A stretch of DNA of 64,000 bases from Gemmatimonadota bacterium (GTDB lineage: Bacteria; Gemmatimonadota; Gemmatimonadetes; Gemmatimonadales; Gemmatimonadaceae), in NCBI GenBank assembly GCA_028287235.1, contig JAQBQB010000002.1, forward strand, positions 62,001-126,000, in the 5' to 3' direction. Made by a program: the position numbers and the translations under genes. Under the pieces are notes generated by a model. The model was not told where the DNA came from. It searched no databases and was given only the letters and a program-made list of their open reading frames with translations. Positions 1-64,000 of the stretch are shown here, one piece after another. Within the stretch, counting starts at the first letter, position 1, and each line of letters starts with the position of its first letter.

Positions 1-2107
1 TCAGAAAGCCGGCGAACCCGGCGCACCCGACGCGCGCTTCGACTGGCGGAAGATCGCCTACAACGCCCTGGCGTCGCGCGCGCTCGACGACGCCGAAGAG
101 CTCACCAACAAGAATCGGACGACCGTTCCGCGCGAGCACGTCGTGCTCTACCAGTTCTCGGCGCGCGGCCACGAGGTGGCGCAAGTCATCCTCGGCTCGC
201 TGGTCGATCACCGGCACGACGGCGCGAGCGCGTACTATCGCTCGCGCCCCCTGCTGCTCGCCCTCGGCCTCACCCTCGAGGATGCGTTTGGCAGCCCGCT
301 CGGCCGCGCCGGCGGGTTCAGCGACGGTCGCGACATCGGAGTCGTCTGCAACCTCCCGAATCGCGACGGACCGGTCGTGTTGCCGATGTCGGGTGACGTC
401 GGCTCCCAGTACACGCCGCTCGCGGGCTGGTCGCAATCGATCCAGTACCACCGTGACGTCCTAGGCGACGACTCGTGGCGCGGCGCCATGGGCGTCGTAC
501 TCGGCGGCGAAGCGTCGGTTGCGACCAACGGCTTCTGGTCGGCGCTCACGATGGCGACGACTTTGTCGCTCCCGATGTTGTTCTACATCGAAGACAACGG
601 GCTCGGCATCTCCGTGCGCAGCGACATGCAGACGCCGGGCGGCGACATCGCGGAGAACCTCGCGTCGTTCAAGAATCTGCTGATTCGCAACGGCGACGGG
701 ACGAATCCCGGCGAGGCCGCGGCGCTGCTCGCCGAGTGCGCGGACTACGTGCGTGCCGGAAAGGGGCCGGCGCTGGTGCGCCTGACCGTTCCGCGACTCT
801 GCAGCCACTCCGGTCCCGACAACCAGCGCGGCTATCGCACGGAAGCGGAGATCGCGTCCGACTCCGCGCGCGATCCGCTCCCGCGGCTCCGCGCGCACCT
901 CGTGCCGTCGATGATGTCCGAGGCCGAGTGGACCGAGCTCGAGGCGACGGTCGCACGCGACATTCAAGCCGCGCTCGACGCCGCGCGCGCGCGGCCCACG
1001 CCGAACCCCGCGACAGTCGCTCGCTGGATCTACGCCGACGATTCTGCCGGTTCGCCGGAAGCCCTCGGCGGACTGTCGCGCGACGAACGTGCCGCACTCG
1101 CGGGCAGCGAGACGCCCGCCGAGACGGGCGACGTCGTGCGCTTCGCGGAAGCCGTGCGGCGCACGCTGCGCCACGAGCTCGCGGTGAATCCAAAGGTCGT
1201 GGTGTTCGGCGAAGACGTGGGACGCAAAGGCGGCGTGCACCTCGTGACCGAGGGATTGCAAAAGCAATTCGGCGACAAGCGCGTGTTCGACACGAGCTTG
1301 TCGGAGGAAGGCATCATCGGCCGCGCAGTCGGGCTGGCGATCTCGGGCCTCGTGCCTGTCGCGGAAATTCAATTTCGAAAGTACGCCGACCCGGCCACCG
1401 AGCAGCTGAACAACACCGGCACCATGCGCTGGCGAACGGCCAACCGTTTCGCGGCGCCAATCGTCGTGCGCATGCCCGGCGGATTCGGCAAGGACGTAGG
1501 CGACCCGTGGCACAGCCTCAGCGACGAGGTGCGCTTCGCCCACGCCTATGGCTGGCAGGTGGCGATGCCCTCGAACGCCGCGGACGCGGTCGGTCTCCTG
1601 CGCACGGCGATGCGCAGTCCCAATCCGTCGATCTTTTTCGAGCACCGCTCGCTGCTCATGACGAGCGACGGCAGCGCGCGCTATCCGGGTGACGACTACG
1701 TCGTGCCCTTCGGCAAAGCGTCCGTCGTACGCGAGGGCACCGGCGTCACACTGGTGACGTGGGGCGCACTCGTCCATCGATGTGTGGAAGCGGCGGACCG
1801 CTTGGGAGAGCGCGTGGTGGAAGTGATCGACCTGCGGTCAATCGCCCCATGGGATCGGGGGCGTGTGCTGGCGTCCGTCGAAAAGACGGGACACTGCGTG
1901 ATCGTTCATGAGGACAATCTCACGGCGGGGTTCGGCGCCGAGATCGCGGCGACTCTCGCGAAAGAGGCGTTCTGGTATCTCGACGCACCGATCGACCGGA
2001 TCGCCGTGGCGGACGTTCCGATGCCGTATCATCCCGTGTTGTTGGATGCGGTGCTTCCAAGTGTAGACCAGATCGCGCAACGACTCGAGCAGACGCTCCG
2101 TAGCTAG
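1..2107 (+). CDS. 2-oxoacid (branched-chain) dehydrogenase E1, fused alpha and beta subunits, 5' partial
   Basis: The frame is open from base 2, so the gene begins upstream of the window; the GTG at 143 is an internal Val. The first part is an E1-alpha thiamine-diphosphate domain (SARGHEVAQ, then GEASVATNGF followed by YIEDNGLGIS as the TPP/Mg site). From about base 1130 it is a complete E1-beta domain (VVVFGEDVGRKGG, DTSLSEEGIIG, VRMPGG and a transketolase C-terminal half). The enzyme decarboxylates a 2-oxoacid and passes the acyl group to a lipoyl E2; the fused architecture and sequence style suit branched-chain oxoacids, but substrate cannot be fixed. A terminator follows at 2165. No E2 or E3 gene lies in the window. 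Confidence 0.85.
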   Translation, partial: QKAGEPGAPDARFDWRKIAYNALASRALDDAEELTNKNRTTVPREHVVLYQFSARGHEVAQVILGSLVDHRHDGASAYYRSRPLLLALGLTLEDAFGSPLGRAGGFSDGRDIGVVCNLPNRDGPVVLPMSGDVGSQYTPLAGWSQSIQYHRDVLGDDSWRGAMGVVLGGEASVATNGFWSALTMATTLSLPMLFYIEDNGLGISVRSDMQTPGGDIAENLASFKNLLIRNGDGTNPGEAAALLAECADYVRAGKGPALVRLTVPRLCSHSGPDNQRGYRTEAEIASDSARDPLPRLRAHLVPSMMSEAEWTELEATVARDIQAALDAARARPTPNPATVARWIYADDSAGSPEALGGLSRDERAALAGSETPAETGDVVRFAEAVRRTLRHELAVNPKVVVFGEDVGRKGGVHLVTEGLQKQFGDKRVFDTSLSEEGIIGRAVGLAISGLVPVAEIQFRKYADPATEQLNNTGTMRWRTANRFAAPIVVRMPGGFGKDVGDPWHSLSDEVRFAHAYGWQVAMPSNAADAVGLLRTAMRSPNPSIFFEHRSLLMTSDGSARYPGDDYVVPFGKASVVREGTGVTLVTWGALVHRCVEAADRLGERVVEVIDLRSIAPWDRGRVLASVEKTGHCVIVHEDNLTAGFGAEIAATLAKEAFWYLDAPIDRIAVADVPMPYHPVLLDAVLPSVDQIAQRLEQTLRS

Positions 2108-2164
2108 CACCAGTTCTCCTCGGAAGAAGACGACGACGGTTACATCATTCACGTCGGTGGGATG

Positions 2165-2194
2165 CGCCGGACGCTTTGCGTTCGGCGTTTTTTT
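2165..2194 (+). terminator. Rho-independent terminator of the E1 gene
   Basis: A 10-bp stem (CGCCGGACGC, loop TTT, GCGTTCGGCG with one G-T pair) is followed by seven T residues at 2188-2194. It lies 58 bases after the E1 stop and separates that gene from the AsnC-type regulator. Confidence 0.8.
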
Positions 2195-2238
2195 GTCTCC
2201 GCTCACCTACGAAACTGCTGTGCTCCGCTGCGATTAGT

Positions 2239-2250
2239 TTACTATCGTAA
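2239..2250. promoter_or_regulatory. possible operator upstream of the AsnC-type regulator
   Basis: TTACTATCGTAA forms TTAC-N4-GTAA in an AT-rich patch about 42 bases before the chosen GTG start. Lrp/AsnC genes are usually autoregulated, so this may be the site, but the arms are only 4 bp. Confidence 0.25.
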
Positions 2251-2291
2251 GTCTTATGCGTCAATAGCCGTGTTTGCTAAGGAAGAATACA

Positions 2292-2744
2292 GTGGATGAT
2301 TTGGATTATAAGGCGCTCAACCTGCTGATGGAGCGCGGGCGGGCGCCGTGGACCGAAGTCGGCGAGCTGCTGGAGCTGTCCGCTCCCGCCGCGGCGGAGC
2401 GCGTGCGCAAGCTCGAGGAGCACTCGGTGATCGTGGGCTATCGCGCAATTGCCAGCGCCGAGGCGCTCGGCTATCCCCTCCTCGCGTTCGTGCGCGTCAC
2501 GCTCGGCAACCGCACCCACCGCGAGGTGTTTCTCAAGGGGATCGTGAAGCACCAGCAGGTGATCGAGTGCCACCACATCGCAGGTGACGACGAGTACCTA
2601 TTGAAGGTGCGCTGCCGCAGCACGAGCGATCTCGAGCACTTTCTGACCGTGGTGCTCAAGGACCGGCTCGGCGTATCGCGCGCGCGGACGACGATCGCGT
2701 TGACGACCGTGAAGGAGACGACGGCGTTGCCGGCGAGGCCGTGA
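2292..2744 (+). CDS. Lrp/AsnC family transcriptional regulator
   Basis: The 150-residue product has the family layout: an N-terminal winged helix-turn-helix (LNLLMERGRAPWTEVGELLE, then SAPAAAERVRKLEE) and a C-terminal RAM ligand-binding domain (FVRVTLGNRTHREVFLKGI to the end). GTG 2292 is preferred to the TTG at 2274 because AAGGAAG at 2279-2285 sits at correct distance only for the GTG. It lies between the E1 gene and the paa operon, so control of branched-chain or aromatic acid catabolism by an amino or organic acid is a reasonable inference. A hairpin follows 25 bases after the stop. Confidence 0.85.
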   Translation: MDDLDYKALNLLMERGRAPWTEVGELLELSAPAAAERVRKLEEHSVIVGYRAIASAEALGYPLLAFVRVTLGNRTHREVFLKGIVKHQQVIECHHIAGDDEYLLKVRCRSTSDLEHFLTVVLKDRLGVSRARTTIALTTVKETTALPARP

Positions 2745-2769
2745 GAGACCGGGGAGCCCCAAACGACAA

Positions 2770-2804
2770 ACCCCTCGGGAGCAGCATGCCGCTACCCGAG
2801 GGGT
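2770..2804. terminator. hairpin after the AsnC-type regulator
   Basis: Perfect 10-bp arms ACCCCTCGGG (2770-2779) and CCCGAGGGGT (2795-2804) enclose a 15-base loop, 26 bases after the stop codon. There is no clear T tract, so it may act as a 3' stabiliser or a Rho-assisted terminator. Confidence 0.55.
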
Positions 2805-3136
2805 CCATCTTCGCTGGCGGGATTCAATCAGTCGGTTCGACACCACGGCATGCGTGGTCCGATTGACTTCCCTTTGTCCGACTCGTATCGGTCCGAATCG
2901 GTGCTCTGGAATTCTACAAAGCTACAGTCGTGGCCAGTGACCTCACGACCGGTGAGCCGACGTCGAACCGCCGTCTCACATTGCTCCGCCGCCGTCGCGC
3001 CGAAGACTCTCCAGTCGCGGGATAGACCGTATCCGCGATTGGAGGAACACAATGCCACTGCGCGCGAAGCCCGTCAATCGAGAAAATACACCGAATGGTG
3101 TAACCTGCGCTGGCAGTTGCTCGGCAGCGCTGGCCA
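2805..3136. other. intergenic stretch without a convincing long gene
   Basis: This 330-base stretch lies between the regulator hairpin and the large palindrome. It contains short inverted repeats around 2825-2870 (TCAATC...GATTGA flanking ACCACGGCATGCGTGGT) and one short reading frame with a good ribosome-binding site starting at 3052. Longer frames such as one from 2850 lack a ribosome-binding site and protein-like composition. Confidence 0.5.
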
Positions 3137-3189
3137 CTAGGTCGGGACGATCGCCGGGGGCTCGCGGATCACGCGGAAATTGCCGCTGA
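3052..3189 (+). CDS. possible 45-residue peptide, speculative
   Basis: An ATG at 3052 is preceded by GGAGG at 3041-3045 with six bases spacing, one of the best Shine-Dalgarno sites in the window. The frame encodes 45 residues, basic, with a C-x3-C pair (TCAGSC, residues 18-23), and runs into the palindromic element, ending at 3189. No family is recognised. It may be a small peptide, a leader peptide, or chance. Confidence 0.2.
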   Translation: MPLRAKPVNRENTPNGVTCAGSCSAALATRSGRSPGARGSRGNCR

Positions 3190-3423
3190 TCAGAACCGAT
3201 CTCTCCATGCACAGCGAGAGCTCCACGCGCAACGAGCCCGGACGAATCTTTCTTTGGAACAGACGCTCGGGACGCCACGAGTAGCATCCCGAGCGTCTGT
3301 TCCCCAAGAGAGCGTTCGTCCGGGCTCGTTGCGGTCGGATCCATAACTCCACACGGAGCGATCCGTCGTAATTCGCGGCAGTTTCCGCGTCATCCGCGAA
3401 CCCCGGCAATCGTCCCGACCTAG
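3137..3423. repeat. 287-bp near-palindromic (foldback) element
   Basis: The ends are the inverted repeat CTAGGTCGGGACGAT (3137-3151 and 3409-3423). Inside are perfect 19-bp arms (3228-3246 and 3315-3333) and perfect 17-bp arms (3256-3272 and 3287-3303) round a 14-base loop; all arm pairs share one centre near 3280. Roughly 45 bp after each end are nearly identical, while the middle of each arm has diverged. It separates the AsnC-type gene from the end of the paa operon 27 bases away, so transcripts of paa reading through would fold into a very long hairpin. It may be a MITE-like element or a decayed inverted duplication. Confidence 0.8.
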
Positions 3424-3449
3424 CGGCTAGTCGAAGCGCGCCGACCTGA

Positions 3450-3950
3450 TCAGTGTGCCTTGAACTCTTCGAACGGCTGCCGACACGCATTGCATACCCA
3501 GATCGACTTGCACGCCGTCGTTCCGAACACGCTCTTCTGCTCGGTCTCGCGTGACTGACAATACGGGCAGCGTACCGACGCGGCTCGGCGCAGGAGCGGC
3601 ACGAGCTCGTCTTCGCTCGCGGGCCGCGGCGGGGCGATGCCATACGCTTCGAGCTTCGCGCGCGCATCAGCGTCGATCCAGTCGGTGGTCCAGGCCGGCG
3701 AATAGGTGGTGCGAATCTCGACGGGACCGAGGCCCTGCGCTTCGATCGCACGGCGTACTTCGGTCTCGATCTCGCGCATCGCCGGGCACCCCGAATAGGT
3801 CGGAGTGATCGTCACCACGACACCTTCGTCGCTCGCAACCGCGTCGCGGATGATCCCGAGCTCGACCACGCTCAGCACCGGCACCTCCGGATCCATGACG
3901 GTGTCGAGGATCTGGAGGAGCTCGTCCCGCGACGCGAGCGCGCGCTTCAC
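3450..3950 (-). CDS. paaD: phenylacetyl-CoA epoxidase subunit PaaD
   Basis: PaaD belongs to the MIP18/DUF59 family and is needed for maturation of the diiron PaaABCE epoxidase, probably in Fe or Fe-S delivery. The 166-residue product has the N-terminal domain (DPEVPVLSVVELGIIRDAV, then PTYSGCPAMREIE) and a C-terminal zinc-ribbon-like part with two CxxC pairs (CPYC, CNAC). The start is the second of two adjacent GTG codons because it makes a 4-base GTGA overlap with the paaC stop. Last gene of paaABCD; the palindrome lies just downstream. Confidence 0.9.
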   Translation of the reverse strand: MKRALASRDELLQILDTVMDPEVPVLSVVELGIIRDAVASDEGVVVTITPTYSGCPAMREIETEVRRAIEAQGLGPVEIRTTYSPAWTTDWIDADARAKLEAYGIAPPRPASEDELVPLLRRAASVRCPYCQSRETEQKSVFGTTACKSIWVCNACRQPFEEFKAH

Positions 3951-4711
3951 CACGTTGCGCCCGGATGCGACCGCGCCACGATCTGCATCTCGGACAGCAT
4001 GTGGCCGAGGTGCTCGGTGTGCCGCCCGTCGCGACCGCCGCGCTGCATGTAGCTCACCGGCGGAACGGTCAGCGTCGCCCGGCGGAGAATCTCCTCGACC
4101 TGCGCGTGCCAGGGCTCGGCGAGTGTGCTCGCGTCCACGCCCAGACCGGCCGACGCGACCTCTTGCTCGACCGCGTCGGTCAGGAACAGCTCGCCCGTGT
4201 ATCGCCACAGCTCGTCTACCGCTGCCTGCGCGCGCGCGTGGCTCTCTTCCGTCCCGTCGCCCAGCGTCACGACCCACTGCGCGCTATGGCGCACGTGATA
4301 CTTCGCTTCCTTGACGGCCTTGGCCGCGATCCCGGCGAGCTCCGCGTTCGAGCTGCGCTGGAGCGCCTGCATCTGCAGCAGCGAGAACACGCTAAAGAAG
4401 AACTGCCGCACGATCGTGAATCCGAAGTCCCCCTTCGGCAGCTCGGCGATGAGCGCGTTGCGATACTCCGTCGAGTCGCGAAAGTATGCCAACGCATCCT
4501 CGTTCCGGCCCGCACTTTCCGTTTCACCGGCAAGCTTGAGCAACAGCGTCGCCTCGCCGACCAAGTCGAGTGCGACGTTCGCGAGCGCGATGTCCTCCTC
4601 GAGGATTGGCCCGTGCCCGCACCACTCCGACAGCCGGTGGCCAAGGACGAGCCGATCGTCGCCGAGACGGAGGAGATACGAGACGAATCCCGGTTGAGCG
4701 GAGATGGGCAT
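3947..4711 (-). CDS. paaC: phenylacetyl-CoA epoxidase structural subunit PaaC
   Basis: PaaC is the ferritin-like but catalytically inactive partner of PaaA in the ring-1,2-epoxidase. The 254-residue product has the expected all-helical pattern with LSEWCGHGPILEEDIALANV, the segment FGFTIVRQFFFSVF and the characteristic EAKYHVRH. It is followed by paaD with a 4-base overlap and preceded by a 125-base gap after paaB that holds no recognisable gene. Length is normal for the family. Confidence 0.92.
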   Translation of the reverse strand: MPISAQPGFVSYLLRLGDDRLVLGHRLSEWCGHGPILEEDIALANVALDLVGEATLLLKLAGETESAGRNEDALAYFRDSTEYRNALIAELPKGDFGFTIVRQFFFSVFSLLQMQALQRSSNAELAGIAAKAVKEAKYHVRHSAQWVVTLGDGTEESHARAQAAVDELWRYTGELFLTDAVEQEVASAGLGVDASTLAEPWHAQVEEILRRATLTVPPVSYMQRGGRDGRHTEHLGHMLSEMQIVARSHPGATW

Positions 4712-4836
4712 GGCTAATAGCGTGTTACTGATGGCTGGCGCTGCTGCTCCCTGCTCACCGGGATGAGGAGACTGGATCCTCGTTCCAGAGAGCGGAGCGC
4801 TAAAGTGTGTGTGAAACAGCGATCGCGATTAGGCAC

Positions 4837-5172
4837 CTAGAACACCCTCACGCCGCGCGGCACTTTATAGAACTGTGGATGTCTGTACGGCTTGTCGTTC
4901 CCCGGATCGAAGAACGGCCCCATGTCGTCGGGCGTCGACGCGGTGATCGACGCGCTCGGCACCACCCAAATGCTCACGGCCTCGCCGCGGCGGGCGTAGA
5001 CGTCGCGCGCGTTCTGCAGCGCCTGCTCGGCGCTCACGGCGTGGACGCTGCCGGCGTGCTCGTGCGCCTCGCCCTTGGGCGGCTGGAGGAATACCTCCCA
5101 GAGTGGCCACTGTGAGTCGGCCGGCGATGTGGCGTCGGTACCGTTCGTCGGTGATGTAGGCTGATCGGGCAT
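4837..5172 (-). CDS. paaB: phenylacetyl-CoA epoxidase subunit PaaB
   Basis: PaaB is the small bridging subunit that holds PaaAC heterodimers together. The 111-residue product carries the family signatures WEVFLQPPKGEAHEHAGSVH near residues 25-44 and ALQNARDVYARRGEAVSIWV, and ends with HPQFYKVPRGVRVF. The first 20 residues are a Ser/Thr/Pro-rich extension with no counterpart in most homologues. It sits between paaA (51 bases upstream) and paaC. Confidence 0.92.
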   Translation of the reverse strand: MPDQPTSPTNGTDATSPADSQWPLWEVFLQPPKGEAHEHAGSVHAVSAEQALQNARDVYARRGEAVSIWVVPSASITASTPDDMGPFFDPGNDKPYRHPQFYKVPRGVRVF

Positions 5173-5223
5173 AGTCGTGAAGACGGCGGCCCCGGGAGGC
5201 CGCCGCGAGTCAGGAGTAGAGGT

Positions 5224-6210
5224 TCAGGCGGCTTCGGTCGCCGACCGTTGTTGCTTGGCCGCGTACGCCGCGGCAGCGACGCGCACCCATTCGCCGGCGG
5301 CGTGCGCATCGCGTCGCGCGGCGAGCCGCTCGCGATTGCACGGACCGTCGCCCTTCACCACGCGCCAGAACTCGTCCCAGTCGATCGGGCCGAAGTCCCA
5401 GTTCTCCGTCTGCTCGTTGTACTGGAGCGCCGGATCGGGGAGCGTGAGGTTGATCGCGGTGGCCTGCGCGACGGTGAGGTTGACGAAGCGTTGGCGCAGC
5501 TCGTCGTTTCCCTTCTTTTTCACGCCCCAGCGCACGAGCTCTTCACTGTTCGACGACTCCGCGTCGTGCGGTCCGAACATCATGAGCGACGGCCACCACC
5601 AGCGGTTCACGGCATCCTGCGCCATCGCGCGCTGCTCGGGCGTGCCGTTGGCCAGCGTCGCCATGATCTCGTAGCCCTGGCGCTTGTGGAAATTCTCTTC
5701 CTTGCAAATGCGCACCATGGCGCGCGCGTACGGACCGTACGACGCCTTGGCGAGCATGGTCTGATTCACGATCGCCGCGCCGTCCACGAACCAGCCGATG
5801 CAGCCGATGTCGGCCCACGTGAGCGTGGGATAGTTGAAGATGCTCGAGTACTTCGCCTTGCCATCGAGCAACTGCTGGACGAGCTCCTGGCGATCGGTGC
5901 CGAGCGTCTCGGTGCCGCAGTAGATGTACAGGCCATGGCCGGCCTCGTCCTGCACCTTGGCGATCAGCGCCATCTTCCGGCGGAGGTTCGGCGCGCGAGT
6001 GATCCAGTTGCCTTCGGGGAGCATGCCCACGATCTCGGAGTGCGCGTGCTGCGACATCATCCGGGTGAGCTGCTTCCGGTAGCGCTCCGGCATCCAGTCC
6101 TTCGGCTCGATGCTCTCGCCGCGCGCGATGCGTGCCTCGAACTCCGCGACCCGGGCCGGATCGTCGGGGGTCGCGCTGGGCTGAACGGCAGAAGGTTCGT
6201 TGACCATCAT
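5224..6210 (-). CDS. paaA: phenylacetyl-CoA epoxidase catalytic subunit PaaA
   Basis: PaaA holds the diiron site that epoxidises the ring of phenylacetyl-CoA. The 328-residue product has both E-x2-H type ligand helices ([11 protein letters not shown] and [12 protein letters not shown]) and conserved core segments such as [20 protein letters not shown] and [23 protein letters not shown] 6210 (or the adjacent ATG 6207) is chosen because GGAG lies 5 to 8 bases upstream; a longer frame to 6249 lacks support. It is the first gene of the paaABCD operon. paaE, the reductase, is not in the window. Confidence 0.93.
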
Positions 6211-6345
6211 CTCGACTCCGGGTCCGCGGGCTGACACTCGGCGGCACATCGTGCGCGCTCGAGTGTTGAAATCTAGTGCCGGAACGACCTCGGCGGATAG
6301 ATTCAGCGGTCATCACTTCCTCCGCATCACACGGGACAGGTCGCA

Positions 6346-7080
6346 ATGCGTTCTCGTCTGTTCGCCAGCTCGCTCCTCGCCCTCGCGGCAATGCTCGTCG
6401 TCACGCCCGCGATTGGCGCGCAAAGCGGCGACCCGTACGCCGACGGCCTGACCGCCGGCGACTACCTGCGCATCAGCGGCGGCATGATCTCGCCGGTCCA
6501 TCCGCAGGGAAGTCTCAAGGATTGGGACCGCGGCAAGACGCTCGCGCTCGCGTGGGAGGGATGGCAGTCCGGCTCCGGTGGCGTCGGACGGCTCGGCTTC
6601 GGCGTCACCGCCGACTACAGTCGGCTTCCGCTGAACCAAGCGCAGTTCATCTCGGAGTTCGCGCCGGCCTCGGGAGGAACGACGACGTCGGCGACCGCGT
6701 CGAGCGCGACGGCATTCTCGATCGGCACGAACTTGCGCCTCCGCATCCCGTCGCCGCTGATCATGCCGAGCATCGAGTTCGGCTTCGGCTACCTGGACTT
6801 CAACCCGACCACGGTGCACTACGTCGCCACGACCGGAAGCGGCGACGTCACGCAGCGCCATCGCCGCGGTGCAGCGCTCTCGTTCGGCGCGGGTCTCGAC
6901 AAACAGGTCGTCAACAAGTTCGCGGTGTTTGGCGAGGCGGTGTACACGTACGGCTTCACCAGCCTGGGCTACGGCTTCGCGACACCAGGCGGCACGTGCG
7001 CGACCAACGGATGCGACGTGCTGAAGAACACCACCTTGGGCGTGATTCGCGGCGGTTTGCGCGTGCAGATGGGGCGTTGA
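6346..7080 (+). CDS. exported beta-barrel-like protein, unknown
   Basis: The 244-residue product begins with a clear signal peptide (MRSRLFASSLLALAAMLVV, cleavage after AIGA). The rest alternates aromatic and small residues in strand-like segments (LGFGVTADYSRLPL, LRLRIPSPLIMPSIEFGFGY, KFAVFGEAVYTYGFTSLGYG) as in small outer-membrane barrels, and it ends in a charged strand rather than the usual Phe. AGGT precedes the ATG. It is divergent from paaA and 10 bases from the hydratase gene. No specific family is recognised. Confidence 0.6.
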   Translation: MRSRLFASSLLALAAMLVVTPAIGAQSGDPYADGLTAGDYLRISGGMISPVHPQGSLKDWDRGKTLALAWEGWQSGSGGVGRLGFGVTADYSRLPLNQAQFISEFAPASGGTTTSATASSATAFSIGTNLRLRIPSPLIMPSIEFGFGYLDFNPTTVHYVATTGSGDVTQRHRRGAALSFGAGLDKQVVNKFAVFGEAVYTYGFTSLGYGFATPGGTCATNGCDVLKNTTLGVIRGGLRVQMGR

Positions 7081-7090
7081 GCGTAGCCCG

Positions 7091-7870
7091 ATGACCGCAC
7101 ACACACCTCTCGCCGACTCCGGCACCGTTTCGTCATTCGTCGCCGGCGGAATCGCCGACGTTTCCTTCGGGCACCCGAAAAGCAATTCCCTTCCCGCCTC
7201 AGTGCTGAGCGCACTTGCCGAGCAGATCTCGGCGCTCGGCGCGCGCAACGACGTTCGCGTGGTGGTGCTTCGAAGCTACGGCACCGGCGCGTTTTGCGCC
7301 GGCGCATCGTTCGACGAGCTCGCGGCCATTCGCGACGCGGCAGCGGGAAAGGAGTTCTTCATGGGATTCGCCCGCGTCATTCTCGCCATGACGCGCTGCC
7401 CCAAGCCGATCATCACGCGCGTGCACGGCAAGGTCGTGGGCGGCGGCGTGGGCGTCGTCGCCGCGTCGGACTACGCGATGGCGACCGACAAGGCGGCCCT
7501 GCGATTGAGCGAGCTCGCCGTGGGCATCGGACCATTTGTCGTGGGCCCGGTGATCGAGCACAAGATCGGCGCGGGCGCGTTCGGGCCCATGGCGATCGAT
7601 GCCGACTGGCGCGATGCGGCATGGGGTGAGCGCCACGGGTTGTATGCGAGGATGTTCGACACCATCGATGCACTCGATGCGGCGATCGGCGTCTTCGCGC
7701 GCAAGCTCGCCGACGCGAATCCGGACGCCGTGGCGCGCATCAAGGCAATTACGTGGGCCGGCCGCGACAACTGGCCGCGGCTCCTCGAGGAGCGCGCGGC
7801 GATGAGCGGCACGCTCGTGCTGTCGGACTACACGCGGAACGCGATCGCGGGATTTGGCGGGCGGTCGTAG
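7091..7870 (+). CDS. enoyl-CoA hydratase/isomerase (crotonase) family protein
   Basis: The 259-residue product is a crotonase-fold enzyme: FGHPKSNSLPASVLSAL near residue 28, the oxyanion-hole segment GAFCAGASFDEL, a second one HGKVVGGGVGVVAASDYAMA, and RLSELAVGIGPFVVGP with the position of a catalytic Glu. It would hydrate or isomerise an acyl-CoA, plausibly from branched-chain or phenylacetate catabolism given the neighbours; substrate is not shown. Its stop abuts the convergent dehydrogenase gene with no spacer at all. Confidence 0.8.
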   Translation: MTAHTPLADSGTVSSFVAGGIADVSFGHPKSNSLPASVLSALAEQISALGARNDVRVVVLRSYGTGAFCAGASFDELAAIRDAAAGKEFFMGFARVILAMTRCPKPIITRVHGKVVGGGVGVVAASDYAMATDKAALRLSELAVGIGPFVVGPVIEHKIGAGAFGPMAIDADWRDAAWGERHGLYARMFDTIDALDAAIGVFARKLADANPDAVARIKAITWAGRDNWPRLLEERAAMSGTLVLSDYTRNAIAGFGGRS

Positions 7871-9046
7871 CTACGAGCCGTACGCCACGTGCATCGCGTC
7901 CTCGAAGCTGATTTTGTAATCCGCGTCGACCTGCGCGCGCGTCGCTAGGTACGCCGCGGCCTCGAGTCGCTTCGCGGCGTCGAACATGGTGCGAACGTCG
8001 AACGGCTGTCCCGCGACGATCGAAAGATATTCCTCGACGGCGGTGAGATAGCCCATCATGCCGCCGAGCTCCGTGGGACAGTACGATTTTCGCGCGGCGC
8101 GCAGCCGGTCGGCATCGGCGGGGTTCGGCATGACGAGATTCTCCGAGCCGCAGACAACGCGCAGCCGGTCGTTCACCACGCAGCGCCCCACGGTCGCCGT
8201 GTCGAGCGAGCCGCCCGCCGCGTTGACGACCAGGGCGTCGATCGGTTGGCGCAGCAACTCGTTCTTCCCCGTCGGCGGCCAGGCGCGATGCCCGGCCTCG
8301 GCCACCATTGCGCGACGATCCTCGCGCGACTCGACGGCGCAGATCTTCGCGCCTTCGGCATGCAACCGCTCGAAGATGTGTTGTCCGATGTTGCCCACGC
8401 CGATCAGCCCGACCTTCGCCTTCGAGATCGGAATGTCGAGGGCGCGGAGCATGCCGGCGAGCACGTAGTAGTTCCCCTCGCCGGTGGGCTTCGAGGTGTC
8501 CGCACTCACGCTCCCGGCAAACTTGCCGCTGAGATAGTCGAGCGACTGCGTCACTCCGTCGGACATGAGCCCGTGTCCGAGATCCTGTCCGGTGGTGAGC
8601 CGCACGTCGGCCGTGGCCTCGAAGGTCTGGAAGCACTCGACCGCCCAGTCGAGCAATGCGAAATCGTTCGGCTGCCCCACGCGCGCGTCGTCGGTGGGTT
8701 TCAGCACGCACTTTCCGCCGACGATGCGCCGAATGTCGCGCCGCGCGAGCGGGCCGCCCACGTCGATCAAGCGCGACCAGTACACTTTCTCCTCCATGCC
8801 CATCGCCAATCCGATCGCCTCGACGTCGGAATCGAACCCCTCGGTGTCGGTACGCTCCTTCGGCGCGATCCGAAATCCACCGAGCGAAAGCTTCTGCGAC
8901 CCTGGCTCGGCATGCGTGGCGATGCTCAACGTCCAATCGCGGTCGGGATGAGTAAATCGGTAAACCCGGACGGACGGATTTCGCGTCTCGGCTATCTGCG
9001 GTACGAGCGCACGGGTTTCATCGGCGCTCAGGATGGTCAATGACAT
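7871..9046 (-). CDS. Glu/Leu/Phe/Val dehydrogenase family oxidoreductase
   Basis: This family oxidatively deaminates hydrophobic amino acids to 2-oxoacids with NAD. The product of about 391 residues has the N-terminal dimerisation and substrate domain (KLSLGGFRIAPKERT, IVGGKCVLKPTDDARVG), then a Rossmann domain with GVGNIGQHIFERL and a downstream VVNAAGG. ATG 9046 is preferred; an ATG at 9070 would add eight residues, and neither has a good ribosome-binding site. Linkage to hppD, hmgA and the E1 gene suggests a leucine or phenylalanine dehydrogenase. The hmgA terminator lies just upstream, so it is probably transcribed separately. Confidence 0.75.
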   Translation of the reverse strand: MSLTILSADETRALVPQIAETRNPSVRVYRFTHPDRDWTLSIATHAEPGSQKLSLGGFRIAPKERTDTEGFDSDVEAIGLAMGMEEKVYWSRLIDVGGPLARRDIRRIVGGKCVLKPTDDARVGQPNDFALLDWAVECFQTFEATADVRLTTGQDLGHGLMSDGVTQSLDYLSGKFAGSVSADTSKPTGEGNYYVLAGMLRALDIPISKAKVGLIGVGNIGQHIFERLHAEGAKICAVESREDRRAMVAEAGHRAWPPTGKNELLRQPIDALVVNAAGGSLDTATVGRCVVNDRLRVVCGSENLVMPNPADADRLRAARKSYCPTELGGMMGYLTAVEEYLSIVAGQPFDVRTMFDAAKRLEAAAYLATRAQVDADYKISFEDAMHVAYGS

Positions 9047-9076
9047 CACACAAAATACAGAGCGCGACAAGATAAA

Positions 9077-9141
9077 GAGGGCGCGAGCAACGCTCGCGCC
9101 CTCACACCTTCTCTAGACCCTATACCCAAGCCCCTACACCC
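9077..9141 (-). terminator. G-rich tract plus GC hairpin after hmgA
   Basis: Read on the minus strand straight after the hmgA stop: GGG-TGTA-GGGG-CTT-GGG-TATA-GGG (a textbook four-run G-quadruplex pattern), then TCTAGAGAAGGTGTG, then a perfect 12-bp stem with a 3-base loop (9077-9103) and TTTATC. The same order occurs at 29379-29445 and 29480-29541. Confidence 0.75.
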
Positions 9142-10335
9142 TCAGCTGGTTGGCGGGTTGAAGGCGGCGTGCTGGTTGTCGATCCAGCTCTTGTGATAGC
9201 TCGGATCCTCGAACTTCGTGGCCTGCTTCGCGACCTTGAGCGGCCGGAAGCTGTCCATCATCACCGCGAGCTCGTTCGTCTCCTTGGCGCCGATCGACGC
9301 CTCTGCACGGCCCGGATGCGGCCCATGCGGAATGCCGTCGGGATGGTGCGTGATGCTGCCGAACTCGATTCCCTTTCGGCTCATGAATTCACTCGAGGCG
9401 TAGTACAGCACCTCGTCGGAGTCCACGTTGCTGTGGTTGTACGGCGCCGGCACCGCGTTGGGATCGAAGTCGTACGGCCGGGGGCAGAAGGAGCAGACAA
9501 CGAAGCCGTCGCCCTCGAACGTCTGGTGCACCGGCGGCGGCTGATGAATGCGTCCAACGATCGGCTCGAAGTCGCGGATGTTGAACGCCCAGGGATAGAA
9601 GTATCCGTCCCAGCCCACGACATCGAACGGGTGGTGATCGAGAATGAGCTCGTTCAATCCATCGTACTGCTTCACGAGCAGACGGAAATCGCCCATCTCG
9701 TCGTGTGTGGTCAGCTCCAACGGGCGGCGGATGTCGCGCTCGGAGTACGGCGCGCCTTCCTTGAGCTGGCCAAACTCGTTGCGGTAGCGCTTGGGCCAGC
9801 GAACGTGTCCGCGGCTTTCCATCACCAGGAGCTTCACCTGCTCCTTCGTCGTGTCGATCCGGTAGCGGTGGAGGATGCCGCGATGGACGACGAGATAGTC
9901 GCCTTCGCCGAACGGCAGCTCGCCGTACACCGACTCGAGCACCCCCGCTCCTTTCGCGACGTACACCAGCTCATCGGATTGCGCGTTCCGATAGAAATGT
10001 TCGTCCTGCTGATCGGGCTCGACGTACAGCATCGCGACATCCTGGTTGAACAGGAGCGGAATGCGATCCAGCGTCGGGCTTCCCCCTTTCTTCGCCTTCG
10101 CCGTCAAGAAGTGGCGATGACGCAGCGCGTTGTCGGGGTCGGCCTCGAAGGCCATCTCCTTGATGCGCCGCACCGACTTCACCGTCGTCGGCGGATGCAC
10201 GTGATAGAGCAGCGACGACGTGCCCGTGAATCCCTCGTGACCCATCAGCTCTTCGGCGTAGATCCCGCCGTTGGGTTTCCGAAAGGCCGTGTGGCGCTTC
10301 TTGGGTACCGCTCCAAGCGTGTGATAAATGGGCAT
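9142..10335 (-). CDS. hmgA: homogentisate 1,2-dioxygenase
   Basis: Cleaves the homogentisate ring to maleylacetoacetate, the second step after hppD. The 397-residue product starts MPIYHTLGAVPKKRHTAFRK and carries family signatures across its length: GFTGTSSLLYHVHPPT, YNHSNVDSDEVLYYASSEF with metal-site residues, HHPDGIPHGPHPGRAEASIG and DSFRPL near the end. The upstream frame to 10608 is a shadow overlapping hppD. It lies 58 bases after hppD, in one transcript. No maleylacetoacetate isomerase or fumarylacetoacetase gene is in the window. Confidence 0.93.
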   Translation of the reverse strand: MPIYHTLGAVPKKRHTAFRKPNGGIYAEELMGHEGFTGTSSLLYHVHPPTTVKSVRRIKEMAFEADPDNALRHRHFLTAKAKKGGSPTLDRIPLLFNQDVAMLYVEPDQQDEHFYRNAQSDELVYVAKGAGVLESVYGELPFGEGDYLVVHRGILHRYRIDTTKEQVKLLVMESRGHVRWPKRYRNEFGQLKEGAPYSERDIRRPLELTTHDEMGDFRLLVKQYDGLNELILDHHPFDVVGWDGYFYPWAFNIRDFEPIVGRIHQPPPVHQTFEGDGFVVCSFCPRPYDFDPNAVPAPYNHSNVDSDEVLYYASSEFMSRKGIEFGSITHHPDGIPHGPHPGRAEASIGAKETNELAVMMDSFRPLKVAKQATKFEDPSYHKSWIDNQHAAFNPPTS

Positions 10336-10393
10336 GTATGGGTCGAGATCTCGACAAATGATGGAGCGCGCGTGCCAATGACGAACCTTGCGA

Positions 10394-11518
10394 TCACAGA
10401 TTTCCCCGCAACGCTTGTTCTGCTTCGATCGCCTCGAACAGCGCCTTGAAATTGCCCTTGCCGAAGCTGCGCGCACCCTTTCGCTCGATGATCTCGAAGA
10501 ACAGCGTCGGCCGGTCCTGCACCGGCTTGGAGAATATCTGTAGCAGGTAGCCGTCGGGATCGCGATCGACGAGAATTCCGAGCTCGGCGAGCTTGTCGAT
10601 CGGCTCATCGATCTTGCCCACGCGATCCTGCAGCTCGGCGTAGTAGGTCGTGGGCGCCTGGAGGAATTCGATGCCGCGGCCGCGAAGCGTCGTTACCGTA
10701 TGAATGATGTCGTCCGTCGCCAAGGCCAGATGTTGCACACCTGGCCCTCCATAGAAGTCGAGGTACTCGTCGATCTGCGACTTCTTCTTCCCCTTCGCCG
10801 GCTCGTTGATCGGAAACTTGATCTTCTCGTTGCCGTTGGCCATCACCTTCGACATGAGCGACGAATACTCGGTCGAGATGTCGGCGTCGTCGAACGAGAT
10901 GAGATTCTTGAAGCCCATCACGCGCTCGTAGAACTCGATCCACACGTTCATCTTGCCCAGCTCCACGTTCGCCACGCAGTGGTCGACGTGCAGCAACCCC
11001 GTGGGCTCGGCCTGATACCGCCACTGCCGGTTCTGGAACCCCGGCATGAACGTACCGCGATAGTTCTGGCGTTCGACCAGCGAATGGATCGTGTCGCCAT
11101 ACAGCTTGATGCCGGCGGTAACGACCTCGCCGTCGTCGTCGCGCAGGGCGCGCGGCTCGTAGGCCGATTCGGCGCCGCGCTCGATCGCTTTCGCGTACGC
11201 GTCGCGCGCGTCGTTCACCCAAAGCGCGATGTCGCGCACGCCGTCGCCGTGCTTGCGCACGTGTTCGGCGATGTCGCCCTCGGGACCCTGCGCCGAGGTG
11301 AGCACGAGCCGGATCTTGTTCTGGACAAGCAGGTAGCTCACGCGGTCGCGCACGCCGGTTTCTGGGCCGCGATACGCGACGAGCTGAAAGCCGAGCGCGC
11401 TCTGGTAGAAGTGCGCCGCCTGCTTGGCGTTCCCGACGTAGAGCTCGACGTAGTCGGTGCCGTTGATCGGGAAGGTATCGTGCGCTTCGGTCTCGACCGG
11501 CATGGTCTGCGTCGCCAT
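10394..11518 (-). CDS. hppD: 4-hydroxyphenylpyruvate dioxygenase
   Basis: Converts 4-hydroxyphenylpyruvate to homogentisate in tyrosine catabolism. The 374-residue product has two VOC domains; the Fe(II) ligands are visible as H180 (HVDHCVANV), H263 (GVQHLALATDD) and E342 (LFFEIIERKG). The C-terminal gating segment RKGARSFGKGNFKALFEAIE is intact. ATG 11518 has GGAGA five bases upstream. First gene of the hppD-hmgA operon, divergent from the kinase gene. Confidence 0.95.
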   Translation of the reverse strand: MATQTMPVETEAHDTFPINGTDYVELYVGNAKQAAHFYQSALGFQLVAYRGPETGVRDRVSYLLVQNKIRLVLTSAQGPEGDIAEHVRKHGDGVRDIALWVNDARDAYAKAIERGAESAYEPRALRDDDGEVVTAGIKLYGDTIHSLVERQNYRGTFMPGFQNRQWRYQAEPTGLLHVDHCVANVELGKMNVWIEFYERVMGFKNLISFDDADISTEYSSLMSKVMANGNEKIKFPINEPAKGKKKSQIDEYLDFYGGPGVQHLALATDDIIHTVTTLRGRGIEFLQAPTTYYAELQDRVGKIDEPIDKLAELGILVDRDPDGYLLQIFSKPVQDRPTLFFEIIERKGARSFGKGNFKALFEAIEAEQALRGNL

Positions 11519-11684
11519 CTTGTCTCCGCGCTGATGTGTCTATCCAACGCACGCGCCCAGGTCGAACAGGCGCGTGAAATTCCCTCTCTGAAATGCTAGA
11601 GACGGAACGAGGTCAGTAACAGGGGCTACGGACGTTGGCCTAGACGGATACTGTATACCTAACCTCCAGCCCATACGCGGTTCC

Positions 11685-13415
11685 GTGACCGGTCCAAATC
11701 CGACGCAGTCGGCCGAATTCGTCGCCTTCGCCAATGCCCTCACCGGGCAGTACCAGCTCGAGCGCGAAATCGGCCGCGGAGGCATGGGGGTCGTCTATCT
11801 TGCGCGCGACCTCAAGCTCGACCGGTTGGTGGCGATCAAGACGCTGCCGCCGCATCTCGCGGCCGATTCCGTAGTGCGTGAGCGATTCCTCCGTGAAGCT
11901 CGAACGGCCGGAGCGCTGTCGAACCAAAACATCGTCCCGATCCACCGGGCGGATGAGCTGGGCGGCCAGGTCTTTTTCGTGATGGGATACGTCGGCGGAG
12001 AATCACTGGCGCAGCGCATTCGCACTCGAGGCCGCGTCAACCCGGTCGAGGTGCTGCGGATCTTGCGCGACGTTGCCGACGCGCTCGGGTACGCGCATTC
12101 GCGCGGCATCGTGCATCGCGACGTCAAGGCGGAGAACATCCTGCTCGACGAGCACACGGGCCGCGCCATGGTCACGGACTTCGGCATCGCACGATTGGCC
12201 GAGGCCACCCCGCTCACGTCGACCGGGCAGCTGCTGGGCACGGTCTACTATCTCAGCCCCGAGCAGGTGACGGGCGAAGGCGTCGACGCACGCAGCGACA
12301 TCTACGCGCTGGGCGTCGTGGGATACTTCGCGCTCTCCGGCCGGTTCCCGTTCAATGCCGAGCTCGCGTCGGCGGTGCTGATCGCGCACGTCACGAAAAC
12401 CGCGCCGCCCCTCCACGAGATTGCGCCCAACACACCGCGCGCGCTCACCGACATCATCGACCGGTGCTTGCTCAAGAATCCGGACGATCGATTCCAGAAT
12501 TGCCTGGCCCTCCGCACCGCACTCTCCAACATCGAGAATCTCGTCATCGCCGAGGTGAGTGAACGGCATGCGAACGACCAGCCGCTCCCGCCCCAGGCGC
12601 TCCTGTCGGACACCGAAGCGCGCGACATCCTCGAGCGCGCGGCGAACCTCCAGGCGGCCACCGGCATTCAGGACCGGCCTGCGCCCGTGGTCGGCGCGCG
12701 CGACCCGCATCGCCACGTCTCGGAAACGTCGGGCCACCGGCTCGGCAACGTGCGCGACGCGGCGGTCGAGGCAGGCATCTCCTCGAAGTACGTGGACCAC
12801 GCGCTGCTCGAGCACGGCCTGACGCCCGCCGGCTTACCCGCCGAGGCGCCGCTGGCGCTGGTCGACCGAAGCAAGCCGCCGTCGACGTTCGCCGGCGCGA
12901 CGACCCAGCATGTCTACGAGATCGTGGTCGACGGCGAGATGCCGGAGGACGATTTCGATCTGCTCGTGGACATCATTCGTCAGGCGACCAACGAGGTCGG
13001 ACAGCTCTCGGCCGTGGGACGCTCTTTTACCTGGCAGAGCACACCGGCGAAGGGAAACGTTCACGTCGCCGTTCTTCCCCGCGGCGGCAAGACGACGATT
13101 AGAGTTTCTGAAAACATGCGCGTGCTCGCCGCCGGGTTGTTCGGCGGCATCATGGGCGGCGTGGGCGGCGGCACGTCCACCCTCTGGGTAGCCACGGGAA
13201 TCTTCCTGCACAATCCGATTCCTGCATTCCTCGGCTGGAGTGGAACGCTGGTGCTCACCTACTCCGCCGCGCGGCTGATCTTGACCGCGGCAAGCCGGAA
13301 ACGCCAAGGTGTGCTGCGCGCGCTCACGGAGCAGCTCGCCGTGCAAGCGCGCGAGTCGATCGCGGCGGCGGGGCTCAAGCTTGGGAGCTCGCCCGCGCCG
13401 CGCCTTCGCGGATAA
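11685..13415 (+). CDS. PknB-like serine/threonine protein kinase with C-terminal membrane segments
   Basis: The kinase domain spans about residues 23-285: glycine loop GRGGMGVVYLA (30-40), Lys52 in VAIKTL, HRDVKAEN with Asp146, and DFG at Asp165, all intact, so it should be active. Residues 300-385 hold a short helical segment (LLSDTEARDILERAANLQ, then VRDAAVEAGISSKYVDHAL) often seen in Gemmatimonadota kinases and anti-sigma-like proteins. Two hydrophobic segments near residues 480-535 anchor it in the membrane. There is no extracellular PASTA region. The start is a GTG at 11685. Signal and substrates are unknown. Confidence 0.88.
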   Translation: MTGPNPTQSAEFVAFANALTGQYQLEREIGRGGMGVVYLARDLKLDRLVAIKTLPPHLAADSVVRERFLREARTAGALSNQNIVPIHRADELGGQVFFVMGYVGGESLAQRIRTRGRVNPVEVLRILRDVADALGYAHSRGIVHRDVKAENILLDEHTGRAMVTDFGIARLAEATPLTSTGQLLGTVYYLSPEQVTGEGVDARSDIYALGVVGYFALSGRFPFNAELASAVLIAHVTKTAPPLHEIAPNTPRALTDIIDRCLLKNPDDRFQNCLALRTALSNIENLVIAEVSERHANDQPLPPQALLSDTEARDILERAANLQAATGIQDRPAPVVGARDPHRHVSETSGHRLGNVRDAAVEAGISSKYVDHALLEHGLTPAGLPAEAPLALVDRSKPPSTFAGATTQHVYEIVVDGEMPEDDFDLLVDIIRQATNEVGQLSAVGRSFTWQSTPAKGNVHVAVLPRGGKTTIRVSENMRVLAAGLFGGIMGGVGGGTSTLWVATGIFLHNPIPAFLGWSGTLVLTYSAARLILTAASRKRQGVLRALTEQLAVQARESIAAAGLKLGSSPAPRLRG

Positions 13416-13456
13416 GGCTGGCGACTACAAAGAAAGCGATTGGCGCTGTTGCCCTC

Positions 13457-15463
13457 TCACGTGGCCAGCTCGGGCAAGTCTTTATACAACTCTAACGCCT
13501 GCGGATTCGCCAGCGCGTCGGCATTCTTGACCGGGCGACCGTGGACGACGTCGCGCACGGCAATCTCGGTGATCTTGCCGCTGATCGTGCGCGGAATGTC
13601 GGCCACCTGGAGGATCTTCTTCGGGACGTGATGCGGGCTGGCGTTCGTGCGAATTTGCTCGCGGATCTTGTCCTTGAGCGCGTCGGTGAGCGTGAGCCCC
13701 TCCGCGAGGCGCACGAACAGGACGATGCGCACGTCGGTCCCCGCGTCCCCTTCGACGTCCTGCCCGATCACGACGCTCTCCACGACCTCGGGAAGCTGCT
13801 CCACCTGGCGGTAGATCTCGGCCGTTCCGATGCGCACGCCGGCGGGATTGAGCGTTGCGTCGCTGCGGCCGTAGATGATCATCCCGCCGTGCGGAGTGAG
13901 CTCCGCCCAGTCGCCATGCCGCCACGTATTCGGATACTTGTCGAAGTACGCCGCGCGATACTGGCTGCCGTCCGGATCGTTCCAGAAGGCGATCGGCATA
14001 CTCGGGAAAGGGGCCGTGCAAACCAACTCGCCGGGCTCGCCGACGAGCGAGCGGCCCTCCTCGTCGAATACCTCGACCTTCATGCCGAGCCCGCGCGTCT
14101 GGAGCTCGCCGCGCCAGACCGGGCCGATGGGATTTCCGAGCGCGAAACAGGACACGATGTCGGTACCGCCGCTGATGCTGCTGAGCCGCACGTCGCGCTT
14201 GACGGAACCGTAGACGTAGTCGAAGCTGTGCGCGGCGAGCGGACTGCCGGTGGAGAGAATCGCGGTGAGCGCGCCGAGGTCGTGAGTCTCCAGCGGCCGT
14301 GCGTCTTCCTTTTGCGCCAACGCGAGCCACTTCGCGCTCGTGCCGAACACCGTGATCTTCTCGTCCGCCGCCATGTCCCAGAGAATCGGACGGCGGCGCA
14401 GCAGCGGCGCGCCGTCGTACAACACCACGGCGGCACCCACCGCGAGGCTCGAGACGAGCCAGTTCCACATCATCCACCCACACGTCGTGAAGTAGAAGAT
14501 GCGATCGCCGCGCGTGAGATTGGTGTGCAGCACCAGCTCCTTCAGGTGCTGCAGCAGCGTGCCGCCTGCGCCGTGCACCATGCACTTCGGAAGACCGGTG
14601 GTTCCCGAGGAGTACATGATGTAGATCGGATGATCGAACGGAAGCACCTCGAACGTCAACTCGGCGGTGGGCGCATCGGACTGGACGAACTCGTCCCACG
14701 TCATCGCGGCGCGTATCGACGATACGTCCGGGTCCGGCCGCAGATACGGCACAACGACGACCCGCTCGATCTCCGGAATGCGCTCGGCAATGGCACGCAC
14801 GCGTTCGAGACAGTCCACCTCGCGACCGCTGTATAGATAGCTGTCGGCGCAGAACAGCACGCGCGGCTGAATCTGCCCGAATCGGTCGAGCACTCCGTTG
14901 ACGCCGAAGTCGGGAGAGCACGAGGACCAGATCGCCCCGATGCTCGTCGTCGCGAGCATGGCGATGACCGTCTCGGGAAGGTTCGGCATGAACCCGGCAA
15001 CGCGATCGCCGACGCGAACCCCCGTGGCGCGCAGCGCGGCCGCGACGCGCGAGACTTCGTCGTACAGCTGGCGATATGTGAGCCGCCGTTGCGCGCCGCG
15101 CTCGTTCCAGAACACCAGCGCTTCGCCTTCGTCGCGGTACCGCAGCAGGTTCTCGGCGAAATTCAGTCGCGTGCCGGTGAACCATTTCGGTCCGAGCTCC
15201 GGGTCGGGCGGTGCGACGCGGTTCCGGCCGATGAGCGGCCGCTCGCACGCAAAGCTCGTGTCGCGACCGGCGGACAGGACGCCACAGAAGCTCCAGACCT
15301 CGAGCCAGAAGAGCTCGAGATCGCGAATCGACCATTCGTACAGCGACGCGAAGTCGGTGACCCGCGCCGTCGGCTCCCCAAGCGCGCGAACCTGCTCGAT
15401 GAACCGAGTCACGTTCGCGCGCGCGACTCGAGCGGGGGACGGGGTCCAGAGGGGTTGGTCCAT
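13457..15463 (-). CDS. aacS: acetoacetyl-CoA synthetase
   Basis: Activates acetoacetate with ATP and CoA. The 668-residue product has the ANL adenylating-enzyme motifs: YIMYSSGTTGLPKCMVHG (P-loop), the segment TTCGWMMWNWLVSSLAVGA typical of acetoacetate-CoA ligases, and the C-terminal YGRSDATLNPAGVRIGTAEI with a final GKITEIAVRDVV lysine region. ATG 15463 (MDQPLWTPS) is chosen; the longer start at 15481 falls inside a REP-like repeat. It would use the acetoacetate that tyrosine breakdown via hppD and hmgA eventually yields. Confidence 0.9.
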   Translation of the reverse strand: MDQPLWTPSPARVARANVTRFIEQVRALGEPTARVTDFASLYEWSIRDLELFWLEVWSFCGVLSAGRDTSFACERPLIGRNRVAPPDPELGPKWFTGTRLNFAENLLRYRDEGEALVFWNERGAQRRLTYRQLYDEVSRVAAALRATGVRVGDRVAGFMPNLPETVIAMLATTSIGAIWSSCSPDFGVNGVLDRFGQIQPRVLFCADSYLYSGREVDCLERVRAIAERIPEIERVVVVPYLRPDPDVSSIRAAMTWDEFVQSDAPTAELTFEVLPFDHPIYIMYSSGTTGLPKCMVHGAGGTLLQHLKELVLHTNLTRGDRIFYFTTCGWMMWNWLVSSLAVGAAVVLYDGAPLLRRRPILWDMAADEKITVFGTSAKWLALAQKEDARPLETHDLGALTAILSTGSPLAAHSFDYVYGSVKRDVRLSSISGGTDIVSCFALGNPIGPVWRGELQTRGLGMKVEVFDEEGRSLVGEPGELVCTAPFPSMPIAFWNDPDGSQYRAAYFDKYPNTWRHGDWAELTPHGGMIIYGRSDATLNPAGVRIGTAEIYRQVEQLPEVVESVVIGQDVEGDAGTDVRIVLFVRLAEGLTLTDALKDKIREQIRTNASPHHVPKKILQVADIPRTISGKITEIAVRDVVHGRPVKNADALANPQALELYKDLPELAT

Positions 15464-15476
15464 GAAAGCAATCGTC

Positions 15477-15579
15477 GTCATTCCGAGGACCCTCAGCGAG
15501 GCGAAGAGGACGAGGAATCTATTGTTGGGCGAGCCATAATTGGCGCGACGGTAGATTCTTCGCTACGCTCAGAATGACA
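15477..15579. repeat. REP-like inverted pair (GTCATTCC ... GGAATCT type)
   Basis: GTCATTCCGAGG... CGAGGAATCTA (15477-15521) faces TAGATTCTTCGCTACGCTCAGAATGACA (15552-15579), whose complement reads GTCATTCTGAGCGTAGCGAAGAATCTA. This is the widespread intergenic GTCATTCnGAGCGnAGCGAnGAATCT motif, present here as an inverted pair upstream of aacS. Confidence 0.65.
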
Positions 15580-15596
15580 GCTGGCGCGCTTGGACT

Positions 15597-15634
15597 GTCC
15601 GTGCGTGTCCGTGCGTGTCCGTGCGTGTCCGTGC
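15597..15634. repeat. tandem repeat, 10-bp unit GTCCGTGCGT, 3.8 copies
   Basis: Three perfect units and a partial fourth lie 26 bases before the end of the FKBP gene. It is a simple-sequence tract likely to vary by slippage; no function is evident. Confidence 0.9.
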
Positions 15635-15660
15635 CCAGGCAGTTCGGAGCACGGAAAGCG

Positions 15661-16116
15661 TTACGGGAGCTGGTCCAGCCGAACGTCGAAGATGATCGTG
15701 GAGTTCGGAGGAACCGGCAGCCCCTGCGTGTTGCCGTAGCCGAGCGCCGAGGGAATGACGATCAGCCGCTCACCGTGAACTCGCATCCCCTGCATGCCCT
15801 CCTGCATCCCGAACACCAGCCCGCTGAGCGGATAACCAGGCGCGCCGATGGTGCCCTGATCGAAGACGGTGCCGTTCTTCAAGAAGCCGCCGTACGAGAT
15901 CATGACCGTCGGAAGCCCGGCCAGCGTCGCGCCGTCTCCGATGACGATGTCCTTGTAGTAGGTGCCGTTCGTCGTCTTCGTCATCTGCGAAATGTTGACG
16001 TTGAGACTCGAGGCGAACGTCTCCGTGGCCGGGTCACTCGGCACGGACGCCACTTCGGTGGTGTTCAGCGAACAGGCGCTCAGCGCGACGGCGAGCAGCA
16101 TGACGATTCGTTTCAT
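15661..16116 (-). CDS. FKBP-type peptidyl-prolyl isomerase lipoprotein
   Basis: A lipoprotein signal (MKRIVMLLAVALSACS, lipidated Cys at residue 15) leads to a 151-residue protein whose C-terminal 100 residues are an FKBP fold: VMISYGGFLKNGTVFDQG, then LVFGMQEGMQGMRVHGERLI, IPSALGYG and FDVRLDQLP. It should catalyse proline isomerisation in the periplasm or at the outer membrane. It follows the M30-like protease gene by 29 bases on the same strand and may help fold it or other exported proteins. Confidence 0.88.
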   Translation of the reverse strand: MKRIVMLLAVALSACSLNTTEVASVPSDPATETFASSLNVNISQMTKTTNGTYYKDIVIGDGATLAGLPTVMISYGGFLKNGTVFDQGTIGAPGYPLSGLVFGMQEGMQGMRVHGERLIVIPSALGYGNTQGLPVPPNSTIIFDVRLDQLP

Positions 16117-16145
16117 GCGACGAGTGGCAAAGGTTGAATGACGAG

Positions 16146-18440
16146 CTACTTGACGCGAACGACGGAAAGCTGAACGGTAGCCGGAAGCGGCTGTCCGTTG
16201 GACGTGACCGTGAAGAACGCTTCCTGGCCGTTGGCGACGGAGAAGCGGAAGAACGAAACACCGTTGCCTGCCAACGTCAACGCGGTGGGCGTGTTGTCGC
16301 TGAGCGTCCGCGTGGCGAGCGGGAACGGCAGCGACGTCGTGTATGGTAGCGCGCTGCGCATGTTCCAGCTGGGCTGTTGGAACCGCGGATCGACGTTCGG
16401 CGCGTTGTCGTCCATGAAGACCGAGATCGCCCAGTCGCGGAAGAACCCGTTCGGCGCCGCTCCGAGCGCGTTGGTCAGATTGGCCACGCCGCTCGTCGTC
16501 GAATTGACGAGCTTCGTCCAGAAGGCGTTCTCCTGGCCGGCGGGCAGATGGTCGGCGGCGTAGCGCAGGAAGTTCCAGATCGCTCCCCGAGTCGGCAGGT
16601 CGTCGTCGAGCGCGTCGAAGCCGATCGGCGACTGTGTCGCGGTCTGCGGCAAGTACTGCGCGTACCGGCGGAAATTGTTCAACTGGAAGGTGTTGAACGC
16701 CGCCAGGAACTTGGGATCCGGGAACGGAGTCGCGTCGATGTTCGACCGCGGGCTCACCCCCGCGGCCCGGAAGAAGTTGAGCTCCTCCGCCACGTGGGCC
16801 AGACCTTCGTCGAGCCATTTCTCTTCCGTGACGTTGCCGGCGCCGTTCACGTACATCCGGCGCGAGGCATTGATCAAGTGCTGGTACTCGTGCGCCACGG
16901 TGCCGTTCGACAACGACACGACCAGGGCTTTCGAGCGCTTGTTCGAGTTGACGACCCCGCCGGTGTCGGGCACCATGAGATAGAACATCTCGCCCACGTT
17001 GCTTCCGGCGCACGTCCCGGCCGTTCCCGTCTTGGGCAACAGGTCGCGCCCGTAGAAGAAGCCGAGCACCACACTCGACGCCGCCTGTGCGGTGAGCTCG
17101 TTCACGGCGCGCGTGAAGAAGAGAATGACGTGCCCGTTGTTGTCGATGTCGGTTACGGCTCCAAACGCCGCCCGGTCGACCGGATCGACCAGCGTATCGA
17201 ACGTGACGCCGATCGAGCGGTACTCGGCGTCGGTGAAGCCGCCGATGGGATTCGCCGTGTCGGCCACGACGATCGCCTTGTCGGTGACCGCCGCGACCCG
17301 GCCCACGCGAACGTCCGGGTTGTCGCAATAGTTGATGGCGTTCGTGTTCAGCTTGAGCAGGTCGCCCACCGCCGGCACGGTCACCGCGGCGTTGGCGCTG
17401 CGCTGAATGTCCATGCGCGCACTCGGGCCGGATTGTCCGCCCGCTGCTCGCCGCAACGCACTCTGGCTGCGCTCCTGCGCGCGCATCCGGCTCTCGAACG
17501 CTTCGTCCGGGATCACGACAGGCGCCGGACCGGCCGGGCCTGGATTCGAGCGAACGATCGTCGCCGCCGGAAGGCTGAGCGGCGTGAGACCCTGCCCGCG
17601 CACTTCGACGGTGACCGTCGCGCTGGGAACGCCCGAGTTGAAGTACGGAATGACGGCATACTCGGCGCTAGGGCTCGATGCATGGACGCAGAACCCCGTT
17701 CCGGACACGTCGGTCACCACCTGACCGAGCGAGAGATCCAGCGGAGTCGCCGCCAAACCCATGCACACCGATTGGCCAACCGCCAGCACGGTGACCAGGA
17801 CGCTGTCGGTCTTCGCTCCCGCGGTCGCGAGCACGTAGGTGACCGATCCGCGGCGAAGCGCTCGGACGAAGCCCGACGCGTCCACGCTGATCAACGACGG
17901 GTCGCGCACCACGAACGTGGGCGTCGGAGTCGTCACGTTGCCGAACGCGTCGAGGCCCTGTGCCGTGAGCTGAAAGGTCTCTACGGTAGGCAGGAGCCTG
18001 GGACTCTGCGGCGTGAACGAGATCGCGGTCACCGCACCGGCCGTTCCCGTCGCCTCGAACTTGAGCTGAGTGCCGACACCCGCAACGGTGGCCGTCACCT
18101 CGTTGGCGCCCACGATGGTGCCGAGCGTCCACGTCGCGGCGGCCTGGCCGTGCGCGTCGGTCATGGCTACCCGCGGATTGATCGTGCCGTTGCCGATAGT
18201 GACGGACAGCGCGACCGCCGCATTTTGAACGGGGCGGCCAGACGCATCGGTGACGGTGACGACGACGGCGTTGGCCAGCGGCGTTCCCACCGGAGCGGTG
18301 CGATTCAGGTCGGTCGCGGCGTTGAGCGCGGCCGGCGGGTTGCTCGAGGGACCTACGTCGGCGCCACCGCACGCGGCGAGGGCACCGAGCGCGCTGAGGG
18401 CCGCCAGCGAAAACCACCGCAACTGAGAACGAATATTCAT
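16146..18440 (-). CDS. M30-like zinc metalloprotease lipoprotein with Ig-like repeats
   Basis: The 764-residue product begins with a lipobox signal (LSALGALAACGG). Residues 30-280 form Big-type immunoglobulin repeats (VVVTVTDASGRPVQNAAVAL, then TVAGVGTQLKFEATG). The protease part has HEYQH at residues 517-521 followed by KWLDEGLAHVAEEL, the HEXXH-plus-Glu pattern of hyicolysin-type (M30) peptidases, and a C-terminal beta domain (VSFFRFSVANGQEAFFTVTS). ATG 18440 starts the signal peptide; the longer frame to 18719 is unsupported. Probably a cell-surface protease; substrate unknown. Confidence 0.8.
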   Translation of the reverse strand: MNIRSQLRWFSLAALSALGALAACGGADVGPSSNPPAALNAATDLNRTAPVGTPLANAVVVTVTDASGRPVQNAAVALSVTIGNGTINPRVAMTDAHGQAAATWTLGTIVGANEVTATVAGVGTQLKFEATGTAGAVTAISFTPQSPRLLPTVETFQLTAQGLDAFGNVTTPTPTFVVRDPSLISVDASGFVRALRRGSVTYVLATAGAKTDSVLVTVLAVGQSVCMGLAATPLDLSLGQVVTDVSGTGFCVHASSPSAEYAVIPYFNSGVPSATVTVEVRGQGLTPLSLPAATIVRSNPGPAGPAPVVIPDEAFESRMRAQERSQSALRRAAGGQSGPSARMDIQRSANAAVTVPAVGDLLKLNTNAINYCDNPDVRVGRVAAVTDKAIVVADTANPIGGFTDAEYRSIGVTFDTLVDPVDRAAFGAVTDIDNNGHVILFFTRAVNELTAQAASSVVLGFFYGRDLLPKTGTAGTCAGSNVGEMFYLMVPDTGGVVNSNKRSKALVVSLSNGTVAHEYQHLINASRRMYVNGAGNVTEEKWLDEGLAHVAEELNFFRAAGVSPRSNIDATPFPDPKFLAAFNTFQLNNFRRYAQYLPQTATQSPIGFDALDDDLPTRGAIWNFLRYAADHLPAGQENAFWTKLVNSTTSGVANLTNALGAAPNGFFRDWAISVFMDDNAPNVDPRFQQPSWNMRSALPYTTSLPFPLATRTLSDNTPTALTLAGNGVSFFRFSVANGQEAFFTVTSNGQPLPATVQLSVVRVK

Positions 18441-18562
18441 CAAATTGAACGAAGCCGGGAGAATGGAACGACCGCTACCCGTACCCCGTTCAGCGGGTGG
18501 GTTCCACAGCGCTCGAGACACTTCAAGGACGTTCCCAGCCCTACGCCGCAACACCCAGTTAC

Positions 18563-19765
18563 TTATCGACTTGCAGCGCTCGCTTCTGAAGCCGTGCGGG
18601 CGCACTCGGCGAGCACGGCAGCCCCCACGAACAGGCTTTCTTCCGCGGGATAAAAGGTCGGCGCATGCGCCGGCACCACTGCCCCGCCCGGCTCTCGCGC
18701 GCCGATGCGAAGGAAGCACCCCGGAATGCGCTCCATGTAGTGCGCGAAGTCTTCGCCCGCCAAGTTCAGAAAGCCAAGGGGGACGACGTTTGGTTCCCCC
18801 ACGATCTTGATCGCGGCGGAGCGCGCCCAGGCAGTGGCCTCGCGCGGATTCACGATCGGCGGCGTACCCCGATCCAGCGTGACGCGAGCCTCCACGCCGT
18901 AGGCGCCTGCAACCGACTCGGCGATCCGCTTCACCTCGGCCATCATCATGGCGCGCGACACCGGCTCGACGGCGCGAACGGTGCCCGTCAACGTCGCCCG
19001 CTCCGGAATGATGTTCGGCGCCGACCCGGCGTGAATCGAGCCGATGGTCACCACGCCCGGCGTGGCCGGGTTCAGGCGGCGCGCCACGATCGTCTGGATG
19101 GCCGTGACCACGGCCGCCGCGGCCACGATCGGATCGCGCGACTCGTGCGGCCGTGCGGCATGCGCGCCGGCGCCCACGATCTCGATCTCGAACATGTCGG
19201 CGGACGCCGCGAGCGGTCCCTCCTCGGCCACGATCTGGCCCACCTCGAATCGCCGGTCGACGTGCCCGCCGAAGATCGCGACCACCTCATCCAACGCGCC
19301 GCTATCGAGCACCGCCAGCGCGCCTTTTCCCGTCTCCTCGGCCGGCTGCAACACGACGAGCACGTCGCCCGCCGCCGGCGATTTGGCGAGCAGCGCGGCG
19401 GCTCCCACCGCCCAGGTGGCGTGCACGTCGTGCCCGCAGGCATGCATGGCGCCGGCCACGGTAGAGGCGTACGGAAGCCCGGTGGCTTCCTGAATCGGGA
19501 GGGCATCGATGTCGCCGCGTATCGCCACGACCGGCGCCGATCGATCCCGACCGGGAACGCGAGCGACCACGCCGGTTCCCGCGACGATCTTGACGTCGGT
19601 GAGGCCGAGCGACGCGAGCGCTTCGACCAATCGGCGGGACGTGTTCTTCTCGGCGAACGCGAGCTCCGGGTTCTGATGGATCTCGCGTCGAAGGGCGGTG
19701 AGCCGAGCCGTCAAATCAGGTGAGAATTCACTTGATATGTCAACATGTATCACACTACTACTCAT
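18563..19765 (-). CDS. M20 family amidohydrolase, probable N-acyl-amino acid deacylase
   Basis: The 400-residue product has the M20D metal-binding set: RREIHQNPELAFAE, GDIDALPIQEATGLPYAS, HACGHDVHATWAVGAAALL, and the catalytic PAEETGKGA. Its ATG overlaps the stop of the racemase-type gene by four bases (ATGA), so the two are translationally coupled. In the known D-to-L amino acid pathway an M20 enzyme removes the N-succinyl group from the L product; that role is inferred from context. Hippurate hydrolase-like activity is the alternative. Confidence 0.85.
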   Translation of the reverse strand: MSSSVIHVDISSEFSPDLTARLTALRREIHQNPELAFAEKNTSRRLVEALASLGLTDVKIVAGTGVVARVPGRDRSAPVVAIRGDIDALPIQEATGLPYASTVAGAMHACGHDVHATWAVGAAALLAKSPAAGDVLVVLQPAEETGKGALAVLDSGALDEVVAIFGGHVDRRFEVGQIVAEEGPLAASADMFEIEIVGAGAHAARPHESRDPIVAAAAVVTAIQTIVARRLNPATPGVVTIGSIHAGSAPNIIPERATLTGTVRAVEPVSRAMMMAEVKRIAESVAGAYGVEARVTLDRGTPPIVNPREATAWARSAAIKIVGEPNVVPLGFLNLAGEDFAHYMERIPGCFLRIGAREPGGAVVPAHAPTFYPAEESLFVGAAVLAECARTASEASAASR

Positions 19766-20904
19766 ACAGTTGCCATTTTGGCAGATCCGATAACTTCCCG
19801 TCGAACCGTGAGCCCGTCCACCCGGTCCAGATCCACCGTCACGCCGATTCCCGGCCCATCCAACGGCACCTGCACCATGCCGTCGACGTCCATCGTCCAC
19901 TCGGGCGTCACGATGTCTTGCTCCCAGTACCGCGCACTCGGCGACAGGTCACCGGGAAGGCTGAAGTTCGGCAGCGAGGCCAGCGCCACGTTGTGCGCGC
20001 GGCCGATTCCGCTCTCCAACATTCCGCCGCACCAGACCGGAATGCCGGCGCGCTCGCACACGTCGTGAATCGCCTTGGACGAGGCAAAGCCCCCTACCCT
20101 TCCCGGCTTGATGTTGACGATCCGGCCGCTCCCGAGCGCAATCATGTCCTCAGCCTGATCGACGCCGGTGATCGACTCGTCCAGGCAGATCGGCGTGGAC
20201 AGCCGGCGCTGCAGCGCGGCATGCCGAACGAGATCGTCGCGGCCCAACGGCTGCTCGATCATGATCAGCCCGAACGCGTCGAGCTTGGCGAGGTGGTCGG
20301 CGTCCGCCAGGGTATACGCGGAGTTGGCGTCGGCCATGAGGTGGACCTTTGAACCCAGCGTCTCGCGAACCGCGGCGACGAACGCGACGTCGGCTCCGGG
20401 CTGGATCTTCACCTTGATCTTGCCGTAGCCCTGGTCGTACGCGGCTTTCGCGCGCTCGGCCAGCGCAGCCGGCGTGGCCTGGATGCCGATGGAGATCCCG
20501 GTCGGAACGCGGTCGCGGGTGCCGCCCAACATCCGAGAGAGCGGCAGCTTTCGCTGGCGCGCCCCCACTTCCCAGCACCCCATCTCGACCGCGGCCTTTG
20601 CCATGTTGTGGCCGCAGATGTTCCGGCTCAGGGCGGCGAAGACCGCCGACGGATGCTCGAACGCGTGGCCGATCACGCGCGGCGCGAGCCATTCCCGGAT
20701 CGCGAGCCAGGCCGTGTCGATCGTCTCGGCGCTGTACATCGGCTGCTCGAACGCGACGCACTCCGACCAGCCGGTGGTTCCGTCGGCGTCGGTCAGCTCG
20801 AGCAGACAGATTCGCCGCTCGCTCAACACGCCGGAGGAGATGCGAAACGGCTCCTTGAGCGGCAGGCGAATCTCCCGCAGGGCAATGCGCTGGATATTGA
20901 GCAT
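19762..20904 (-). CDS. enolase-superfamily N-succinylamino acid racemase / o-succinylbenzoate synthase-like protein
   Basis: The 380-residue product has the MenC-family active site: KIKVKIQPG (K-x-K pair), DANSAY, MIEQPLGRDD, CLDESI and NIKPGRVGG, which supply the acid/base lysines and three metal ligands. It lies between a GNAT gene (1-base overlap, TGATG) and an M20 gene (4-base overlap). That trio is the established arrangement for N-succinylamino acid racemase, in which succinylated D-amino acids are racemised. With no other menaquinone genes nearby, racemase is favoured, though many members do both reactions. Confidence 0.82.
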   Translation of the reverse strand: MLNIQRIALREIRLPLKEPFRISSGVLSERRICLLELTDADGTTGWSECVAFEQPMYSAETIDTAWLAIREWLAPRVIGHAFEHPSAVFAALSRNICGHNMAKAAVEMGCWEVGARQRKLPLSRMLGGTRDRVPTGISIGIQATPAALAERAKAAYDQGYGKIKVKIQPGADVAFVAAVRETLGSKVHLMADANSAYTLADADHLAKLDAFGLIMIEQPLGRDDLVRHAALQRRLSTPICLDESITGVDQAEDMIALGSGRIVNIKPGRVGGFASSKAIHDVCERAGIPVWCGGMLESGIGRAHNVALASLPNFSLPGDLSPSARYWEQDIVTPEWTMDVDGMVQVPLDGPGIGVTVDLDRVDGLTVRREVIGSAKMATV

Positions 20905-21770
20905 CAGAGCCGCACGCTCGGGGTCGACCCACGGGCTGGCTTGGTCATCAGGTAGTAGCCGCGTTCGGCGGGCTCGTCGATCGAGAAGGCCGTGACTTGG
21001 TAGCCGGCGGCCAGGCCCCACTGCATTCCGCGCCGCACGCTCTGCCGCCACAGGGCGGCTTCCTCCGGGCATTCGGACAGCATCCGTTCGCCGTCGGTGG
21101 GGATCTCGACGCGAACGCAGTGCGGCAAGATCGCCGCGCCCGCCGCACCCTCGATCCATTCGTCGGTGGCGATCGGTGCGCTCTGGCAGTCGACCGACGC
21201 GATGGCCTTCTCCGCCTCGGCTAACCGCTGGTCGATCTCTTCGTCGTGCGTCGGCCAGGCGACGATGAGACGGTCCGTGGGGACGCCACCGTGGAGGATG
21301 CTGTCGGTCACGCCGTACATGTCCTCGACATACTCGGCGAGACGCGCGCCGAGGCGGTTGAAGTTGAGATGCGCATTGCGGGCGATGAGCGGATCGAACG
21401 TCCAGTAAATGACCGACGCGCCAAGCTCTCGGACGATGTGTCGCTGATGCTCCTTGAGCCGGCGTCCGAGGCCGATGTTTCGGGCCTCTGGAATCACCGC
21501 GAGCATGTCGGACCAGTGAACGGTTCGCCCGCGCTCCATGCCGGTGAGGCCGAACACGAAGCCGACGAGCCGCCCCTGTGGGTCGAAGGCACCCACGGCA
21601 ACACCACCAATCCGCTGGCATACCTTGAGGATGCTCGCCGGCACCAGGTCGCTGAATCCTTCGCCCCATGTCTGCTGCTGAAGCGTCACGCACGCGCGCA
21701 GTTCATCGCGGGTGGCGAGCGGCCGAATCTCGATTGTCGACGGGTCCATGCGTGGCGCGAGTGTCCTCAT
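20904..21770 (-). CDS. GNAT family acyltransferase, probable amino acid N-succinyltransferase
   Basis: The product (288 residues from ATG 21770, or 281 from ATG 21749) has an N-terminal GNAT domain: IEIRPLATRDELRACV, LVGFVFGLTGMERGRTVHWS, and the acetyl-CoA-type loop PEARNIGLGRRLKEHQR. The C-terminal half matches the uncharacterised COG3375-type extension (FNRLGARLAEYVEDMYG). It is the first gene of the GNAT-racemase-M20 operon, where the partner enzyme in the described pathway transfers succinyl from succinyl-CoA to D-amino acids. Neither start has a clear ribosome-binding site. Confidence 0.75.
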   Translation of the reverse strand: MRTLAPRMDPSTIEIRPLATRDELRACVTLQQQTWGEGFSDLVPASILKVCQRIGGVAVGAFDPQGRLVGFVFGLTGMERGRTVHWSDMLAVIPEARNIGLGRRLKEHQRHIVRELGASVIYWTFDPLIARNAHLNFNRLGARLAEYVEDMYGVTDSILHGGVPTDRLIVAWPTHDEEIDQRLAEAEKAIASVDCQSAPIATDEWIEGAAGAAILPHCVRVEIPTDGERMLSECPEEAALWRQSVRRGMQWGLAAGYQVTAFSIDEPAERGYYLMTKPARGSTPSVRL

Positions 21771-21839
21771 GAGGCGAGTGGCGTGGAAGCTACGCGCGGG
21801 CGGTTGGCGTCTCAAGCGCGTTGGCCCATCTTTCGGCGA

Positions 21840-23468
21840 ATGACCGAAGCGATTCTTGGTCCGTCGTGGTCGCGTTGGTGGCGAGCGCTCTCCTTCGCGC
21901 TCGTCGTGGCGGCGGCCGCGGCGATCGTCTCCACCGCACGCGTGTTCAGTGGAACGGTCGACGAGCCGGCGCACATCGCCGCCGGATTGCAGTGGCTGAC
22001 CACCGGCCGGTACGACTACGACCTGCAGCATCCGCCGCTGGGACGCGTCGCCGCGGCGATCGGTCCGTATTTGCGCGGCGCTCGGTCGAGCGGCGCACCC
22101 GGCGTGTTCGAGGAGGGCGCGCGCGTCCTGGGGTCCGGCCCCCGCTACGTGGACACGTTGGCGAGCGCCCGGCACGGCGAGATTGTGTTTTTTCTCATCC
22201 TCGCCGCCGTGGTCTGGGCGTGGGCCCGCCGCCTCACGAGCGACGCGGGCGCGGCCGTCGCGACGTTGCTACTCGTCGCCAATCCCACGGTCCTCGCCCA
22301 CGCCGGGTTGGCGACGACCGACATCGCCTGCGCCGCGACGACCACGCTCGCGCTGTACGCCGCGATGCGGTGGGTGGACGAGCCCACAGGCTGGCGGTCC
22401 GCACTGTTCGGCGCCGCCGCCGGCGCCGCGTTGAGCAGTCGACTCTCGGCCATCGCGTTCGTCGGCGCTCCGCTCGCCGTGTGCTACCTGCTGCGCTGGG
22501 CCGTGACCCGAAGCTGGAAGCTCGAGGGATTCACAGGCGCCGGTCGTACCGCCCGTGTGATCGGCATCGCGACCCTTGCCTGCTTCGCCGTGATCTGGAC
22601 GGCGTATCGCTTCTCTTTCGGCCCTCTCCACTCGGGCGGACCGATGGTGCCCGCTCCGGAATTCGTCGGCGGAGTCGAAACGTTCTTTCTACATGGAAGC
22701 TCCGGCCACCCAACATTCCTGCTCGGCCGGCCGAGCAATCGCGGGTGGTGGTACTATTTCCCGGTGGCGCTGCTCGTGAAGACGCCGCTGCCGTTGATCC
22801 TCTGTTGCATTGCGGGCGGGGCAAGCGCGGTACGACGAATTCGCGCGGCGCGCGACTGGAGGAGTGCCGTTCCGCTCGTCTCGGCGCTCACGATCGTCGC
22901 GCTCAGCCTTCAAGTGCGTGTCGACCTCGGGGTGAGGCTCATTCTTCCCGTGTATCCGCTGCTGGCGATCGCCGGCGCGGTGGGAGTCGTGGACCTTTGG
23001 AACCGTGCTCGATCTCGCACGACGCAGGTGGCGACCGCTCTGTTGCTTGCCTGCTCGGCGATCGTTGCGGTCCGCGCGTATCCGAACAATCTCTCGTACT
23101 TCAATCCGCTCGCCGGTCCGCGTCCCGAACGAGTGCTCGTGGACAGCAACCTGGATTGGGGCCAGGATCTGTATCGATTGCGCGACACGATCGCGGCGCG
23201 AGGTATCACCGACACGGTGCTCGTGGCGTACTTCGGAACGGCCGACCTCGACGCCGCAGGCCTTCCGCGTGCGCGCGTGCTCGGGCTGCACGAGCGCGCG
23301 ACAGGTTGGATCGCGGCGAGCGAGACCTTCCTCGCCGGCGAATGGGTCGGTCCCGCATACGGGTGGCTGCTCGCGTACCGTCCGGTGGCGCGCATCGGGC
23401 CGTCGATGCGCCTGTGGTACATCCCACCGGCGCCGAGGGCCGTCACCAGGGATTCGTCGCCGCGCTGA
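21840..23468 (+). CDS. polytopic membrane glycosyltransferase (GT39/PMT-like)
   Basis: The 542-residue product has about ten hydrophobic segments and, after the first, the periplasmic loop FSGTVDEPAHIAAGLQWLTT followed by DYDLQHPPLGR; the DE pair and HPPL are the hallmark of lipid-carrier-dependent GT-C glycosyltransferases. A C-terminal soluble part (SNLDWGQDLYRLRDTIAARG) also fits. It probably transfers a sugar from a polyprenyl phosphate donor to a protein or lipid in the periplasm. The last 26 bases overlap the convergent TonB receptor gene. Confidence 0.8.
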   Translation: MTEAILGPSWSRWWRALSFALVVAAAAAIVSTARVFSGTVDEPAHIAAGLQWLTTGRYDYDLQHPPLGRVAAAIGPYLRGARSSGAPGVFEEGARVLGSGPRYVDTLASARHGEIVFFLILAAVVWAWARRLTSDAGAAVATLLLVANPTVLAHAGLATTDIACAATTTLALYAAMRWVDEPTGWRSALFGAAAGAALSSRLSAIAFVGAPLAVCYLLRWAVTRSWKLEGFTGAGRTARVIGIATLACFAVIWTAYRFSFGPLHSGGPMVPAPEFVGGVETFFLHGSSGHPTFLLGRPSNRGWWYYFPVALLVKTPLPLILCCIAGGASAVRRIRAARDWRSAVPLVSALTIVALSLQVRVDLGVRLILPVYPLLAIAGAVGVVDLWNRARSRTTQVATALLLACSAIVAVRAYPNNLSYFNPLAGPRPERVLVDSNLDWGQDLYRLRDTIAARGITDTVLVAYFGTADLDAAGLPRARVLGLHERATGWIAASETFLAGEWVGPAYGWLLAYRPVARIGPSMRLWYIPPAPRAVTRDSSPR

Positions 23469-25545
23469 GTCCGAGATACCAGGTGCGGCCGGGCGCGGGC
23501 TCGTAGAATTTCGTGGCCGCGATCGTGGCGCCGGCGGCGTTCACGGCGACCGAGCCGATGTAGCGCTTGTCGAAGAGATTCTGCACGCCGAACACGGGAG
23601 CGAGCCACGGGCGTCCGAACACCGCCGTTCCTCCGACGCGCGCGTTGAAGACCGTGAACGACGGAGCCGCCGCCGCGTTCGCGTCGTTCACGAACACCTT
23701 GCTCTTGGCGATTCCTTCGCCGAGGAGAAAGGCGTGCCTGAAATGCCAGGTGGCGCTCGCCTGGAGTTGATGCTCTGGAATTCCCGGAATCGTGTTGCCG
23801 CCGAGCTGCGTGGTTCCACTCACGAAACTCCGGAAGCGAAAATGCGAGAGCGCGTAGGCCGTGGTGAACGAGACCGGCCCAACCTCCGTTCCCAGCTCGA
23901 GCTCCGCGCCGCGGCGACGCGTACGGCCGGCGTTGCGGTAGTAGGTTCTGCCGGCTCCGCCGGGCACCTCGAACGGAATCAGCTCGTCGCGCACCTCGGT
24001 CTCGAAAAGCGAGACGTCGTACTGCAGCCGGCCGAGCGCGAGGCCTTTCGCTCCGGTCTCGTACGTCGTGGAGTACTGCGGGCGCAGGTCGCGATTGAGT
24101 CCCGCGCTGCCGTCGGCCTGATTCCCCAGTTCCGTCGTGGTAGGAGTCTCGAACGCCGACCCGACGTTTGCGTAGACCGCGTGGAGCGGCGTGAGGCGCA
24201 TCGCGATTCCCCCCATGGGGCTCACCGCGCGGAGCGTGCGCACGCCGGAATCGTCACGTCCGTCGGCGAGAAATCCGTCGCGCAGCTCGAAGCGCACCTG
24301 ATCGGAGCGAACGCCGAGGGTGGCGCGCAGGCGGCCCAACTCGAGCTCGTCGCGAACGTAGGGGCCGATGCTCGACACGAGCTCGCGCTGGTCGAGCTGC
24401 AGCACGCCCTTCTCCACCGTGATCGACGGACAGCTCGCGGTGGGCTTCGCCACGCCGTTGCAGTTCGCCCAGTTTTTTCGCGCGTCGTTCAGCCACTGTG
24501 CGTCGGCGCCGACGCTGAAGCGATTGCTCGCGCTCGCGACGGTGCTCGGCAGCGTGACGCGCGCGCCAGCTCCGCCCTGCCGCCGATCGACGCCGACCAC
24601 GGCGAAGGTGAGTGGGTTGAACAACGAGCGTGTGCCGCCGTATCCCTGCGCCACGATCTCACCGTCGCCGAAGATCGCGCGGCGAGCCGACAACCCAAGC
24701 TGTACCTGGTGCACCGCCTTGCGGGCGCGCTTCTGCACCGAGAGTGGGTCTGCCTGCTGCGGCGCCGTATCCGCCTGCAGCTTCGTGAGCGCGCCGGGGT
24801 TTTCGGCGACCGGCATGTCGAGCCCCAAGCCGATGAGCGCAATCTGCGTGTGCGCGATCTCCGACGTCGCGCGCAGGAACGCGTTGGTCAACCGCTGGTG
24901 CGCGAACACACGATAGCCGTCGTTGACCGTGCGCCCGATGTTGCCCTCGTAGGTCGCCGGTCCCGCGCTTCCGCCGAAGAGCCCGACGAAGCGCTGCATT
25001 CCGGCGCTCCCCGTCCACGAACGCCCCTGCACCGCGAAGGGCACAGCGGGCGCATCGTTGGAGCGCAGATCGATCACGCCACCGGAGGCGTTTCCATACA
25101 GTGCCGACGCCGTTCCCCGAATCACCTCGACGCGCCCCACCGACTCCAGATCGAGATAGTCGATCGGCGTCTGGCCGTCGGGAAGCGTGAGCGGCATGCC
25201 GTCGCGCAGAATGCGAATGCTGCGCGCGCCGAACTGTGAGCGCGCGCCGAAGCCGCGAATGGAGATGCGCGTGTCCTGCGACGGATTCGTCCGATTGGCG
25301 ACCGTCACACCGGGGAGCAGCGCGAGCGTTTGCTCGACGAAGGTGTGCGTCTGCCCCGGTGCCACGCTGTCGGGGCGAAGACTGGTGATCGCGTACGGCA
25401 AGTCGAGCGGCGAGCGCCCGATGTCGCGCGTAACGGTCACGACGGGCGGCAATCGCCGCGGAAGAGAATCCTGCGCGCGCGCGGCATCGGCGGCGAGCGT
25501 CAGTCCGGCGAGGAGACACAACGAAGGAGCGCGAAGCACGGACAC
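23443..25545 (-). CDS. TonB-dependent outer-membrane receptor
   Basis: The 700-residue product has a signal peptide (to ADAARAQ), a plug domain (PGVTVANRTNPSQDTRISIR, GFGARSQFGARSIRILRDGM, VEVIRGTASALYGNASGGV) and a beta-barrel ending in GRTWYLGLSAATNPW, with FDKRYIGSV near the end. The plug resembles those of siderophore and cobalamin-type receptors; substrate is unknown. The start is a GTG with GGAG ten bases upstream. Its 3' end overlaps the convergent glycosyltransferase gene by 26 bases. Confidence 0.9.
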   Translation of the reverse strand: MSVLRAPSLCLLAGLTLAADAARAQDSLPRRLPPVVTVTRDIGRSPLDLPYAITSLRPDSVAPGQTHTFVEQTLALLPGVTVANRTNPSQDTRISIRGFGARSQFGARSIRILRDGMPLTLPDGQTPIDYLDLESVGRVEVIRGTASALYGNASGGVIDLRSNDAPAVPFAVQGRSWTGSAGMQRFVGLFGGSAGPATYEGNIGRTVNDGYRVFAHQRLTNAFLRATSEIAHTQIALIGLGLDMPVAENPGALTKLQADTAPQQADPLSVQKRARKAVHQVQLGLSARRAIFGDGEIVAQGYGGTRSLFNPLTFAVVGVDRRQGGAGARVTLPSTVASASNRFSVGADAQWLNDARKNWANCNGVAKPTASCPSITVEKGVLQLDQRELVSSIGPYVRDELELGRLRATLGVRSDQVRFELRDGFLADGRDDSGVRTLRAVSPMGGIAMRLTPLHAVYANVGSAFETPTTTELGNQADGSAGLNRDLRPQYSTTYETGAKGLALGRLQYDVSLFETEVRDELIPFEVPGGAGRTYYRNAGRTRRRGAELELGTEVGPVSFTTAYALSHFRFRSFVSGTTQLGGNTIPGIPEHQLQASATWHFRHAFLLGEGIAKSKVFVNDANAAAAPSFTVFNARVGGTAVFGRPWLAPVFGVQNLFDKRYIGSVAVNAAGATIAATKFYEPAPGRTWYLGLSAATNPW

Positions 25546-25596
25546 GATCGGTCGACTCCATTGGCGAGTGCGATCAATCTACCGTCCGCGGCTTCG

Positions 25597-27210
25597 TTAC
25601 TCCATGATCGCGTGGTCGCCGCCGGCGCCCTTCGTCTCACGCACGAGCAGCAGCAGCGGAATGAGCAACAGGATCAGCGCCGCGGCCAGCACATAAATTT
25701 TTCCATATGCGATCACGCTGGCCTGGCCGATGAGCTGCCGGTCGAGGAGGGCGAGCGCTCGCTGCCGCGCCGTCCAGGCGTCGGCGCCCCGCGCGATCAT
25801 TCCGGCGGTGAGCCCGTTCAGGCGCGTCACCGTGGTGGGGTCGCCGGCCACGATGTGATCGCCCAACACCGCGCGCATCTGCGTCGTGTATCGCGCGAGC
25901 AGTGTGGCGATGCCCGCGATGCCGAACGACCCGCCCAACTGCCGGAAGAAGCTGTACAAGCCGACGCCCTGCGGCAGCTCGCGCGGCGAGAGCTGCGCGA
26001 GAGTCACGGTCGTGAGCGGCACGAACATGAAGCCCAGTCCCACGCCGCGGAAAATCAGCGGCCAGAAGAAGTCGTTTCCCCCACTCAGGCCCGTGATTTT
26101 CGACAGCTGCCACGCCGCGAGCGCGAAGATCAGCGCGCCGATGGTGATCAGCACTCGCGGGTCGAACCGGCTCGTCAAGCGGCCGACGAGCGCCATCGAC
26201 AGCGCGGTGGCAATCGCTCCCGGCAGCAGCACGATGCCCGTCTGCTGCGCCGTCATGTGCAGGTTGCTCTGCAGGAACACGGGCAGCGTGAACGACATCG
26301 CGTACAGTCCAACGCCCATCACGACGCCGAGGAGCGTGCCCACCCACATTTGACGGTGGCGCAGCACCCGGAAGTCGATCACCGGGTGGTCCGTGGTGAG
26401 CTCGCGCCAGACGAGCGCTACTCCGCCCACCAGGCCAATGGTGAGCAGCGAGACGATCAGCCGCGAATCGAACCAGTCTTCACGCTGGCCGTGCTCGAGC
26501 ACGTACTGCAATGCGCCCACGCTGATCGCGAGCAGCGCGATACCCTGGTAGTCGATCGCCGACGGCTTCTCCTGATACTCCGAATCGTGGACGAACGCGG
26601 CGATCATGACGGCCGCCAGAATGCCGACCGGAAGATTGATGTAGAAGATCCATGGCCAGCCGTAATTGTCGGTGAGCCATCCGCCGAGCGTGGGTCCAAT
26701 GGTGGGCCCAACCATGACGCCCAGGCCGAAGAGCGCCATCGCGGTACCGGCCTCGCGGCGCGGGAACGCCTCGAAGAGCACGGCCTGCGACACCGTCATG
26801 AGCGCGCCGCCGCCCAGCCCTTGCACGATGCGCCAAAAAATCAGCGCGCTGAGCGAGTGCGACGCGCCACAGAGTACGCTCGCCGCCGTGAAGATGATGA
26901 TCGAACCGACGAAGTACCGCTTGCGCCCGAAGAACGATCCCAACCAGCCGGTGAGCGGAATGATGATGACGCTCGCCAGGATGTAGCCGGTCGACACCCA
27001 TGCGATCTCGTCGAGGCTCGCGCCGAGGTTCCCCATCATGTCGGGGAGCGCCACGTTGACGATCGAGCTGTCGATGACCTGCATGAGCGCCGCCAGCACG
27101 ACGGCGAACGCGATGATGTATTTGTGCGGATCGCCCTCGTCATGGAGCGGAGCGACAGCCGCGGAGACTTCGCTCGCTGCTTCGTCGAGTTGCGTTACGG
27201 GCTGTGCCAC
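25597..27210 (-). CDS. DHA2-type (EmrB/QacA) multidrug efflux transporter, MFS
   Basis: The 537-residue product has the 14-helix DHA2 architecture: first helix MQVIDSSIVNVALPDM (motif D1), GWLGSFFGRKRYFVGS (motif A) and GPTIGPTLGGWLTDNYGWPWIFYIN (motif C; 14-TM signature). GTG 27210 is chosen: AGGT lies six bases upstream and it follows the regulator stop by eight bases. Longer starts would lie inside the regulator gene. It forms an operon with the MarR-type gene that very likely represses it. No membrane-fusion (EmrA) gene is adjacent. Confidence 0.9.
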   Translation of the reverse strand: MAQPVTQLDEAASEVSAAVAPLHDEGDPHKYIIAFAVVLAALMQVIDSSIVNVALPDMMGNLGASLDEIAWVSTGYILASVIIIPLTGWLGSFFGRKRYFVGSIIIFTAASVLCGASHSLSALIFWRIVQGLGGGALMTVSQAVLFEAFPRREAGTAMALFGLGVMVGPTIGPTLGGWLTDNYGWPWIFYINLPVGILAAVMIAAFVHDSEYQEKPSAIDYQGIALLAISVGALQYVLEHGQREDWFDSRLIVSLLTIGLVGGVALVWRELTTDHPVIDFRVLRHRQMWVGTLLGVVMGVGLYAMSFTLPVFLQSNLHMTAQQTGIVLLPGAIATALSMALVGRLTSRFDPRVLITIGALIFALAAWQLSKITGLSGGNDFFWPLIFRGVGLGFMFVPLTTVTLAQLSPRELPQGVGLYSFFRQLGGSFGIAGIATLLARYTTQMRAVLGDHIVAGDPTTVTRLNGLTAGMIARGADAWTARQRALALLDRQLIGQASVIAYGKIYVLAAALILLLIPLLLLVRETKGAGGDHAIME

Positions 27211-27218
27211 AGTTCGAC

Positions 27219-27713
27219 CTATGCGCTCCGCCGGCGGCGTGAATGCGTCTTGGCGGTGGCTTTGCGAGCCCGCCGCTCCCACGCCGTGAGGGCAGCATCG
27301 ACGCGGTCGACGACGAATGAATGGATCTCGTCGATCGAGTCGAACCGGTCGCGGATCTTTGGCGACAGGTCGGAGGGACTCTCACGAACCGTGCCGACCA
27401 ACTGCTGAATCCGGCGCCAGCGCGCCACCCGCGACCGAATCACCTGCGCGAAGAAGTCGGGTGCGAGCTCGTAGTAGTCGCGCCGGTCGCCGGGGCGCGT
27501 GACGCGCTCCACCGTGCCGCGCTCGAGGAGGCGGCGGGCATCGGTGCTGACGCTGGCCTTGCTCACGCCCATGAGCTCCGCGAGCTCGTCGAGCGAGCGC
27601 GGCTCGTCGCTGAGCAGCAGCACGGCGAAGAGCCGGCCGGCGATGGGCGACATGCCGTCCATCTCCCCCGCCTGCCCCATCCGATCGACGAACACCCGCT
27701 GGGCCCGGTCCAC
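27219..27713 (-). CDS. GbsR/MarR family transcriptional regulator
   Basis: The 164-residue product has a winged helix domain (SLDELAELMGVSKASVSTDA, RRLLERGTVERVTRPGDRRD with the wing) preceded by MSPIAGRLFAVLLLS, typical of GbsR-like MarR proteins, and a basic C-terminal tail. GTG 27713 is the start, with AAGGAG five bases upstream. The efflux gene follows by eight bases. A perfect inverted repeat at 27767-27784 upstream suggests negative autoregulation released by a small molecule. Confidence 0.88.
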   Translation of the reverse strand: MDRAQRVFVDRMGQAGEMDGMSPIAGRLFAVLLLSDEPRSLDELAELMGVSKASVSTDARRLLERGTVERVTRPGDRRDYYELAPDFFAQVIRSRVARWRRIQQLVGTVRESPSDLSPKIRDRFDSIDEIHSFVVDRVDAALTAWERRARKATAKTHSRRRRSA

Positions 27714-27766
27714 GCGCGCTCCTTTCTGGACGTCGTTCTCTACTCGTTCACTACGTCTTTCAGTAC

Positions 27767-27784
27767 GTTCAGTATGCACTGAAC
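27767..27784. promoter_or_regulatory. operator of the GbsR/MarR-efflux operon
   Basis: GTTCAGTATGCACTGAAC is a perfect palindrome (7-bp arms, 4-base centre), 54 bases upstream of the regulator start. A further TTCAGTA half-site directly precedes it (27760-27766). Form and position are those of a MarR-type autoregulatory operator. Confidence 0.65.
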
Positions 27785-27910
27785 GATAACCGTGCCGATG
27801 GTCCGGGACAACTGGGCGTACCGGGTATTGCGGCCCCGCGCGATTGCATACAATGTGAATGACGATACTCTGCTTTTCGGCCCGCCCCCCGCCGAACAAG
27901 GACGCCGACC

Positions 27911-28750
27911 ATGCGCTTCGCCCGCACGACACGATTGTGGCTCGCCACCATGCTCCTGAGTGGCGCTCCGGTAGCGTTGGCGATTCCCTCCACCGCCCAC
28001 GCGCAGGTCGACACGGCGCGCGCCCGGGTGCGCCTGCGAGTGATCGGCGTGTTCGACGAGGAGACCGGCAATCCGCTCGAGGGCGCAGACGTCTCCGACG
28101 CGCTGACCGGCATCACCTCGCGCACCACGACCACGGGCACCGTCGCCGTCTTCCTCGGCGACACCACGGGCACACTGCTCCGGATCAAGAAGGTCGGCTA
28201 CCAGGCGTCGACGGTGCTCCTCGGCACGGCGCTCCGAGACACCAGCCCCGTGACCGTGACGATGCTGCACGCGGGACACGCGCTGGCTCCGGTGATCACC
28301 GTCGGTGAACGCAGCGTGCGCCTGGCACCGAGCGACACGATATCGACGCTGCTCCGCAACGGCTTCTACGAGCGACGCGAGGCAGGCGGCGCGCCGCGAT
28401 TCGCATTTGTCACCGGCGACAGGCTCCGGGGAAGCTCCGTTGTCACAAACGCCCGCTTCTACGGCCGGGGAATCTGCGAGAGCAACGTCTACATCGACGG
28501 AATGCACTTCGTGGTGCCGACCCGCACCGGCCATTTCCAGAAGGAGGGCATCGACGCGTTCGTCAGCCCGTTCGACGTCGCCGGAATCGAGACGTACGAG
28601 CTCGGCGACGCACCGGCCGCCACGCTGCACACGGGCGAGGGCGCCGGCGCGCTCGGAGCTGGTGCCGGCTTTGCGGCGAACAGCGCCGCCAACGCAGCCG
28701 GGACGCTGGCCAGCGCGGGATGCGTCTCGATGATCTGGCTCACGAAGTAG
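27911..28750 (+). CDS. exported protein with carboxypeptidase-like regulatory domain
   Basis: A signal peptide (cleaved near STAHAQ) leads into a beta-sandwich domain (VRLRVIGVFDEETGNPLEGA, then TTTGTVAVFLGDTTGTLLRI and KKVGYQAST) like the N-terminal domains of TonB receptors. The second half (FYGRGICESNVYIDGMHFVV, then GIDAFVSPFDVAGIETYELG) resembles an isolated plug domain but no barrel follows. The 279-residue product may be a periplasmic or surface protein derived from a receptor. AAGGA precedes the ATG. Function unknown; it is divergent from the efflux regulator. Confidence 0.65.
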   Translation: MRFARTTRLWLATMLLSGAPVALAIPSTAHAQVDTARARVRLRVIGVFDEETGNPLEGADVSDALTGITSRTTTTGTVAVFLGDTTGTLLRIKKVGYQASTVLLGTALRDTSPVTVTMLHAGHALAPVITVGERSVRLAPSDTISTLLRNGFYERREAGGAPRFAFVTGDRLRGSSVVTNARFYGRGICESNVYIDGMHFVVPTRTGHFQKEGIDAFVSPFDVAGIETYELGDAPAATLHTGEGAGALGAGAGFAANSAANAAGTLASAGCVSMIWLTK

Positions 28751-28982
28751 CGGCGACGCGAGCGGATCATATTCGACATGCGGGTTCGCCTACTGCGAGC
28801 TCGTCCCAGCGGAGGGCTGATTCGTCCCACCCGGCGCTCCCCGTGCGCCGGCCCGCGTCCGCGTCGTCACGCGCAACGGCGACAGAACACCGCTGTTAGA
28901 AAGTTGGAATAGCAACCATTTCGTGAATCCGCGCGTCCAACCCTGCGTAGGGTGAAGCATCACCATTCACGCGGAGACAACG

Positions 28983-29372
28983 ATGTTGATTCATGCGCTG
29001 CTCGCCCTCGCGCTCACGTCGAGCCCTGATGCACTCGCGTCCGTTCACGCGCCGACGAATGATTCAACCGTTGCCGCGCCTCGCCGCCACACCACCTTCG
29101 GTGTCGCGATCGCGCCGGTATCGGACGCGCTGCGCGGAATGGGCTATCTCCTGCCCGGCGAAGGCGTGACGGTCGCACAGGTGCAGATGGGAAGCGCTGC
29201 CGAGGCGGCAAAGCTGCTCCCCGGCGACGTCATTCTGGGGATCGACGGAAAGCGCGTGGACGAAACGACGTTGTTCGCAGCGATCCGGGCGGTGCCGAAG
29301 GGAACGGCGTTCACTGTCGAGTATTTGCGGAACAACGGGTGGCACGCAACGGTGGTCACCATAGATCCGTAA
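28983..29372 (+). CDS. small exported PDZ-domain protein
   Basis: The 129-residue product has a short signal sequence (MLIHALLALALTSSPDALAS) and one PDZ domain: LPGEGVTVAQVQMGSAAEAA, LLPGDVILGIDGKRVDETTL, and AFTVEYLRNN. There is no protease domain. It might bind C-termini of exported proteins. GGAGA precedes the ATG. The stop is followed at once by the G-tract hairpin terminator at 29379. The 232-base gap before it holds only a weak hairpin (28831-28851). Confidence 0.75.
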   Translation: MLIHALLALALTSSPDALASVHAPTNDSTVAAPRRHTTFGVAIAPVSDALRGMGYLLPGEGVTVAQVQMGSAAEAAKLLPGDVILGIDGKRVDETTLFAAIRAVPKGTAFTVEYLRNNGWHATVVTIDP

Positions 29373-29378
29373 ACCGCA

Positions 29379-29445
29379 GGGTTTAGGGTATTGGGTTTAG
29401 GGTCTAGGGAAGGTGTGCGGGCGCGCCGTGGGCGCGCCCGCTTTT
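29379..29445 (+). terminator. G-rich tract plus terminator hairpin after the PDZ gene
   Basis: Six bases after the stop: GGG-TTTA-GGG-TATT-GGG-TTTA-GGG-TCTA-GGG (29379-29409), AAGGTGT, then a perfect 11-bp stem GCGGGCGCGCC / GGCGCGCCCGC with a 3-base loop (29417-29441) and TTTT. The hairpin alone is a good Rho-independent terminator; the five G-triplets are the unusual part. Confidence 0.85.
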
Positions 29446-29479
29446 CGTTAGCTGGGACTCGGTGAGATCTACGCATCGA

Positions 29480-29541
29480 GTCGCGCCCGCAGGCGCGACG
29501 TACCTTCCCTAAACTCTATACCCGACCCCTATACCCTGACG
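29480..29541 (-). terminator. G-rich tract plus hairpin after the amidohydrolase gene
   Basis: On the minus strand directly after the stop: CAGGG-TATA-GGGG-TC-GGG-TATAGAGTTTA-GGG-AAGGTAC, then an 8-bp stem GTCGCGCC / GGCGCGAC (29480-29499). It has the same order and wording as the elements at 29379 and 9077, and faces the first of these between convergent genes. Confidence 0.7.
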
Positions 29542-32500
29542 TTACCTGTCCTGGCCTGCTCCGACCGCTGCGTCCCACCACCACAGCCGCGCGATCTGCT
29601 TCTGCCGCGGCCAGATCTCGCTCAGCGTGTTGGCGTCGTAGAGCCGTCCGTTCTTCATCACGTACTTGATGGTGTTCGTGTTCTTGATGTCGTCGAGCGG
29701 ATTCTTGTCGAGCACCTGAAGGTCGGCGAACTTGCCCGCCTCGAGCGAGCCGAAGTCCTGGCCGTGCCCAATGGCCTCGGCGCCGAAGATCGTGGCGACG
29801 CGGAGCACGTCGTACCGCGGCATGCCGCCCGACGCGATGTTCCAGATCTCCCACTGCGCGCCGAGTCCCTGAAGCTGGCCATGGCTCCCCATGCCCACGC
29901 GTCCGCCGGCGGCCACCATCTTCGCGGCCTGCTCGGCGAAGAGCGAGAACGACCACTGCGACGGAGCCCACCAGCCGGGCCGACGAAGTCCCTTGCGCTC
30001 CACCACCTCGCGCGGCGTGAAGCGATTGAGCTTCGCATCGCCGACGACGTCGGAGTTCTCGTACCAGTAGTTCTCAGCCCACGGACCACCGTATTGCACG
30101 ATGAGCGTCGGTGTCCATGTGGTGCCCGAGTTGGCGTAGAGCTGCAACACATCCTTATAGAGCGGCGCAATCGGCAGCGTGTGCTCGCTGCCGGCGTAGC
30201 CGTCCATCGCCTCGGTGAGATTCTTCTTGAAGTCGAGCCCGCCCTCGAGCGTAGGCGTGAGATGCTGCTCGCGCGCCGCCATGATGATGAACTGGCGCGT
30301 GCGCCGGTCGCCGGCCATGTACTGCTTGATGGTTTCAGTATTGTAGAACTCTGAATACTTCCTCAAGACCTCTCGCGCCTCGTCGAGCGACTTGATCTGC
30401 GTCTGCTGGAACACGCCCGGTCCGGTGGACAGGATGCGCGGGCCGATGAAGTCGCCCGTCTCGACCATGTCCTCGTACGACAGCACGTCGGTCGTCGAGG
30501 TTTGCGGGTCGCGGGTCGTCGTGACGCCGTACGCGAGGTTCACGAGATACTCGAACGGCTGGGAGCGGTGAATGCTCCACGCCGGCCACATGTGCGCGTG
30601 GATGTCCACGTAGCCCGGCAGGATCGTCTTGCCGCTCACGTCGATCACCTTCGCGCCGGACGGAATGTTCACCTTGCCCTGTGCGCCCACGGCGACGATG
30701 CGGTTGTCCTTCACCACGATGTCGCCCTTCGGAATGACCTCGTTTCCCTTCATCGTGAGGATGCGCGCCCCGCGAAGCACGACGGTGCCCTGCGGCTTGT
30801 CCCTGGGAACGGTGATCGACACGTCGTGGCGGACTGCCTCGTAGATCGGACGCGCCGCCGCTGCGTTGCCACGCCCGCCGCGCCCCGCACCGCCGCCGCC
30901 GCCGGCCGCTGAATCCGGCCGAGTGTCGGCGCGGGTGACGGAATCGCGCACGGCGGCATCCGCCGACGCAAGATCGTAGTCGAACAGCGAGTGGCCCAAC
31001 GCATAGTAGATCTGCTTTCCGTCGTGCGACCACTGCGAGAACTCGCCGCCCACGCCGGTGATCTTGCGGACCGGCACCTCGGACTGCGCCGGGTTCAACG
31101 CGTTGATCGCCGGCGGGTTGCCCGTGCGCGGCACTTCCTGAATCAGATACGTTCTCGGACCCGCCTGATCGGTGACCTGCACGAGCACCTTGTCACCCTC
31201 GGGCGACATGACCATCTCACCGGCTCCGCCGCCGCCGCCTCCACGGCCGCCGCCACCGGCGCTACGGAGAATCGTCTTCTGGTCCGTGCCGTCCCACCGC
31301 ATCGAGACCAGCGTGCTGCCTTCGGCGAAGTAGACGTGCGCCGTGTCTTTCGTGACGAAGTGCGGGCGTCCGAAGTTCACCGTCGGCGAGATCAGCGTCT
31401 CCGCGCCGCCCGTGCCCGGCAGCCACACCAGCTCCACGCCGACTGCCTGCGTCGGCGGACGCTCGAGCTCCTCGAGATCCTTGCGCATGTTGCGCGGCCC
31501 GCGTCCAACGACGATTCGGCGGCCGTCGGGCGAATACGCGGGCTTCTCATAGTACGCGGCCTTGTTGCTCAGGCGTTCCGGCCGGCCCGATCCATCGCTG
31601 CGAACGCGCGACACGGTTCCGCCGTCGACGTCGTTCCACGTGACGTACGCGATGTACTGTCCATCGGGCGACCACGTCGGATTGAACTCGCCAACGTTTT
31701 CCGCGGGTACGAGCCGGTGCGGCGTGCCGCTTGGCAGGTCCATGGTCCACAGCCGGTCGAGGGCCACGAACGCCAACCGCTTGTTATCCGGCGACGGCGC
31801 GACGTCGCGGATCTGATGCACGAGCAACGCCGTGTCATTGATGGCGTACGTTTCGTGCTGCGGTCCGGCGATCATCATGTCCACGTCGGCCGTGAACGGA
31901 ATCATCGTCTCCTTGCCGTCGGCCACGTTGGCGCGCCAGAAGTGGCCGTGATGGCCAATGACGATCGACCTGCTGTCCGGCGTGAATGCGTACGTCGGCA
32001 CGACGTCGCGGTTCGGGCGCGATTCCTGGTCGTCGCGCTGGATCTTCGGGAGCAGCAGCCGATCGTCGCCCGTCGAGAGGTCGCGAATCATCAGCGAGGT
32101 TTCGGCGTTGTTGCGCGTCGCGTACGCCAGCCACTTTCCGTCGGGGCTGATTTCCGGGCGCATGCCGCTGCCCACGGCGTTCGTCTTCGTGAAGATGTGG
32201 CCATTGTCGCGATCGAGCACGCCGATCTGCCAGCCGAGCGCGGTCTGATTGTAGCCGCCGCCGGTGCTGTTGCGCATGGCGAAGTAGATATAGCGGCCGT
32301 CCTTGCTCGGCGCGGGACCGAGGAAGACGTTCGGAGCCGCACCACCTCGGCCGCCGCCGGCCGGTGCGGCGCCACGGCCCGCGGTCGTGTCACCGGTGAG
32401 CCGCAGGCCGGCGGTGGTCGCGCCGCTCAGGTAGTACATGAAGATGTCGTTGCCTTTCGAGGCCACGACGTATTTGCCGTCGGGCGTGAAGGCCGGCGAC

Positions 32501-32928
32501 TGGAATTTCTGATCGTTCTCGCGGGTCAACGCGCGCGGGTTGGACCCGTCGGCATTCATGACCCAGAGGTTGTCCGACTGCGACCGGTCGCTGACGAACG
32601 CGATCTGCTTGCCGTCGGGGGAGAAGTGCGGCTGCGCGTCGAACGGCTGGCCGCTCGTCAGACGTGTCGCCTTGCCGCCCTCGATGGGAATCGTATAGAT
32701 GTCGCCCAGCATCTCGAAGACGATCGTGCGACCGTCCGGCGAGACGTCGAGCGAGAGCCACGTGCCCTCGTCGGTGGTGAACTTGAGGGCCTGTGTAGGA
32801 GTCAGCGGCAGACCGGCACCACGCCCGCCCGTGGAATCAGCTCCGCGACCGCCTCGCTGGGCAGCAGCTGGAGACGCGAGAGAGAGCAACGTCGCGGCGA
32901 GCGCGACGTGGTGGCTGAGAGGGCGCAT
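29542..32928 (-). CDS. exported TolB-like propeller fused to an amidohydrolase
   Basis: The 1128-residue product has a signal peptide (LASPAAAQ), a long PD40/TolB beta-propeller (SLDVSPDGRTIVFEMLGDIY, HFSPDGKQIAFVSDRSQSDN and further repeats up to about residue 740) and a C-terminal amidohydrolase domain (DVSGKTILPGYVDIHAHMWP with the HxH metal pair, RVGMGSHGQLQGLGAQWE, and a final FADLQVLDKNPLDDIKNT). It hydrolyses an unknown amide or peptide in the periplasm or outside. Several Gly/Arg-rich low-complexity insertions interrupt the propeller. AGGCG precedes ATG 32928. It is divergent from the S9 peptidase gene. Confidence 0.85.
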   Translation of the reverse strand: MRPLSHHVALAATLLSLASPAAAQRGGRGADSTGGRGAGLPLTPTQALKFTTDEGTWLSLDVSPDGRTIVFEMLGDIYTIPIEGGKATRLTSGQPFDAQPHFSPDGKQIAFVSDRSQSDNLWVMNADGSNPRALTRENDQKFQSPAFTPDGKYVVASKGNDIFMYYLSGATTAGLRLTGDTTAGRGAAPAGGGRGGAAPNVFLGPAPSKDGRYIYFAMRNSTGGGYNQTALGWQIGVLDRDNGHIFTKTNAVGSGMRPEISPDGKWLAYATRNNAETSLMIRDLSTGDDRLLLPKIQRDDQESRPNRDVVPTYAFTPDSRSIVIGHHGHFWRANVADGKETMIPFTADVDMMIAGPQHETYAINDTALLVHQIRDVAPSPDNKRLAFVALDRLWTMDLPSGTPHRLVPAENVGEFNPTWSPDGQYIAYVTWNDVDGGTVSRVRSDGSGRPERLSNKAAYYEKPAYSPDGRRIVVGRGPRNMRKDLEELERPPTQAVGVELVWLPGTGGAETLISPTVNFGRPHFVTKDTAHVYFAEGSTLVSMRWDGTDQKTILRSAGGGGRGGGGGGAGEMVMSPEGDKVLVQVTDQAGPRTYLIQEVPRTGNPPAINALNPAQSEVPVRKITGVGGEFSQWSHDGKQIYYALGHSLFDYDLASADAAVRDSVTRADTRPDSAAGGGGGAGRGGRGNAAAARPIYEAVRHDVSITVPRDKPQGTVVLRGARILTMKGNEVIPKGDIVVKDNRIVAVGAQGKVNIPSGAKVIDVSGKTILPGYVDIHAHMWPAWSIHRSQPFEYLVNLAYGVTTTRDPQTSTTDVLSYEDMVETGDFIGPRILSTGPGVFQQTQIKSLDEAREVLRKYSEFYNTETIKQYMAGDRRTRQFIIMAAREQHLTPTLEGGLDFKKNLTEAMDGYAGSEHTLPIAPLYKDVLQLYANSGTTWTPTLIVQYGGPWAENYWYENSDVVGDAKLNRFTPREVVERKGLRRPGWWAPSQWSFSLFAEQAAKMVAAGGRVGMGSHGQLQGLGAQWEIWNIASGGMPRYDVLRVATIFGAEAIGHGQDFGSLEAGKFADLQVLDKNPLDDIKNTNTIKYVMKNGRLYDANTLSEIWPRQKQIARLWWWDAAVGAGQDR

Positions 32929-33102
32929 GATTCGCCTCGATCGTGGGGGAGTGTGCGACGTGCTGAACCGCCGGTAGATACTGTCGCGCGTTCCCGCGGC
33001 GAGCAAGATGCAGATGCGCTGGCATCGCCGGCGCGCGGGGGACGATAGATTCTTCGGTCGTCGTTCCGTCGGAAGACTGCCACTCTTCGATTCCAAACGC
33101 GA

Positions 33103-35349
33103 ATGCGCACTATCACCGGTCTCGTCGTCGCCACCGCCCTGGCGTTCTCGTCAGCGTCGCAGGCGCAGCAGAAGCAGCGCTACTCCAGCCTGCCGGAGGC
33201 GCTGCAGTCGACGGCGATCCTGGCCGGACGCGGCGGTCCGCGCGGGGTCGTCTGGATCGACGGGGGCAGCAGATTTTCATTCATCAACGTCGCCCCCGGC
33301 ACCGGCCGCTCGGAGATTCGCGCGTACGATCCGGCGACGGGCCGAGACACCCTGCTCTTCACCGGCCAAGGCCTGACCTTTCCAGGCAACACCAAGGCCT
33401 TCGAGTACGAGTCGTTCCAGTGGACACGCGACTTCAAGAACCTGGTGTTTCAGTCGAACTTCCAGCAGCTCTTCCGACGCTCGGGCACGTCGGACTTTTA
33501 CGTGTATTCGTTGGCGAGCAGGTCACTCCAGCTCGCCGGCAAGGGCGCACGCACGGCGGAGCTGTCGCCGAACGGGGCGATGCTCGGCGAAGAGCGGAAC
33601 GGAGACCTGTACGTCGCCGACCTGAAGACGCATCAGGAACGGCGGCTGACCGCCGACGCGAAGGAGCACGTCTTCAACGGCCACTTCGATTGGGTCTATG
33701 AAGAGGAGTTCGGCCTCGCGCAGGCGTGGAACTGGTCGCCCGACAGCCGGCACATGGCGTTCTGGCAGGTGGACGAGAGCAAAGAACCCGAAGTCCAGCT
33801 CACCGACTACAGCGGGCTGCATCCGCAGTGGGACCGGATTCGCATTCCGCAGCCGGGCGACAGCAACCCCAAGGTTCGAATTGGCGTCATCGACGTGCGC
33901 AGCGGGAAGAAAGTCTGGCTCGATCCGCACCAGGCGGGCGACTTCTATATTCCGCGCATCTATTGGACGAGCCGCGCCGACACGCTGGCGATGATCGTGC
34001 TGAACCGAAAGCAGAACGACATGAAGCTCCTCTTCTTCGACGTCACCACGGGTGGATCGCGCCAGGTGATGCAGGAGACGTCCAAGACCTGGATCGACGT
34101 CTACGATTTCTACGCGGGCGTACAGGATCTCATGTCCTTCCCCGAGAAGTCGCATGAATTCTTCTGGGTCTCCGATCGCGACGGGTATCAGCAGCTGTAT
34201 CGCTACGACTACTCCGGCAAGCTGGTGCAGCAAGTCACGCGCGGGAGCTGGAGCGTGACGCGCATCGAGGGGACCGATGCCGGCAAGCAACTCGTCTATT
34301 TCACGGCCACGAACCCCACGCCGCTCGAGCGCCAACTATGGAAGGTGAGCTTCGACGGGTCGGGGTTGCAACGAATCACCACCGCGCCCGGGCGGCACGA
34401 GATCAACATGTCGCCCAATGCGCAGTACTTCATCGATACATGGTCGTCGACGACCCAGCCGCGGCAGATCGAGCTGTGGTCCACGGCGTCGGGCAGGCTG
34501 CGGACGATCGAGTCCAATGCGCCGACGACCCAGTGGTTGGCGACGCACGAGTACGTTCCGCCCGAGCTGTTCACGTTCACGTCGTCGGACGGCGTGAAGA
34601 TCGGTGCGTCGATGATCAAGCCGCCGGGGTTCGACGCGTCGCGACGGTATCCGGTCGTGTTCGCGATCTACGGCGGACCAGGCTCGCAGGGTGTGTACAA
34701 CGATTTCTCGACGTCGGGCTGGAACCAGTGGCTGGCCCAGAACGGCTACATCGTGGTGAACGTCAACAATCGGGGCACGAACAACTACGGCCGCGACTTC
34801 ATGAAGGTCGTCTACAAGCAGCTCGGGAAATACGAAAGCCACGACTTCGCCGAGGCGGCGACGTATCTCCGCACGATGCCGTACGTCGACGGCGCGCACA
34901 TCGCGATCATGGGAGGCAGCTACGGCGGCTACAGCACCATGTACACGATGGAGATGTATCCCGACGTGTTCTCCATCGGCATGTCGAACTCCGGCGTGGC
35001 GGACTGGCGGCTCTACGATACGATCTATACCGAGCGCTACATGTCGGTGCTCGGCGACAACCAAGCGGGGTACGAGCAGAGCTCCGCGGCCGTCAACGCG
35101 CCGAAGCTGCAAGGACATCTGTTGATGATTCACTCGATGATGGACGACAACGTCCATCCGCAGAACACCATGCAGTTATTCACGGCATTCACGAACGCCG
35201 GCAAGGACGTCGAGGCTCGAATCTATCCCCCGGGACGTCACGGGGCGGCCTACAACGCCCAGAGCGCCCTGCTGATCAACCAAGTGGAGTTCGATTTCCT
35301 CAACCGGTGGGCCGGACGCGCGCCGGTGCGCGAGCCCGTGAAACCGTAG
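33103..35349 (+). CDS. dipeptidyl peptidase IV-like S9 family peptidase
   Basis: The 748-residue product has a signal peptide (SSASQAQ), an N-terminal eight-bladed DPP-IV propeller (WNWSPDSRHMAFWQVDESKE, DWVYEEEFGLAQAWNWS with the Glu pair that binds the substrate N-terminus) and a prolyl-oligopeptidase domain with catalytic Ser606 (GGSYGGYSTMY), Asp681 (MDDNVHPQNTM) and His713 (PGRHGA). It should release X-Pro dipeptides from oligopeptides in the periplasm. It pairs with the other exported peptide-degrading enzymes of this region. Confidence 0.92.
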   Translation: MRTITGLVVATALAFSSASQAQQKQRYSSLPEALQSTAILAGRGGPRGVVWIDGGSRFSFINVAPGTGRSEIRAYDPATGRDTLLFTGQGLTFPGNTKAFEYESFQWTRDFKNLVFQSNFQQLFRRSGTSDFYVYSLASRSLQLAGKGARTAELSPNGAMLGEERNGDLYVADLKTHQERRLTADAKEHVFNGHFDWVYEEEFGLAQAWNWSPDSRHMAFWQVDESKEPEVQLTDYSGLHPQWDRIRIPQPGDSNPKVRIGVIDVRSGKKVWLDPHQAGDFYIPRIYWTSRADTLAMIVLNRKQNDMKLLFFDVTTGGSRQVMQETSKTWIDVYDFYAGVQDLMSFPEKSHEFFWVSDRDGYQQLYRYDYSGKLVQQVTRGSWSVTRIEGTDAGKQLVYFTATNPTPLERQLWKVSFDGSGLQRITTAPGRHEINMSPNAQYFIDTWSSTTQPRQIELWSTASGRLRTIESNAPTTQWLATHEYVPPELFTFTSSDGVKIGASMIKPPGFDASRRYPVVFAIYGGPGSQGVYNDFSTSGWNQWLAQNGYIVVNVNNRGTNNYGRDFMKVVYKQLGKYESHDFAEAATYLRTMPYVDGAHIAIMGGSYGGYSTMYTMEMYPDVFSIGMSNSGVADWRLYDTIYTERYMSVLGDNQAGYEQSSAAVNAPKLQGHLLMIHSMMDDNVHPQNTMQLFTAFTNAGKDVEARIYPPGRHGAAYNAQSALLINQVEFDFLNRWAGRAPVREPVKP

Positions 35350-35472
35350 GTACGGTCCCGTCGTACTCCCAAGCGCCGCGGTCAAGGAATTGACGGCGGC
35401 GCTCGTTTTGTGGCACGTTATGCGCTTCGAACCCCGCGCTGTCCAGGAGCGCCCCACCAACCCCGGAGAACC

Positions 35473-36372
35473 ATGCAGCGACTCACTCGATCATTGGTGG
35501 CAATCGCCGCCACCGCGGTCTGTGCCTGTTCGCCGAAGGATGCGGCGAAGACTGATTCCCCGAAGGTGGCGCAGTCGGGAACCGTGGCTCCCGCCGCTGC
35601 CGCCGCGTCACGCGGCACCTTCGACCCGGCAACGCACACGGCCGTCATTCACGCGAAGGATTTCTCCTTCGAGGCGCCGGATTCGATCACGGCCGGTTGG
35701 ACGACGTTCCACCTCGTGAACGAGGGCCCGAACCTCCACCACGTGCAGATCGTTCGCCTCGACAGCGGCAAGACGGCAAAAGACCTGGAGCAGGCGCTGC
35801 ACAACCCCGGCCCGCCGCCGCGATGGGCAGTGTTCGTCGGTGGTCCGAACGCGCCCGACCCGGGCGGTCAGTCCGAAGCGATGCTGAACCTGGCCGCGGG
35901 CCAATACATGGTCATCTGCGTCATCGACATTCCGGAGCACGTGCCGCACTTCGCGAAGGGCATGGTGCATCCGCTCACGGTGACCGCCGCATCAGGTCCC
36001 GCCGCCGCCGAGCCGACGGCCGACGTGACGGTGTCGCTCGCCGACTACAACTTCGACGTGAAGGGCACTCTGAGCGCCGGCAAGCACACGATCAAGGTCG
36101 TCAACAGCGGCCCGCAGCCACACGAAGTCGAGTTGATTCGTCTCGCGCCGGGTAAGACTCCGAAGGACGTGTGGGCCTGGATCAACAATCCGAGTGGTCC
36201 GCCGCCGGGGAACGCCGTTGGCGGCGTCGTGGCGTTCGTTCCGGGAGGGACGAACTACTTCACCGCCGTCACGCCGGCCGGCGATTACGCGCTCTTCTGC
36301 TTCGTCCCCGACGGTAAGGACGGAAAGGCGCATCTCGAGCACGGAATGGTCAAACAGATCAAGATCAGCTGA
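35473..36372 (+). CDS. tandem cupredoxin-like lipoprotein
   Basis: The 299-residue product has a lipobox (AATAVCACS) and two similar halves of about 115 residues. Each has a beta-sandwich opening (IHAKDFSFEAPDSITAGWTT; LADYNFDVKGTLSAGKHTIK), an early His (NLHHVQI; PQPHEVEL) and a late C...H...M set (CVIDIPEHVPHFAKGM; CFVPDGKDGKAHLEHGM), matching the ligands of type 1 copper sites. It may carry copper or electrons at the outer membrane. GGAGA precedes ATG 35473. A strong terminator follows. Confidence 0.65.
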   Translation: MQRLTRSLVAIAATAVCACSPKDAAKTDSPKVAQSGTVAPAAAAASRGTFDPATHTAVIHAKDFSFEAPDSITAGWTTFHLVNEGPNLHHVQIVRLDSGKTAKDLEQALHNPGPPPRWAVFVGGPNAPDPGGQSEAMLNLAAGQYMVICVIDIPEHVPHFAKGMVHPLTVTAASGPAAAEPTADVTVSLADYNFDVKGTLSAGKHTIKVVNSGPQPHEVELIRLAPGKTPKDVWAWINNPSGPPPGNAVGGVVAFVPGGTNYFTAVTPAGDYALFCFVPDGKDGKAHLEHGMVKQIKIS

Positions 36373-36379
36373 TCGCGCA

Positions 36380-36455
36380 TGTGCGGATCGCTCCTCTAAC
36401 GAAATGACGCCGCGATAGCAGTGTCACCGCAGAGGAGCGATCCGCACAATTTTTT
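36380..36455 (+). terminator. long-stem terminator after the cupredoxin gene
   Basis: Perfect 18-bp arms TGTGCGGATCGCTCCTCT (36380-36397) and its complement (36431-36448) enclose a 33-base loop, followed by A and six T residues. It lies eight bases after the stop codon. The core CGGATCGCTCC also occurs in one arm of the 3137-3423 palindrome. Confidence 0.85.
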
Positions 36456-36536
36456 GTTGGATCCGTAGAATCCGCGTACAAGACTGTTCCAACCATCCCA
36501 GCGCGCTGACCCGACTCAAGCGAGACGCTCGTTCTG

Positions 36537-36632
36537 TTAACGGAAGAGCGCCAACGACTTCTGGAACACCTGCCACACTCCCCACGCGAGCGGTATTCCC
36601 ACCAACGCCCACGCAAGCACGAGTTTTTTCAT
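36537..36632 (-). CDS. 31-residue MFS transporter small subunit
   Basis: The peptide is MKKLVLAWALVGIPLAWGVW followed by QVFQKSLALFR: one transmembrane helix with the VGIPL-WGVWQ core of the small-subunit family found next to OFA-type (oxalate/formate-like) MFS carriers. Its ATG overlaps the carrier stop by four bases (ATGA), so translation is coupled. Probably binds or stabilises the carrier; the role is inferred. Confidence 0.75.
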   Translation of the reverse strand: MKKLVLAWALVGIPLAWGVWQVFQKSLALFR

Positions 36633-38005
36633 GTCGGCACCGGCGTGGCTGAGGTACCCACCAACGTGTCGGGCTTCCGCACCGGACGAACCAGCAGGTT
36701 GCAAACGAATCCGACGGCGAGGAGCGCGGCCATGATGTGCATCGTCGTCGTGTAGGCGTCGGCCTTGGCGACACCGTGCGAGATCTCATATTCGCGAATG
36801 TAGTTGACGAGTGCCGGACCCACGATGCCGGCCAGCGACCACGCAGTGAGCAGCCGTCCGTGAATCGCGCCGACCTGAATCGTGCCGAACAGGTCGCGCA
36901 GATACGCCGGGATGGTCGCGAAGCCGCCGCCGTACATGCTGATGATGATCACGTACCCGAGCACGAAGAGGCTCACGCTCCCTGCCCTGCCCGTGACGGG
37001 AACGATTGCGTACAGCGCCGCGCCGAGGAGAAAAAATGTCGCGTACACCGCCTTGCGGCCGATGTAGTCGGAGGTCGACGACCAGAAGAAGCGTCCTCCC
37101 ATGTTCGCGAGGCTCAGCAGGCCGACGAACCCGGCCGCGGCGTTCGCGGTGATCGCGCCGGGGAACATCTCCTGGATCATCGGCGAGGCCTGGCCGAGTA
37201 CGCCGATGCCCGCTGTCACGTTCAAGCAGAGGACCATCCAGAGGAGCCAGAACTGCGGCGTCCGAATCGCCTGGTCGGCGGTCAAGTCAACCGCGGCCTG
37301 CATATGGCGCGCGTCCGCCGCCTTGGGCTGCCAACTCGCGGGCGCCCATCCCGGCCGCGGCACCCGAACGGTGAAGACGCCGAACATCATGAACGCGAAG
37401 TAGAGCAGGCCGAGCGTCACGAACGTCGGCGCGACGCCCTGCGACGTCGCGGTCCGGAAGTGCGCCATGAGCATTGTCGAAAGCGGCGACGCGATCATCG
37501 CGCCGCCGCCAAACCCCATGATCGCCAACCCGGTCGCCATGCCGGGGCGATCGGGAAACCACTTGATGAGCGTGGACACCGGCGAGATGTAGCCGAGCCC
37601 GAGCCCAATGCCTCCGAGCACGCCGTAGCCGAGCAGCAACAGCCAAAACTGGTGTGTCGCCACGCCGAGCGCCGCGACCTGGAAGCCGCCCGCGAAGCAG
37701 ATGGCGGACGCGAACATCGCCTTTCGCGGTCCGACGCGCTCGAGCCAGGCGCCGAAGATGGCGGCCGACAATCCGAGAAACACAATCGCGACGCTGAACA
37801 CCCAACCGATGGTACTCAGCTTCCAGTCGCCCGGCGCGGAGTCGGACATGCCGAGTGCGCGCGAGAGCGGAATGTTGAATACGCTGAAGGCGTACGCCTG
37901 GCCGATGGAGAGGTGGATCGCCAGCGCGGCGGGGGGAACGAGCCAGCGCGAGTAGTGGGGCTCGGCGATGGAGTGGTCACGATCGAGAAACGACAGGATG
38001 GCCAT
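36629..38005 (-). CDS. OFA family MFS transporter (oxalate/formate antiporter-like)
   Basis: The 458-residue product has twelve hydrophobic segments and OFA-family features: IHLSIGQAYAFSVFNIPLSR in helix 1, FGAWLERVGPRKAMFASAIC (motif A), GGIGLGLGYISPVSTLIKWF, and NMGGRFFWSSTSDYIGRKAV between halves. It likely exchanges small carboxylates; substrate is not shown. ATG 38005 has GAGG six bases upstream. The small-subunit gene is coupled downstream. Confidence 0.85.
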   Translation of the reverse strand: MAILSFLDRDHSIAEPHYSRWLVPPAALAIHLSIGQAYAFSVFNIPLSRALGMSDSAPGDWKLSTIGWVFSVAIVFLGLSAAIFGAWLERVGPRKAMFASAICFAGGFQVAALGVATHQFWLLLLGYGVLGGIGLGLGYISPVSTLIKWFPDRPGMATGLAIMGFGGGAMIASPLSTMLMAHFRTATSQGVAPTFVTLGLLYFAFMMFGVFTVRVPRPGWAPASWQPKAADARHMQAAVDLTADQAIRTPQFWLLWMVLCLNVTAGIGVLGQASPMIQEMFPGAITANAAAGFVGLLSLANMGGRFFWSSTSDYIGRKAVYATFFLLGAALYAIVPVTGRAGSVSLFVLGYVIIISMYGGGFATIPAYLRDLFGTIQVGAIHGRLLTAWSLAGIVGPALVNYIREYEISHGVAKADAYTTTMHIMAALLAVGFVCNLLVRPVRKPDTLVGTSATPVPT

Positions 38006-38133
38006 CGACGACCTCGGAGGAGAGTGCCTCCATCTTGTCGCCCCGCGCCGTCCGCGTCCAGAACCACCGGCCGTCTTGTCGGGCATGACCGCCATGTGGT
38101 AACGTCCCACCCGTCCTCTTTCCCAGGTCTGCC

Positions 38134-39216
38134 ATGTCCCGGCGTATCTCGTCCGTCGTCTGCGTACTGCTCGTCCTCGGCTCCGCCGCGCGCGCGCAAC
38201 AATCCTCGTCGTTCACCGTTGGCTCGGCGACCGCGTCGCCCGGCACGACGGCATATGGCGCGATCGCCATCGCCGCAGGAAGCGACTCGGCGCTCTCGAT
38301 TCCGGTGGCGGTGATCCGAGGCGTGCGGCCGGGTCCCGTCGTTGCGTTCGTCTCGGGAAGTCACGGCACCGAGTACACGTCGATCATCGCGATGCAGAAG
38401 CTCATCGGACGCATCGACGCCAAGCGGCTCGGTGGCACCGTGATCGTGGCACCGCTCGTCAACCGGCCGTCGTTCGAGTCGATGACGCCGCACATCAATC
38501 CCGTCGATCGGAAAGGAATGAACTCGGCGTATCCCGGCGACAGCACGGGCACGCAGACGCAGCGCGCACTCGCCGCGGTGACGCAGCAGATCGTACTGCC
38601 GGCCGACGTCGTCGTCGACCTGCACGGCGGCGACCTCGATGAGGATCTTCGACCGTACAGCTACTGGTTCCGCGGCGGACGCGCCGCGCAGGATTCGGCG
38701 GGCCTCAAGCTCGCACTCGCGTTTGGCCTCGACCATATCATCGTGACGGACGTCGATCCGTCGGCCGCGAACGCCGGGCGCACGCTGTCGACGCAGGCGC
38801 TGCAGCGCGGAAAAACTGTTCTCGTCGCCGAAGCAGGCCGCAGCGGTGTCGTGGCACCTGCCGACTTGAACTCGCTCGTCGAGGGCTCGCTCAACGTCCT
38901 CGGCGAGCTTGGGATGCTGAACCGAAAGGTGGCGCACCTGCAGCATCCCGTCTGGCTCGCGGGCGCCGGCGCGCGCGTCGCGGCCGACAGCGGCGGCGTA
39001 TTCTTCGCTGCCGTCGCACGCGACACGCACGTGAAAAAGGGACAGATCGTCGGCCACACCACCGACTATCTGGGCCGCCCGACCGGCGACGTGCGCGCTC
39101 CGATCGATGGGCTCGTCACGTTCATTCGCGGCGTGCCGTCGATGTGGCCGCGCGCCACGCTCGTCAACGTCGCTCCCGTCCTGCCGGGCCCGGGAGTATG
39201 GACGGTGGCGAAGTGA
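38134..39216 (+). CDS. exported AstE/AspA (succinylglutamate desuccinylase/aspartoacylase)-like hydrolase
   Basis: The 360-residue product has a signal peptide (LGSAARAQ) and the zinc site of the M14 AstE/AspA group: GSHGTEYTSI (His and Glu ligands), NRPSFESMTPHINPVDRKGM, and VDLHGGDLDE (His ligand). The C-terminal beta domain (AHLQHPVWLAGAGARV, then FFAAVARDTHVKKGQIVG) is typical. It would deacylate an N-acyl amino acid or similar compound in the periplasm. The following gene overlaps by four bases. Confidence 0.8.
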   Translation: MSRRISSVVCVLLVLGSAARAQQSSSFTVGSATASPGTTAYGAIAIAAGSDSALSIPVAVIRGVRPGPVVAFVSGSHGTEYTSIIAMQKLIGRIDAKRLGGTVIVAPLVNRPSFESMTPHINPVDRKGMNSAYPGDSTGTQTQRALAAVTQQIVLPADVVVDLHGGDLDEDLRPYSYWFRGGRAAQDSAGLKLALAFGLDHIIVTDVDPSAANAGRTLSTQALQRGKTVLVAEAGRSGVVAPADLNSLVEGSLNVLGELGMLNRKVAHLQHPVWLAGAGARVAADSGGVFFAAVARDTHVKKGQIVGHTTDYLGRPTGDVRAPIDGLVTFIRGVPSMWPRATLVNVAPVLPGPGVWTVAK

Positions 39217-40169
39217 CATCGCGTCGCGCGTTCCTTGCGCAGACGGGATCGTGCGGCGCCCACCTCGCGCTCGCCGGCGCTCTCATGCCGAGAGCGGCGC
39301 GCCTTGCGTGGACCCGATCGGTCTATGGCGAAGTCGTGGCACGGGAGCCGTTCGGCGCATTGGAGAAAGTGGCCGACGGCGTCTGGGCACTCGTCTCCAC
39401 GCCATTGAGTGGCGATCGCACGACGCTGTCGAACGGTGGCATCATCGCCGGTCGCAATGCAGTGTTGGCGATCGAGGGATTCAACCAACCCCAGGGCGCG
39501 CAATGGTTGGCCGGCAAGGCGCGCGAGCTCACGGGCAAGTGGCCGACGCACGTCGCGCTCACGCACTACCACTCCGATCACGCGAACGGAGTCGCCGGCT
39601 ATCTGAGCAAGGGCGAGCATCCGACGATACGCGCGACCGCACGCACGCGTGACCTCGTGGTCGAGCGAAACATCCAACCTCCCGACCCCGCGCGCGCGGC
39701 CGCGGTGAACGACGCGGTGATCCTGTCCGGTTCCGAGGCGACCAGCCTCGACCTCGGCGGCAAAACGGTGCGCGTCGTACCGCGCGCCGGACACACCGAC
39801 AGCGACGTGTCGTTGGAGCTCGACGATCCGAGCCTCGTCTTCTGCGGCGATCTGTTCTGGAATGCGATGTTCCCAAATTTCGTCGATGCGGTGCCGACGA
39901 AGCTAGCGTCGTCGGTGCGTGCGCTGCGCCGGGTGCGCGACACGACGTACATCCCGGGCCACGGCGCGGTGGGACGCGCCGCGGAGTACGACCGCTACGT
40001 CGCGATGCTCGACGAGGTGGAGCGCGGAGCGCGCAAGGCGCACGCCGCGGGCGTCAGTGCCGCGGATGCCGGAGCGTCGTTCACGGTTCCGGCTTCGCTC
40101 GGCGAATGGACGTTGTTCAACAAGGTGTTCTTTCAGCGCGCGTTCGAGGCGTGGTACAAGGAGCTGTAG
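39213..40169 (+). CDS. Tat-exported metallo-beta-lactamase-fold hydrolase
   Basis: GTG 39213 (overlap GTGA with the previous stop) gives MTSRRAFLAQTGSCG, a twin-arginine signal; an ATG at 39198 is possible but has poor spacing. The 318-residue product has the MBL zinc motifs HYHSDH, RAGHTDSD, VFCGDLFW and a final GHG. It is likely a hydrolase acting with the coupled AstE/AspA-like enzyme. Substrate unknown; the form is nearer to glyoxalase II-like or quinoprotein-associated MBL proteins than to true beta-lactamases. Confidence 0.8.
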   Translation: MTSRRAFLAQTGSCGAHLALAGALMPRAARLAWTRSVYGEVVAREPFGALEKVADGVWALVSTPLSGDRTTLSNGGIIAGRNAVLAIEGFNQPQGAQWLAGKARELTGKWPTHVALTHYHSDHANGVAGYLSKGEHPTIRATARTRDLVVERNIQPPDPARAAAVNDAVILSGSEATSLDLGGKTVRVVPRAGHTDSDVSLELDDPSLVFCGDLFWNAMFPNFVDAVPTKLASSVRALRRVRDTTYIPGHGAVGRAAEYDRYVAMLDEVERGARKAHAAGVSAADAGASFTVPASLGEWTLFNKVFFQRAFEAWYKEL

Positions 40170-40171
40170 CG

Positions 40172-40654
40172 CTACTTCGTGCTGCCCGACGGGCCGCCCT
40201 TCGCGCTGAAGATCGCGGACTGGTCGACGAAGGCGGCGGCGAGAATTGCGCCGAGCACCACCCCGCCGGCGGCGAAGAAAGAACGCGGCCGGTCGACTGA
40301 GCGCACCGTGACCCGCTGCGCGCTCTCCAGCGGCAGCGCGATGGGCTCGTCGCGGAGAAATTCCTCGGGGCCGGCCGTTCGCGCAATCTGCGTGACGGCG
40401 AGCGTGACGCTCGTGGCGTCGCGCATGAGGACGCGACCATCGATGCTCGCCGCATTCGTGCCGATCGCCGAGCCCAGAGACGCCGCACCGGGCGTCGTGA
40501 GCTCGACGTGCACGACCTGGCCCGGATGCACCGCCGCCAGGGTGGACGATTGATACTGATAACAGCCCGTCCCGGCGACGATCGCCGGGAGGGCTGCCAC
40601 GAGCACTTTCAAGTTATTCAATGACTGTCTCGTGATGATCACTGGCCTTTGCAT
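40172..40654 (-). CDS. small lipoprotein of the SusCD locus, unknown
   Basis: The 160-residue product has a lipobox-like end of the signal (IVAGTGCYQY), a small beta-rich middle (HPGQVVHVELTTPGAASLGS, RVLMRDATSVTLAVTQIA) and one hydrophobic segment near the C-terminus (AAGGVVLGAILAAAFV). It overlaps the SusD gene by 16 bases, so it belongs to that operon. No family is recognised. Confidence 0.6.
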   Translation of the reverse strand: MQRPVIITRQSLNNLKVLVAALPAIVAGTGCYQYQSSTLAAVHPGQVVHVELTTPGAASLGSAIGTNAASIDGRVLMRDATSVTLAVTQIARTAGPEEFLRDEPIALPLESAQRVTVRSVDRPRSFFAAGGVVLGAILAAAFVDQSAIFSAKGGPSGSTK

Positions 40655-41979
40655 GCCGCTCCCGTTCCGTCGGACGTGGCGTTCGGCGGATCGTTGGCGT
40701 TACGTACCGGCTGCTGGCTGAGCGGAGGAATGTTGGTGTTCGTGTTGCGTTCCGCCGCGTCGTACGGGAAGCGCGCCGGAATCTTGGCCCCAGCCAGCGT
40801 GGGTGTGAGATTCGGCGTGCAGGTGCGCTTGTAGAGATTCCACGCCTCGATGCTCTGGAAATCGTTGATGTACTCTTCGAGCAGGATTTCACTGAGCAGC
40901 GGACGACCGGTGAGCGACGTTGGCTCGGCGCTCAAGCCCGCCGCGGCCCTTTCCAGATTGAGATTGGCCACCGCCGTCGCGTTGTCTCCCGTCCGCTGGG
41001 CCGCTTCGGCCAGCAAGAGCGTGTTCTCGCTTGCCTTCACGAGCGGTTGGGTATGCGCCGGATCGACCAAGGAGTCAGCCAGGTCGCTCTGATCGGCGTT
41101 GAAGTACGCGTGCAACCGCGGATCATTGCGCGATTGCAGCAGCGCGACGAACTGCGGATCGGGAATGAGGTAGCCGGGCCGCTGCACGACGTCGAACTGA
41201 TACCAGAAGTTCTGCTCGTTCGCGTTCCCCGAGAACTTGGCGTTGAAGTCGTCTCCGGCACCCGACAAGCCCTGCCGCGCCTCGGTGATCACCTGCGCGT
41301 AGACGGTCGGCCGAACTTCCGCCGTGTGCATGAGGAACCGCGCCTTGAGCGTATGCGCGAGCCTCGTCCATTTGGCCGCGTCGCCGCCGTACGACAGATC
41401 CGCGGCCCCTGGTCCCGCGTTCGTGGGACCAGTCGCCTTGAGATTGACGATCGCGCGAGACAGCACCGCCTGAACGGAATCGTACACGGCGAGCTGCGGG
41501 TCGAGCGGCGGATTGAGCGTGCCGGTCAATGCTTGCGAATACGTGAGCGCGCCGAACAGATCGGCGCCCGTGCCCATGAGCAACCCTTCCATCACCTGCG
41601 CGATACCGAGGAACACGCTGTCGTGCGCCGCGGCCGTCTGCGCCTGCAGGCGACGAATGTCGACCAGCCCGCCACCCAGATACAGCGACTGATGGAAGCC
41701 GTTCGTCGTCTGCTCGCTGATGTCGTAGTTGTAATACGCGAGATACTGGATGCCGCCGCCCTGGAATTGCTGCGCCCACAGGCTGGAAACGCGTGCCGGG
41801 TCGCTCTGCAGCTCTGCCCATGTCGCGGCCTGAATGCCGACGAAGAGCTGCGCGCTCGTCGCCTGCGTGGGCCGGTTCGGGTCGGTGCTCAGCTCCCCGC
41901 CGGTCAAGAATTTGTCGGTGCTGCAAGCCGCGAGCAGCGCGATGGCGCCCAGCAGGCTTGCGAGTCGGATGGTATGCAT
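40639..41979 (-). CDS. SusD/RagB family nutrient-binding outer-membrane lipoprotein
   Basis: The 446-residue product has a lipoprotein signal (GAIALLAACS), TPR-like helical repeats and the SusD ending: LLAEAAQRTGDNATAVANLN and LSEILLEEYINDFQSIEAWN. It works as the lid of the SusC channel that lies 18 bases upstream and binds an oligomeric nutrient. No glycoside hydrolase is nearby, so peptides are as likely a substrate as glycans. Confidence 0.85.
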   Translation of the reverse strand: MHTIRLASLLGAIALLAACSTDKFLTGGELSTDPNRPTQATSAQLFVGIQAATWAELQSDPARVSSLWAQQFQGGGIQYLAYYNYDISEQTTNGFHQSLYLGGGLVDIRRLQAQTAAAHDSVFLGIAQVMEGLLMGTGADLFGALTYSQALTGTLNPPLDPQLAVYDSVQAVLSRAIVNLKATGPTNAGPGAADLSYGGDAAKWTRLAHTLKARFLMHTAEVRPTVYAQVITEARQGLSGAGDDFNAKFSGNANEQNFWYQFDVVQRPGYLIPDPQFVALLQSRNDPRLHAYFNADQSDLADSLVDPAHTQPLVKASENTLLLAEAAQRTGDNATAVANLNLERAAAGLSAEPTSLTGRPLLSEILLEEYINDFQSIEAWNLYKRTCTPNLTPTLAGAKIPARFPYDAAERNTNTNIPPLSQQPVRNANDPPNATSDGTGAACKGQ

Positions 41980-41997
41980 GCGTCGGGATACTCCGGT

Positions 41998-44900
41998 CTA
42001 TCGATTCAGCGTGACCGCGAGGACGAACGAGCGCGTCTGCGGATTCTGGAAGAAATCAATGCCCTGCGTGAGGAACTCGGCGCCGCCGAGGTTCGTCTCC
42101 GGGTCGAGACCCTTGTACTTGGTCCACGTCTTCAGGTTGCGGCCGGCGACGCGAATCAGCGCACTGCTCAAGCCGAGACGCGATTTCACGAACGCGTTGT
42201 CGAGCGTGTACACCACCGAGATCTCGCGCCACTTCACGAAGCTCCCGTCCTCAACGAACTGCGACTGCACGGAGCTCGCGCTGCCGCCAAGGTTGGTGAA
42301 CCAGCCCTGCCACTGCCGCGGAGTGGTGAACGCGACCACGCCTACGCCAGGTCCTGCGACCTGCTCCAGCGTCAACACGTTGCCGCCCTGACCGAAGACG
42401 CCCGACGTGCTCGTGCGAACCATCGTCTCCGCGGCGGTGCCGAAGCGATCCAACGCCGAGCGGGTGCCGTCCCAGACCTGGCCTCCGCGGCGAATGTCGA
42501 ACAGCGTGGAGAACTGGAACTTGCCGACGCGCAGCAACGAGTTGATGCCCGAGGTCCATTTCGGGTTCGGATCGGCGATGACCTGCTCGTCCGGGTTCAC
42601 GACCGGCTGCCCGTTCGCGGCGAGATACATCGCGCCCGGTCTGGCGCTCGAGCCGCAGGCCGAGTCCACGTTGACGGCGACGCCGCCGCTTCCCGGCAAT
42701 GCCACGCTCTGTCCGCGGCCGCAGCGTACCCAGTCCTGCCCGCGCAACACGCCCGGGGCGAAGCCGACGGTGGACGAGCCAATCGAGCCCGTGAAGCCTT
42801 CATTGTTGTACGGAATGAATTGCACGCCTTCGAGCAGCGACAGCACCTTGCCGGTGTTCTTCGCGTAGTTGCCGCCGATGCTGAAGTCGACGTTGCGCGA
42901 CGTGTACGGGCGAATGTTGAGTGTCAGCTCGACGCCCTTGTTGGTGATCGTCGCGCCGTTCACGAGGCCCGTCTGTGCGCCGGTCGACGCGGCATTCACC
43001 GGCGCCGGCAGAATGACGTCGCTCGAGCGCTTGCTGTAATAGGTGAAGCTGAAGTCGGCGCGCTGACCGAACAGGCCCAGATCCGTGCCGAATTCCGCTT
43101 CGCGGTTGCGCTCCGGGCGGAGATCCGGGTTGCCGAGGTTGAGACCGGACACCAGCCCACCCTGCCCGTTCTGCTTCGGTCCGATGAAATCCCCGAAGCC
43201 GCTGCCGAATAAGGATGTGGAGGACAGCGCGCTGATCGTCGCATACACCGGCGGCTCGCGGCCGGTTTCGCCGTACGCAGCGCGCAGACGGCCGTTCGAC
43301 AGCCAGCCGTTGATGCCCGGGTTGGTATTGTGATTCACATAGCTGGTGAACGTCCAGGCGGCATCGACTTTGGGATACAAGGCCGTGCGGTGCGATGAGC
43401 CGAAGGTCGAGAAGCCGTCGTCACGAAGACCGGCCGTGAAGTGCAGCTGATTGTAGAAATCGAGCTCGGCCTGCGTGAAGTACGCCGCGATGTGCCGCAG
43501 CGAGCGCGTCTCGGTCGGGTTGTAACTGACCGTGTTCTGGATCGCGTACGGCGTCGGCGCAATGAGCTGGTCGCCGAAGATGTACACGTCGCGATAGCGC
43601 CGCGAGTTCAAGTTCTGTCCGAGCACGAGCCGCGCGTCGATGTTCGGGTTGAACGAGTGCGACAGCGTGGCCGTGAAGTTGTGGTCGATCTCGAGGTTCG
43701 TGATGGTGTAGCGCGTCACGTACCCCACCGGATCGCCCGACGACGTGAGCGGAAGCGCTTCGAGGCGCGAGTCGCTGTAGTTGTCGGCGCCGAACGTCTC
43801 GTTCATACTGAGCCACGCGGTCGGGACCCAGGCGGCCGTCATGTTGCCGAGGAAGCGACCGAGCTCGCTCCTGTTCGCAGGATTGTCGAGCGTGAAGAAC
43901 GGGTTGTCGTAACCGCGCGACGTGGTGATGCTCGACGCGGTGGGATGCGGAAACCGATACGAGCGCTGGAGCCCGGAGATCGGATCGAGGAACGGCTGGT
44001 TGTTGAAGTCGGGCGGCGTACGGAGCGCACCGAGGAGCAGGCCCGACGTGTTCGATCCTTTCTGGACGTATTCGCCGCGCGTATTGAAGTACGAGAAGTT
44101 GCCGCCGAAGGTCAGCGTATTGAGCAGCTGATGCGTCGCCGACAGGCGCACCGTGGATCGATCGTACCGATTGTTCGAACCGCGCATCACGCCGAACTGG
44201 TCGGTGAGACCACCGGATAGATAGAAGGTGGTGCGCCCGTTGCCGCCCGAGAGGTTGATCGCGTTGTCGCTGGTGAGGCCAGTGTCGTAGATCTCCTTGC
44301 CGTGATCGAACGTCGACACACCGGTGAGCGCCGGCCCCCACGACAAACTGTTCGCCGAGCAATTCGGAGTGGCGCACGTACCGGGGTTGCCGTTCGTGCC
44401 CTGGCCAAACGCCTGCTGCAGCGGAAACGTCTTGATGACGTTGTCGAACGTCTGGGTCGACGACAGCGAGTAGCGCGTGAGTCCCGCCGCGCCATGTTTG
44501 GTGGTGATGAGAATGACGCCGTTGGCCGCGCGCGCGCCGTAGATGGCCGTCGCCGCGGAGCCCTTGAGGATCTGCACCGACTCCACGTCGTTTGGATTGA
44601 TGTCCGCGGCGCGGTTTTGCGTCACGGTACTACCGTCACCGCCGTTCGTGGAGATCGTGCTGTTGTCGATCGGCTGGTTGTCGACGACGATCAGCGGCTG
44701 ATTCGTGCCGGTGACCGACGTCGCGCCGCGAATCAGCACGAACGCCGAGGCGCCCGGCTCACCCGATTGCGTGTTGACGCGTACGTTCGGCGCCGTCGCC
44801 GCGAGTGAGGAGATCACGTTCTGCGGCTGCGCCGCACGCGTGAGCGTAGTGCTGTCGACGGTGTTGATCGTGCTGCCGATGCGCTCGCGCACTTGCGACG

Positions 44901-45273
44901 TGCCGGCACCCGTGACGATGACCTGATCGAGCTGCAGCGCTGTGGCCACCATCACGAAGTCGTGAGTGATGACGCCGGGCGTCAGGGTGATCTGCGCATT
45001 CTGCGGTGTGTATCCCACGCGGCGCGCGTTCAGCGTGACGACCTGGCCGGTCACACGATTCGCGGGCACGGTGAACGAATACACCCCGTCTTCCCGGGTG
45101 ATGGTGCCGAGTCCCATCCCGGTGATCGAGACGGTGACTCCATTGAGGGGCGCACCGCCTTCTGCGGTCACGTGACCGGTGACGGTTGCGCCTTGCGCCA
45201 CCAACCGCGCCGGCAACGCAACCAGCGCGGCGCTTGCGAGGAGGATGAGCCAGCGGGACTGCGGACGAAGCAT
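41998..45273 (-). CDS. SusC/RagA family TonB-dependent transporter
   Basis: The 1091-residue product has a signal peptide (LPARLVAQ), a carboxypeptidase-regulatory-like domain at about 28-110 (GTITREDGVYSFTV), a plug domain (VRVNTQSGEPGASAFVLIRG, LIVVDNQPIDNSTIST, SVQILKGSAATAIYGARAAN with GVILITTKHG) and a large barrel. AAGGAGA lies 7 bases before ATG 45273; the longer frame to 45501 is unsupported. It forms the import channel with SusD. The DNA between it and the divergent HTH gene (about 290 bases) shows no clear promoter. Confidence 0.92.
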   Translation of the reverse strand: MLRPQSRWLILLASAALVALPARLVAQGATVTGHVTAEGGAPLNGVTVSITGMGLGTITREDGVYSFTVPANRVTGQVVTLNARRVGYTPQNAQITLTPGVITHDFVMVATALQLDQVIVTGAGTSQVRERIGSTINTVDSTTLTRAAQPQNVISSLAATAPNVRVNTQSGEPGASAFVLIRGATSVTGTNQPLIVVDNQPIDNSTISTNGGDGSTVTQNRAADINPNDVESVQILKGSAATAIYGARAANGVILITTKHGAAGLTRYSLSSTQTFDNVIKTFPLQQAFGQGTNGNPGTCATPNCSANSLSWGPALTGVSTFDHGKEIYDTGLTSDNAINLSGGNGRTTFYLSGGLTDQFGVMRGSNNRYDRSTVRLSATHQLLNTLTFGGNFSYFNTRGEYVQKGSNTSGLLLGALRTPPDFNNQPFLDPISGLQRSYRFPHPTASSITTSRGYDNPFFTLDNPANRSELGRFLGNMTAAWVPTAWLSMNETFGADNYSDSRLEALPLTSSGDPVGYVTRYTITNLEIDHNFTATLSHSFNPNIDARLVLGQNLNSRRYRDVYIFGDQLIAPTPYAIQNTVSYNPTETRSLRHIAAYFTQAELDFYNQLHFTAGLRDDGFSTFGSSHRTALYPKVDAAWTFTSYVNHNTNPGINGWLSNGRLRAAYGETGREPPVYATISALSSTSLFGSGFGDFIGPKQNGQGGLVSGLNLGNPDLRPERNREAEFGTDLGLFGQRADFSFTYYSKRSSDVILPAPVNAASTGAQTGLVNGATITNKGVELTLNIRPYTSRNVDFSIGGNYAKNTGKVLSLLEGVQFIPYNNEGFTGSIGSSTVGFAPGVLRGQDWVRCGRGQSVALPGSGGVAVNVDSACGSSARPGAMYLAANGQPVVNPDEQVIADPNPKWTSGINSLLRVGKFQFSTLFDIRRGGQVWDGTRSALDRFGTAAETMVRTSTSGVFGQGGNVLTLEQVAGPGVGVVAFTTPRQWQGWFTNLGGSASSVQSQFVEDGSFVKWREISVVYTLDNAFVKSRLGLSSALIRVAGRNLKTWTKYKGLDPETNLGGAEFLTQGIDFFQNPQTRSFVLAVTLNR

Positions 45274-45560
45274 ACGAACGTCTCCTTGACTACGACTGCG
45301 AGGAGTGGCGTGATGAACCGAACCGTCGAAGGTGTTGATCGGCGGCACATCACGGAGGCTCGGCGCGTGCGAGAAGACACGCGTCGAGGACAGCACGGCG
45401 GCCGCAACCTGTATGCCACGCACAGCGGAATCGAGGCGTGTCGACAGGTATTTGCGCGACGTATGCGCGAGGCCGCACCGCGTCGTCGCGACCCGCTTCA
45501 TCGTGTGACGAAATTCGAATAGCGCGAGTTGTACAGGGTTGCTCTTTACCGACGAAAGTC

Positions 45561-46073
45561 ATGTCACTCGTCGGTTCAGCGGACTCGTCGCTTGACGAAC
45601 CGGTCCTACGCGGTGACGATGTGTCGCGCGATCGGGCCCGTCCGCCGTCCGGTGTCAGACAATTGGACGCGCGGCCCTCGCGGTTCCCCGACTTCGGACG
45701 CGGAGCGGTGCGTCTACTCTCCCGAAGCCGACACTCGCGTGTGCTGGCACGACTCGACATCGAGGGTAGCAGCGTGAGAGGACTGCGGGCGTCCGACATC
45801 TCGGCACGTGTGGCCACACTGGTGGGACGACGCCACCGGGGCAATCAGAGCGACGCGGCGAAATATTTGGGAATCGATCCGGAGAGTCTCGCCGGATTGC
45901 TCAGCAGTGACTGGCGGTTGTTCTCCCTCGACGCGCTCGCGGCGCTCATCCGCGAGTATCACGTGAGCGCCGACTGGTTGGTGGGGTCGATGACTCCGCA
46001 GCAACTTGATCGCTCCGCGGTCGTTCGGCTTCCGCCGCTCCGGCGCAAGCGCACTCGCACTCCGACGAAGTGA
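45561..46073 (+). CDS. putative helix-turn-helix (Cro/CI-like) protein
   Basis: The first 90 residues look disordered and basic. Residues about 95-155 read GNQSDAAKYLGIDPESLAGL and FSLDALAALIREYHVSADWL, the pattern of a Cro/CI HTH domain ending in the phage-repressor-like VSADWLVG. ATG 45561 is a guess; a longer frame opens at 45438. The gene is divergent from susC and coupled (GTGA) to the DUF5335-like gene, so control of the SusCD locus is possible but unproven. Confidence 0.55.
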   Translation: MSLVGSADSSLDEPVLRGDDVSRDRARPPSGVRQLDARPSRFPDFGRGAVRLLSRSRHSRVLARLDIEGSSVRGLRASDISARVATLVGRRHRGNQSDAAKYLGIDPESLAGLLSSDWRLFSLDALAALIREYHVSADWLVGSMTPQQLDRSAVVRLPPLRRKRTRTPTK

Positions 46074-46435
46074 AACCGATGCCCGAGACGACGAAGAAAA
46101 TTCCCGACGACCAGCTTGAGGCGTACTTCAACAATTTCACCAAGCTGTTCCTCCGCGATGAGTCCACGGACGTGGCCGACGTCGAAGTCGTATCCGCGGA
46201 CATCGGCGACCAACCATTGGCCGAGGGGTCCCACCTGATCGGCATCACCTACGACCCGCGAACAAAGGCCGTCGAGATCGCGCTCGAGGCAGGCGATCAT
46301 CGCGTCTACCAGCCCAGCGAAGTGTGGGTAGAGGAAGAATTCGACGGCTTCGTCAAGGCGATCGAGATCGTCCGGCCCGATGGCGCGCGCGACATCGTGC
46401 AGCTCCGACGGCTCGGCTTGCGACCGATCGACTAG
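46070..46435 (+). CDS. DUF5335-like small protein
   Basis: The product of 118-121 residues (GTG 46070 or ATG 46079) is acidic and has no signal. KIPDDQLEAYFNNFTKLFL, VEVVSADIGDQPLAEGSHLI, GITYDPRTKAVEIALEAGDH and HRVYQPSEVWV fit the DUF5335 family as I remember it; function of that family is unknown. It overlaps the HTH gene by four bases, so the two are probably co-made. Confidence 0.55.
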   Translation: MKPMPETTKKIPDDQLEAYFNNFTKLFLRDESTDVADVEVVSADIGDQPLAEGSHLIGITYDPRTKAVEIALEAGDHRVYQPSEVWVEEEFDGFVKAIEIVRPDGARDIVQLRRLGLRPID

Positions 46436-46444
46436 TGGGCGTAG

Positions 46445-47551
46445 TCAGCGTTCCGGTCCGTGCCCCACGCCGAGCCCCCACGAGGTTGTGACGCCGAGCC
46501 GCACCCCGCCGTTGCGCGGCAGTTGCAGCCAGACCCCGGGCGACACCGCGCCCACACGCAGCACGCCGGGGTAGACGTTGAGGTCGACCACCGCGACGTC
46601 GCTGCGCGAGCCGGCGAGCGCGGACCAGAGCAGCGAGCCACGGCGGTCGTAGAAGATGCCGCCCTTGAAGCGCAGCGTGGCGCCCTTTGCACCGCTACGC
46701 GGATCGACGATGGGATTGTCGATCGCGTCGACGCCCACGCCGGCCGACCAGGCATCGCCGTTCGCCAGCTGGCGCGACGCGCCAAGGAGTGTCGACAGCC
46801 CGAAGTCGTAAAACAACTTCCAATCGCGCGTCCACGGCAACGGCGCCCGCAGAATGAATTGCTGCCGCGCGTTCTCGAGCGTGCCGCTCGGAAGGTCGAT
46901 CGACGGTTGGCCGGGCCAGTTGGTGAGCTGCAGCGGTCCGCTGAACAGCCGCTGCACCGCATCGAGGCGCCAGAGCGCGATGCCGCCGAGGTCGAAGAGC
47001 AACAGGTCCGTCGTCGCATCCTCATTGGGAATGGTCGACGATCCGTTTTCGATGATCTCGTTGAGATAGTGCGACGTCATCAGCGTCGCGAACGACAGAA
47101 GCTCCGGATGCGGAACGTGGTGTTGCTCGAACCACTCCGCCATGCGGACCGAGATCATACCGCCGCCGAGTAGATGATACTCGTAGTTCGGCACCCAGGC
47201 GCCGCCGCCGGTGTTTCCCGACGTCGTGAGCGGAAGCCACTCGCTGCGCACGGCGCGTCCATATCCATAGAACCGGAAGGTGGCGTCGGCGTGCGCAACC
47301 GAGTGCCAGACATTCCGTGCACCGATTGCATAATTGCGGTCGAACACGTGACGGTCCTGCGAGTTCGAGCGAAGCACGTCGAACCCTTCGTTCAGGATCT
47401 CGGTGGCCGGATTGAACTGCGCCTCCGAGCCCACGGTGCTGCCGAAGTAGAAGCGCGGTGCCGGGGCCGTGTCGCTCACCGGCGGACGCGCGCACCCCGC
47501 GGCGATGCACACGGCCAACAGGGCAGCCGCGCGCAACCTACCGAATGACAT
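46445..47551 (-). CDS. lipoprotein of unknown function
   Basis: The 368-residue product has a lipobox (AVCIAAGCA) and then aromatic-rich strands (PRFYFGSTVGSEAQFNPATE, FRFYGYGRAVRSEWLPLTTS, WKLFYDFGLSTLLG, GVWLQLPRNGGVRLGVTTSW) resembling outer-membrane barrels. ATG 47551 overlaps the methyltransferase stop by 14 bases. No specific family recognised. Confidence 0.6.
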   Translation of the reverse strand: MSFGRLRAAALLAVCIAAGCARPPVSDTAPAPRFYFGSTVGSEAQFNPATEILNEGFDVLRSNSQDRHVFDRNYAIGARNVWHSVAHADATFRFYGYGRAVRSEWLPLTTSGNTGGGAWVPNYEYHLLGGGMISVRMAEWFEQHHVPHPELLSFATLMTSHYLNEIIENGSSTIPNEDATTDLLLFDLGGIALWRLDAVQRLFSGPLQLTNWPGQPSIDLPSGTLENARQQFILRAPLPWTRDWKLFYDFGLSTLLGASRQLANGDAWSAGVGVDAIDNPIVDPRSGAKGATLRFKGGIFYDRRGSLLWSALAGSRSDVAVVDLNVYPGVLRVGAVSPGVWLQLPRNGGVRLGVTTSWGLGVGHGPER

Positions 47552-48260
47552 CAATCGGAGTCAGCGTCTCGAATCGATCGCCGGAATAGAGCCGCACGCC
47601 GTCGGGCCCGTTGAGCAGGAGGCGCGCGTTCTTGTTTCCGTAGGTGCGCATCAGGTTTTGCATCATCGGCTCTTCGCCGGTCCACGGATAACCGTACACC
47701 ACGTCGAAGTCCTCGAGCGGATGCCCGAGCGCCGGATAGGCCGAGCTTCCGTCGCCGATGGTACCCGGCCGATCGTCGCCATGGGTGGGCTTCCAGCGAT
47801 AGCCGGCCGGGACGAAGCTGCCCGCCGCGAATCGCGCGCGTGAATGGTGGCGCTCCGCCAACCCTTTTGCGACGTCGACCAACGGCGCGTCGAGCTCGAT
47901 GCCGAACGCCTCGTAGCCGAGCAAGTCCGCCATGATCGTCACGATCCCCGTTGCCGATCCCCACTCGAGAAACGTCCGTCCCGGCGCGCGCAGCGCGAGG
48001 AGCGCTGGAAGCATTCGCTCGTAGTCGGCGGGAACGAACGGATGCCAGTTCTTCTGCCGTACTTCGGAATCGAACTTGTCCCAGATCTCCCAGCCTTCGT
48101 CGATCAGGGTGGTGAGCTTGGCGCGGAGCGCCCCATCCACGTTGTCGAAGGCCGTGGGCTCGCTGTGGATCACGCGAAAGTCCGGGACGCGATTGTGAGA
48201 TGCAGATCGAACGGCGGAATTTGCAACGGACTCATCTGAAAGGGGAACGCGATGGGGCAT
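47538..48260 (-). CDS. class I SAM-dependent methyltransferase-like protein
   Basis: The 240-residue product has FLEWGSATGIVTIMADLLGY (motif I, with Trp-Gly-Ser in place of the usual Gly-x-Gly), an acidic end of strand 2 (AFGIELDAPLVDVAKGLAER) and DFDVVYGYPWTGEEPMM in the position of motif IV, which contains no Asn/Asp-Pro-Pro-Tyr. It may be a methyltransferase of small molecules or a degenerate relative. It overlaps the following lipoprotein gene. Confidence 0.65.
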   Translation of the reverse strand: MPHRVPLSDESVANSAVRSASHNRVPDFRVIHSEPTAFDNVDGALRAKLTTLIDEGWEIWDKFDSEVRQKNWHPFVPADYERMLPALLALRAPGRTFLEWGSATGIVTIMADLLGYEAFGIELDAPLVDVAKGLAERHHSRARFAAGSFVPAGYRWKPTHGDDRPGTIGDGSSAYPALGHPLEDFDVVYGYPWTGEEPMMQNLMRTYGNKNARLLLNGPDGVRLYSGDRFETLTPIDVIR

Positions 48261-48356
48261 CGAGCTCTTTCAACAATAACCGGACGGTGCGCCTGCGCTG
48301 TAGTGTCGCGCGCACAAGAAACCGGCGGCCCCGCCGCGGTGTCGGGGATTTCGGTA

Positions 48357-48386
48357 TTGACAATCCAGATGGTCACCCGATTGTAG
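48357..48386 (+). promoter_or_regulatory. weak sigma-70-type promoter candidate
   Basis: A perfect TTGACA (48357-48362) is followed after 18 bases by TTGTAG. It would leave a leader of about 130 bases before the ATG at 48523. Confidence 0.3.
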
Positions 48387-48522
48387 AGCCCGTGCACTGC
48401 GATCGAGCGCGCGCGTAGACACGCGGCGATGCGCAGCGAGTGATCGAGGGAGGCGTGCGCGTGGCCACCGTGAGGCCCGCCCTCTACTCGGCGCCCAGCA
48501 TGACTCCAGCGAGGCCTGGCGT

Positions 48523-49233
48523 ATGACAACTTTCATCGGCACCGCCCAACGGACTACGTACACGGTCGACATGCCTGCCGACGTGCCCCCCGACGCCATC
48601 GAGCGACAACAAACGTTGAGGCAGTATCTCGTCGCCCGGGAAAAGGTTCGGTTCTTCGAGGAATACGTGGCGGCGCAGCAGCAGCAGCACTTCGACGACT
48701 TCGTCGTCAATGTCATGGCCCGACGGATGTATTCCACGTCGTGCGATCTGGCGTCGAGCGCGGCCGCGGAGATCACCGCCGCCTGCAGCGCATTTCAGAT
48801 GGAGTCGAATTCCATGCGGCACACGGTGACGACGCTCGGCGCCGTGCGCCAACGCCTGGACGAGCAGATCGCCGCGCACGTCGGCGTCTGCGGGTCGGCG
48901 GCCGCGTGCATCCTCGACGACCACATGGCGCAGGTACGCTCCGAGCTCACGGTGACGCAAACCAAACGCGACGACACGCAATCCTGGCTCGATACACTCC
49001 AGGCGTTGCGGGTGAAGGCGGAAACGCCGCCGGAAACGAATGGGCATCAGTGGGCGACCAGCAGCGCGGGGTTCGGCAGGAGCTACTCCCAGCCTCACGT
49101 CGCGAGCCGGACGAACACCGACCCCGTGCTCGTGAAGGAGACCATCACCGAGGAATTCCGCGACCTCCGCGCTACGACGAAGGAACCGGCGAATCCACTC
49201 GACGCCGACATACCGAAGCCCAAGAAACGCTGA
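48523..49233 (+). CDS. hypothetical helical protein before the FLGE-repeat operon
   Basis: The 236-residue product is soluble and mainly helical; residues 25-140 look like a helical bundle or coiled coil (RQQTLRQYLVAREKVRFFEE, YVAAQQQQHFDDFVV, then TVTQTKRDDTQSWLDTLQAL). The tail is polar and ends PKPKKR. Four Cys residues lie in the bundle. It has its own terminator 31 bases downstream and so is a separate transcript from the operon behind it, though it may belong to the same function. No family recognised. Confidence 0.6.
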   Translation: MTTFIGTAQRTTYTVDMPADVPPDAIERQQTLRQYLVAREKVRFFEEYVAAQQQQHFDDFVVNVMARRMYSTSCDLASSAAAEITAACSAFQMESNSMRHTVTTLGAVRQRLDEQIAAHVGVCGSAAACILDDHMAQVRSELTVTQTKRDDTQSWLDTLQALRVKAETPPETNGHQWATSSAGFGRSYSQPHVASRTNTDPVLVKETITEEFRDLRATTKEPANPLDADIPKPKKR

Positions 49234-49263
49234 TCGCGTTGGTGCGCGGATAGGCTCGATGAA

Positions 49264-49298
49264 ACGGCCGGGATCGAATTTCGATCCCGGCCGTTTTT
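49264..49298 (+). terminator. strong Rho-independent terminator
   Basis: ACGGCCGGGATCG and CGATCCCGGCCGT (13 bp, perfect) flank AATTT, followed by TTTTC. It isolates the 48523 gene from the sigma-54 promoter of the next operon. Confidence 0.92.
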
Positions 49299-49407
49299 CT
49301 TGCGTGCTCACGCGTCCACGGCGAACCCCGCTTCGCACTCCGCCGGGCCGGCCACGCGATTACGAAGTGTCCTTCGCGTGCCCTCGTTGAATATCAACGA
49401 CTTAGCG

Positions 49408-49423
49408 TGGCACCACCGCTGCG
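49408..49423 (+). promoter_or_regulatory. sigma-54 (-24/-12) promoter of the FLGE-repeat operon
   Basis: TGGCACCACCGCTGCG matches TGGCACG-N4-TTGCW except at two positions, with GG (49409-49410) and GC (49421-49422) exactly ten bases apart. Transcription would start near 49434, 43 bases before the ATG at 49477. An inverted repeat CGTTGA-ATA-TCAACG lies at 49385-49399. A sigma-54 activator is encoded at 57092-58489. Confidence 0.65.
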
Positions 49424-49476
49424 TTCACCATGTCTTGTTCGCTACCCGCCTTCTTCAACTCGTACGGGAGGTAACA

Positions 49477-50514
49477 ATGCACGACGTGGACCGCACGCTC
49501 CAAGAGACCGAATCCGAATTCGGCGAGACCGAGATGCACGAGTCGGCCGGAGAGGGAGAAGAGTTCCTGGGCGATATCGTCGGCGGCCTGTTCGGCGGCG
49601 AGTTGGAAGCGCAGGAACAAGGATTCCTGGGCGAAGAAGAAGTCTTCGAGCAGAACTTCCTCGGCGAGCAGGAATTCGAGCAGGGATTCCTGGGCGAGAG
49701 TGAAGCCGTGTTCGACGAAGTGACGGAGATGGAGCTGGCCGCCGAACTGCTCGGCGCGCAGAACGAGGAGGAGCTGGAACAGTTCATCGGCAACCTGTTG
49801 AAGAAGGCCGGCAAGTTCGCCGGCAACATCGCACGCGGCCCGATCGGCCAGGCCCTCGGCCCGATTCTCAAGAAGGCAGCGAGGGTCGCACTCCCTGCCG
49901 CCGGCGCGGCGCTGGGAAATCTCGTGCTTCCGGGAGTGGGCGGTGCCCTTGGCGGCAAGCTCGCCTCGGCGGCCGGTTCGATGTTCGGCTTGGAGTTCGA
50001 GGGACTGAGCCCGCAGGATCGGGAGTTCGAGGCAGCCAAGCGCGTCGTGCGGTTCGGCGGCGCAGCGGCCAAGCGGCTCGCGCGCACACCCACGTCCGTT
50101 CCGCCGCGTCAGGCGATCAAGGCAGCGACCATCGCCGCCGCGCGGAGACACATCCCGGGACTGCTCCGTCCGAAGATCGTCAACAACATCACCAACGTGC
50201 TGCGGCAGGCGCAGGTGCAGGCAGCGCGCGCGCGCGCCGCCGGCGGCCGGCCGATCAATCGGACGAGAGGCGGCACGTACGGCGTCGGCGCGAGCTACGG
50301 CGTCGGTCCAACGTACGTGGGCTTGCCGACCTATGGCGGCGCTCCTACCTACGCTGGCCCCGCGTTCGGCGCCGGCTATGTCACGCCGAGCATCGACACC
50401 CCGAGCTACATCACCGGCTCGACGAACGGCGGCAGCTATTACGCACCCACCGGCAGTACGCGCACGGGCAAGTGGTACCGGCGCGGCCACAAGATCGTTC
50501 TCGTCGGCGTCTGA
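49477..50514 (+). CDS. FLGE-repeat protein with hydrophobic core and Gly/Tyr-rich tail, unknown
   Basis: The 345-residue product has three parts. Residues 1-100 are strongly acidic with repeats EQGFLGEEE (47-55), EQNFLGEQE (58-66), EQGFLGESE (68-76) and a related EEFLGD (29-33). Residues 103-185 are Gly/Ala-rich and amphipathic (KKAGKFAGNIARGPIGQALG, ALPAAGAALGNLVLPGVGGA) followed by a basic helical stretch. Residues 260-325 are Gly/Tyr/Thr-rich (GTYGVGASYGVGPTYVGLPT). There is no signal peptide. Acidic-repeat proteins of this layout occur in other phyla without known function. GGGAGG precedes the ATG. It may be a structural or secreted polypeptide handled by the enzymes downstream. Confidence 0.75.
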   Translation: MHDVDRTLQETESEFGETEMHESAGEGEEFLGDIVGGLFGGELEAQEQGFLGEEEVFEQNFLGEQEFEQGFLGESEAVFDEVTEMELAAELLGAQNEEELEQFIGNLLKKAGKFAGNIARGPIGQALGPILKKAARVALPAAGAALGNLVLPGVGGALGGKLASAAGSMFGLEFEGLSPQDREFEAAKRVVRFGGAAAKRLARTPTSVPPRQAIKAATIAAARRHIPGLLRPKIVNNITNVLRQAQVQAARARAAGGRPINRTRGGTYGVGASYGVGPTYVGLPTYGGAPTYAGPAFGAGYVTPSIDTPSYITGSTNGGSYYAPTGSTRTGKWYRRGHKIVLVGV

Positions 50515-50524
50515 GGCCGGAACC

Positions 50525-51871
50525 GTGTACAACGCATCTCCGGCCGCGCGGTTTCTCGAGCAGGAAGCTCGAGGACTCGTGACTCGCCTCGCCCGCGTGA
50601 AGCCCTTCGCTTTGCTCACTCCTTCAGTGCCGGCGGCGGCGGTGACCGTAGCCGCCCAGTCGGCGATCGAGAGCTATCTGGCGACGGGCCGGCAAGAGCT
50701 TCGCGCGCGCGTGGGGAGCTTTCTTCGATGGATCCGCAGTCCGGAGGGACAGCACGCGAGCGCCGCGGAGCTACAACGGCGGTTCACGTTCCTGCGTCTG
50801 CGGTTCAACGTGGTGCTGTCGCAGTTCGACATCTTCGCGGAGGTACTCACGCAGCGGAGTGAGCATGAAACAGGTGTGCTCGTCGGCGGTCTCGACGTGG
50901 TGGCCGCCGAAGCGCTGGAGGTACCCGGGCTCACCGGAGCGCCTCCAGTCATCTGCTACCTCGTCCGCGATCCCGGCGCCGCCATCCGGCGCGCGCGCAC
51001 GCGTCTGCCCGGCGGAGGATCGAACCCCGTCGCGGTGATTCGCGTGCCGCGCGAACGCATGATCGGCAGCGGCATCGCGTCGTCGCTGGTGCACGAGGTG
51101 GGACACCAAGGTGCCGCGCTCCTCGGATTGGTGGAGTCGCTGCGACCGGTGTTGCAAGCGAGACAGCGCACCGCGGGCGATAGCGCCGTCGCTTGGCAGC
51201 TGTGGGAACGTTGGATCTCCGAGATCGTCGCCGATCTCTGGTCGGCGGCCAAGGTTGGCGTGGCGGCTCCGCTCGGGTTGATCGGCGTCGTGAGTCTGCC
51301 ACGGGCGTTCGTCTTTCGGATCAACGCGGAGGATCCGCACCCGGCACCGTGGATCCGCGTGAAGATCAGTTGCGCGATGGGCAACGCCATGTACCCCCAT
51401 CCGCAGTGGGATCGGCTGGCGGCACTCTGGGGCCAGCTCTATCCGCTGTCCGACGCGGGGGACGTGCAGCAGCCGCTCTTCAAGCTGCTCGAGACCACCA
51501 TTCCCGAGCTCGTGCAGATCATGCTCGCCCACCGGCCCACCTCGCTCGGCGGTCGTTCGCTGCGCGACGCGCTCCGGGCGGGAGACCGGCAGCCGCAGCA
51601 ACTCGCGGCGCTGTTTCGCAGTTGGAACCGCGAGCCGATGAAGATGCGCGAGCACCCGCCCACGCTCGTCTTCGCGGCGATCGGCCAAGCGCGCGCGGAT
51701 GGAATTCTCCAAGCCGAGGAGGAGAGCCGTCTGCTCGCTTACCTACTCACATACTGGGCGCTGCGCAGCACACTCGACATCGCCGAGGTGTGCGCGACCA
51801 CGCAACCGCGCATGCGGGCGCGTTGGAAGAGTGCCGAGCTACCGTCCGCGGCGGTCCTCGCCGCCGTCTGA
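50525..51871 (+). CDS. HEXXH zinc-peptidase-like protein of the FLGE operon
   Basis: GTG 50525 lies ten bases after the previous stop and gives 448 residues. The only known motif is HEVGH (H190, E191, H194) followed by E233-x3-D237 (EIVAD), the metal site of a gluzincin protease. Flanks are helical (RRFTFLRLRFNVVLSQFDIF; WERWISEIVADLWSAAKVGV). No signal peptide. A protease maturing the FLGE-repeat protein is an attractive inference; an inactive structural role cannot be excluded. The next gene follows by 10 bases with AGGAGG. Confidence 0.7.
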   Translation: MYNASPAARFLEQEARGLVTRLARVKPFALLTPSVPAAAVTVAAQSAIESYLATGRQELRARVGSFLRWIRSPEGQHASAAELQRRFTFLRLRFNVVLSQFDIFAEVLTQRSEHETGVLVGGLDVVAAEALEVPGLTGAPPVICYLVRDPGAAIRRARTRLPGGGSNPVAVIRVPRERMIGSGIASSLVHEVGHQGAALLGLVESLRPVLQARQRTAGDSAVAWQLWERWISEIVADLWSAAKVGVAAPLGLIGVVSLPRAFVFRINAEDPHPAPWIRVKISCAMGNAMYPHPQWDRLAALWGQLYPLSDAGDVQQPLFKLLETTIPELVQIMLAHRPTSLGGRSLRDALRAGDRQPQQLAALFRSWNREPMKMREHPPTLVFAAIGQARADGILQAEEESRLLAYLLTYWALRSTLDIAEVCATTQPRMRARWKSAELPSAAVLAAV

Positions 51872-51881
51872 GGAGGAACGA

Positions 51882-53696
51882 ATGACTGACAAACTGCCCG
51901 ACATCACACACGTTGCGCTGGAGCGCACCGACTTTCCCTACACGGCCGACCGGCTGTTGTGGGAAGTCATCAAGGACCGCACGGAGGCGCTCTCGTTTCG
52001 ACGGTATTCGGACTTCATCGACCGTGTGATGAGCGACGCCGCGCCCACGGGCCACTCCGCGAGCGCAGTGGAATCCGCGTATTCGAAGGACCCGCTGGTC
52101 AAGAGCGCGCAGGCAACGCTGCGCGATCCACGGAGCAGCGCCGACGCACGCGCTGCCGCGGAAACGTTTCTGTCGTCCAAGCTCGACCAGGCCGCGGCGG
52201 TCGAAGATCCGGTGGTCGACGAGGCGACGGGCATCGACGCGCGACCGGCCAAGGGCCGGAAGACCGCCGCCAAGACGGTCGCCAGTACGTTCACCGCCCC
52301 GTTCTCGTCGAGCTCCACCGTCCAAGCGCGCGAGCTTCCGGCTGAGATCACGGACCTTCGGAAAAAGATCGCCACGTTCGGAGTCTCGAACGGCGATGCC
52401 TACCAACTGCTCAAGGCCGCGACGGATTTCTTCGTCATGTCCGAAGCGGGCCGTATGGAGGATGTGGGATTCATCGACCCGCCGAGCACGTATCTGTCGA
52501 TGGACTACGTGCAGGCGTTCCGCGGCGAATACCTGACCGATCTGATGACGGAGGCGAACTCGCCGTACGTGCTCCCGTACCTCAACATCATTCGGCGCCG
52601 GCTCGGCGAGTTGCCGTACAAGAAGAACTTGCAGCTCGGCGTGCGTCCCGATTCGTACGGAATCCTGCGCTCGCGGCTCATGAGCCCCGTGCTCATGGAA
52701 TTGATCTGGAACTACTGGATCGAGCAAGGAATGATGGTGCAGACCATGAACCTGATCTCGCTGCGCTTCCAGAACGTGCGCCGCGGAAACGGGCTCGATC
52801 CGCTCGGCAACTTCGAGCTCGATCCGCTGCGCCCGCTGAGCAACCTGCTGTGGGGCTACGTGCAGGACGAGCTCAACCGGCTGGGCGTGAACAGACGCTC
52901 ATATGAATATGCTCATGGCCTGGGCTTGCAGCTCGTCGGCAAGGCCGTGCCGGAGATGCACCCGGCCGATGTCCGCTCGCAGTTTCTCCCCGCTTTCCAC
53001 GATCTGCTGCGGTTGGCCTGGGTGTTCTTCCGGGAGGACGACGACAAGACGATCGTCGCCGACGCCTTCCCGATGTTGAACGCGCTGCGCGAGCTCCACT
53101 TCGTGATCGCCGAGGGCGCTCACAACCAGTTCGTCGACCTGACGATGCGCGCGCGATCGGAGATGTTGATGCAGCAGTGGATTCTCGCACGTCCGGAGAT
53201 GAAGGACTTCCTGCGCGGGCGCACGATGGTGCCGTACCCCGAGGAATGGATGGACCGGGTGGACGCCATGAAGTCGCTGCAGCAGTGGCACGACGCCTCG
53301 GTCATCAACTACAACGATCTCGCGGTGTACGGGGAAAAGATCCTGCTCGCCGTGCGCTACGGGAACTGGAGCACCACGACCGACCAGAACCAGGCGGCCA
53401 ACTGGGCCCGCTCGTTCCGTCCGGAGATCCAACGGTACACGCACGCGCTCAAGATCGTGTCGTCCCTCGACCTGTCGGTAGGCGACGTCGTCGAGGTCCG
53501 CACGGAGTCCGAACGCCTGCAACAGGGAATCGTGTCGCGCACGGCACGTCCGGGCGGAACGTTCAATCAACCGCAGCAACCCGTTCCCCGGCCGGCGGTC
53601 GCGCGGCAGGCGACGGCGCACGTATTGAAGGGGGCAACACCAGCAGGCGCGTCGGCGAACCTGCCATCGCAGGTCATGGGTAAGCCGCGGGTGTGA
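51882..53696 (+). CDS. 604-residue protein of the FLGE operon, unknown
   Basis: The product is soluble and mostly helical. Features: N-terminal DITHVALERTDFPYTADRLL, a low-complexity Ala/Ser/Thr linker at about 100-150, a large helical part (FFVMSEAGRMEDVGFIDPPS, LMSPVLMELIWNYWIEQGMM, LRPLSNLLWGYVQDELNRLG) and a Pro/Gln/Ala-rich tail. AGGAGG is perfectly placed before ATG 51882. The next gene overlaps by four bases. No family recognised; the size and helical content would suit a scaffold or carrier. Confidence 0.7.
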   Translation: MTDKLPDITHVALERTDFPYTADRLLWEVIKDRTEALSFRRYSDFIDRVMSDAAPTGHSASAVESAYSKDPLVKSAQATLRDPRSSADARAAAETFLSSKLDQAAAVEDPVVDEATGIDARPAKGRKTAAKTVASTFTAPFSSSSTVQARELPAEITDLRKKIATFGVSNGDAYQLLKAATDFFVMSEAGRMEDVGFIDPPSTYLSMDYVQAFRGEYLTDLMTEANSPYVLPYLNIIRRRLGELPYKKNLQLGVRPDSYGILRSRLMSPVLMELIWNYWIEQGMMVQTMNLISLRFQNVRRGNGLDPLGNFELDPLRPLSNLLWGYVQDELNRLGVNRRSYEYAHGLGLQLVGKAVPEMHPADVRSQFLPAFHDLLRLAWVFFREDDDKTIVADAFPMLNALRELHFVIAEGAHNQFVDLTMRARSEMLMQQWILARPEMKDFLRGRTMVPYPEEWMDRVDAMKSLQQWHDASVINYNDLAVYGEKILLAVRYGNWSTTTDQNQAANWARSFRPEIQRYTHALKIVSSLDLSVGDVVEVRTESERLQQGIVSRTARPGGTFNQPQQPVPRPAVARQATAHVLKGATPAGASANLPSQVMGKPRV

Positions 53697-54805
53697 CGGT
53701 GGGCGGCCTGGACTTCACGTCGGCGTTGTACCTGGGGCTGAGCCATCCGAGCCACGCCCTGCCGGCGTGGAGCTCGCTCACCACCGGAGCGCCGGCGGTG
53801 ATTCGGGAGCCGCACGTTGGGCTCTCGGTCGCCGCCGGCGTCGCCGCGCTCGTTGGCGCCGAGGCCGGCGTCGTCGGCACGTCGACGCTGCATCTGTCGC
53901 TCGATCTGTTTCAGTTGCTCGCCGCGCGCGGGGGACGCGTGTACGCCGACGCCTGCCTGTACGATGTCGCCGCGTGGGGACTCGAACACGCCGCTCTGCG
54001 CGGAGCGCGCGTGCGGCGGTTCGCCGCGCACTCCCCGGACGCACTCAGGCGGCAACTCGAGCGCGACGCGCCGTTCGTGCGCCCACCGATCGTCGTCACC
54101 GACGGACTCTGCCCGGCATGCGAACGCGTCGCGCCGCTCGCGGAGTACTTAAAGCACACCCGCGCGGTTGGCGGAATGCTGGTGGTGGACGACACACAAG
54201 GACTCGGCATACTTGGAGCGCGCTCAGATCGACGACATCCCTATGGCGTCGGTGGAGGCGGAACGATGCGGCAATCGGGAATCGCCGGAGTCGACGTCGT
54301 CATCATGGCGTCGCTCGCGAAGGGCTTCGGCGCGCCGGTAGCCGTACTCGCCGGCTCAGCGAATCTCATACGCCGTTTCCGACGCGACGCCGCGACACGC
54401 GTACACTGCAGTCCGCCGTCCATCCCCACGCTCCTGGCCGCGCAACGAGCGCTGAACATCAACGCGCGATACGGCGACACAATTCGACAGCGCCTTGCAA
54501 CGAACGTTTCTCGGTTCCTGGCGCGGACGGAACCGGACGACTTCGTCGACGGTCGGTGGCACTTCCCCGTGCAATCGATTTCGATTCCGGCGCACCTCGA
54601 CGCGCGGCTCGTGCATCGACAGCTCGCCGCGCAGGGCGTCCAAACAGTGCTCACGCGCCGGCGCGGCGACTCCGCGGCGCTCACCTTTCTCGTCACCGCG
54701 GCCCACCGCGCGGACGGCGTCGGTCGTGCGGCATCGCTCGCGCTCCGCCTGCTCGCGACCGACGCCGTTGCCGTGTCCGAACCGGGATTCGCTAGTGCAG
54801 TCTGA
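53693..54805 (+). CDS. alpha-oxoamine synthase-like PLP enzyme (AONS/KBL family)
   Basis: The 370-residue product is a fold-type I PLP enzyme: Schiff-base Lys210 in IMASLAKGFGAPVAVLAG, the PLP-binding MLVVDDTQGLGILG (Asp166/167), and the N-terminal HVGLSVAAGVAALVG. 8-Amino-7-oxononanoate synthase and glycine C-acetyltransferase are the nearest types; they condense an amino acid with an acyl-CoA. No biotin genes are near, so another substrate is likely. GTG 53693 overlaps the previous stop (GTGA), and the next gene overlaps by 11 bases. Confidence 0.8.
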   Translation: MTVGGLDFTSALYLGLSHPSHALPAWSSLTTGAPAVIREPHVGLSVAAGVAALVGAEAGVVGTSTLHLSLDLFQLLAARGGRVYADACLYDVAAWGLEHAALRGARVRRFAAHSPDALRRQLERDAPFVRPPIVVTDGLCPACERVAPLAEYLKHTRAVGGMLVVDDTQGLGILGARSDRRHPYGVGGGGTMRQSGIAGVDVVIMASLAKGFGAPVAVLAGSANLIRRFRRDAATRVHCSPPSIPTLLAAQRALNINARYGDTIRQRLATNVSRFLARTEPDDFVDGRWHFPVQSISIPAHLDARLVHRQLAAQGVQTVLTRRRGDSAALTFLVTAAHRADGVGRAASLALRLLATDAVAVSEPGFASAV

Positions 54806-56207
54806 CGCCCCGTCCGTTCGCGCGGCACTCGAGTATGCGCGCGCCAACGCCGCGCGCTTCACGACGCGGCTCGCCGAGCTCGTTCGCTTTGCTTCGGTGA
54901 GCGGAGACGCCTCGCGGCGCGACGACGTCCGCCTCTGCGCGGAATGGCTGGTGCGTACGCTACGAACGATCGGGCTGCCGCACGCGCGGCTGATCGAAAC
55001 GAGTGGAGCCCCGCTCGTGTTCGCGAGTCTGCGGCGGTCGGCGCCGAACGGTCGCGCCACGATTCTCGTCTACGGCCACTACGACGTTCAGCCTCCGGGC
55101 CCGAGTGCCGAGTGGCACTCGCCGCCCTTCACACCGACGATCCGCGACGGCGCGGTGGTCGGCCGGGGCGCGAGCGACGACAAAGGCCAACTCCTCGCGC
55201 ACGTCAACGCGATCGAATCGTGGATTCACACCGCGGGCGAGCTCCCGGTGAACGTCGTGTGTCTCTTCGAGGGAGAGGAGGAGATCGGGAGTCCCGCCCT
55301 GCGCCGATTTCTGCGCACACATGGGCCGCGGCTAGGCGTGCAGGCGGCGATCATCTCCGACACACGGATGCGCGCTGTTGACCGACCCGCCATCACCTAT
55401 GCGCTGCGCGGAAAGATGCGTATCGAGCTCGTGGTGCTGCGCCGCGGGCGCGAGGTCCACGCCGGCGAGTTCGCCGGAGCGGTCTTCGACCCGGCGCGCG
55501 CGCTGGCCAGCATCGTGGCGTCGTTGCACGAGCCGGGCGGTCGCATTGCCGTCGACGGGTTTCATGACAGCATACGCGTTGCCTCAGCCGCCGAACGGAC
55601 TTACATGAAACGCGTTGGGCCGAGCGACGCGGAGATTCTGGGTTCTGGCGGACTCGAGCCGGCACCGGAGACGTGCGAACGGTCCCTCTACGAGCGCACG
55701 ACGCTCGATCCGGCGATCAGCGTGACGGAACTGCAGGCCGGCGACGCCGGCGAGCACGGGAAAAGCGCGATTCCCGCGCGGACGAGCGCGATGCTCGATC
55801 TGCGTCTCGTTGCGGGCCAGGACCCTCGGCGTATCGCACAACTCGTTCGCACGCATGCGCGCCGCTTCGCACCCCCCGGCGCGCACGTCGCCCTCCGCAT
55901 TCGCTCCGCGTCGCCCGCGCTCGTCCTCGATCCACGGAACGCCGCACTGCGCGCCGGTGCGCGTGCCGCCGAAGCAACGTTCGGCAGGCCCGTCGTCTTC
56001 CTGCGGTCGGGCGGAACGATTCCCGTCGTCGACACGCTCGCGTCGCTGGGCATTCCAACGGTGCTCCTTGGGTTCGCGCTCGCCGACGACGGCATGCATG
56101 CCCCAAATGAACGGTTCGGCGTGCGGCGCTTTGCGCAGGCCACCGAATGCGCGATTCGCTTTCTCGCCGAAGCCGGGCGAACACTCTCTCCGCGGCCACT
56201 CCAATGA
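54795..56207 (+). CDS. M20 family metallopeptidase (dipeptidase-like)
   Basis: The 470-residue product has the M20 dizinc site: ILVYGHYDVQPPGPSAEWHS, GRGASDDKGQLLAHVNAIES, CLFEGEEEIGSPALRRFLRT, and a C-terminal RSGGTIPVVDTL and MHAPNERFGV. These match dipeptidases of the PepV/CNDP group, which cleave small peptides in the cytoplasm. GTG 54795 gives an 11-base overlap with the PLP gene; the next gene overlaps by four bases. It is the second peptidase of the cluster. Confidence 0.88.
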   Translation: MQSDAPSVRAALEYARANAARFTTRLAELVRFASVSGDASRRDDVRLCAEWLVRTLRTIGLPHARLIETSGAPLVFASLRRSAPNGRATILVYGHYDVQPPGPSAEWHSPPFTPTIRDGAVVGRGASDDKGQLLAHVNAIESWIHTAGELPVNVVCLFEGEEEIGSPALRRFLRTHGPRLGVQAAIISDTRMRAVDRPAITYALRGKMRIELVVLRRGREVHAGEFAGAVFDPARALASIVASLHEPGGRIAVDGFHDSIRVASAAERTYMKRVGPSDAEILGSGGLEPAPETCERSLYERTTLDPAISVTELQAGDAGEHGKSAIPARTSAMLDLRLVAGQDPRRIAQLVRTHARRFAPPGAHVALRIRSASPALVLDPRNAALRAGARAAEATFGRPVVFLRSGGTIPVVDTLASLGIPTVLLGFALADDGMHAPNERFGVRRFAQATECAIRFLAEAGRTLSPRPLQ

Positions 56208-57061
56208 TCATCGACTGCCACTGCCACGCCGGCCCCGGCGACGGACTCACCGCGCCCTGGGACACCACGGCGTCGCTCGACAAGTATCTCGCGCGCGCGT
56301 CGCGCGCCGGTATCGACCGCACGGTGCTGTTCGCCGCGTTCCATTCCGACTACGCGGTGGCCAACCACGAAGTGGCGCGCGTCGTCGGCGCGCGGCCCGA
56401 TCGCTTCTTCGGATTCTGCTTCGTCAACTCGGTCGCCGACCGCGGCCGCATACGGGCGCTCGTCCGCACGTCGGTGGAGCAGTACGGCTTCGTGGGCATC
56501 AAGGTGCACCGCTTTCACGGCGACATCACGCGCGAGGTGTGCGACGTGGCGCGCGACTTCGATCTGCCGGTGCTGTACGACGTGATGGGCAAGGTCTCGG
56601 TCGTGGAGATGCTCGCCACGGCATTTCCCGACGTCCGCTTCATCATCCCACACCTCGGCAGCTTCGTCGACGATTGGCGCGCGAATCTCGGGCTGATCGA
56701 TCATCTCGTGCGTCATCCCAACGTGCACACCGACAGCTCCGCCGTGCAGCGCTTCGACTTCCTCGAGCAGGCCGTGCAGCGCGCGGGGGCGCACAAACTG
56801 CTCTTCGGCTCGGACGGACCGTGGATTCACCCCGGGGTGGAGCTCGCGAAAATTCGCGAGCTGCGGCTCGCGCCGGCCGACGAGGCACTCGTGCTGTCGG
56901 GAAACCTGCTGCGGCTCATCGGCGAGAGAGGACGGGCGCGTGTGAGAAAACCGGTCGCCGCTGCTCCCCACCTCCCGGTGATTCCCAGGCCGAGAGTTAC
57001 CGCCATTCCTCCCCGGCCGGTGACTCCGTGGATGCGCACGCAGTCGACGCAGTTGCTTTGA
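56204..57061 (+). CDS. amidohydrolase-2 (TIM-barrel) family protein
   Basis: The 285-residue product has the metal-binding HxH (MIIDCHCHAGPGDG), a later GIKVHRFHGDITREV, FIIPHLGSFVDDW (His ligand) and FGSDGPWIHPG (Asp ligand), typical of the amidohydrolase-2/ACMSD-like group that hydrolyses or decarboxylates cyclic and carboxylic substrates. A 45-residue Pro/Arg-rich tail follows the barrel. ATG 56204 overlaps the M20 stop (ATGA). Last gene of the operon; the sigma-54 activator gene converges from 31 bases away. Confidence 0.82.
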   Translation: MIIDCHCHAGPGDGLTAPWDTTASLDKYLARASRAGIDRTVLFAAFHSDYAVANHEVARVVGARPDRFFGFCFVNSVADRGRIRALVRTSVEQYGFVGIKVHRFHGDITREVCDVARDFDLPVLYDVMGKVSVVEMLATAFPDVRFIIPHLGSFVDDWRANLGLIDHLVRHPNVHTDSSAVQRFDFLEQAVQRAGAHKLLFGSDGPWIHPGVELAKIRELRLAPADEALVLSGNLLRLIGERGRARVRKPVAAAPHLPVIPRPRVTAIPPRPVTPWMRTQSTQLL

Positions 57062-57091
57062 TCGGTTCGACCGCTGAGATCTGTTGCATCG

Positions 57092-58489
57092 TTAGTTCGC
57101 GATCGGCGGCAACGGACCCGTCGGCGTCGAGTGCACCTGCCGCTTCGCGGCCCGGCGCATCTGGAGCGCGCGGTCGGTGACGTGCAGCCGCCGCGCGGCG
57201 TTCTGGAGGTTCCCCTCGATGTCCACGGCGAGACGGATTGCCGTCTCGGTGGCTGCCTGCCCGATCTCGCGCAGAGAAACGCCCTGTGCCACCGCGCGCC
57301 GAATGGCGCCCTCGAACGGTATGTCCAGCCAGCTGGTGCTCAGATCCACGTCGGGACGGTCGTCTTCCGGGATGTCGCCCGCGGTGATCGGGCCAGGGCC
57401 GACGTGACGATGCATGATCCGCATCACCAGTTGGCGTAGCTCGCGCACGTTCCCCGGATACGCGCGCTCCACGAGATACCGTTCTACGATCCCTTCGATC
57501 TCCGGCGGCTCATGCAGCCGACGAATCGCCGACATGAAATGGCGCGCGAGGGGCAGCACGTCTTCCGAGCGGTCGCGAAGCGACGGGAGATGGATCGTAA
57601 TGCTCGCGATACGATAGTAGAGGTCGCCACGGAACTGCCCCTGCTCCACGGCGCCGAGGAGATCGCGATGTGTGGCGCTGACCAGACGGAAGTGGGTCTT
57701 CTGCCACATGTTGCTGCCGACGCGCTTGTACGTGCACTCCTGCACGGCGCGCAGCAATTCGGGTTGAAGCCGGAGCGGCAGGTCGCCGAGCTCGTCGAGG
57801 AACAGCGTGCCGCCGTTTGCCAGCGCGAATGCGCCGTCGCGCGCCGACACGGCACCGGTGAACGACCCGCGCTCGTGGCCGAAAAACTCGCTGCCCGACA
57901 GCTCGGGCGCGATCGCGCCGCAGTCGACGACGACCAGCGCTCCTTTCCCGTGCCCGGGATCGAGTGAATGGACGAGACGCGCGGCAAGCTCCTTCCCCGA
58001 GCCCGTGTCGCCCTGCAGCAAGATCGGAGCGTCCGTGAAGTGCGCCGCCTCGACGAGCTGCCGCATGACAGCGCGCCACGTGTTGCTTTCGCCGACCAGA
58101 TTGTCGCGCACGAGCGACGAGTCGACGATGGCATCGACCTCCACCCAGCGAGTGAGGCGCGCGGCCGCGGCGCGCGCCACTTCGGCCCGGCCGTCCATCG
58201 CCAGCACGTCCGAGGCGCCGTGCCGAAGCAACTGCCAGACGGTCTGCTGGGTCACCGCGCCGCCGGTCGCCACGGCGAGCACCCGCCGCGCGCCGCCGCG
58301 GCTCGCGTCGCGCACGAATTCGCCCAGGCGATCGCTCATCTCGTGGAAGAAGACGATGCCGGCGCCCTCGACTTCGCCCGGAGAGAGCGGCAATACTCCG
58401 ATGCCGGCGTGGGTGAGCGCGTCGAGAATCGAGCGCGTCCCTTCGACGCGCTCGCCGAACGTCTGCTGCCAAACGATCGTCTTGATCAT
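57092..58489 (-). CDS. sigma-54-dependent transcriptional activator
   Basis: The 465-residue product has an unusual N-terminal domain (1-135) that resembles a receiver without its phosphoacceptor pattern, then an AAA+ domain with Walker A GDTGSGKE (160-167), the sigma-54 contact loop GSFTGA (208-213, where GAFTGA is usual) and Walker B GGTLFLDE (226-233), and a C-terminal Fis-type helix-turn-helix (GNLQNAARRLHVTDRALQMR). It very likely drives the sigma-54 promoter at 49408, being the only such activator here and next to that operon. Confidence 0.9.
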   Translation of the reverse strand: MIKTIVWQQTFGERVEGTRSILDALTHAGIGVLPLSPGEVEGAGIVFFHEMSDRLGEFVRDASRGGARRVLAVATGGAVTQQTVWQLLRHGASDVLAMDGRAEVARAAAARLTRWVEVDAIVDSSLVRDNLVGESNTWRAVMRQLVEAAHFTDAPILLQGDTGSGKELAARLVHSLDPGHGKGALVVVDCGAIAPELSGSEFFGHERGSFTGAVSARDGAFALANGGTLFLDELGDLPLRLQPELLRAVQECTYKRVGSNMWQKTHFRLVSATHRDLLGAVEQGQFRGDLYYRIASITIHLPSLRDRSEDVLPLARHFMSAIRRLHEPPEIEGIVERYLVERAYPGNVRELRQLVMRIMHRHVGPGPITAGDIPEDDRPDVDLSTSWLDIPFEGAIRRAVAQGVSLREIGQAATETAIRLAVDIEGNLQNAARRLHVTDRALQMRRAAKRQVHSTPTGPLPPIAN

Positions 58490-58731
58490 TCGCCGCGCTC
58501 ACGAAGACGCAACACGGCTGCGGCGCCGAGGGCCTCAACAAGTAACACGCTTCGGACGCACGTCAAGTAGGGGTATCACACTATTCTCATGGACGATCGA
58601 AACCGCCAAAGAGCCTGCGAGGAGTTACGGGACACACAATTGAATGCACTTCCCGCCCACCCCTCCGCCGTTGCATTATGCCACCGCAACCCGCCGCACC
58701 GTCAGCCGTCCGCTAAACAGACAAACCCCAG

Positions 58732-59550
58732 ATGAACCTTCGTCAGTTTGGGAAATTCAGCAGTGCCATCGAGCGCGTCGACCGGCTCATTGGATCGTAC
58801 AACGCCGCACCGCTCTACTACGACCTGGCGTTTCGCGTCGCCTCGTCATGGGGCGTGAGCTGCTTCAACTATGGATATGCGCCCCTGTCGGCCGACGTAT
58901 CCGCCGACGCGGCGTGCACCGAGCCGCATCAGCTCGAGATGTACCGCCAGGCTGCGGTGGCGGTGGGGGCGGAGCGCTTTCGAGGCGCCGTGGTGCTCGA
59001 GGTCTCGTGCGGCATGGGCGGTGGCCTTGCGTATCTCGCGCGAACCCTCGGTGTGGGTACCGCCGTCGCGCTCGACCGCGCGCAACCGGGCGTGCGGTCG
59101 GCGCACAACCGTTTCCGGCTGCCCGCGGTGAAGGCCGACGCCCTCTCGCTTCCCTTTTCCGACGGATCGGTCGACGTCGTGCTCAACGTCGAGGCATCGC
59201 ACGTCTACTTCGGCGAGCCATTTCTCAGCGAAGTGCGGCGCGTGCTGAAGCCGGGCGGCCATCTCGCCCTCGTCGACTCGCGCGATCTCACGCCCGGCGG
59301 GGCCGAAGCGTACATGCGCGACAATCTCGCCCCGCACCGCCTTCGGCTCACCTCGTTTCGCGACGTCACGACCAACGTGGTCGACTCGTGCGTCGCCGAC
59401 TCTCCGCGGCGCGAGGCACTGCTCAAACGCGTGCCCTTCTTCCTTCGGCCGCCGCTCCGCCCTATGCTCGGCGTCGAAGGATCGAGTCGCTACGAATGCT
59501 TTCGCAGCCGAAAGACGACGTACTTCATCTCGACGGCGGTCGCGGAGTAG
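58732..59550 (+). CDS. class I SAM-dependent methyltransferase
   Basis: The 272-residue product has motif I VVLEVSCGMGGGLAYLARTL, an acidic VALDRAQPGV, LPFSDGSVDVVLNVEASHVY (motif II region) and VLKPGGHLALVDSRD (motif III), the UbiE/Coq5-like pattern. Residues 20-60 (YYDLAFRVASSWGVSCFNYG) resemble lipid or natural-product methyltransferases. It stands alone after the regulator, 242 bases divergent from it; membership of the FLGE system is possible. The divergent gap shows no clear -24/-12 promoter. Confidence 0.8.
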   Translation: MNLRQFGKFSSAIERVDRLIGSYNAAPLYYDLAFRVASSWGVSCFNYGYAPLSADVSADAACTEPHQLEMYRQAAVAVGAERFRGAVVLEVSCGMGGGLAYLARTLGVGTAVALDRAQPGVRSAHNRFRLPAVKADALSLPFSDGSVDVVLNVEASHVYFGEPFLSEVRRVLKPGGHLALVDSRDLTPGGAEAYMRDNLAPHRLRLTSFRDVTTNVVDSCVADSPRREALLKRVPFFLRPPLRPMLGVEGSSRYECFRSRKTTYFISTAVAE

Positions 59551-59577
59551 GCCCTTCCCCGTACTGGACACACACCC

Positions 59578-61527
59578 ATGTCTCGTCTTCCGGTCGTCAG
59601 CGCGTTCTTCCTGATCGCGACCGCCTCTTCACTCGGCGGTCAGACGGCGGCCGGTCGCGGCGGACGAGGTGGCGTCGACAGCACGGGCATCGCGCGGATT
59701 CGCGAGCAGTACGTCAAGACCGAAGTGCGCATCCGCGCGCGAGACGGCACGCAGCTCTTCACGGCGATCTACGCGCCGCGCGACACCACGCGCAGGTATC
59801 CGTTCATGATGACGCGGACGCCCTACGGCATTCCCCCGTACGGCGCCGACCAGTACCCCGCGCGACTCGGCCCCACGCCGAAATTCAGCGACGACGGCTT
59901 CATCTTCGTCTACCAGGACACGCGCGGCCGCTTCATGTCGGAGGGCTACTTCCAGTACATGACGCCGCATCTCGAGACCAAACGCGGCCCGACCGACGTC
60001 GACGAGAGCTCCGACACCTACGACACGATCGACTGGCTCGTGAAGAACGTGCCGCACAACAACGGGCGCGTGGGTACGTGGGGCGTGTCGGCGCCCGGCT
60101 TCTTCACCGCGGCCGGGATGATCGACGCCCACCCCGCGCTCCGCGCGGCGAGCCCGCAGGCGCCGCTGATCGACTGGTACTTCGGCGACGACCGGCATCA
60201 CAACGGAACGTTGACGCTGGCCCAGAGCTTCAATTTCCTGATGGGATTCGCGCGCGCCCGTCCCGAACCGACGGTGACGAACTACGGCGCGCCGATGACG
60301 ATGAACCGCGACAACCCCGACGGCTATCGCTTCTTTCTCGGTATGGGGCCGAACAAGAACGCCGACGAGAAATACTTCGGCGCCAAGCTGGCGTTCTGGG
60401 ACTCGATGATGGCGCACCCGAACTACGACGCCTTCTGGCAGAAGCGCTCACTGGCGCCGCACCTCAAGAACATCAAGCCCGCCGTGCTGTTCGTGGGCGG
60501 CTGGTTCGACGGCGAAGATCCATACGGCCCGCTGCGCGCCTCGAAGGCCATGGACACGCTGAGCCGGCAGACGAACAAAACGCTCATCGTGGGTCCCTGG
60601 GCGCACGGCGCCTGGGGAAACGGAGACCTGAGCAGCTTCGGCTACATCCCGTTCGGCCAGGCCACCGGTCCGTTCTTCCGCGATTCCGTGGAGCTTCCGT
60701 TTTTCGAGTGCGCGCTCAAGGACCGGTGCGAGACCAAGCTGGCGCGCGCCATCATGTTCGAGACGGGCGCGAACAAGTGGCACACGTTCGATCAGTGGCC
60801 GCCGAAAACCGTGTCGCCTCGTTCCTTATATCTTCGCGCACACGGCGGGCTGTCGTTCGACCCGCCCAGCGAGCCGGCCGGTGTCGACAGCTACGTGAGC
60901 GATCCCGCCAAGCCGGTGCCGTACACCATGGCTACCTCGTTCGGTTACTTCCGAAACTATCCCGCCGAGGACCAACGCTTCGCGACGGGACGGCCGGACG
61001 TGCTCGTGTACGAGACGGCACCGCTGGAAAGTGATTTGACGCTCGCGGGCCAAGTCGGCGTGTCGCTCAAGGTCGCGACGTCAGGCACCGATGCTGATTT
61101 CATAGTGAAGGTGATCGACGTCTACCCGAGCGACGTGCCGCCGAATCCCGACATTCCGCTGACCGTGACGGCGCTGTCGGGCACGCAGCTCGCCGGCTAT
61201 CAACAGCTCGTGAAAGGCGACGTGTTCCGCGCCCGGTGGCGCACGAGCTACAGCGCACCCAAGCCCATGGTGCCGGGAAAGCCGGCCGCCATCGACTACC
61301 AGCTACAGGACGTGTTTCACACGTTCAAGAAGGGCCACCGCTTGATGGTGCAGGTTCAGAGCACCTGGTTTCCGTTGATCGATCGCAACCCGCAGACGTA
61401 CGTGCCGAACATCAACACGGCAACGGAGTCGGACTTCAAGCCGGCGACGATGCGCGTATTCCGATCGAAGAACATGGCGACGCACCTGACGCTGCCGATC
61501 TTGCCCGCCGCGACCTTGGTGCCCTGA
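59578..61527 (+). CDS. exported CocE/NonD family hydrolase (S15-like)
   Basis: The 649-residue product has a signal peptide (ASSLGGQ), an RGGRGGVDSTG linker, and an alpha/beta-hydrolase domain with Ser171 in WGVSAPGFF, FIFVYQDTRGRFMSEGYFQY, and a later GPWAHGAWG with the catalytic His. The C-terminal jelly-roll (ETAPLESDLTLAGQVGVSLK) is the X-Pro dipeptidyl-peptidase C domain. Nearest characterised relatives are alpha-amino acid ester hydrolases and glutaryl-7-ACA acylases. Probably periplasmic hydrolysis of peptide-like esters or amides. Confidence 0.88.
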   Translation: MSRLPVVSAFFLIATASSLGGQTAAGRGGRGGVDSTGIARIREQYVKTEVRIRARDGTQLFTAIYAPRDTTRRYPFMMTRTPYGIPPYGADQYPARLGPTPKFSDDGFIFVYQDTRGRFMSEGYFQYMTPHLETKRGPTDVDESSDTYDTIDWLVKNVPHNNGRVGTWGVSAPGFFTAAGMIDAHPALRAASPQAPLIDWYFGDDRHHNGTLTLAQSFNFLMGFARARPEPTVTNYGAPMTMNRDNPDGYRFFLGMGPNKNADEKYFGAKLAFWDSMMAHPNYDAFWQKRSLAPHLKNIKPAVLFVGGWFDGEDPYGPLRASKAMDTLSRQTNKTLIVGPWAHGAWGNGDLSSFGYIPFGQATGPFFRDSVELPFFECALKDRCETKLARAIMFETGANKWHTFDQWPPKTVSPRSLYLRAHGGLSFDPPSEPAGVDSYVSDPAKPVPYTMATSFGYFRNYPAEDQRFATGRPDVLVYETAPLESDLTLAGQVGVSLKVATSGTDADFIVKVIDVYPSDVPPNPDIPLTVTALSGTQLAGYQQLVKGDVFRARWRTSYSAPKPMVPGKPAAIDYQLQDVFHTFKKGHRLMVQVQSTWFPLIDRNPQTYVPNINTATESDFKPATMRVFRSKNMATHLTLPILPAATLVP

Positions 61528-61594
61528 CGCCCGTTGCGGGGCGCCGTCGCGAGCCGCCCCGGCTCGCCCTAATGACAAGCTGTGTATTCAGATG

Positions 61595-61622
61595 AGCGGC
61601 CCCTCGAAAAAGGGGCCGCTTT
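61595..61622 (+). terminator. terminator hairpin after the CocE-like gene
   Basis: AGCGGCCCCT and AGGGGCCGCT (perfect 10 bp) flank CGAAAA, followed by TTAGA. It closes the CocE-like transcript before the pilin-like genes. Confidence 0.75.
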
Positions 61623-61744
61623 AGACGTCGTGTACCCCGGCCGATAATCAATTCGAACTCGTGCGACACCACCTGAGCGAGCAATTCCGCTCCAGCGACG
61701 GCGCTCGGGACAGGATCTTCACCATTTTCTACTAGGAGCTCACA

Positions 61745-62230
61745 ATGTCTCGGTATTCGATGTTCATCGCTGGCGGGGCGTTGAGCCTGGCAGTTAGCGG
61801 TGTGTTGCAGGCCCAAACTGGTACTCAGACCGTCGCGTTCGACGTGCAGGCGATCAACAAAATCGCCGCGACCGGCTCGCCGTCCTTGACCATCAACACC
61901 GCCGTCGCTGGAGCGCAGCCGACGCAGGCGACGTCGAACGGCAACAGCTACGCGATCACGACCAACGACACGGGCCGCAAGATCACGATCGAGATCGACG
62001 TGGACATGCCGACGGACGTGACGCTGAGGGCGTCGCTGGCCCCTCCGGGGGGTGCAACGTCAGCGGGTTTCGTGACGCTGTCGCACACCACGCCGCAAAA
62101 CGCGGTCACCGGAATCTCTCAGCGGGCTGAAACGGGTTTGTTCATCCATTACACGCTGGATGCGCTCGTCACCGCTGGCATCGTCTCCGGATCGCGAACG
62201 GTGCTGTTGACGGTCCTCGCCGGCCCCTGA
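61745..62230 (+). CDS. small exported beta-rich protein, pilin-like paralogue 1
   Basis: The 161-residue product has a signal peptide (SGVLQAQ) and a single beta-sandwich-like domain (TVAFDVQAINKIAATGSPSL, YAITTNDTGRKITIEIDVDM, TVLLTVLAGP at the end). It is clearly related to the gene at 62295 through TINTAVAGAQP / SISAATAGGQP and the shared GRKIT segment. AGGAG lies seven bases before the ATG. With the chaperone-like gene downstream it may be a fibre subunit; that is inference. Confidence 0.7.
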   Translation: MSRYSMFIAGGALSLAVSGVLQAQTGTQTVAFDVQAINKIAATGSPSLTINTAVAGAQPTQATSNGNSYAITTNDTGRKITIEIDVDMPTDVTLRASLAPPGGATSAGFVTLSHTTPQNAVTGISQRAETGLFIHYTLDALVTAGIVSGSRTVLLTVLAGP

Positions 62231-62238
62231 CGCACCAC

Positions 62239-62279
62239 GAGCACGGCGAGCCAAGCCCGTACGCGCCCTCGCCGTGCTC
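62239..62279. terminator. 12-bp-stem hairpin between the two pilin-like genes
   Basis: GAGCACGGCGAG (62239-62250) and CTCGCCGTGCTC (62268-62279) pair perfectly round a 17-base loop. No T tract follows, so it may set relative transcript levels of the first and later genes rather than end transcription. A GTG at 62274 lies in the stem and is therefore an unlikely start. Confidence 0.6.
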
Positions 62280-62294
62280 ACGCGGTCTCTCCCA

Positions 62295-62735
62295 ATGCGC
62301 CTCATGCTCCTCTGCGCCTTCGCGGCGCTCACCGCAACAGCCCAGCAGCTTTCGGCGCAGACCAGCTCCATCTCGGTTACCAGCCCGAGCGCTCTATCGA
62401 TCTCCGCGGCAACGGCAGGCGGACAACCAGTGGGCCAGTCGACCACGGCATCGTATTCGGTGACCGTCGTCGGCGGCCGGAAGAAGATCACGGCGCAGCT
62501 CGAGGCGCCCCTTCCGCCGGGCGTGACCCTCACGATCTCGCTGGCCGCTCCCTCCGGTGCCGTCAGCCTGGGAAGCGCGACGCTCAGCACATCGTCCCGA
62601 GACATGGTTCGCTACATCGCGATCGGTCAATACACAAGCTTGACGGTTACTCTCAGTCTCAATGCCTCGGTTAGCGCTGGGGTCGTCCCATTCAACTACA
62701 GTCACGTCGTCCTCACGCTGGTCGACGATCCCTGA
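62295..62735 (+). CDS. small exported beta-rich protein, pilin-like paralogue 2
   Basis: The 146-residue product has a signal peptide (MRLMLLCAFAALTATAQQLS) and a domain similar to the 61745 product (PSALSISAATAGGQPVGQST, VVGGRKKITAQLEAPLPPGV, SHVVLTLVDDP at the end). ATG 62295 is chosen over the GTG at 62274, which lies inside a hairpin. No clear ribosome-binding site is seen, so expression may depend on coupling to the upstream gene. Confidence 0.65.
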   Translation: MRLMLLCAFAALTATAQQLSAQTSSISVTSPSALSISAATAGGQPVGQSTTASYSVTVVGGRKKITAQLEAPLPPGVTLTISLAAPSGAVSLGSATLSTSSRDMVRYIAIGQYTSLTVTLSLNASVSAGVVPFNYSHVVLTLVDDP

Positions 62736-62758
62736 TGGCACCGCTTCGGAGAACGGTC

Positions 62759-63571
62759 ATGAAACGGATTCACGCACTCGCGGTCGCCGCAGTTGCCGCG
62801 ATGTGTCCCCTGGCCTCGTCGGCGGCGCAAATCGCCGTCATCGGAGACGCAGTCTTCGCGCGCGACGCAGGCCTCGGCGAGAGCTACCAGGCCCGCCTGC
62901 AGGTGCGAAATACGACCGACACGCCCCAAGAAGCCCGCATCTATCAGACGGACTATTCGTTCGCCGCCGACGGCCGCACGTTCTACTCCGCCGCCGGGTC
63001 GATGTCGCGGTCCAACGCCAAATGGGTCGCTTGTTCACCGACTTATGTGATGGTCCCGGCGGCGACCACCGTTCCCGTCGTCTGCACCATTGCCGTACCC
63101 AAGGACTCGTCGCTCATCGGGACCTACTGGAGCATGGTCATGGTCGAGCCGATCGTCCCAGGCTCGGTCAACTCGCGCAAGCCGGCGAACGCCCGCGTCG
63201 ATTTCGGCCTGTCGGTCAACACCCGGTATGGAACGCAGATCGCCACGAACATCGGCGCGTCGGGCGCCTCAAAGCTCGCGTTCGACAGCCTCACGGCCAC
63301 AACGGCACCGAGCGGCGACCGCGGCCTCCGGTTCGACTTCATCAACACCGGCGAGCGGGCACACCGCTTCGTCATGTCGCTCGAGCTCTATAACGAAGCC
63401 GGCGAGCTCGTAAAGAAGGCCTCGCAGTCGCGCGGCCTCCTGTACCCGGGCACCGCTGCACGTCAGGACTTCGATGTCGGTGCGCTCCCGCACGGCGCCT
63501 ATACCGCGGTTCTCGTAGCCGACGCCGGCGGCGACCAGGTGTTCGGCGGGCAGTTCAAGGTCGCGTACTAG
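62759..63571 (+). CDS. PapD-like periplasmic chaperone-type protein
   Basis: ATG 62759 has GGAG seven bases upstream and starts a signal peptide (AMCPLASSAAQ); ATG 62735 would add eight residues. The 270-residue product has two Ig-like domains: ARLQVRNTTDTPQEARIYQT, then SNAKWVACSPTYVMVPAATT (the edge-strand pattern of fimbrial chaperones) and LIGTYWSMVMVEPI, and a second domain (LRFDFINTGERAHRFVMSLE, HGAYTAVLVADAGGDQVFGG). It probably guides the two pilin-like proteins. Confidence 0.65.
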   Translation: MKRIHALAVAAVAAMCPLASSAAQIAVIGDAVFARDAGLGESYQARLQVRNTTDTPQEARIYQTDYSFAADGRTFYSAAGSMSRSNAKWVACSPTYVMVPAATTVPVVCTIAVPKDSSLIGTYWSMVMVEPIVPGSVNSRKPANARVDFGLSVNTRYGTQIATNIGASGASKLAFDSLTATTAPSGDRGLRFDFINTGERAHRFVMSLELYNEAGELVKKASQSRGLLYPGTAARQDFDVGALPHGAYTAVLVADAGGDQVFGGQFKVAY

Positions 63572-63590
63572 GTACGTGCCGCCGAGGCTC

Positions 63591-64000
63591 ATGCGCACCC
63601 TCCTCAGCCTCGGCGCCCTTTGTTTGGCGGTAGTTGCAGCCTCGCCGGTGCGCGCGCAGGCTCCGGCCAGCGCATCCACCGGCCTGGCTCTCATTGTAGA
63701 CACCACGCGCCGCGACGCGGACCCGGGATCGTCGGTAACCCTGCGCGTCATCGTCGCCAACACGAGTGGGTCCGCGCGTGACTTTCTCCTCAAAACCACT
63801 CTGCCGGATGGTTGGCGGTTACTTTCGACCCCAACTGGTTCTCGCGTCGAAGCGAAGCAACGCACCATCCGGCTCGTGCAGATCGTGGCGCCCGCGAATG
63901 CCGCAGCCGGCGAGTACCATGTGCTGCACTCGGTCCGCGCGGTTGGCCTGGACGCGGACCTCGAGGCCAAGTCGACCATCGTCGTCCGCGCCCGCCGGAG
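63591..64000 (+). CDS. exported NEW3/Ig-like protein, 3' partial
   Basis: ATG 63591 has GAGG five bases upstream and begins a signal peptide (LAVVAASPVRAQ). The visible 136 residues form one beta-sandwich (VTLRVIVANTSGSARDFLLK, TTLPDGWRLLSTPTGSRVEA, ANAAAGEYHVLHSVRAVGLD) like the NEW3 (NPCBM-associated) domain. The frame is open at the right edge. In related loci such a domain precedes a large outer-membrane usher-like protein; the rest would show this. Confidence 0.65.
   Translation, partial: MRTLLSLGALCLAVVAASPVRAQAPASASTGLALIVDTTRRDADPGSSVTLRVIVANTSGSARDFLLKTTLPDGWRLLSTPTGSRVEAKQRTIRLVQIVAPANAAAGEYHVLHSVRAVGLDADLEAKSTIVVRARR

What the first reader, a model, noticed from the sequence alone, without database searches (positions are those of the whole stretch)
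49408..58489. Sigma-54-controlled operon around an FLGE-repeat protein: candidate undescribed system
Six consecutive plus-strand genes (repeat protein, HEXXH protein, 604-residue unknown, alpha-oxoamine-synthase-like PLP enzyme, M20 dipeptidase, amidohydrolase) are joined by overlaps of 4-11 bases or gaps of about 10. They start behind a -24/-12 promoter, and a sigma-54 activator gene faces the last one. An unusual polypeptide combined with two peptidases, a C-C bond-forming PLP enzyme and an amidohydrolase suggests production, maturation or recycling of a peptide-derived product. Three of the six have no recognised family.
Basis: partly seen in the sequence, partly recalled or inferred. Interest (0 to 1): 0.75.

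Follow-up and report, generated by a model that had tools for sequence, protein, structure and literature searches.

The report
Widespread undescribed sigma-54 effector-like gene system
This operon is one copy of an apparently undescribed multi-gene system found in the same gene order in at least ten bacterial phyla; elsewhere it carries interchangeable cell-wall-cutting, protein-cutting and DNA-cutting enzymes, which suggests a weapon or lysis device, although nobody has tested it.

Summary
In detail: six plus-strand genes (49477-57061), 10-base gaps or 4-11 base overlaps, behind the window's only exact -24/-12 site (49408), facing a sigma-54 activator. Genes 1-3 match no Pfam or NCBIfam family. 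A scan of one genome per species gave 268 relatives of the HEXXH protein. Of 63 retrieved loci with enough flank, 63 also have the acidic protein, 63 the '604' protein, 60 the PLP enzyme, 60 the amidohydrolase, 58 the convergent activator, but only 14 the M20 gene, in one fixed order across ten phyla. A sigma-54 site lies upstream in 68/80 loci (33/1600 random windows). Most loci carry variable genes between PLP and amidohydrolase: peptidoglycan-binding proteins joined to murein hydrolases, proteases or GIY-YIG/HNH nucleases, mostly without signal peptides, some fused to the gene-1 domain. The window's copy lacks this cargo. The gene-1 protein is an acidic N-part followed by a cationic, glycine-rich segment; FLGE repeats are a local elaboration. 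Best reading: a sigma-54-switched system that matures and deploys lytic/toxic proteins. System: near certain; function: about 0.4. Peptide-product biosynthesis remains a rival. No description found.

The parts
49264..49301 (+). intrinsic-terminator-like inverted repeat with T run, isolating the operon from the 236-aa gene upstream
   Evidence: sequence (ggccgggatcgaa/ttcgatcccggcc then ttttt)
49408..49422 (+). sigma-54 -24/-12 promoter element TGGCACCACCGCTGC
   Evidence: only exact match in the window; conserved in two sister genomes; same element upstream of the first REP gene in 68/80 loci against 33/1600 random windows
49477..50514 (+). g1, REP protein: MHDVDRT start, acidic N-part with FLGE-type repeats (first 105 aa net -32), cationic Gly/Ala-rich segment (next 66 aa net +8), C-terminal GKWYRRGHKIVLVGV
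   Evidence: relatives in 63/63 loci
50525..51871 (+). g2, HEXXH protein with gluzincin-type motif H190 E191 xx H194 ... E233 xxx D237
   Evidence: these residues invariant in 46 sequences incl. two at 24-26% identity; AF2 pLDDT 87.5
51882..53696 (+). g3, 604-residue mostly helical protein of unknown function; relatives often about 720 aa with an extra N-terminal region
   Evidence: 63/63 loci
53693..54805 (+). g4, divergent alpha-oxoamine-synthase-fold PLP enzyme (K210, D166 kept; position of the family His is Gln169)
   Evidence: 60/63 loci
54795..56207 (+). g5, M20 family dipeptidase-like peptidase (accessory, 14/63 loci)
   Evidence: PF01546 E 2.8e-26
56204..57061 (+). g6, PF04909 amidohydrolase with conserved D4/H6/H8, K100, H150, D204
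   Evidence: PF04909 E 2.3e-19; conservation; 60/63 loci
57092..58489 (-). convergent sigma-54 activator: N-terminal region of about 125 aa resembling a receiver domain, AAA+ (GSFTGA here, GAFTGA in 52 of 58 relatives), C-terminal DNA-binding region
   Evidence: PF00158 E 3.1e-53

Best explanation
The operon is one copy of a mobile, sigma-54-switched system. Shown: REP, gluzincin-like HEXXH protein, 604 protein, PLP enzyme, amidohydrolase and convergent activator are kept together in fixed order across phyla; REP proteins are an acidic N-part followed by a cationic glycine-zipper-like segment; elsewhere variable genes in the operon encode peptidoglycan-binding proteins with murein-hydrolase, protease or nuclease domains, some fused to REP. 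Inferred: on an unknown signal the activator turns on a burst of expression; the acidic part keeps the membrane-active REP segment silent; the HEXXH protein cuts or conditions REP, and cargo bearing REP or the short F..PF N-terminal motif, so that they act on or cross an envelope (of competitors, or of the cell itself at release); the 604 protein serves assembly; the PLP enzyme and amidohydrolase make or modify a small molecule or protein end needed for maturation or signalling. The window copy has no cargo, so here REP itself would be the active product.
For: Gene order and co-occurrence: 63/63 REP and 604, 60/63 PLP and amidohydrolase, 58/63 activator. Correlated divergence of HEXXH, 604, PLP and activator (r 0.69-0.88). 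In the plasmid collection the close PLP relatives lie only in system loci, the amidohydrolase in three system-type loci plus one 30% haloarchaeal match. Sigma-54 site in 68/80 loci against 33/1600 windows. Cargo: PG_binding_1 in 26/54, Amidase_2, Glucosaminidase, DUF2272, M74, M23, C1, trypsin, OmpA, GIY-YIG, HNH; GIY-YIG-like profile in 24 of 87 ORFs; REP domain fused in 12 cargo proteins of 300 aa or more. F..PF motif near the cargo start 24/86 against 6/712. Charge split in 71/78 REPs against 27/268 control proteins. 84 of 87 cargo ORFs and all 80 REPs show no hydrophobic N-terminal stretch. Patchy spread: three genomes of the genus, no true relative of g3 in the rest of 148 relatives; present on rhizobial and Paraburkholderia megaplasmids.
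Against: No functional data. No consistent immunity gene follows the cargo. REP copies occur only at this locus in 13 genomes, so there is no scattered effector repertoire. The window copy and its two sister genomes lack recognisable cargo. The nearly universal PLP enzyme and amidohydrolase have no obvious place in a toxin system. No export machine was identified. The 604 model is of low confidence and neither model has a clear fold match.
Confidence: 0.4

Rival explanations
1. Peptide-product pathway: REP is a precursor with an acidic leader; the HEXXH protein cuts it, the alpha-oxoamine-synthase-like enzyme forms a C-C bond on an amino acid or peptide end, M20 and the amidohydrolase trim it, giving a bioactive peptide or peptide-derived signal.
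For: PLP enzyme and amidohydrolase in 60/63 loci with catalytic residues conserved; acidic leader-like part and cationic core-like part of REP; C-terminal GRWxRRG motif in 78/80 adjacent REPs.
Against: REP is about 230 aa and conserved along its length, comes in several copies, and is fused inside 500-800 aa proteins with other domains; M20 is optional; PG-binding hydrolases and nucleases are unexplained; no Pfam or NCBIfam match to a known precursor or maturation family for genes 1-3.
Confidence: 0.25
2. Self-directed envelope or assembly system: REP proteins and the 604 protein build a wall-associated or intracellular protein assembly, and the PG-binding enzymes remodel the cell's own wall under a stress or nitrogen-type signal.
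For: Peptidoglycan-binding domain is the commonest cargo domain (26/54); lack of immunity genes; sigma-54 control; REP is a short repetitive module with conserved ends.
Against: Cargo also includes GIY-YIG and HNH nuclease-like domains and proteases; most proteins lack Sec-type N-termini; cargo type varies between lineages.
Confidence: 0.2
3. A chance neighbourhood of metabolic and unknown genes sharing a promoter.
For: M20 is variable; the amidohydrolase correlates less well with the rest (r 0.36-0.44).
Against: Fixed order in 63 loci across ten phyla, shared promoter element, correlated divergence.
Confidence: 0.02

Closest known systems
Polymorphic toxin systems (PMC3482391)
   Same: Shared short N-terminal region or PG-binding domain followed by variable lytic, protease or nuclease domains; horizontal spread
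   Different: No recognised trafficking domain, no consistent immunity gene, a single locus per genome, and a fixed metabolic core (PLP enzyme, amidohydrolase)
Alpha-oxoamine synthases (BioF, KBL, SPT, CqsA)
   Same: Fold and PLP lysine; best profile match BioF 1bs0/8dle (E 4e-32)
   Different: DDTQ replaces the DDAH/DEAH stretch, so the family His is Gln; about 40 N-terminal residues missing; all NCBIfam cut-offs missed
Gluzincin metallopeptidases
   Same: HExxH and downstream ExxxD invariant
   Different: No Pfam, NCBIfam or PDB sequence match and no clear fold match
CHAT/caspase-type conflict loci of rhizobial plasmids
   Same: Remote HEXXH relatives lie next to CHAT, patatin, PLD-like and C25 peptidase genes
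   Different: The one tested (L023) lacks REP, 604, PLP and amidohydrolase at the sensitivity used

Membership tests
sigma-54-dependent operon | -24/-12 element upstream | tested here: met
sigma-54-dependent operon | rpoN in the genome and an activator with the GxFTGA loop nearby | tested here: met
sigma-54-dependent operon | loss of transcription without rpoN | not testable with these tools
   needs RNA data
Polymorphic toxin system | shared N-terminal delivery module with variable C-terminal toxin domains | tested here: inconclusive
   F..PF motif 24/86 against 6/712 and PG-binding 26/54 ahead of varied domains; delivery role unproven
Polymorphic toxin system | adjacent immunity gene | tested here: not met
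   no consistent small gene after the cargo in the listed loci
Polymorphic toxin system | known secretion or trafficking domain | tested here: not met
   none among the Pfam families found in 54 cargo proteins, apart from a marginal PT-VENN match in one
Alpha-oxoamine synthase | homology over the family domain and PLP-binding Lys and Asp | tested here: met
   (K210, D166)
Alpha-oxoamine synthase | active-site His of the DEAH/DDAH stretch | tested here: not met
   Gln169 in at least 95% of 69 sequences
Gluzincin metallopeptidase | HExxH plus downstream Glu (ExxxD) | tested here: met
Gluzincin metallopeptidase | zincin fold by structure comparison | tested here: inconclusive
RiPP biosynthesis | short precursor peptide with a recognised maturation enzyme | tested here: inconclusive
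   no family match for genes 1-3; REP is about 230 aa
Known anti-phage defence system | PADLOC match of core genes | tested here: not met
   only the AAA+ activator matches, via RtcR-type models
eCIS/T6SS effector locus | structural genes of the injection device nearby | not tested
   flanks were not systematically scanned for these

The most novel reading that the evidence does not exclude
A new kind of delivery system for antagonistic proteins, in which a charge-masked, glycine-zipper REP polypeptide, matured by a dedicated metallopeptidase and a small-molecule or protein-end modification by the PLP enzyme, carries interchangeable lytic, protease and nuclease cargo across envelopes.
Probability: 0.22. 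Interest if true: 0.92.

Novelty: categorically new. Interest (0 to 1): 0.77.

Why it matters
A gene system kept in the same order in ten phyla, including ammonia and nitrite oxidisers, methanotrophs, rhizobia and myxobacteria, has three core families absent from Pfam and NCBIfam. If it deploys lytic or toxic proteins it would be a new weapon class; if it makes a peptide-derived product it would be a new biosynthetic route. Culturable hosts (Janthinobacterium, Massilia, Variovorax, Rhizobium, Myxococcus) make it directly testable.

Tried and rejected
G015 match to g3 and G030 match to g1 were chance: their loci contain housekeeping genes. The idea that g3 is related to the 396-aa gene of a divergent locus was rejected (hhalign probability 0.2). 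Phage origin: no match of g2 or g3 in 50,697 phage records. PDB sequence searches with g2 and g3 profiles gave nothing; the g1 profile hit only designed helical proteins, which I take as composition. Foldseek and VIA-align found no clear fold for either model; the g3 model is too poor to conclude from, and absence proves nothing. Literature searches found no description; the P. phymatum rpoN/NifA papers do not mention this locus under the locus-tag ranges I guessed.
Full report
CHECK. The activator (57092-58489, minus) has a clear sigma-54 AAA+ domain. TGGCAC-N5-YTGC matches exactly once in the 64-kb window, 69 bases before gene 1, and the genome has rpoN. A perfect inverted repeat with a T run (about 49264-49301) separates the operon from the gene upstream. 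Pfam and NCBIfam recognise nothing convincing in genes 1-3. The FLGE repeat is modest: three FLGE, one FLGD, one FIGN.

NEIGHBOURHOOD TEST. Among 148 related genomes the g3 set was found only in the window genome and two congeners, which keep order, promoter and activator; one of them lacks M20. The plasmid collection then gave relatives at 50-59% identity on Rhizobium, Ensifer and Paraburkholderia megaplasmids. A scan of one genome per species with the HEXXH alignment found 268 relatives; the best 80 loci were kept. Using tblastn so that gene calling does not matter, 63 loci had at least 9 kb of downstream and 1.5 kb of upstream flank: REP 63, HEXXH 63, 604 63, PLP 60, amidohydrolase 60, convergent activator 58, M20 14. 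The order is REP-(REP)-HEXXH-604-PLP-[variable]-(REP)-(M20)-amidohydrolase-<activator. By record titles the 80 loci fall in ten phyla, 63 of them Pseudomonadota. Pairwise distances of HEXXH, 604, PLP and activator rise together (r 0.69-0.88; the amidohydrolase 0.36-0.44). Conversely, close relatives of the PLP enzyme in the plasmid collection occur only in system loci, and those of the amidohydrolase only in system-type loci apart from one 30% match. These numbers describe the closest relatives, because loci were chosen by the HEXXH gene.

PROMOTER. The -24/-12 core matches at 9 or 10 of 10 positions in the 350 bases before the first REP gene in 68 of 80 loci, against 33 of 1600 random windows from the same loci; 52 of 58 activators show GAFTGA.

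PROTEINS. REP: the copy next to the HEXXH gene starts MHDIDRT-like (70 of 80 begin MH) and ends GRWxRRGxxIxLxG-like (78 of 80 have WxR near the end); median acidic fraction of the N-part 0.30. N-part median net charge -17, next 72 residues +6, glycine/alanine-rich with many GxxxG; 71 of 78 show the split against 27 of 268 control proteins. FLGE repeats are a local elaboration of the acidic part. HEXXH protein: H190, E191, H194, E233 and D237 are invariant in 46 sequences including two at 24-26% identity, a gluzincin-type signature; AF2 confidence is good (87.5) but no fold match is clear. 604: many invariant aromatic, acidic and His residues, mostly helical, low-confidence model. PLP: alpha-oxoamine-synthase fold (BioF E 4e-32), PLP Lys and Asp kept, the usual His replaced by Gln in almost all. 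Amidohydrolase: H6/H8, K100, H150, D204 conserved.

CARGO. Between the PLP gene and M20/amidohydrolase most loci carry extra genes (87 ORFs). Of 54 scanned, 26 have a peptidoglycan-binding domain; others have amidase, glucosaminidase, DUF2272, M74, M23, papain-type, trypsin-type, OmpA, GIY-YIG and HNH matches. A GIY-YIG-like domain recurs in 24 ORFs; single proteins score mostly under the Pfam cut-off, so the assignment rests on the shared pattern of conserved G-Y, Y-G, R, E and N positions. The REP domain is fused into 12 cargo proteins of 300 aa or more, and an F..PF motif in the first 30 residues occurs in 24 of 86 cargo proteins against 6 of 712 others. 84 of 87 cargo ORFs and all 80 REPs show no hydrophobic N-terminal stretch by a simple hydropathy measure that does flag likely secreted proteins of the window. 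The window copy and its two congeners have no such cargo.

WIDER FAMILY. Remote HEXXH relatives sit in other settings: a locus of the same bacterial family with a trypsin plus beta-lactamase-like protein (L018), a Paraburkholderia plasmid locus with two acidic proteins, M20 and amidohydrolase but no 604 or PLP (L024), and rhizobial plasmid loci with CHAT, patatin, phospholipase D-like and C25 peptidase genes. The last setting is of the kind seen in biological conflict loci; this is context, not proof.

READING. The presence of murein hydrolases, proteases and nuclease-like domains as interchangeable parts, joined to REP or to a shared short motif, under sigma-54 control and spread horizontally, fits best with a system that matures and deploys lytic or toxic proteins (about 0.4). 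Shown: conservation, order, promoter, domain content, charge pattern. Inferred: masking of a membrane-active segment by the acidic part, cleavage by the HEXXH protein, export, target, and the small-molecule role of the PLP enzyme and amidohydrolase. Against it stand the missing immunity genes, the single locus per genome, and the unexplained metabolic core, which keep peptide-product biosynthesis (0.25) and self-directed envelope or assembly function (0.2) alive.

NOVELTY. Genes 1-3 are named in neither Pfam, NCBIfam nor PADLOC, PHROGs gave only weak tail-tape and unknown matches for REP, and the papers searched do not describe the arrangement. The library lacks most subscription papers, so an unseen description is possible. 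It fails the immunity and trafficking tests for polymorphic toxin systems, so I do not file it there, although it may work like one.

Noticed in passing
L007:14712-18999: In sister genome G003, beyond the activator, lie a LuxR-type regulator, a 125-aa gene and a 464-aa protein related (41%) to the gene after the divergent HEXXH protein in L018.
   Followed up: partly
L024:9364-18820: Second subtype on a Paraburkholderia plasmid: acidic GELHELGELHE and EWEGE repeat proteins, divergent HEXXH protein, 652-aa and 388-aa unknowns, M20, amidohydrolase, next to an NTPase/WD40-type protein.
   Followed up: partly
L023:7902-24816 and L137:6794-17963: Divergent HEXXH relatives on rhizobial plasmids amid CHAT, patatin, phospholipase D-like, C25 peptidase, M4 and large ATP-binding protein genes.
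   Followed up: no
L018:12078-14681: 867-aa acidic protein combining a trypsin-like and a beta-lactamase-like domain near the divergent HEXXH gene.
   Followed up: no
window 48523-49233: 236-aa unknown upstream of the terminator, with a weak relative (34% over 99 aa) at the same place in G005 only.
   Followed up: partly
L038, L040-L042 and other loci with a third REP: The REP copy after the PLP gene often starts with a CxCxxC cysteine cluster (MHxLxCxCxxCR), absent from the copy next to the HEXXH gene.
   Followed up: no
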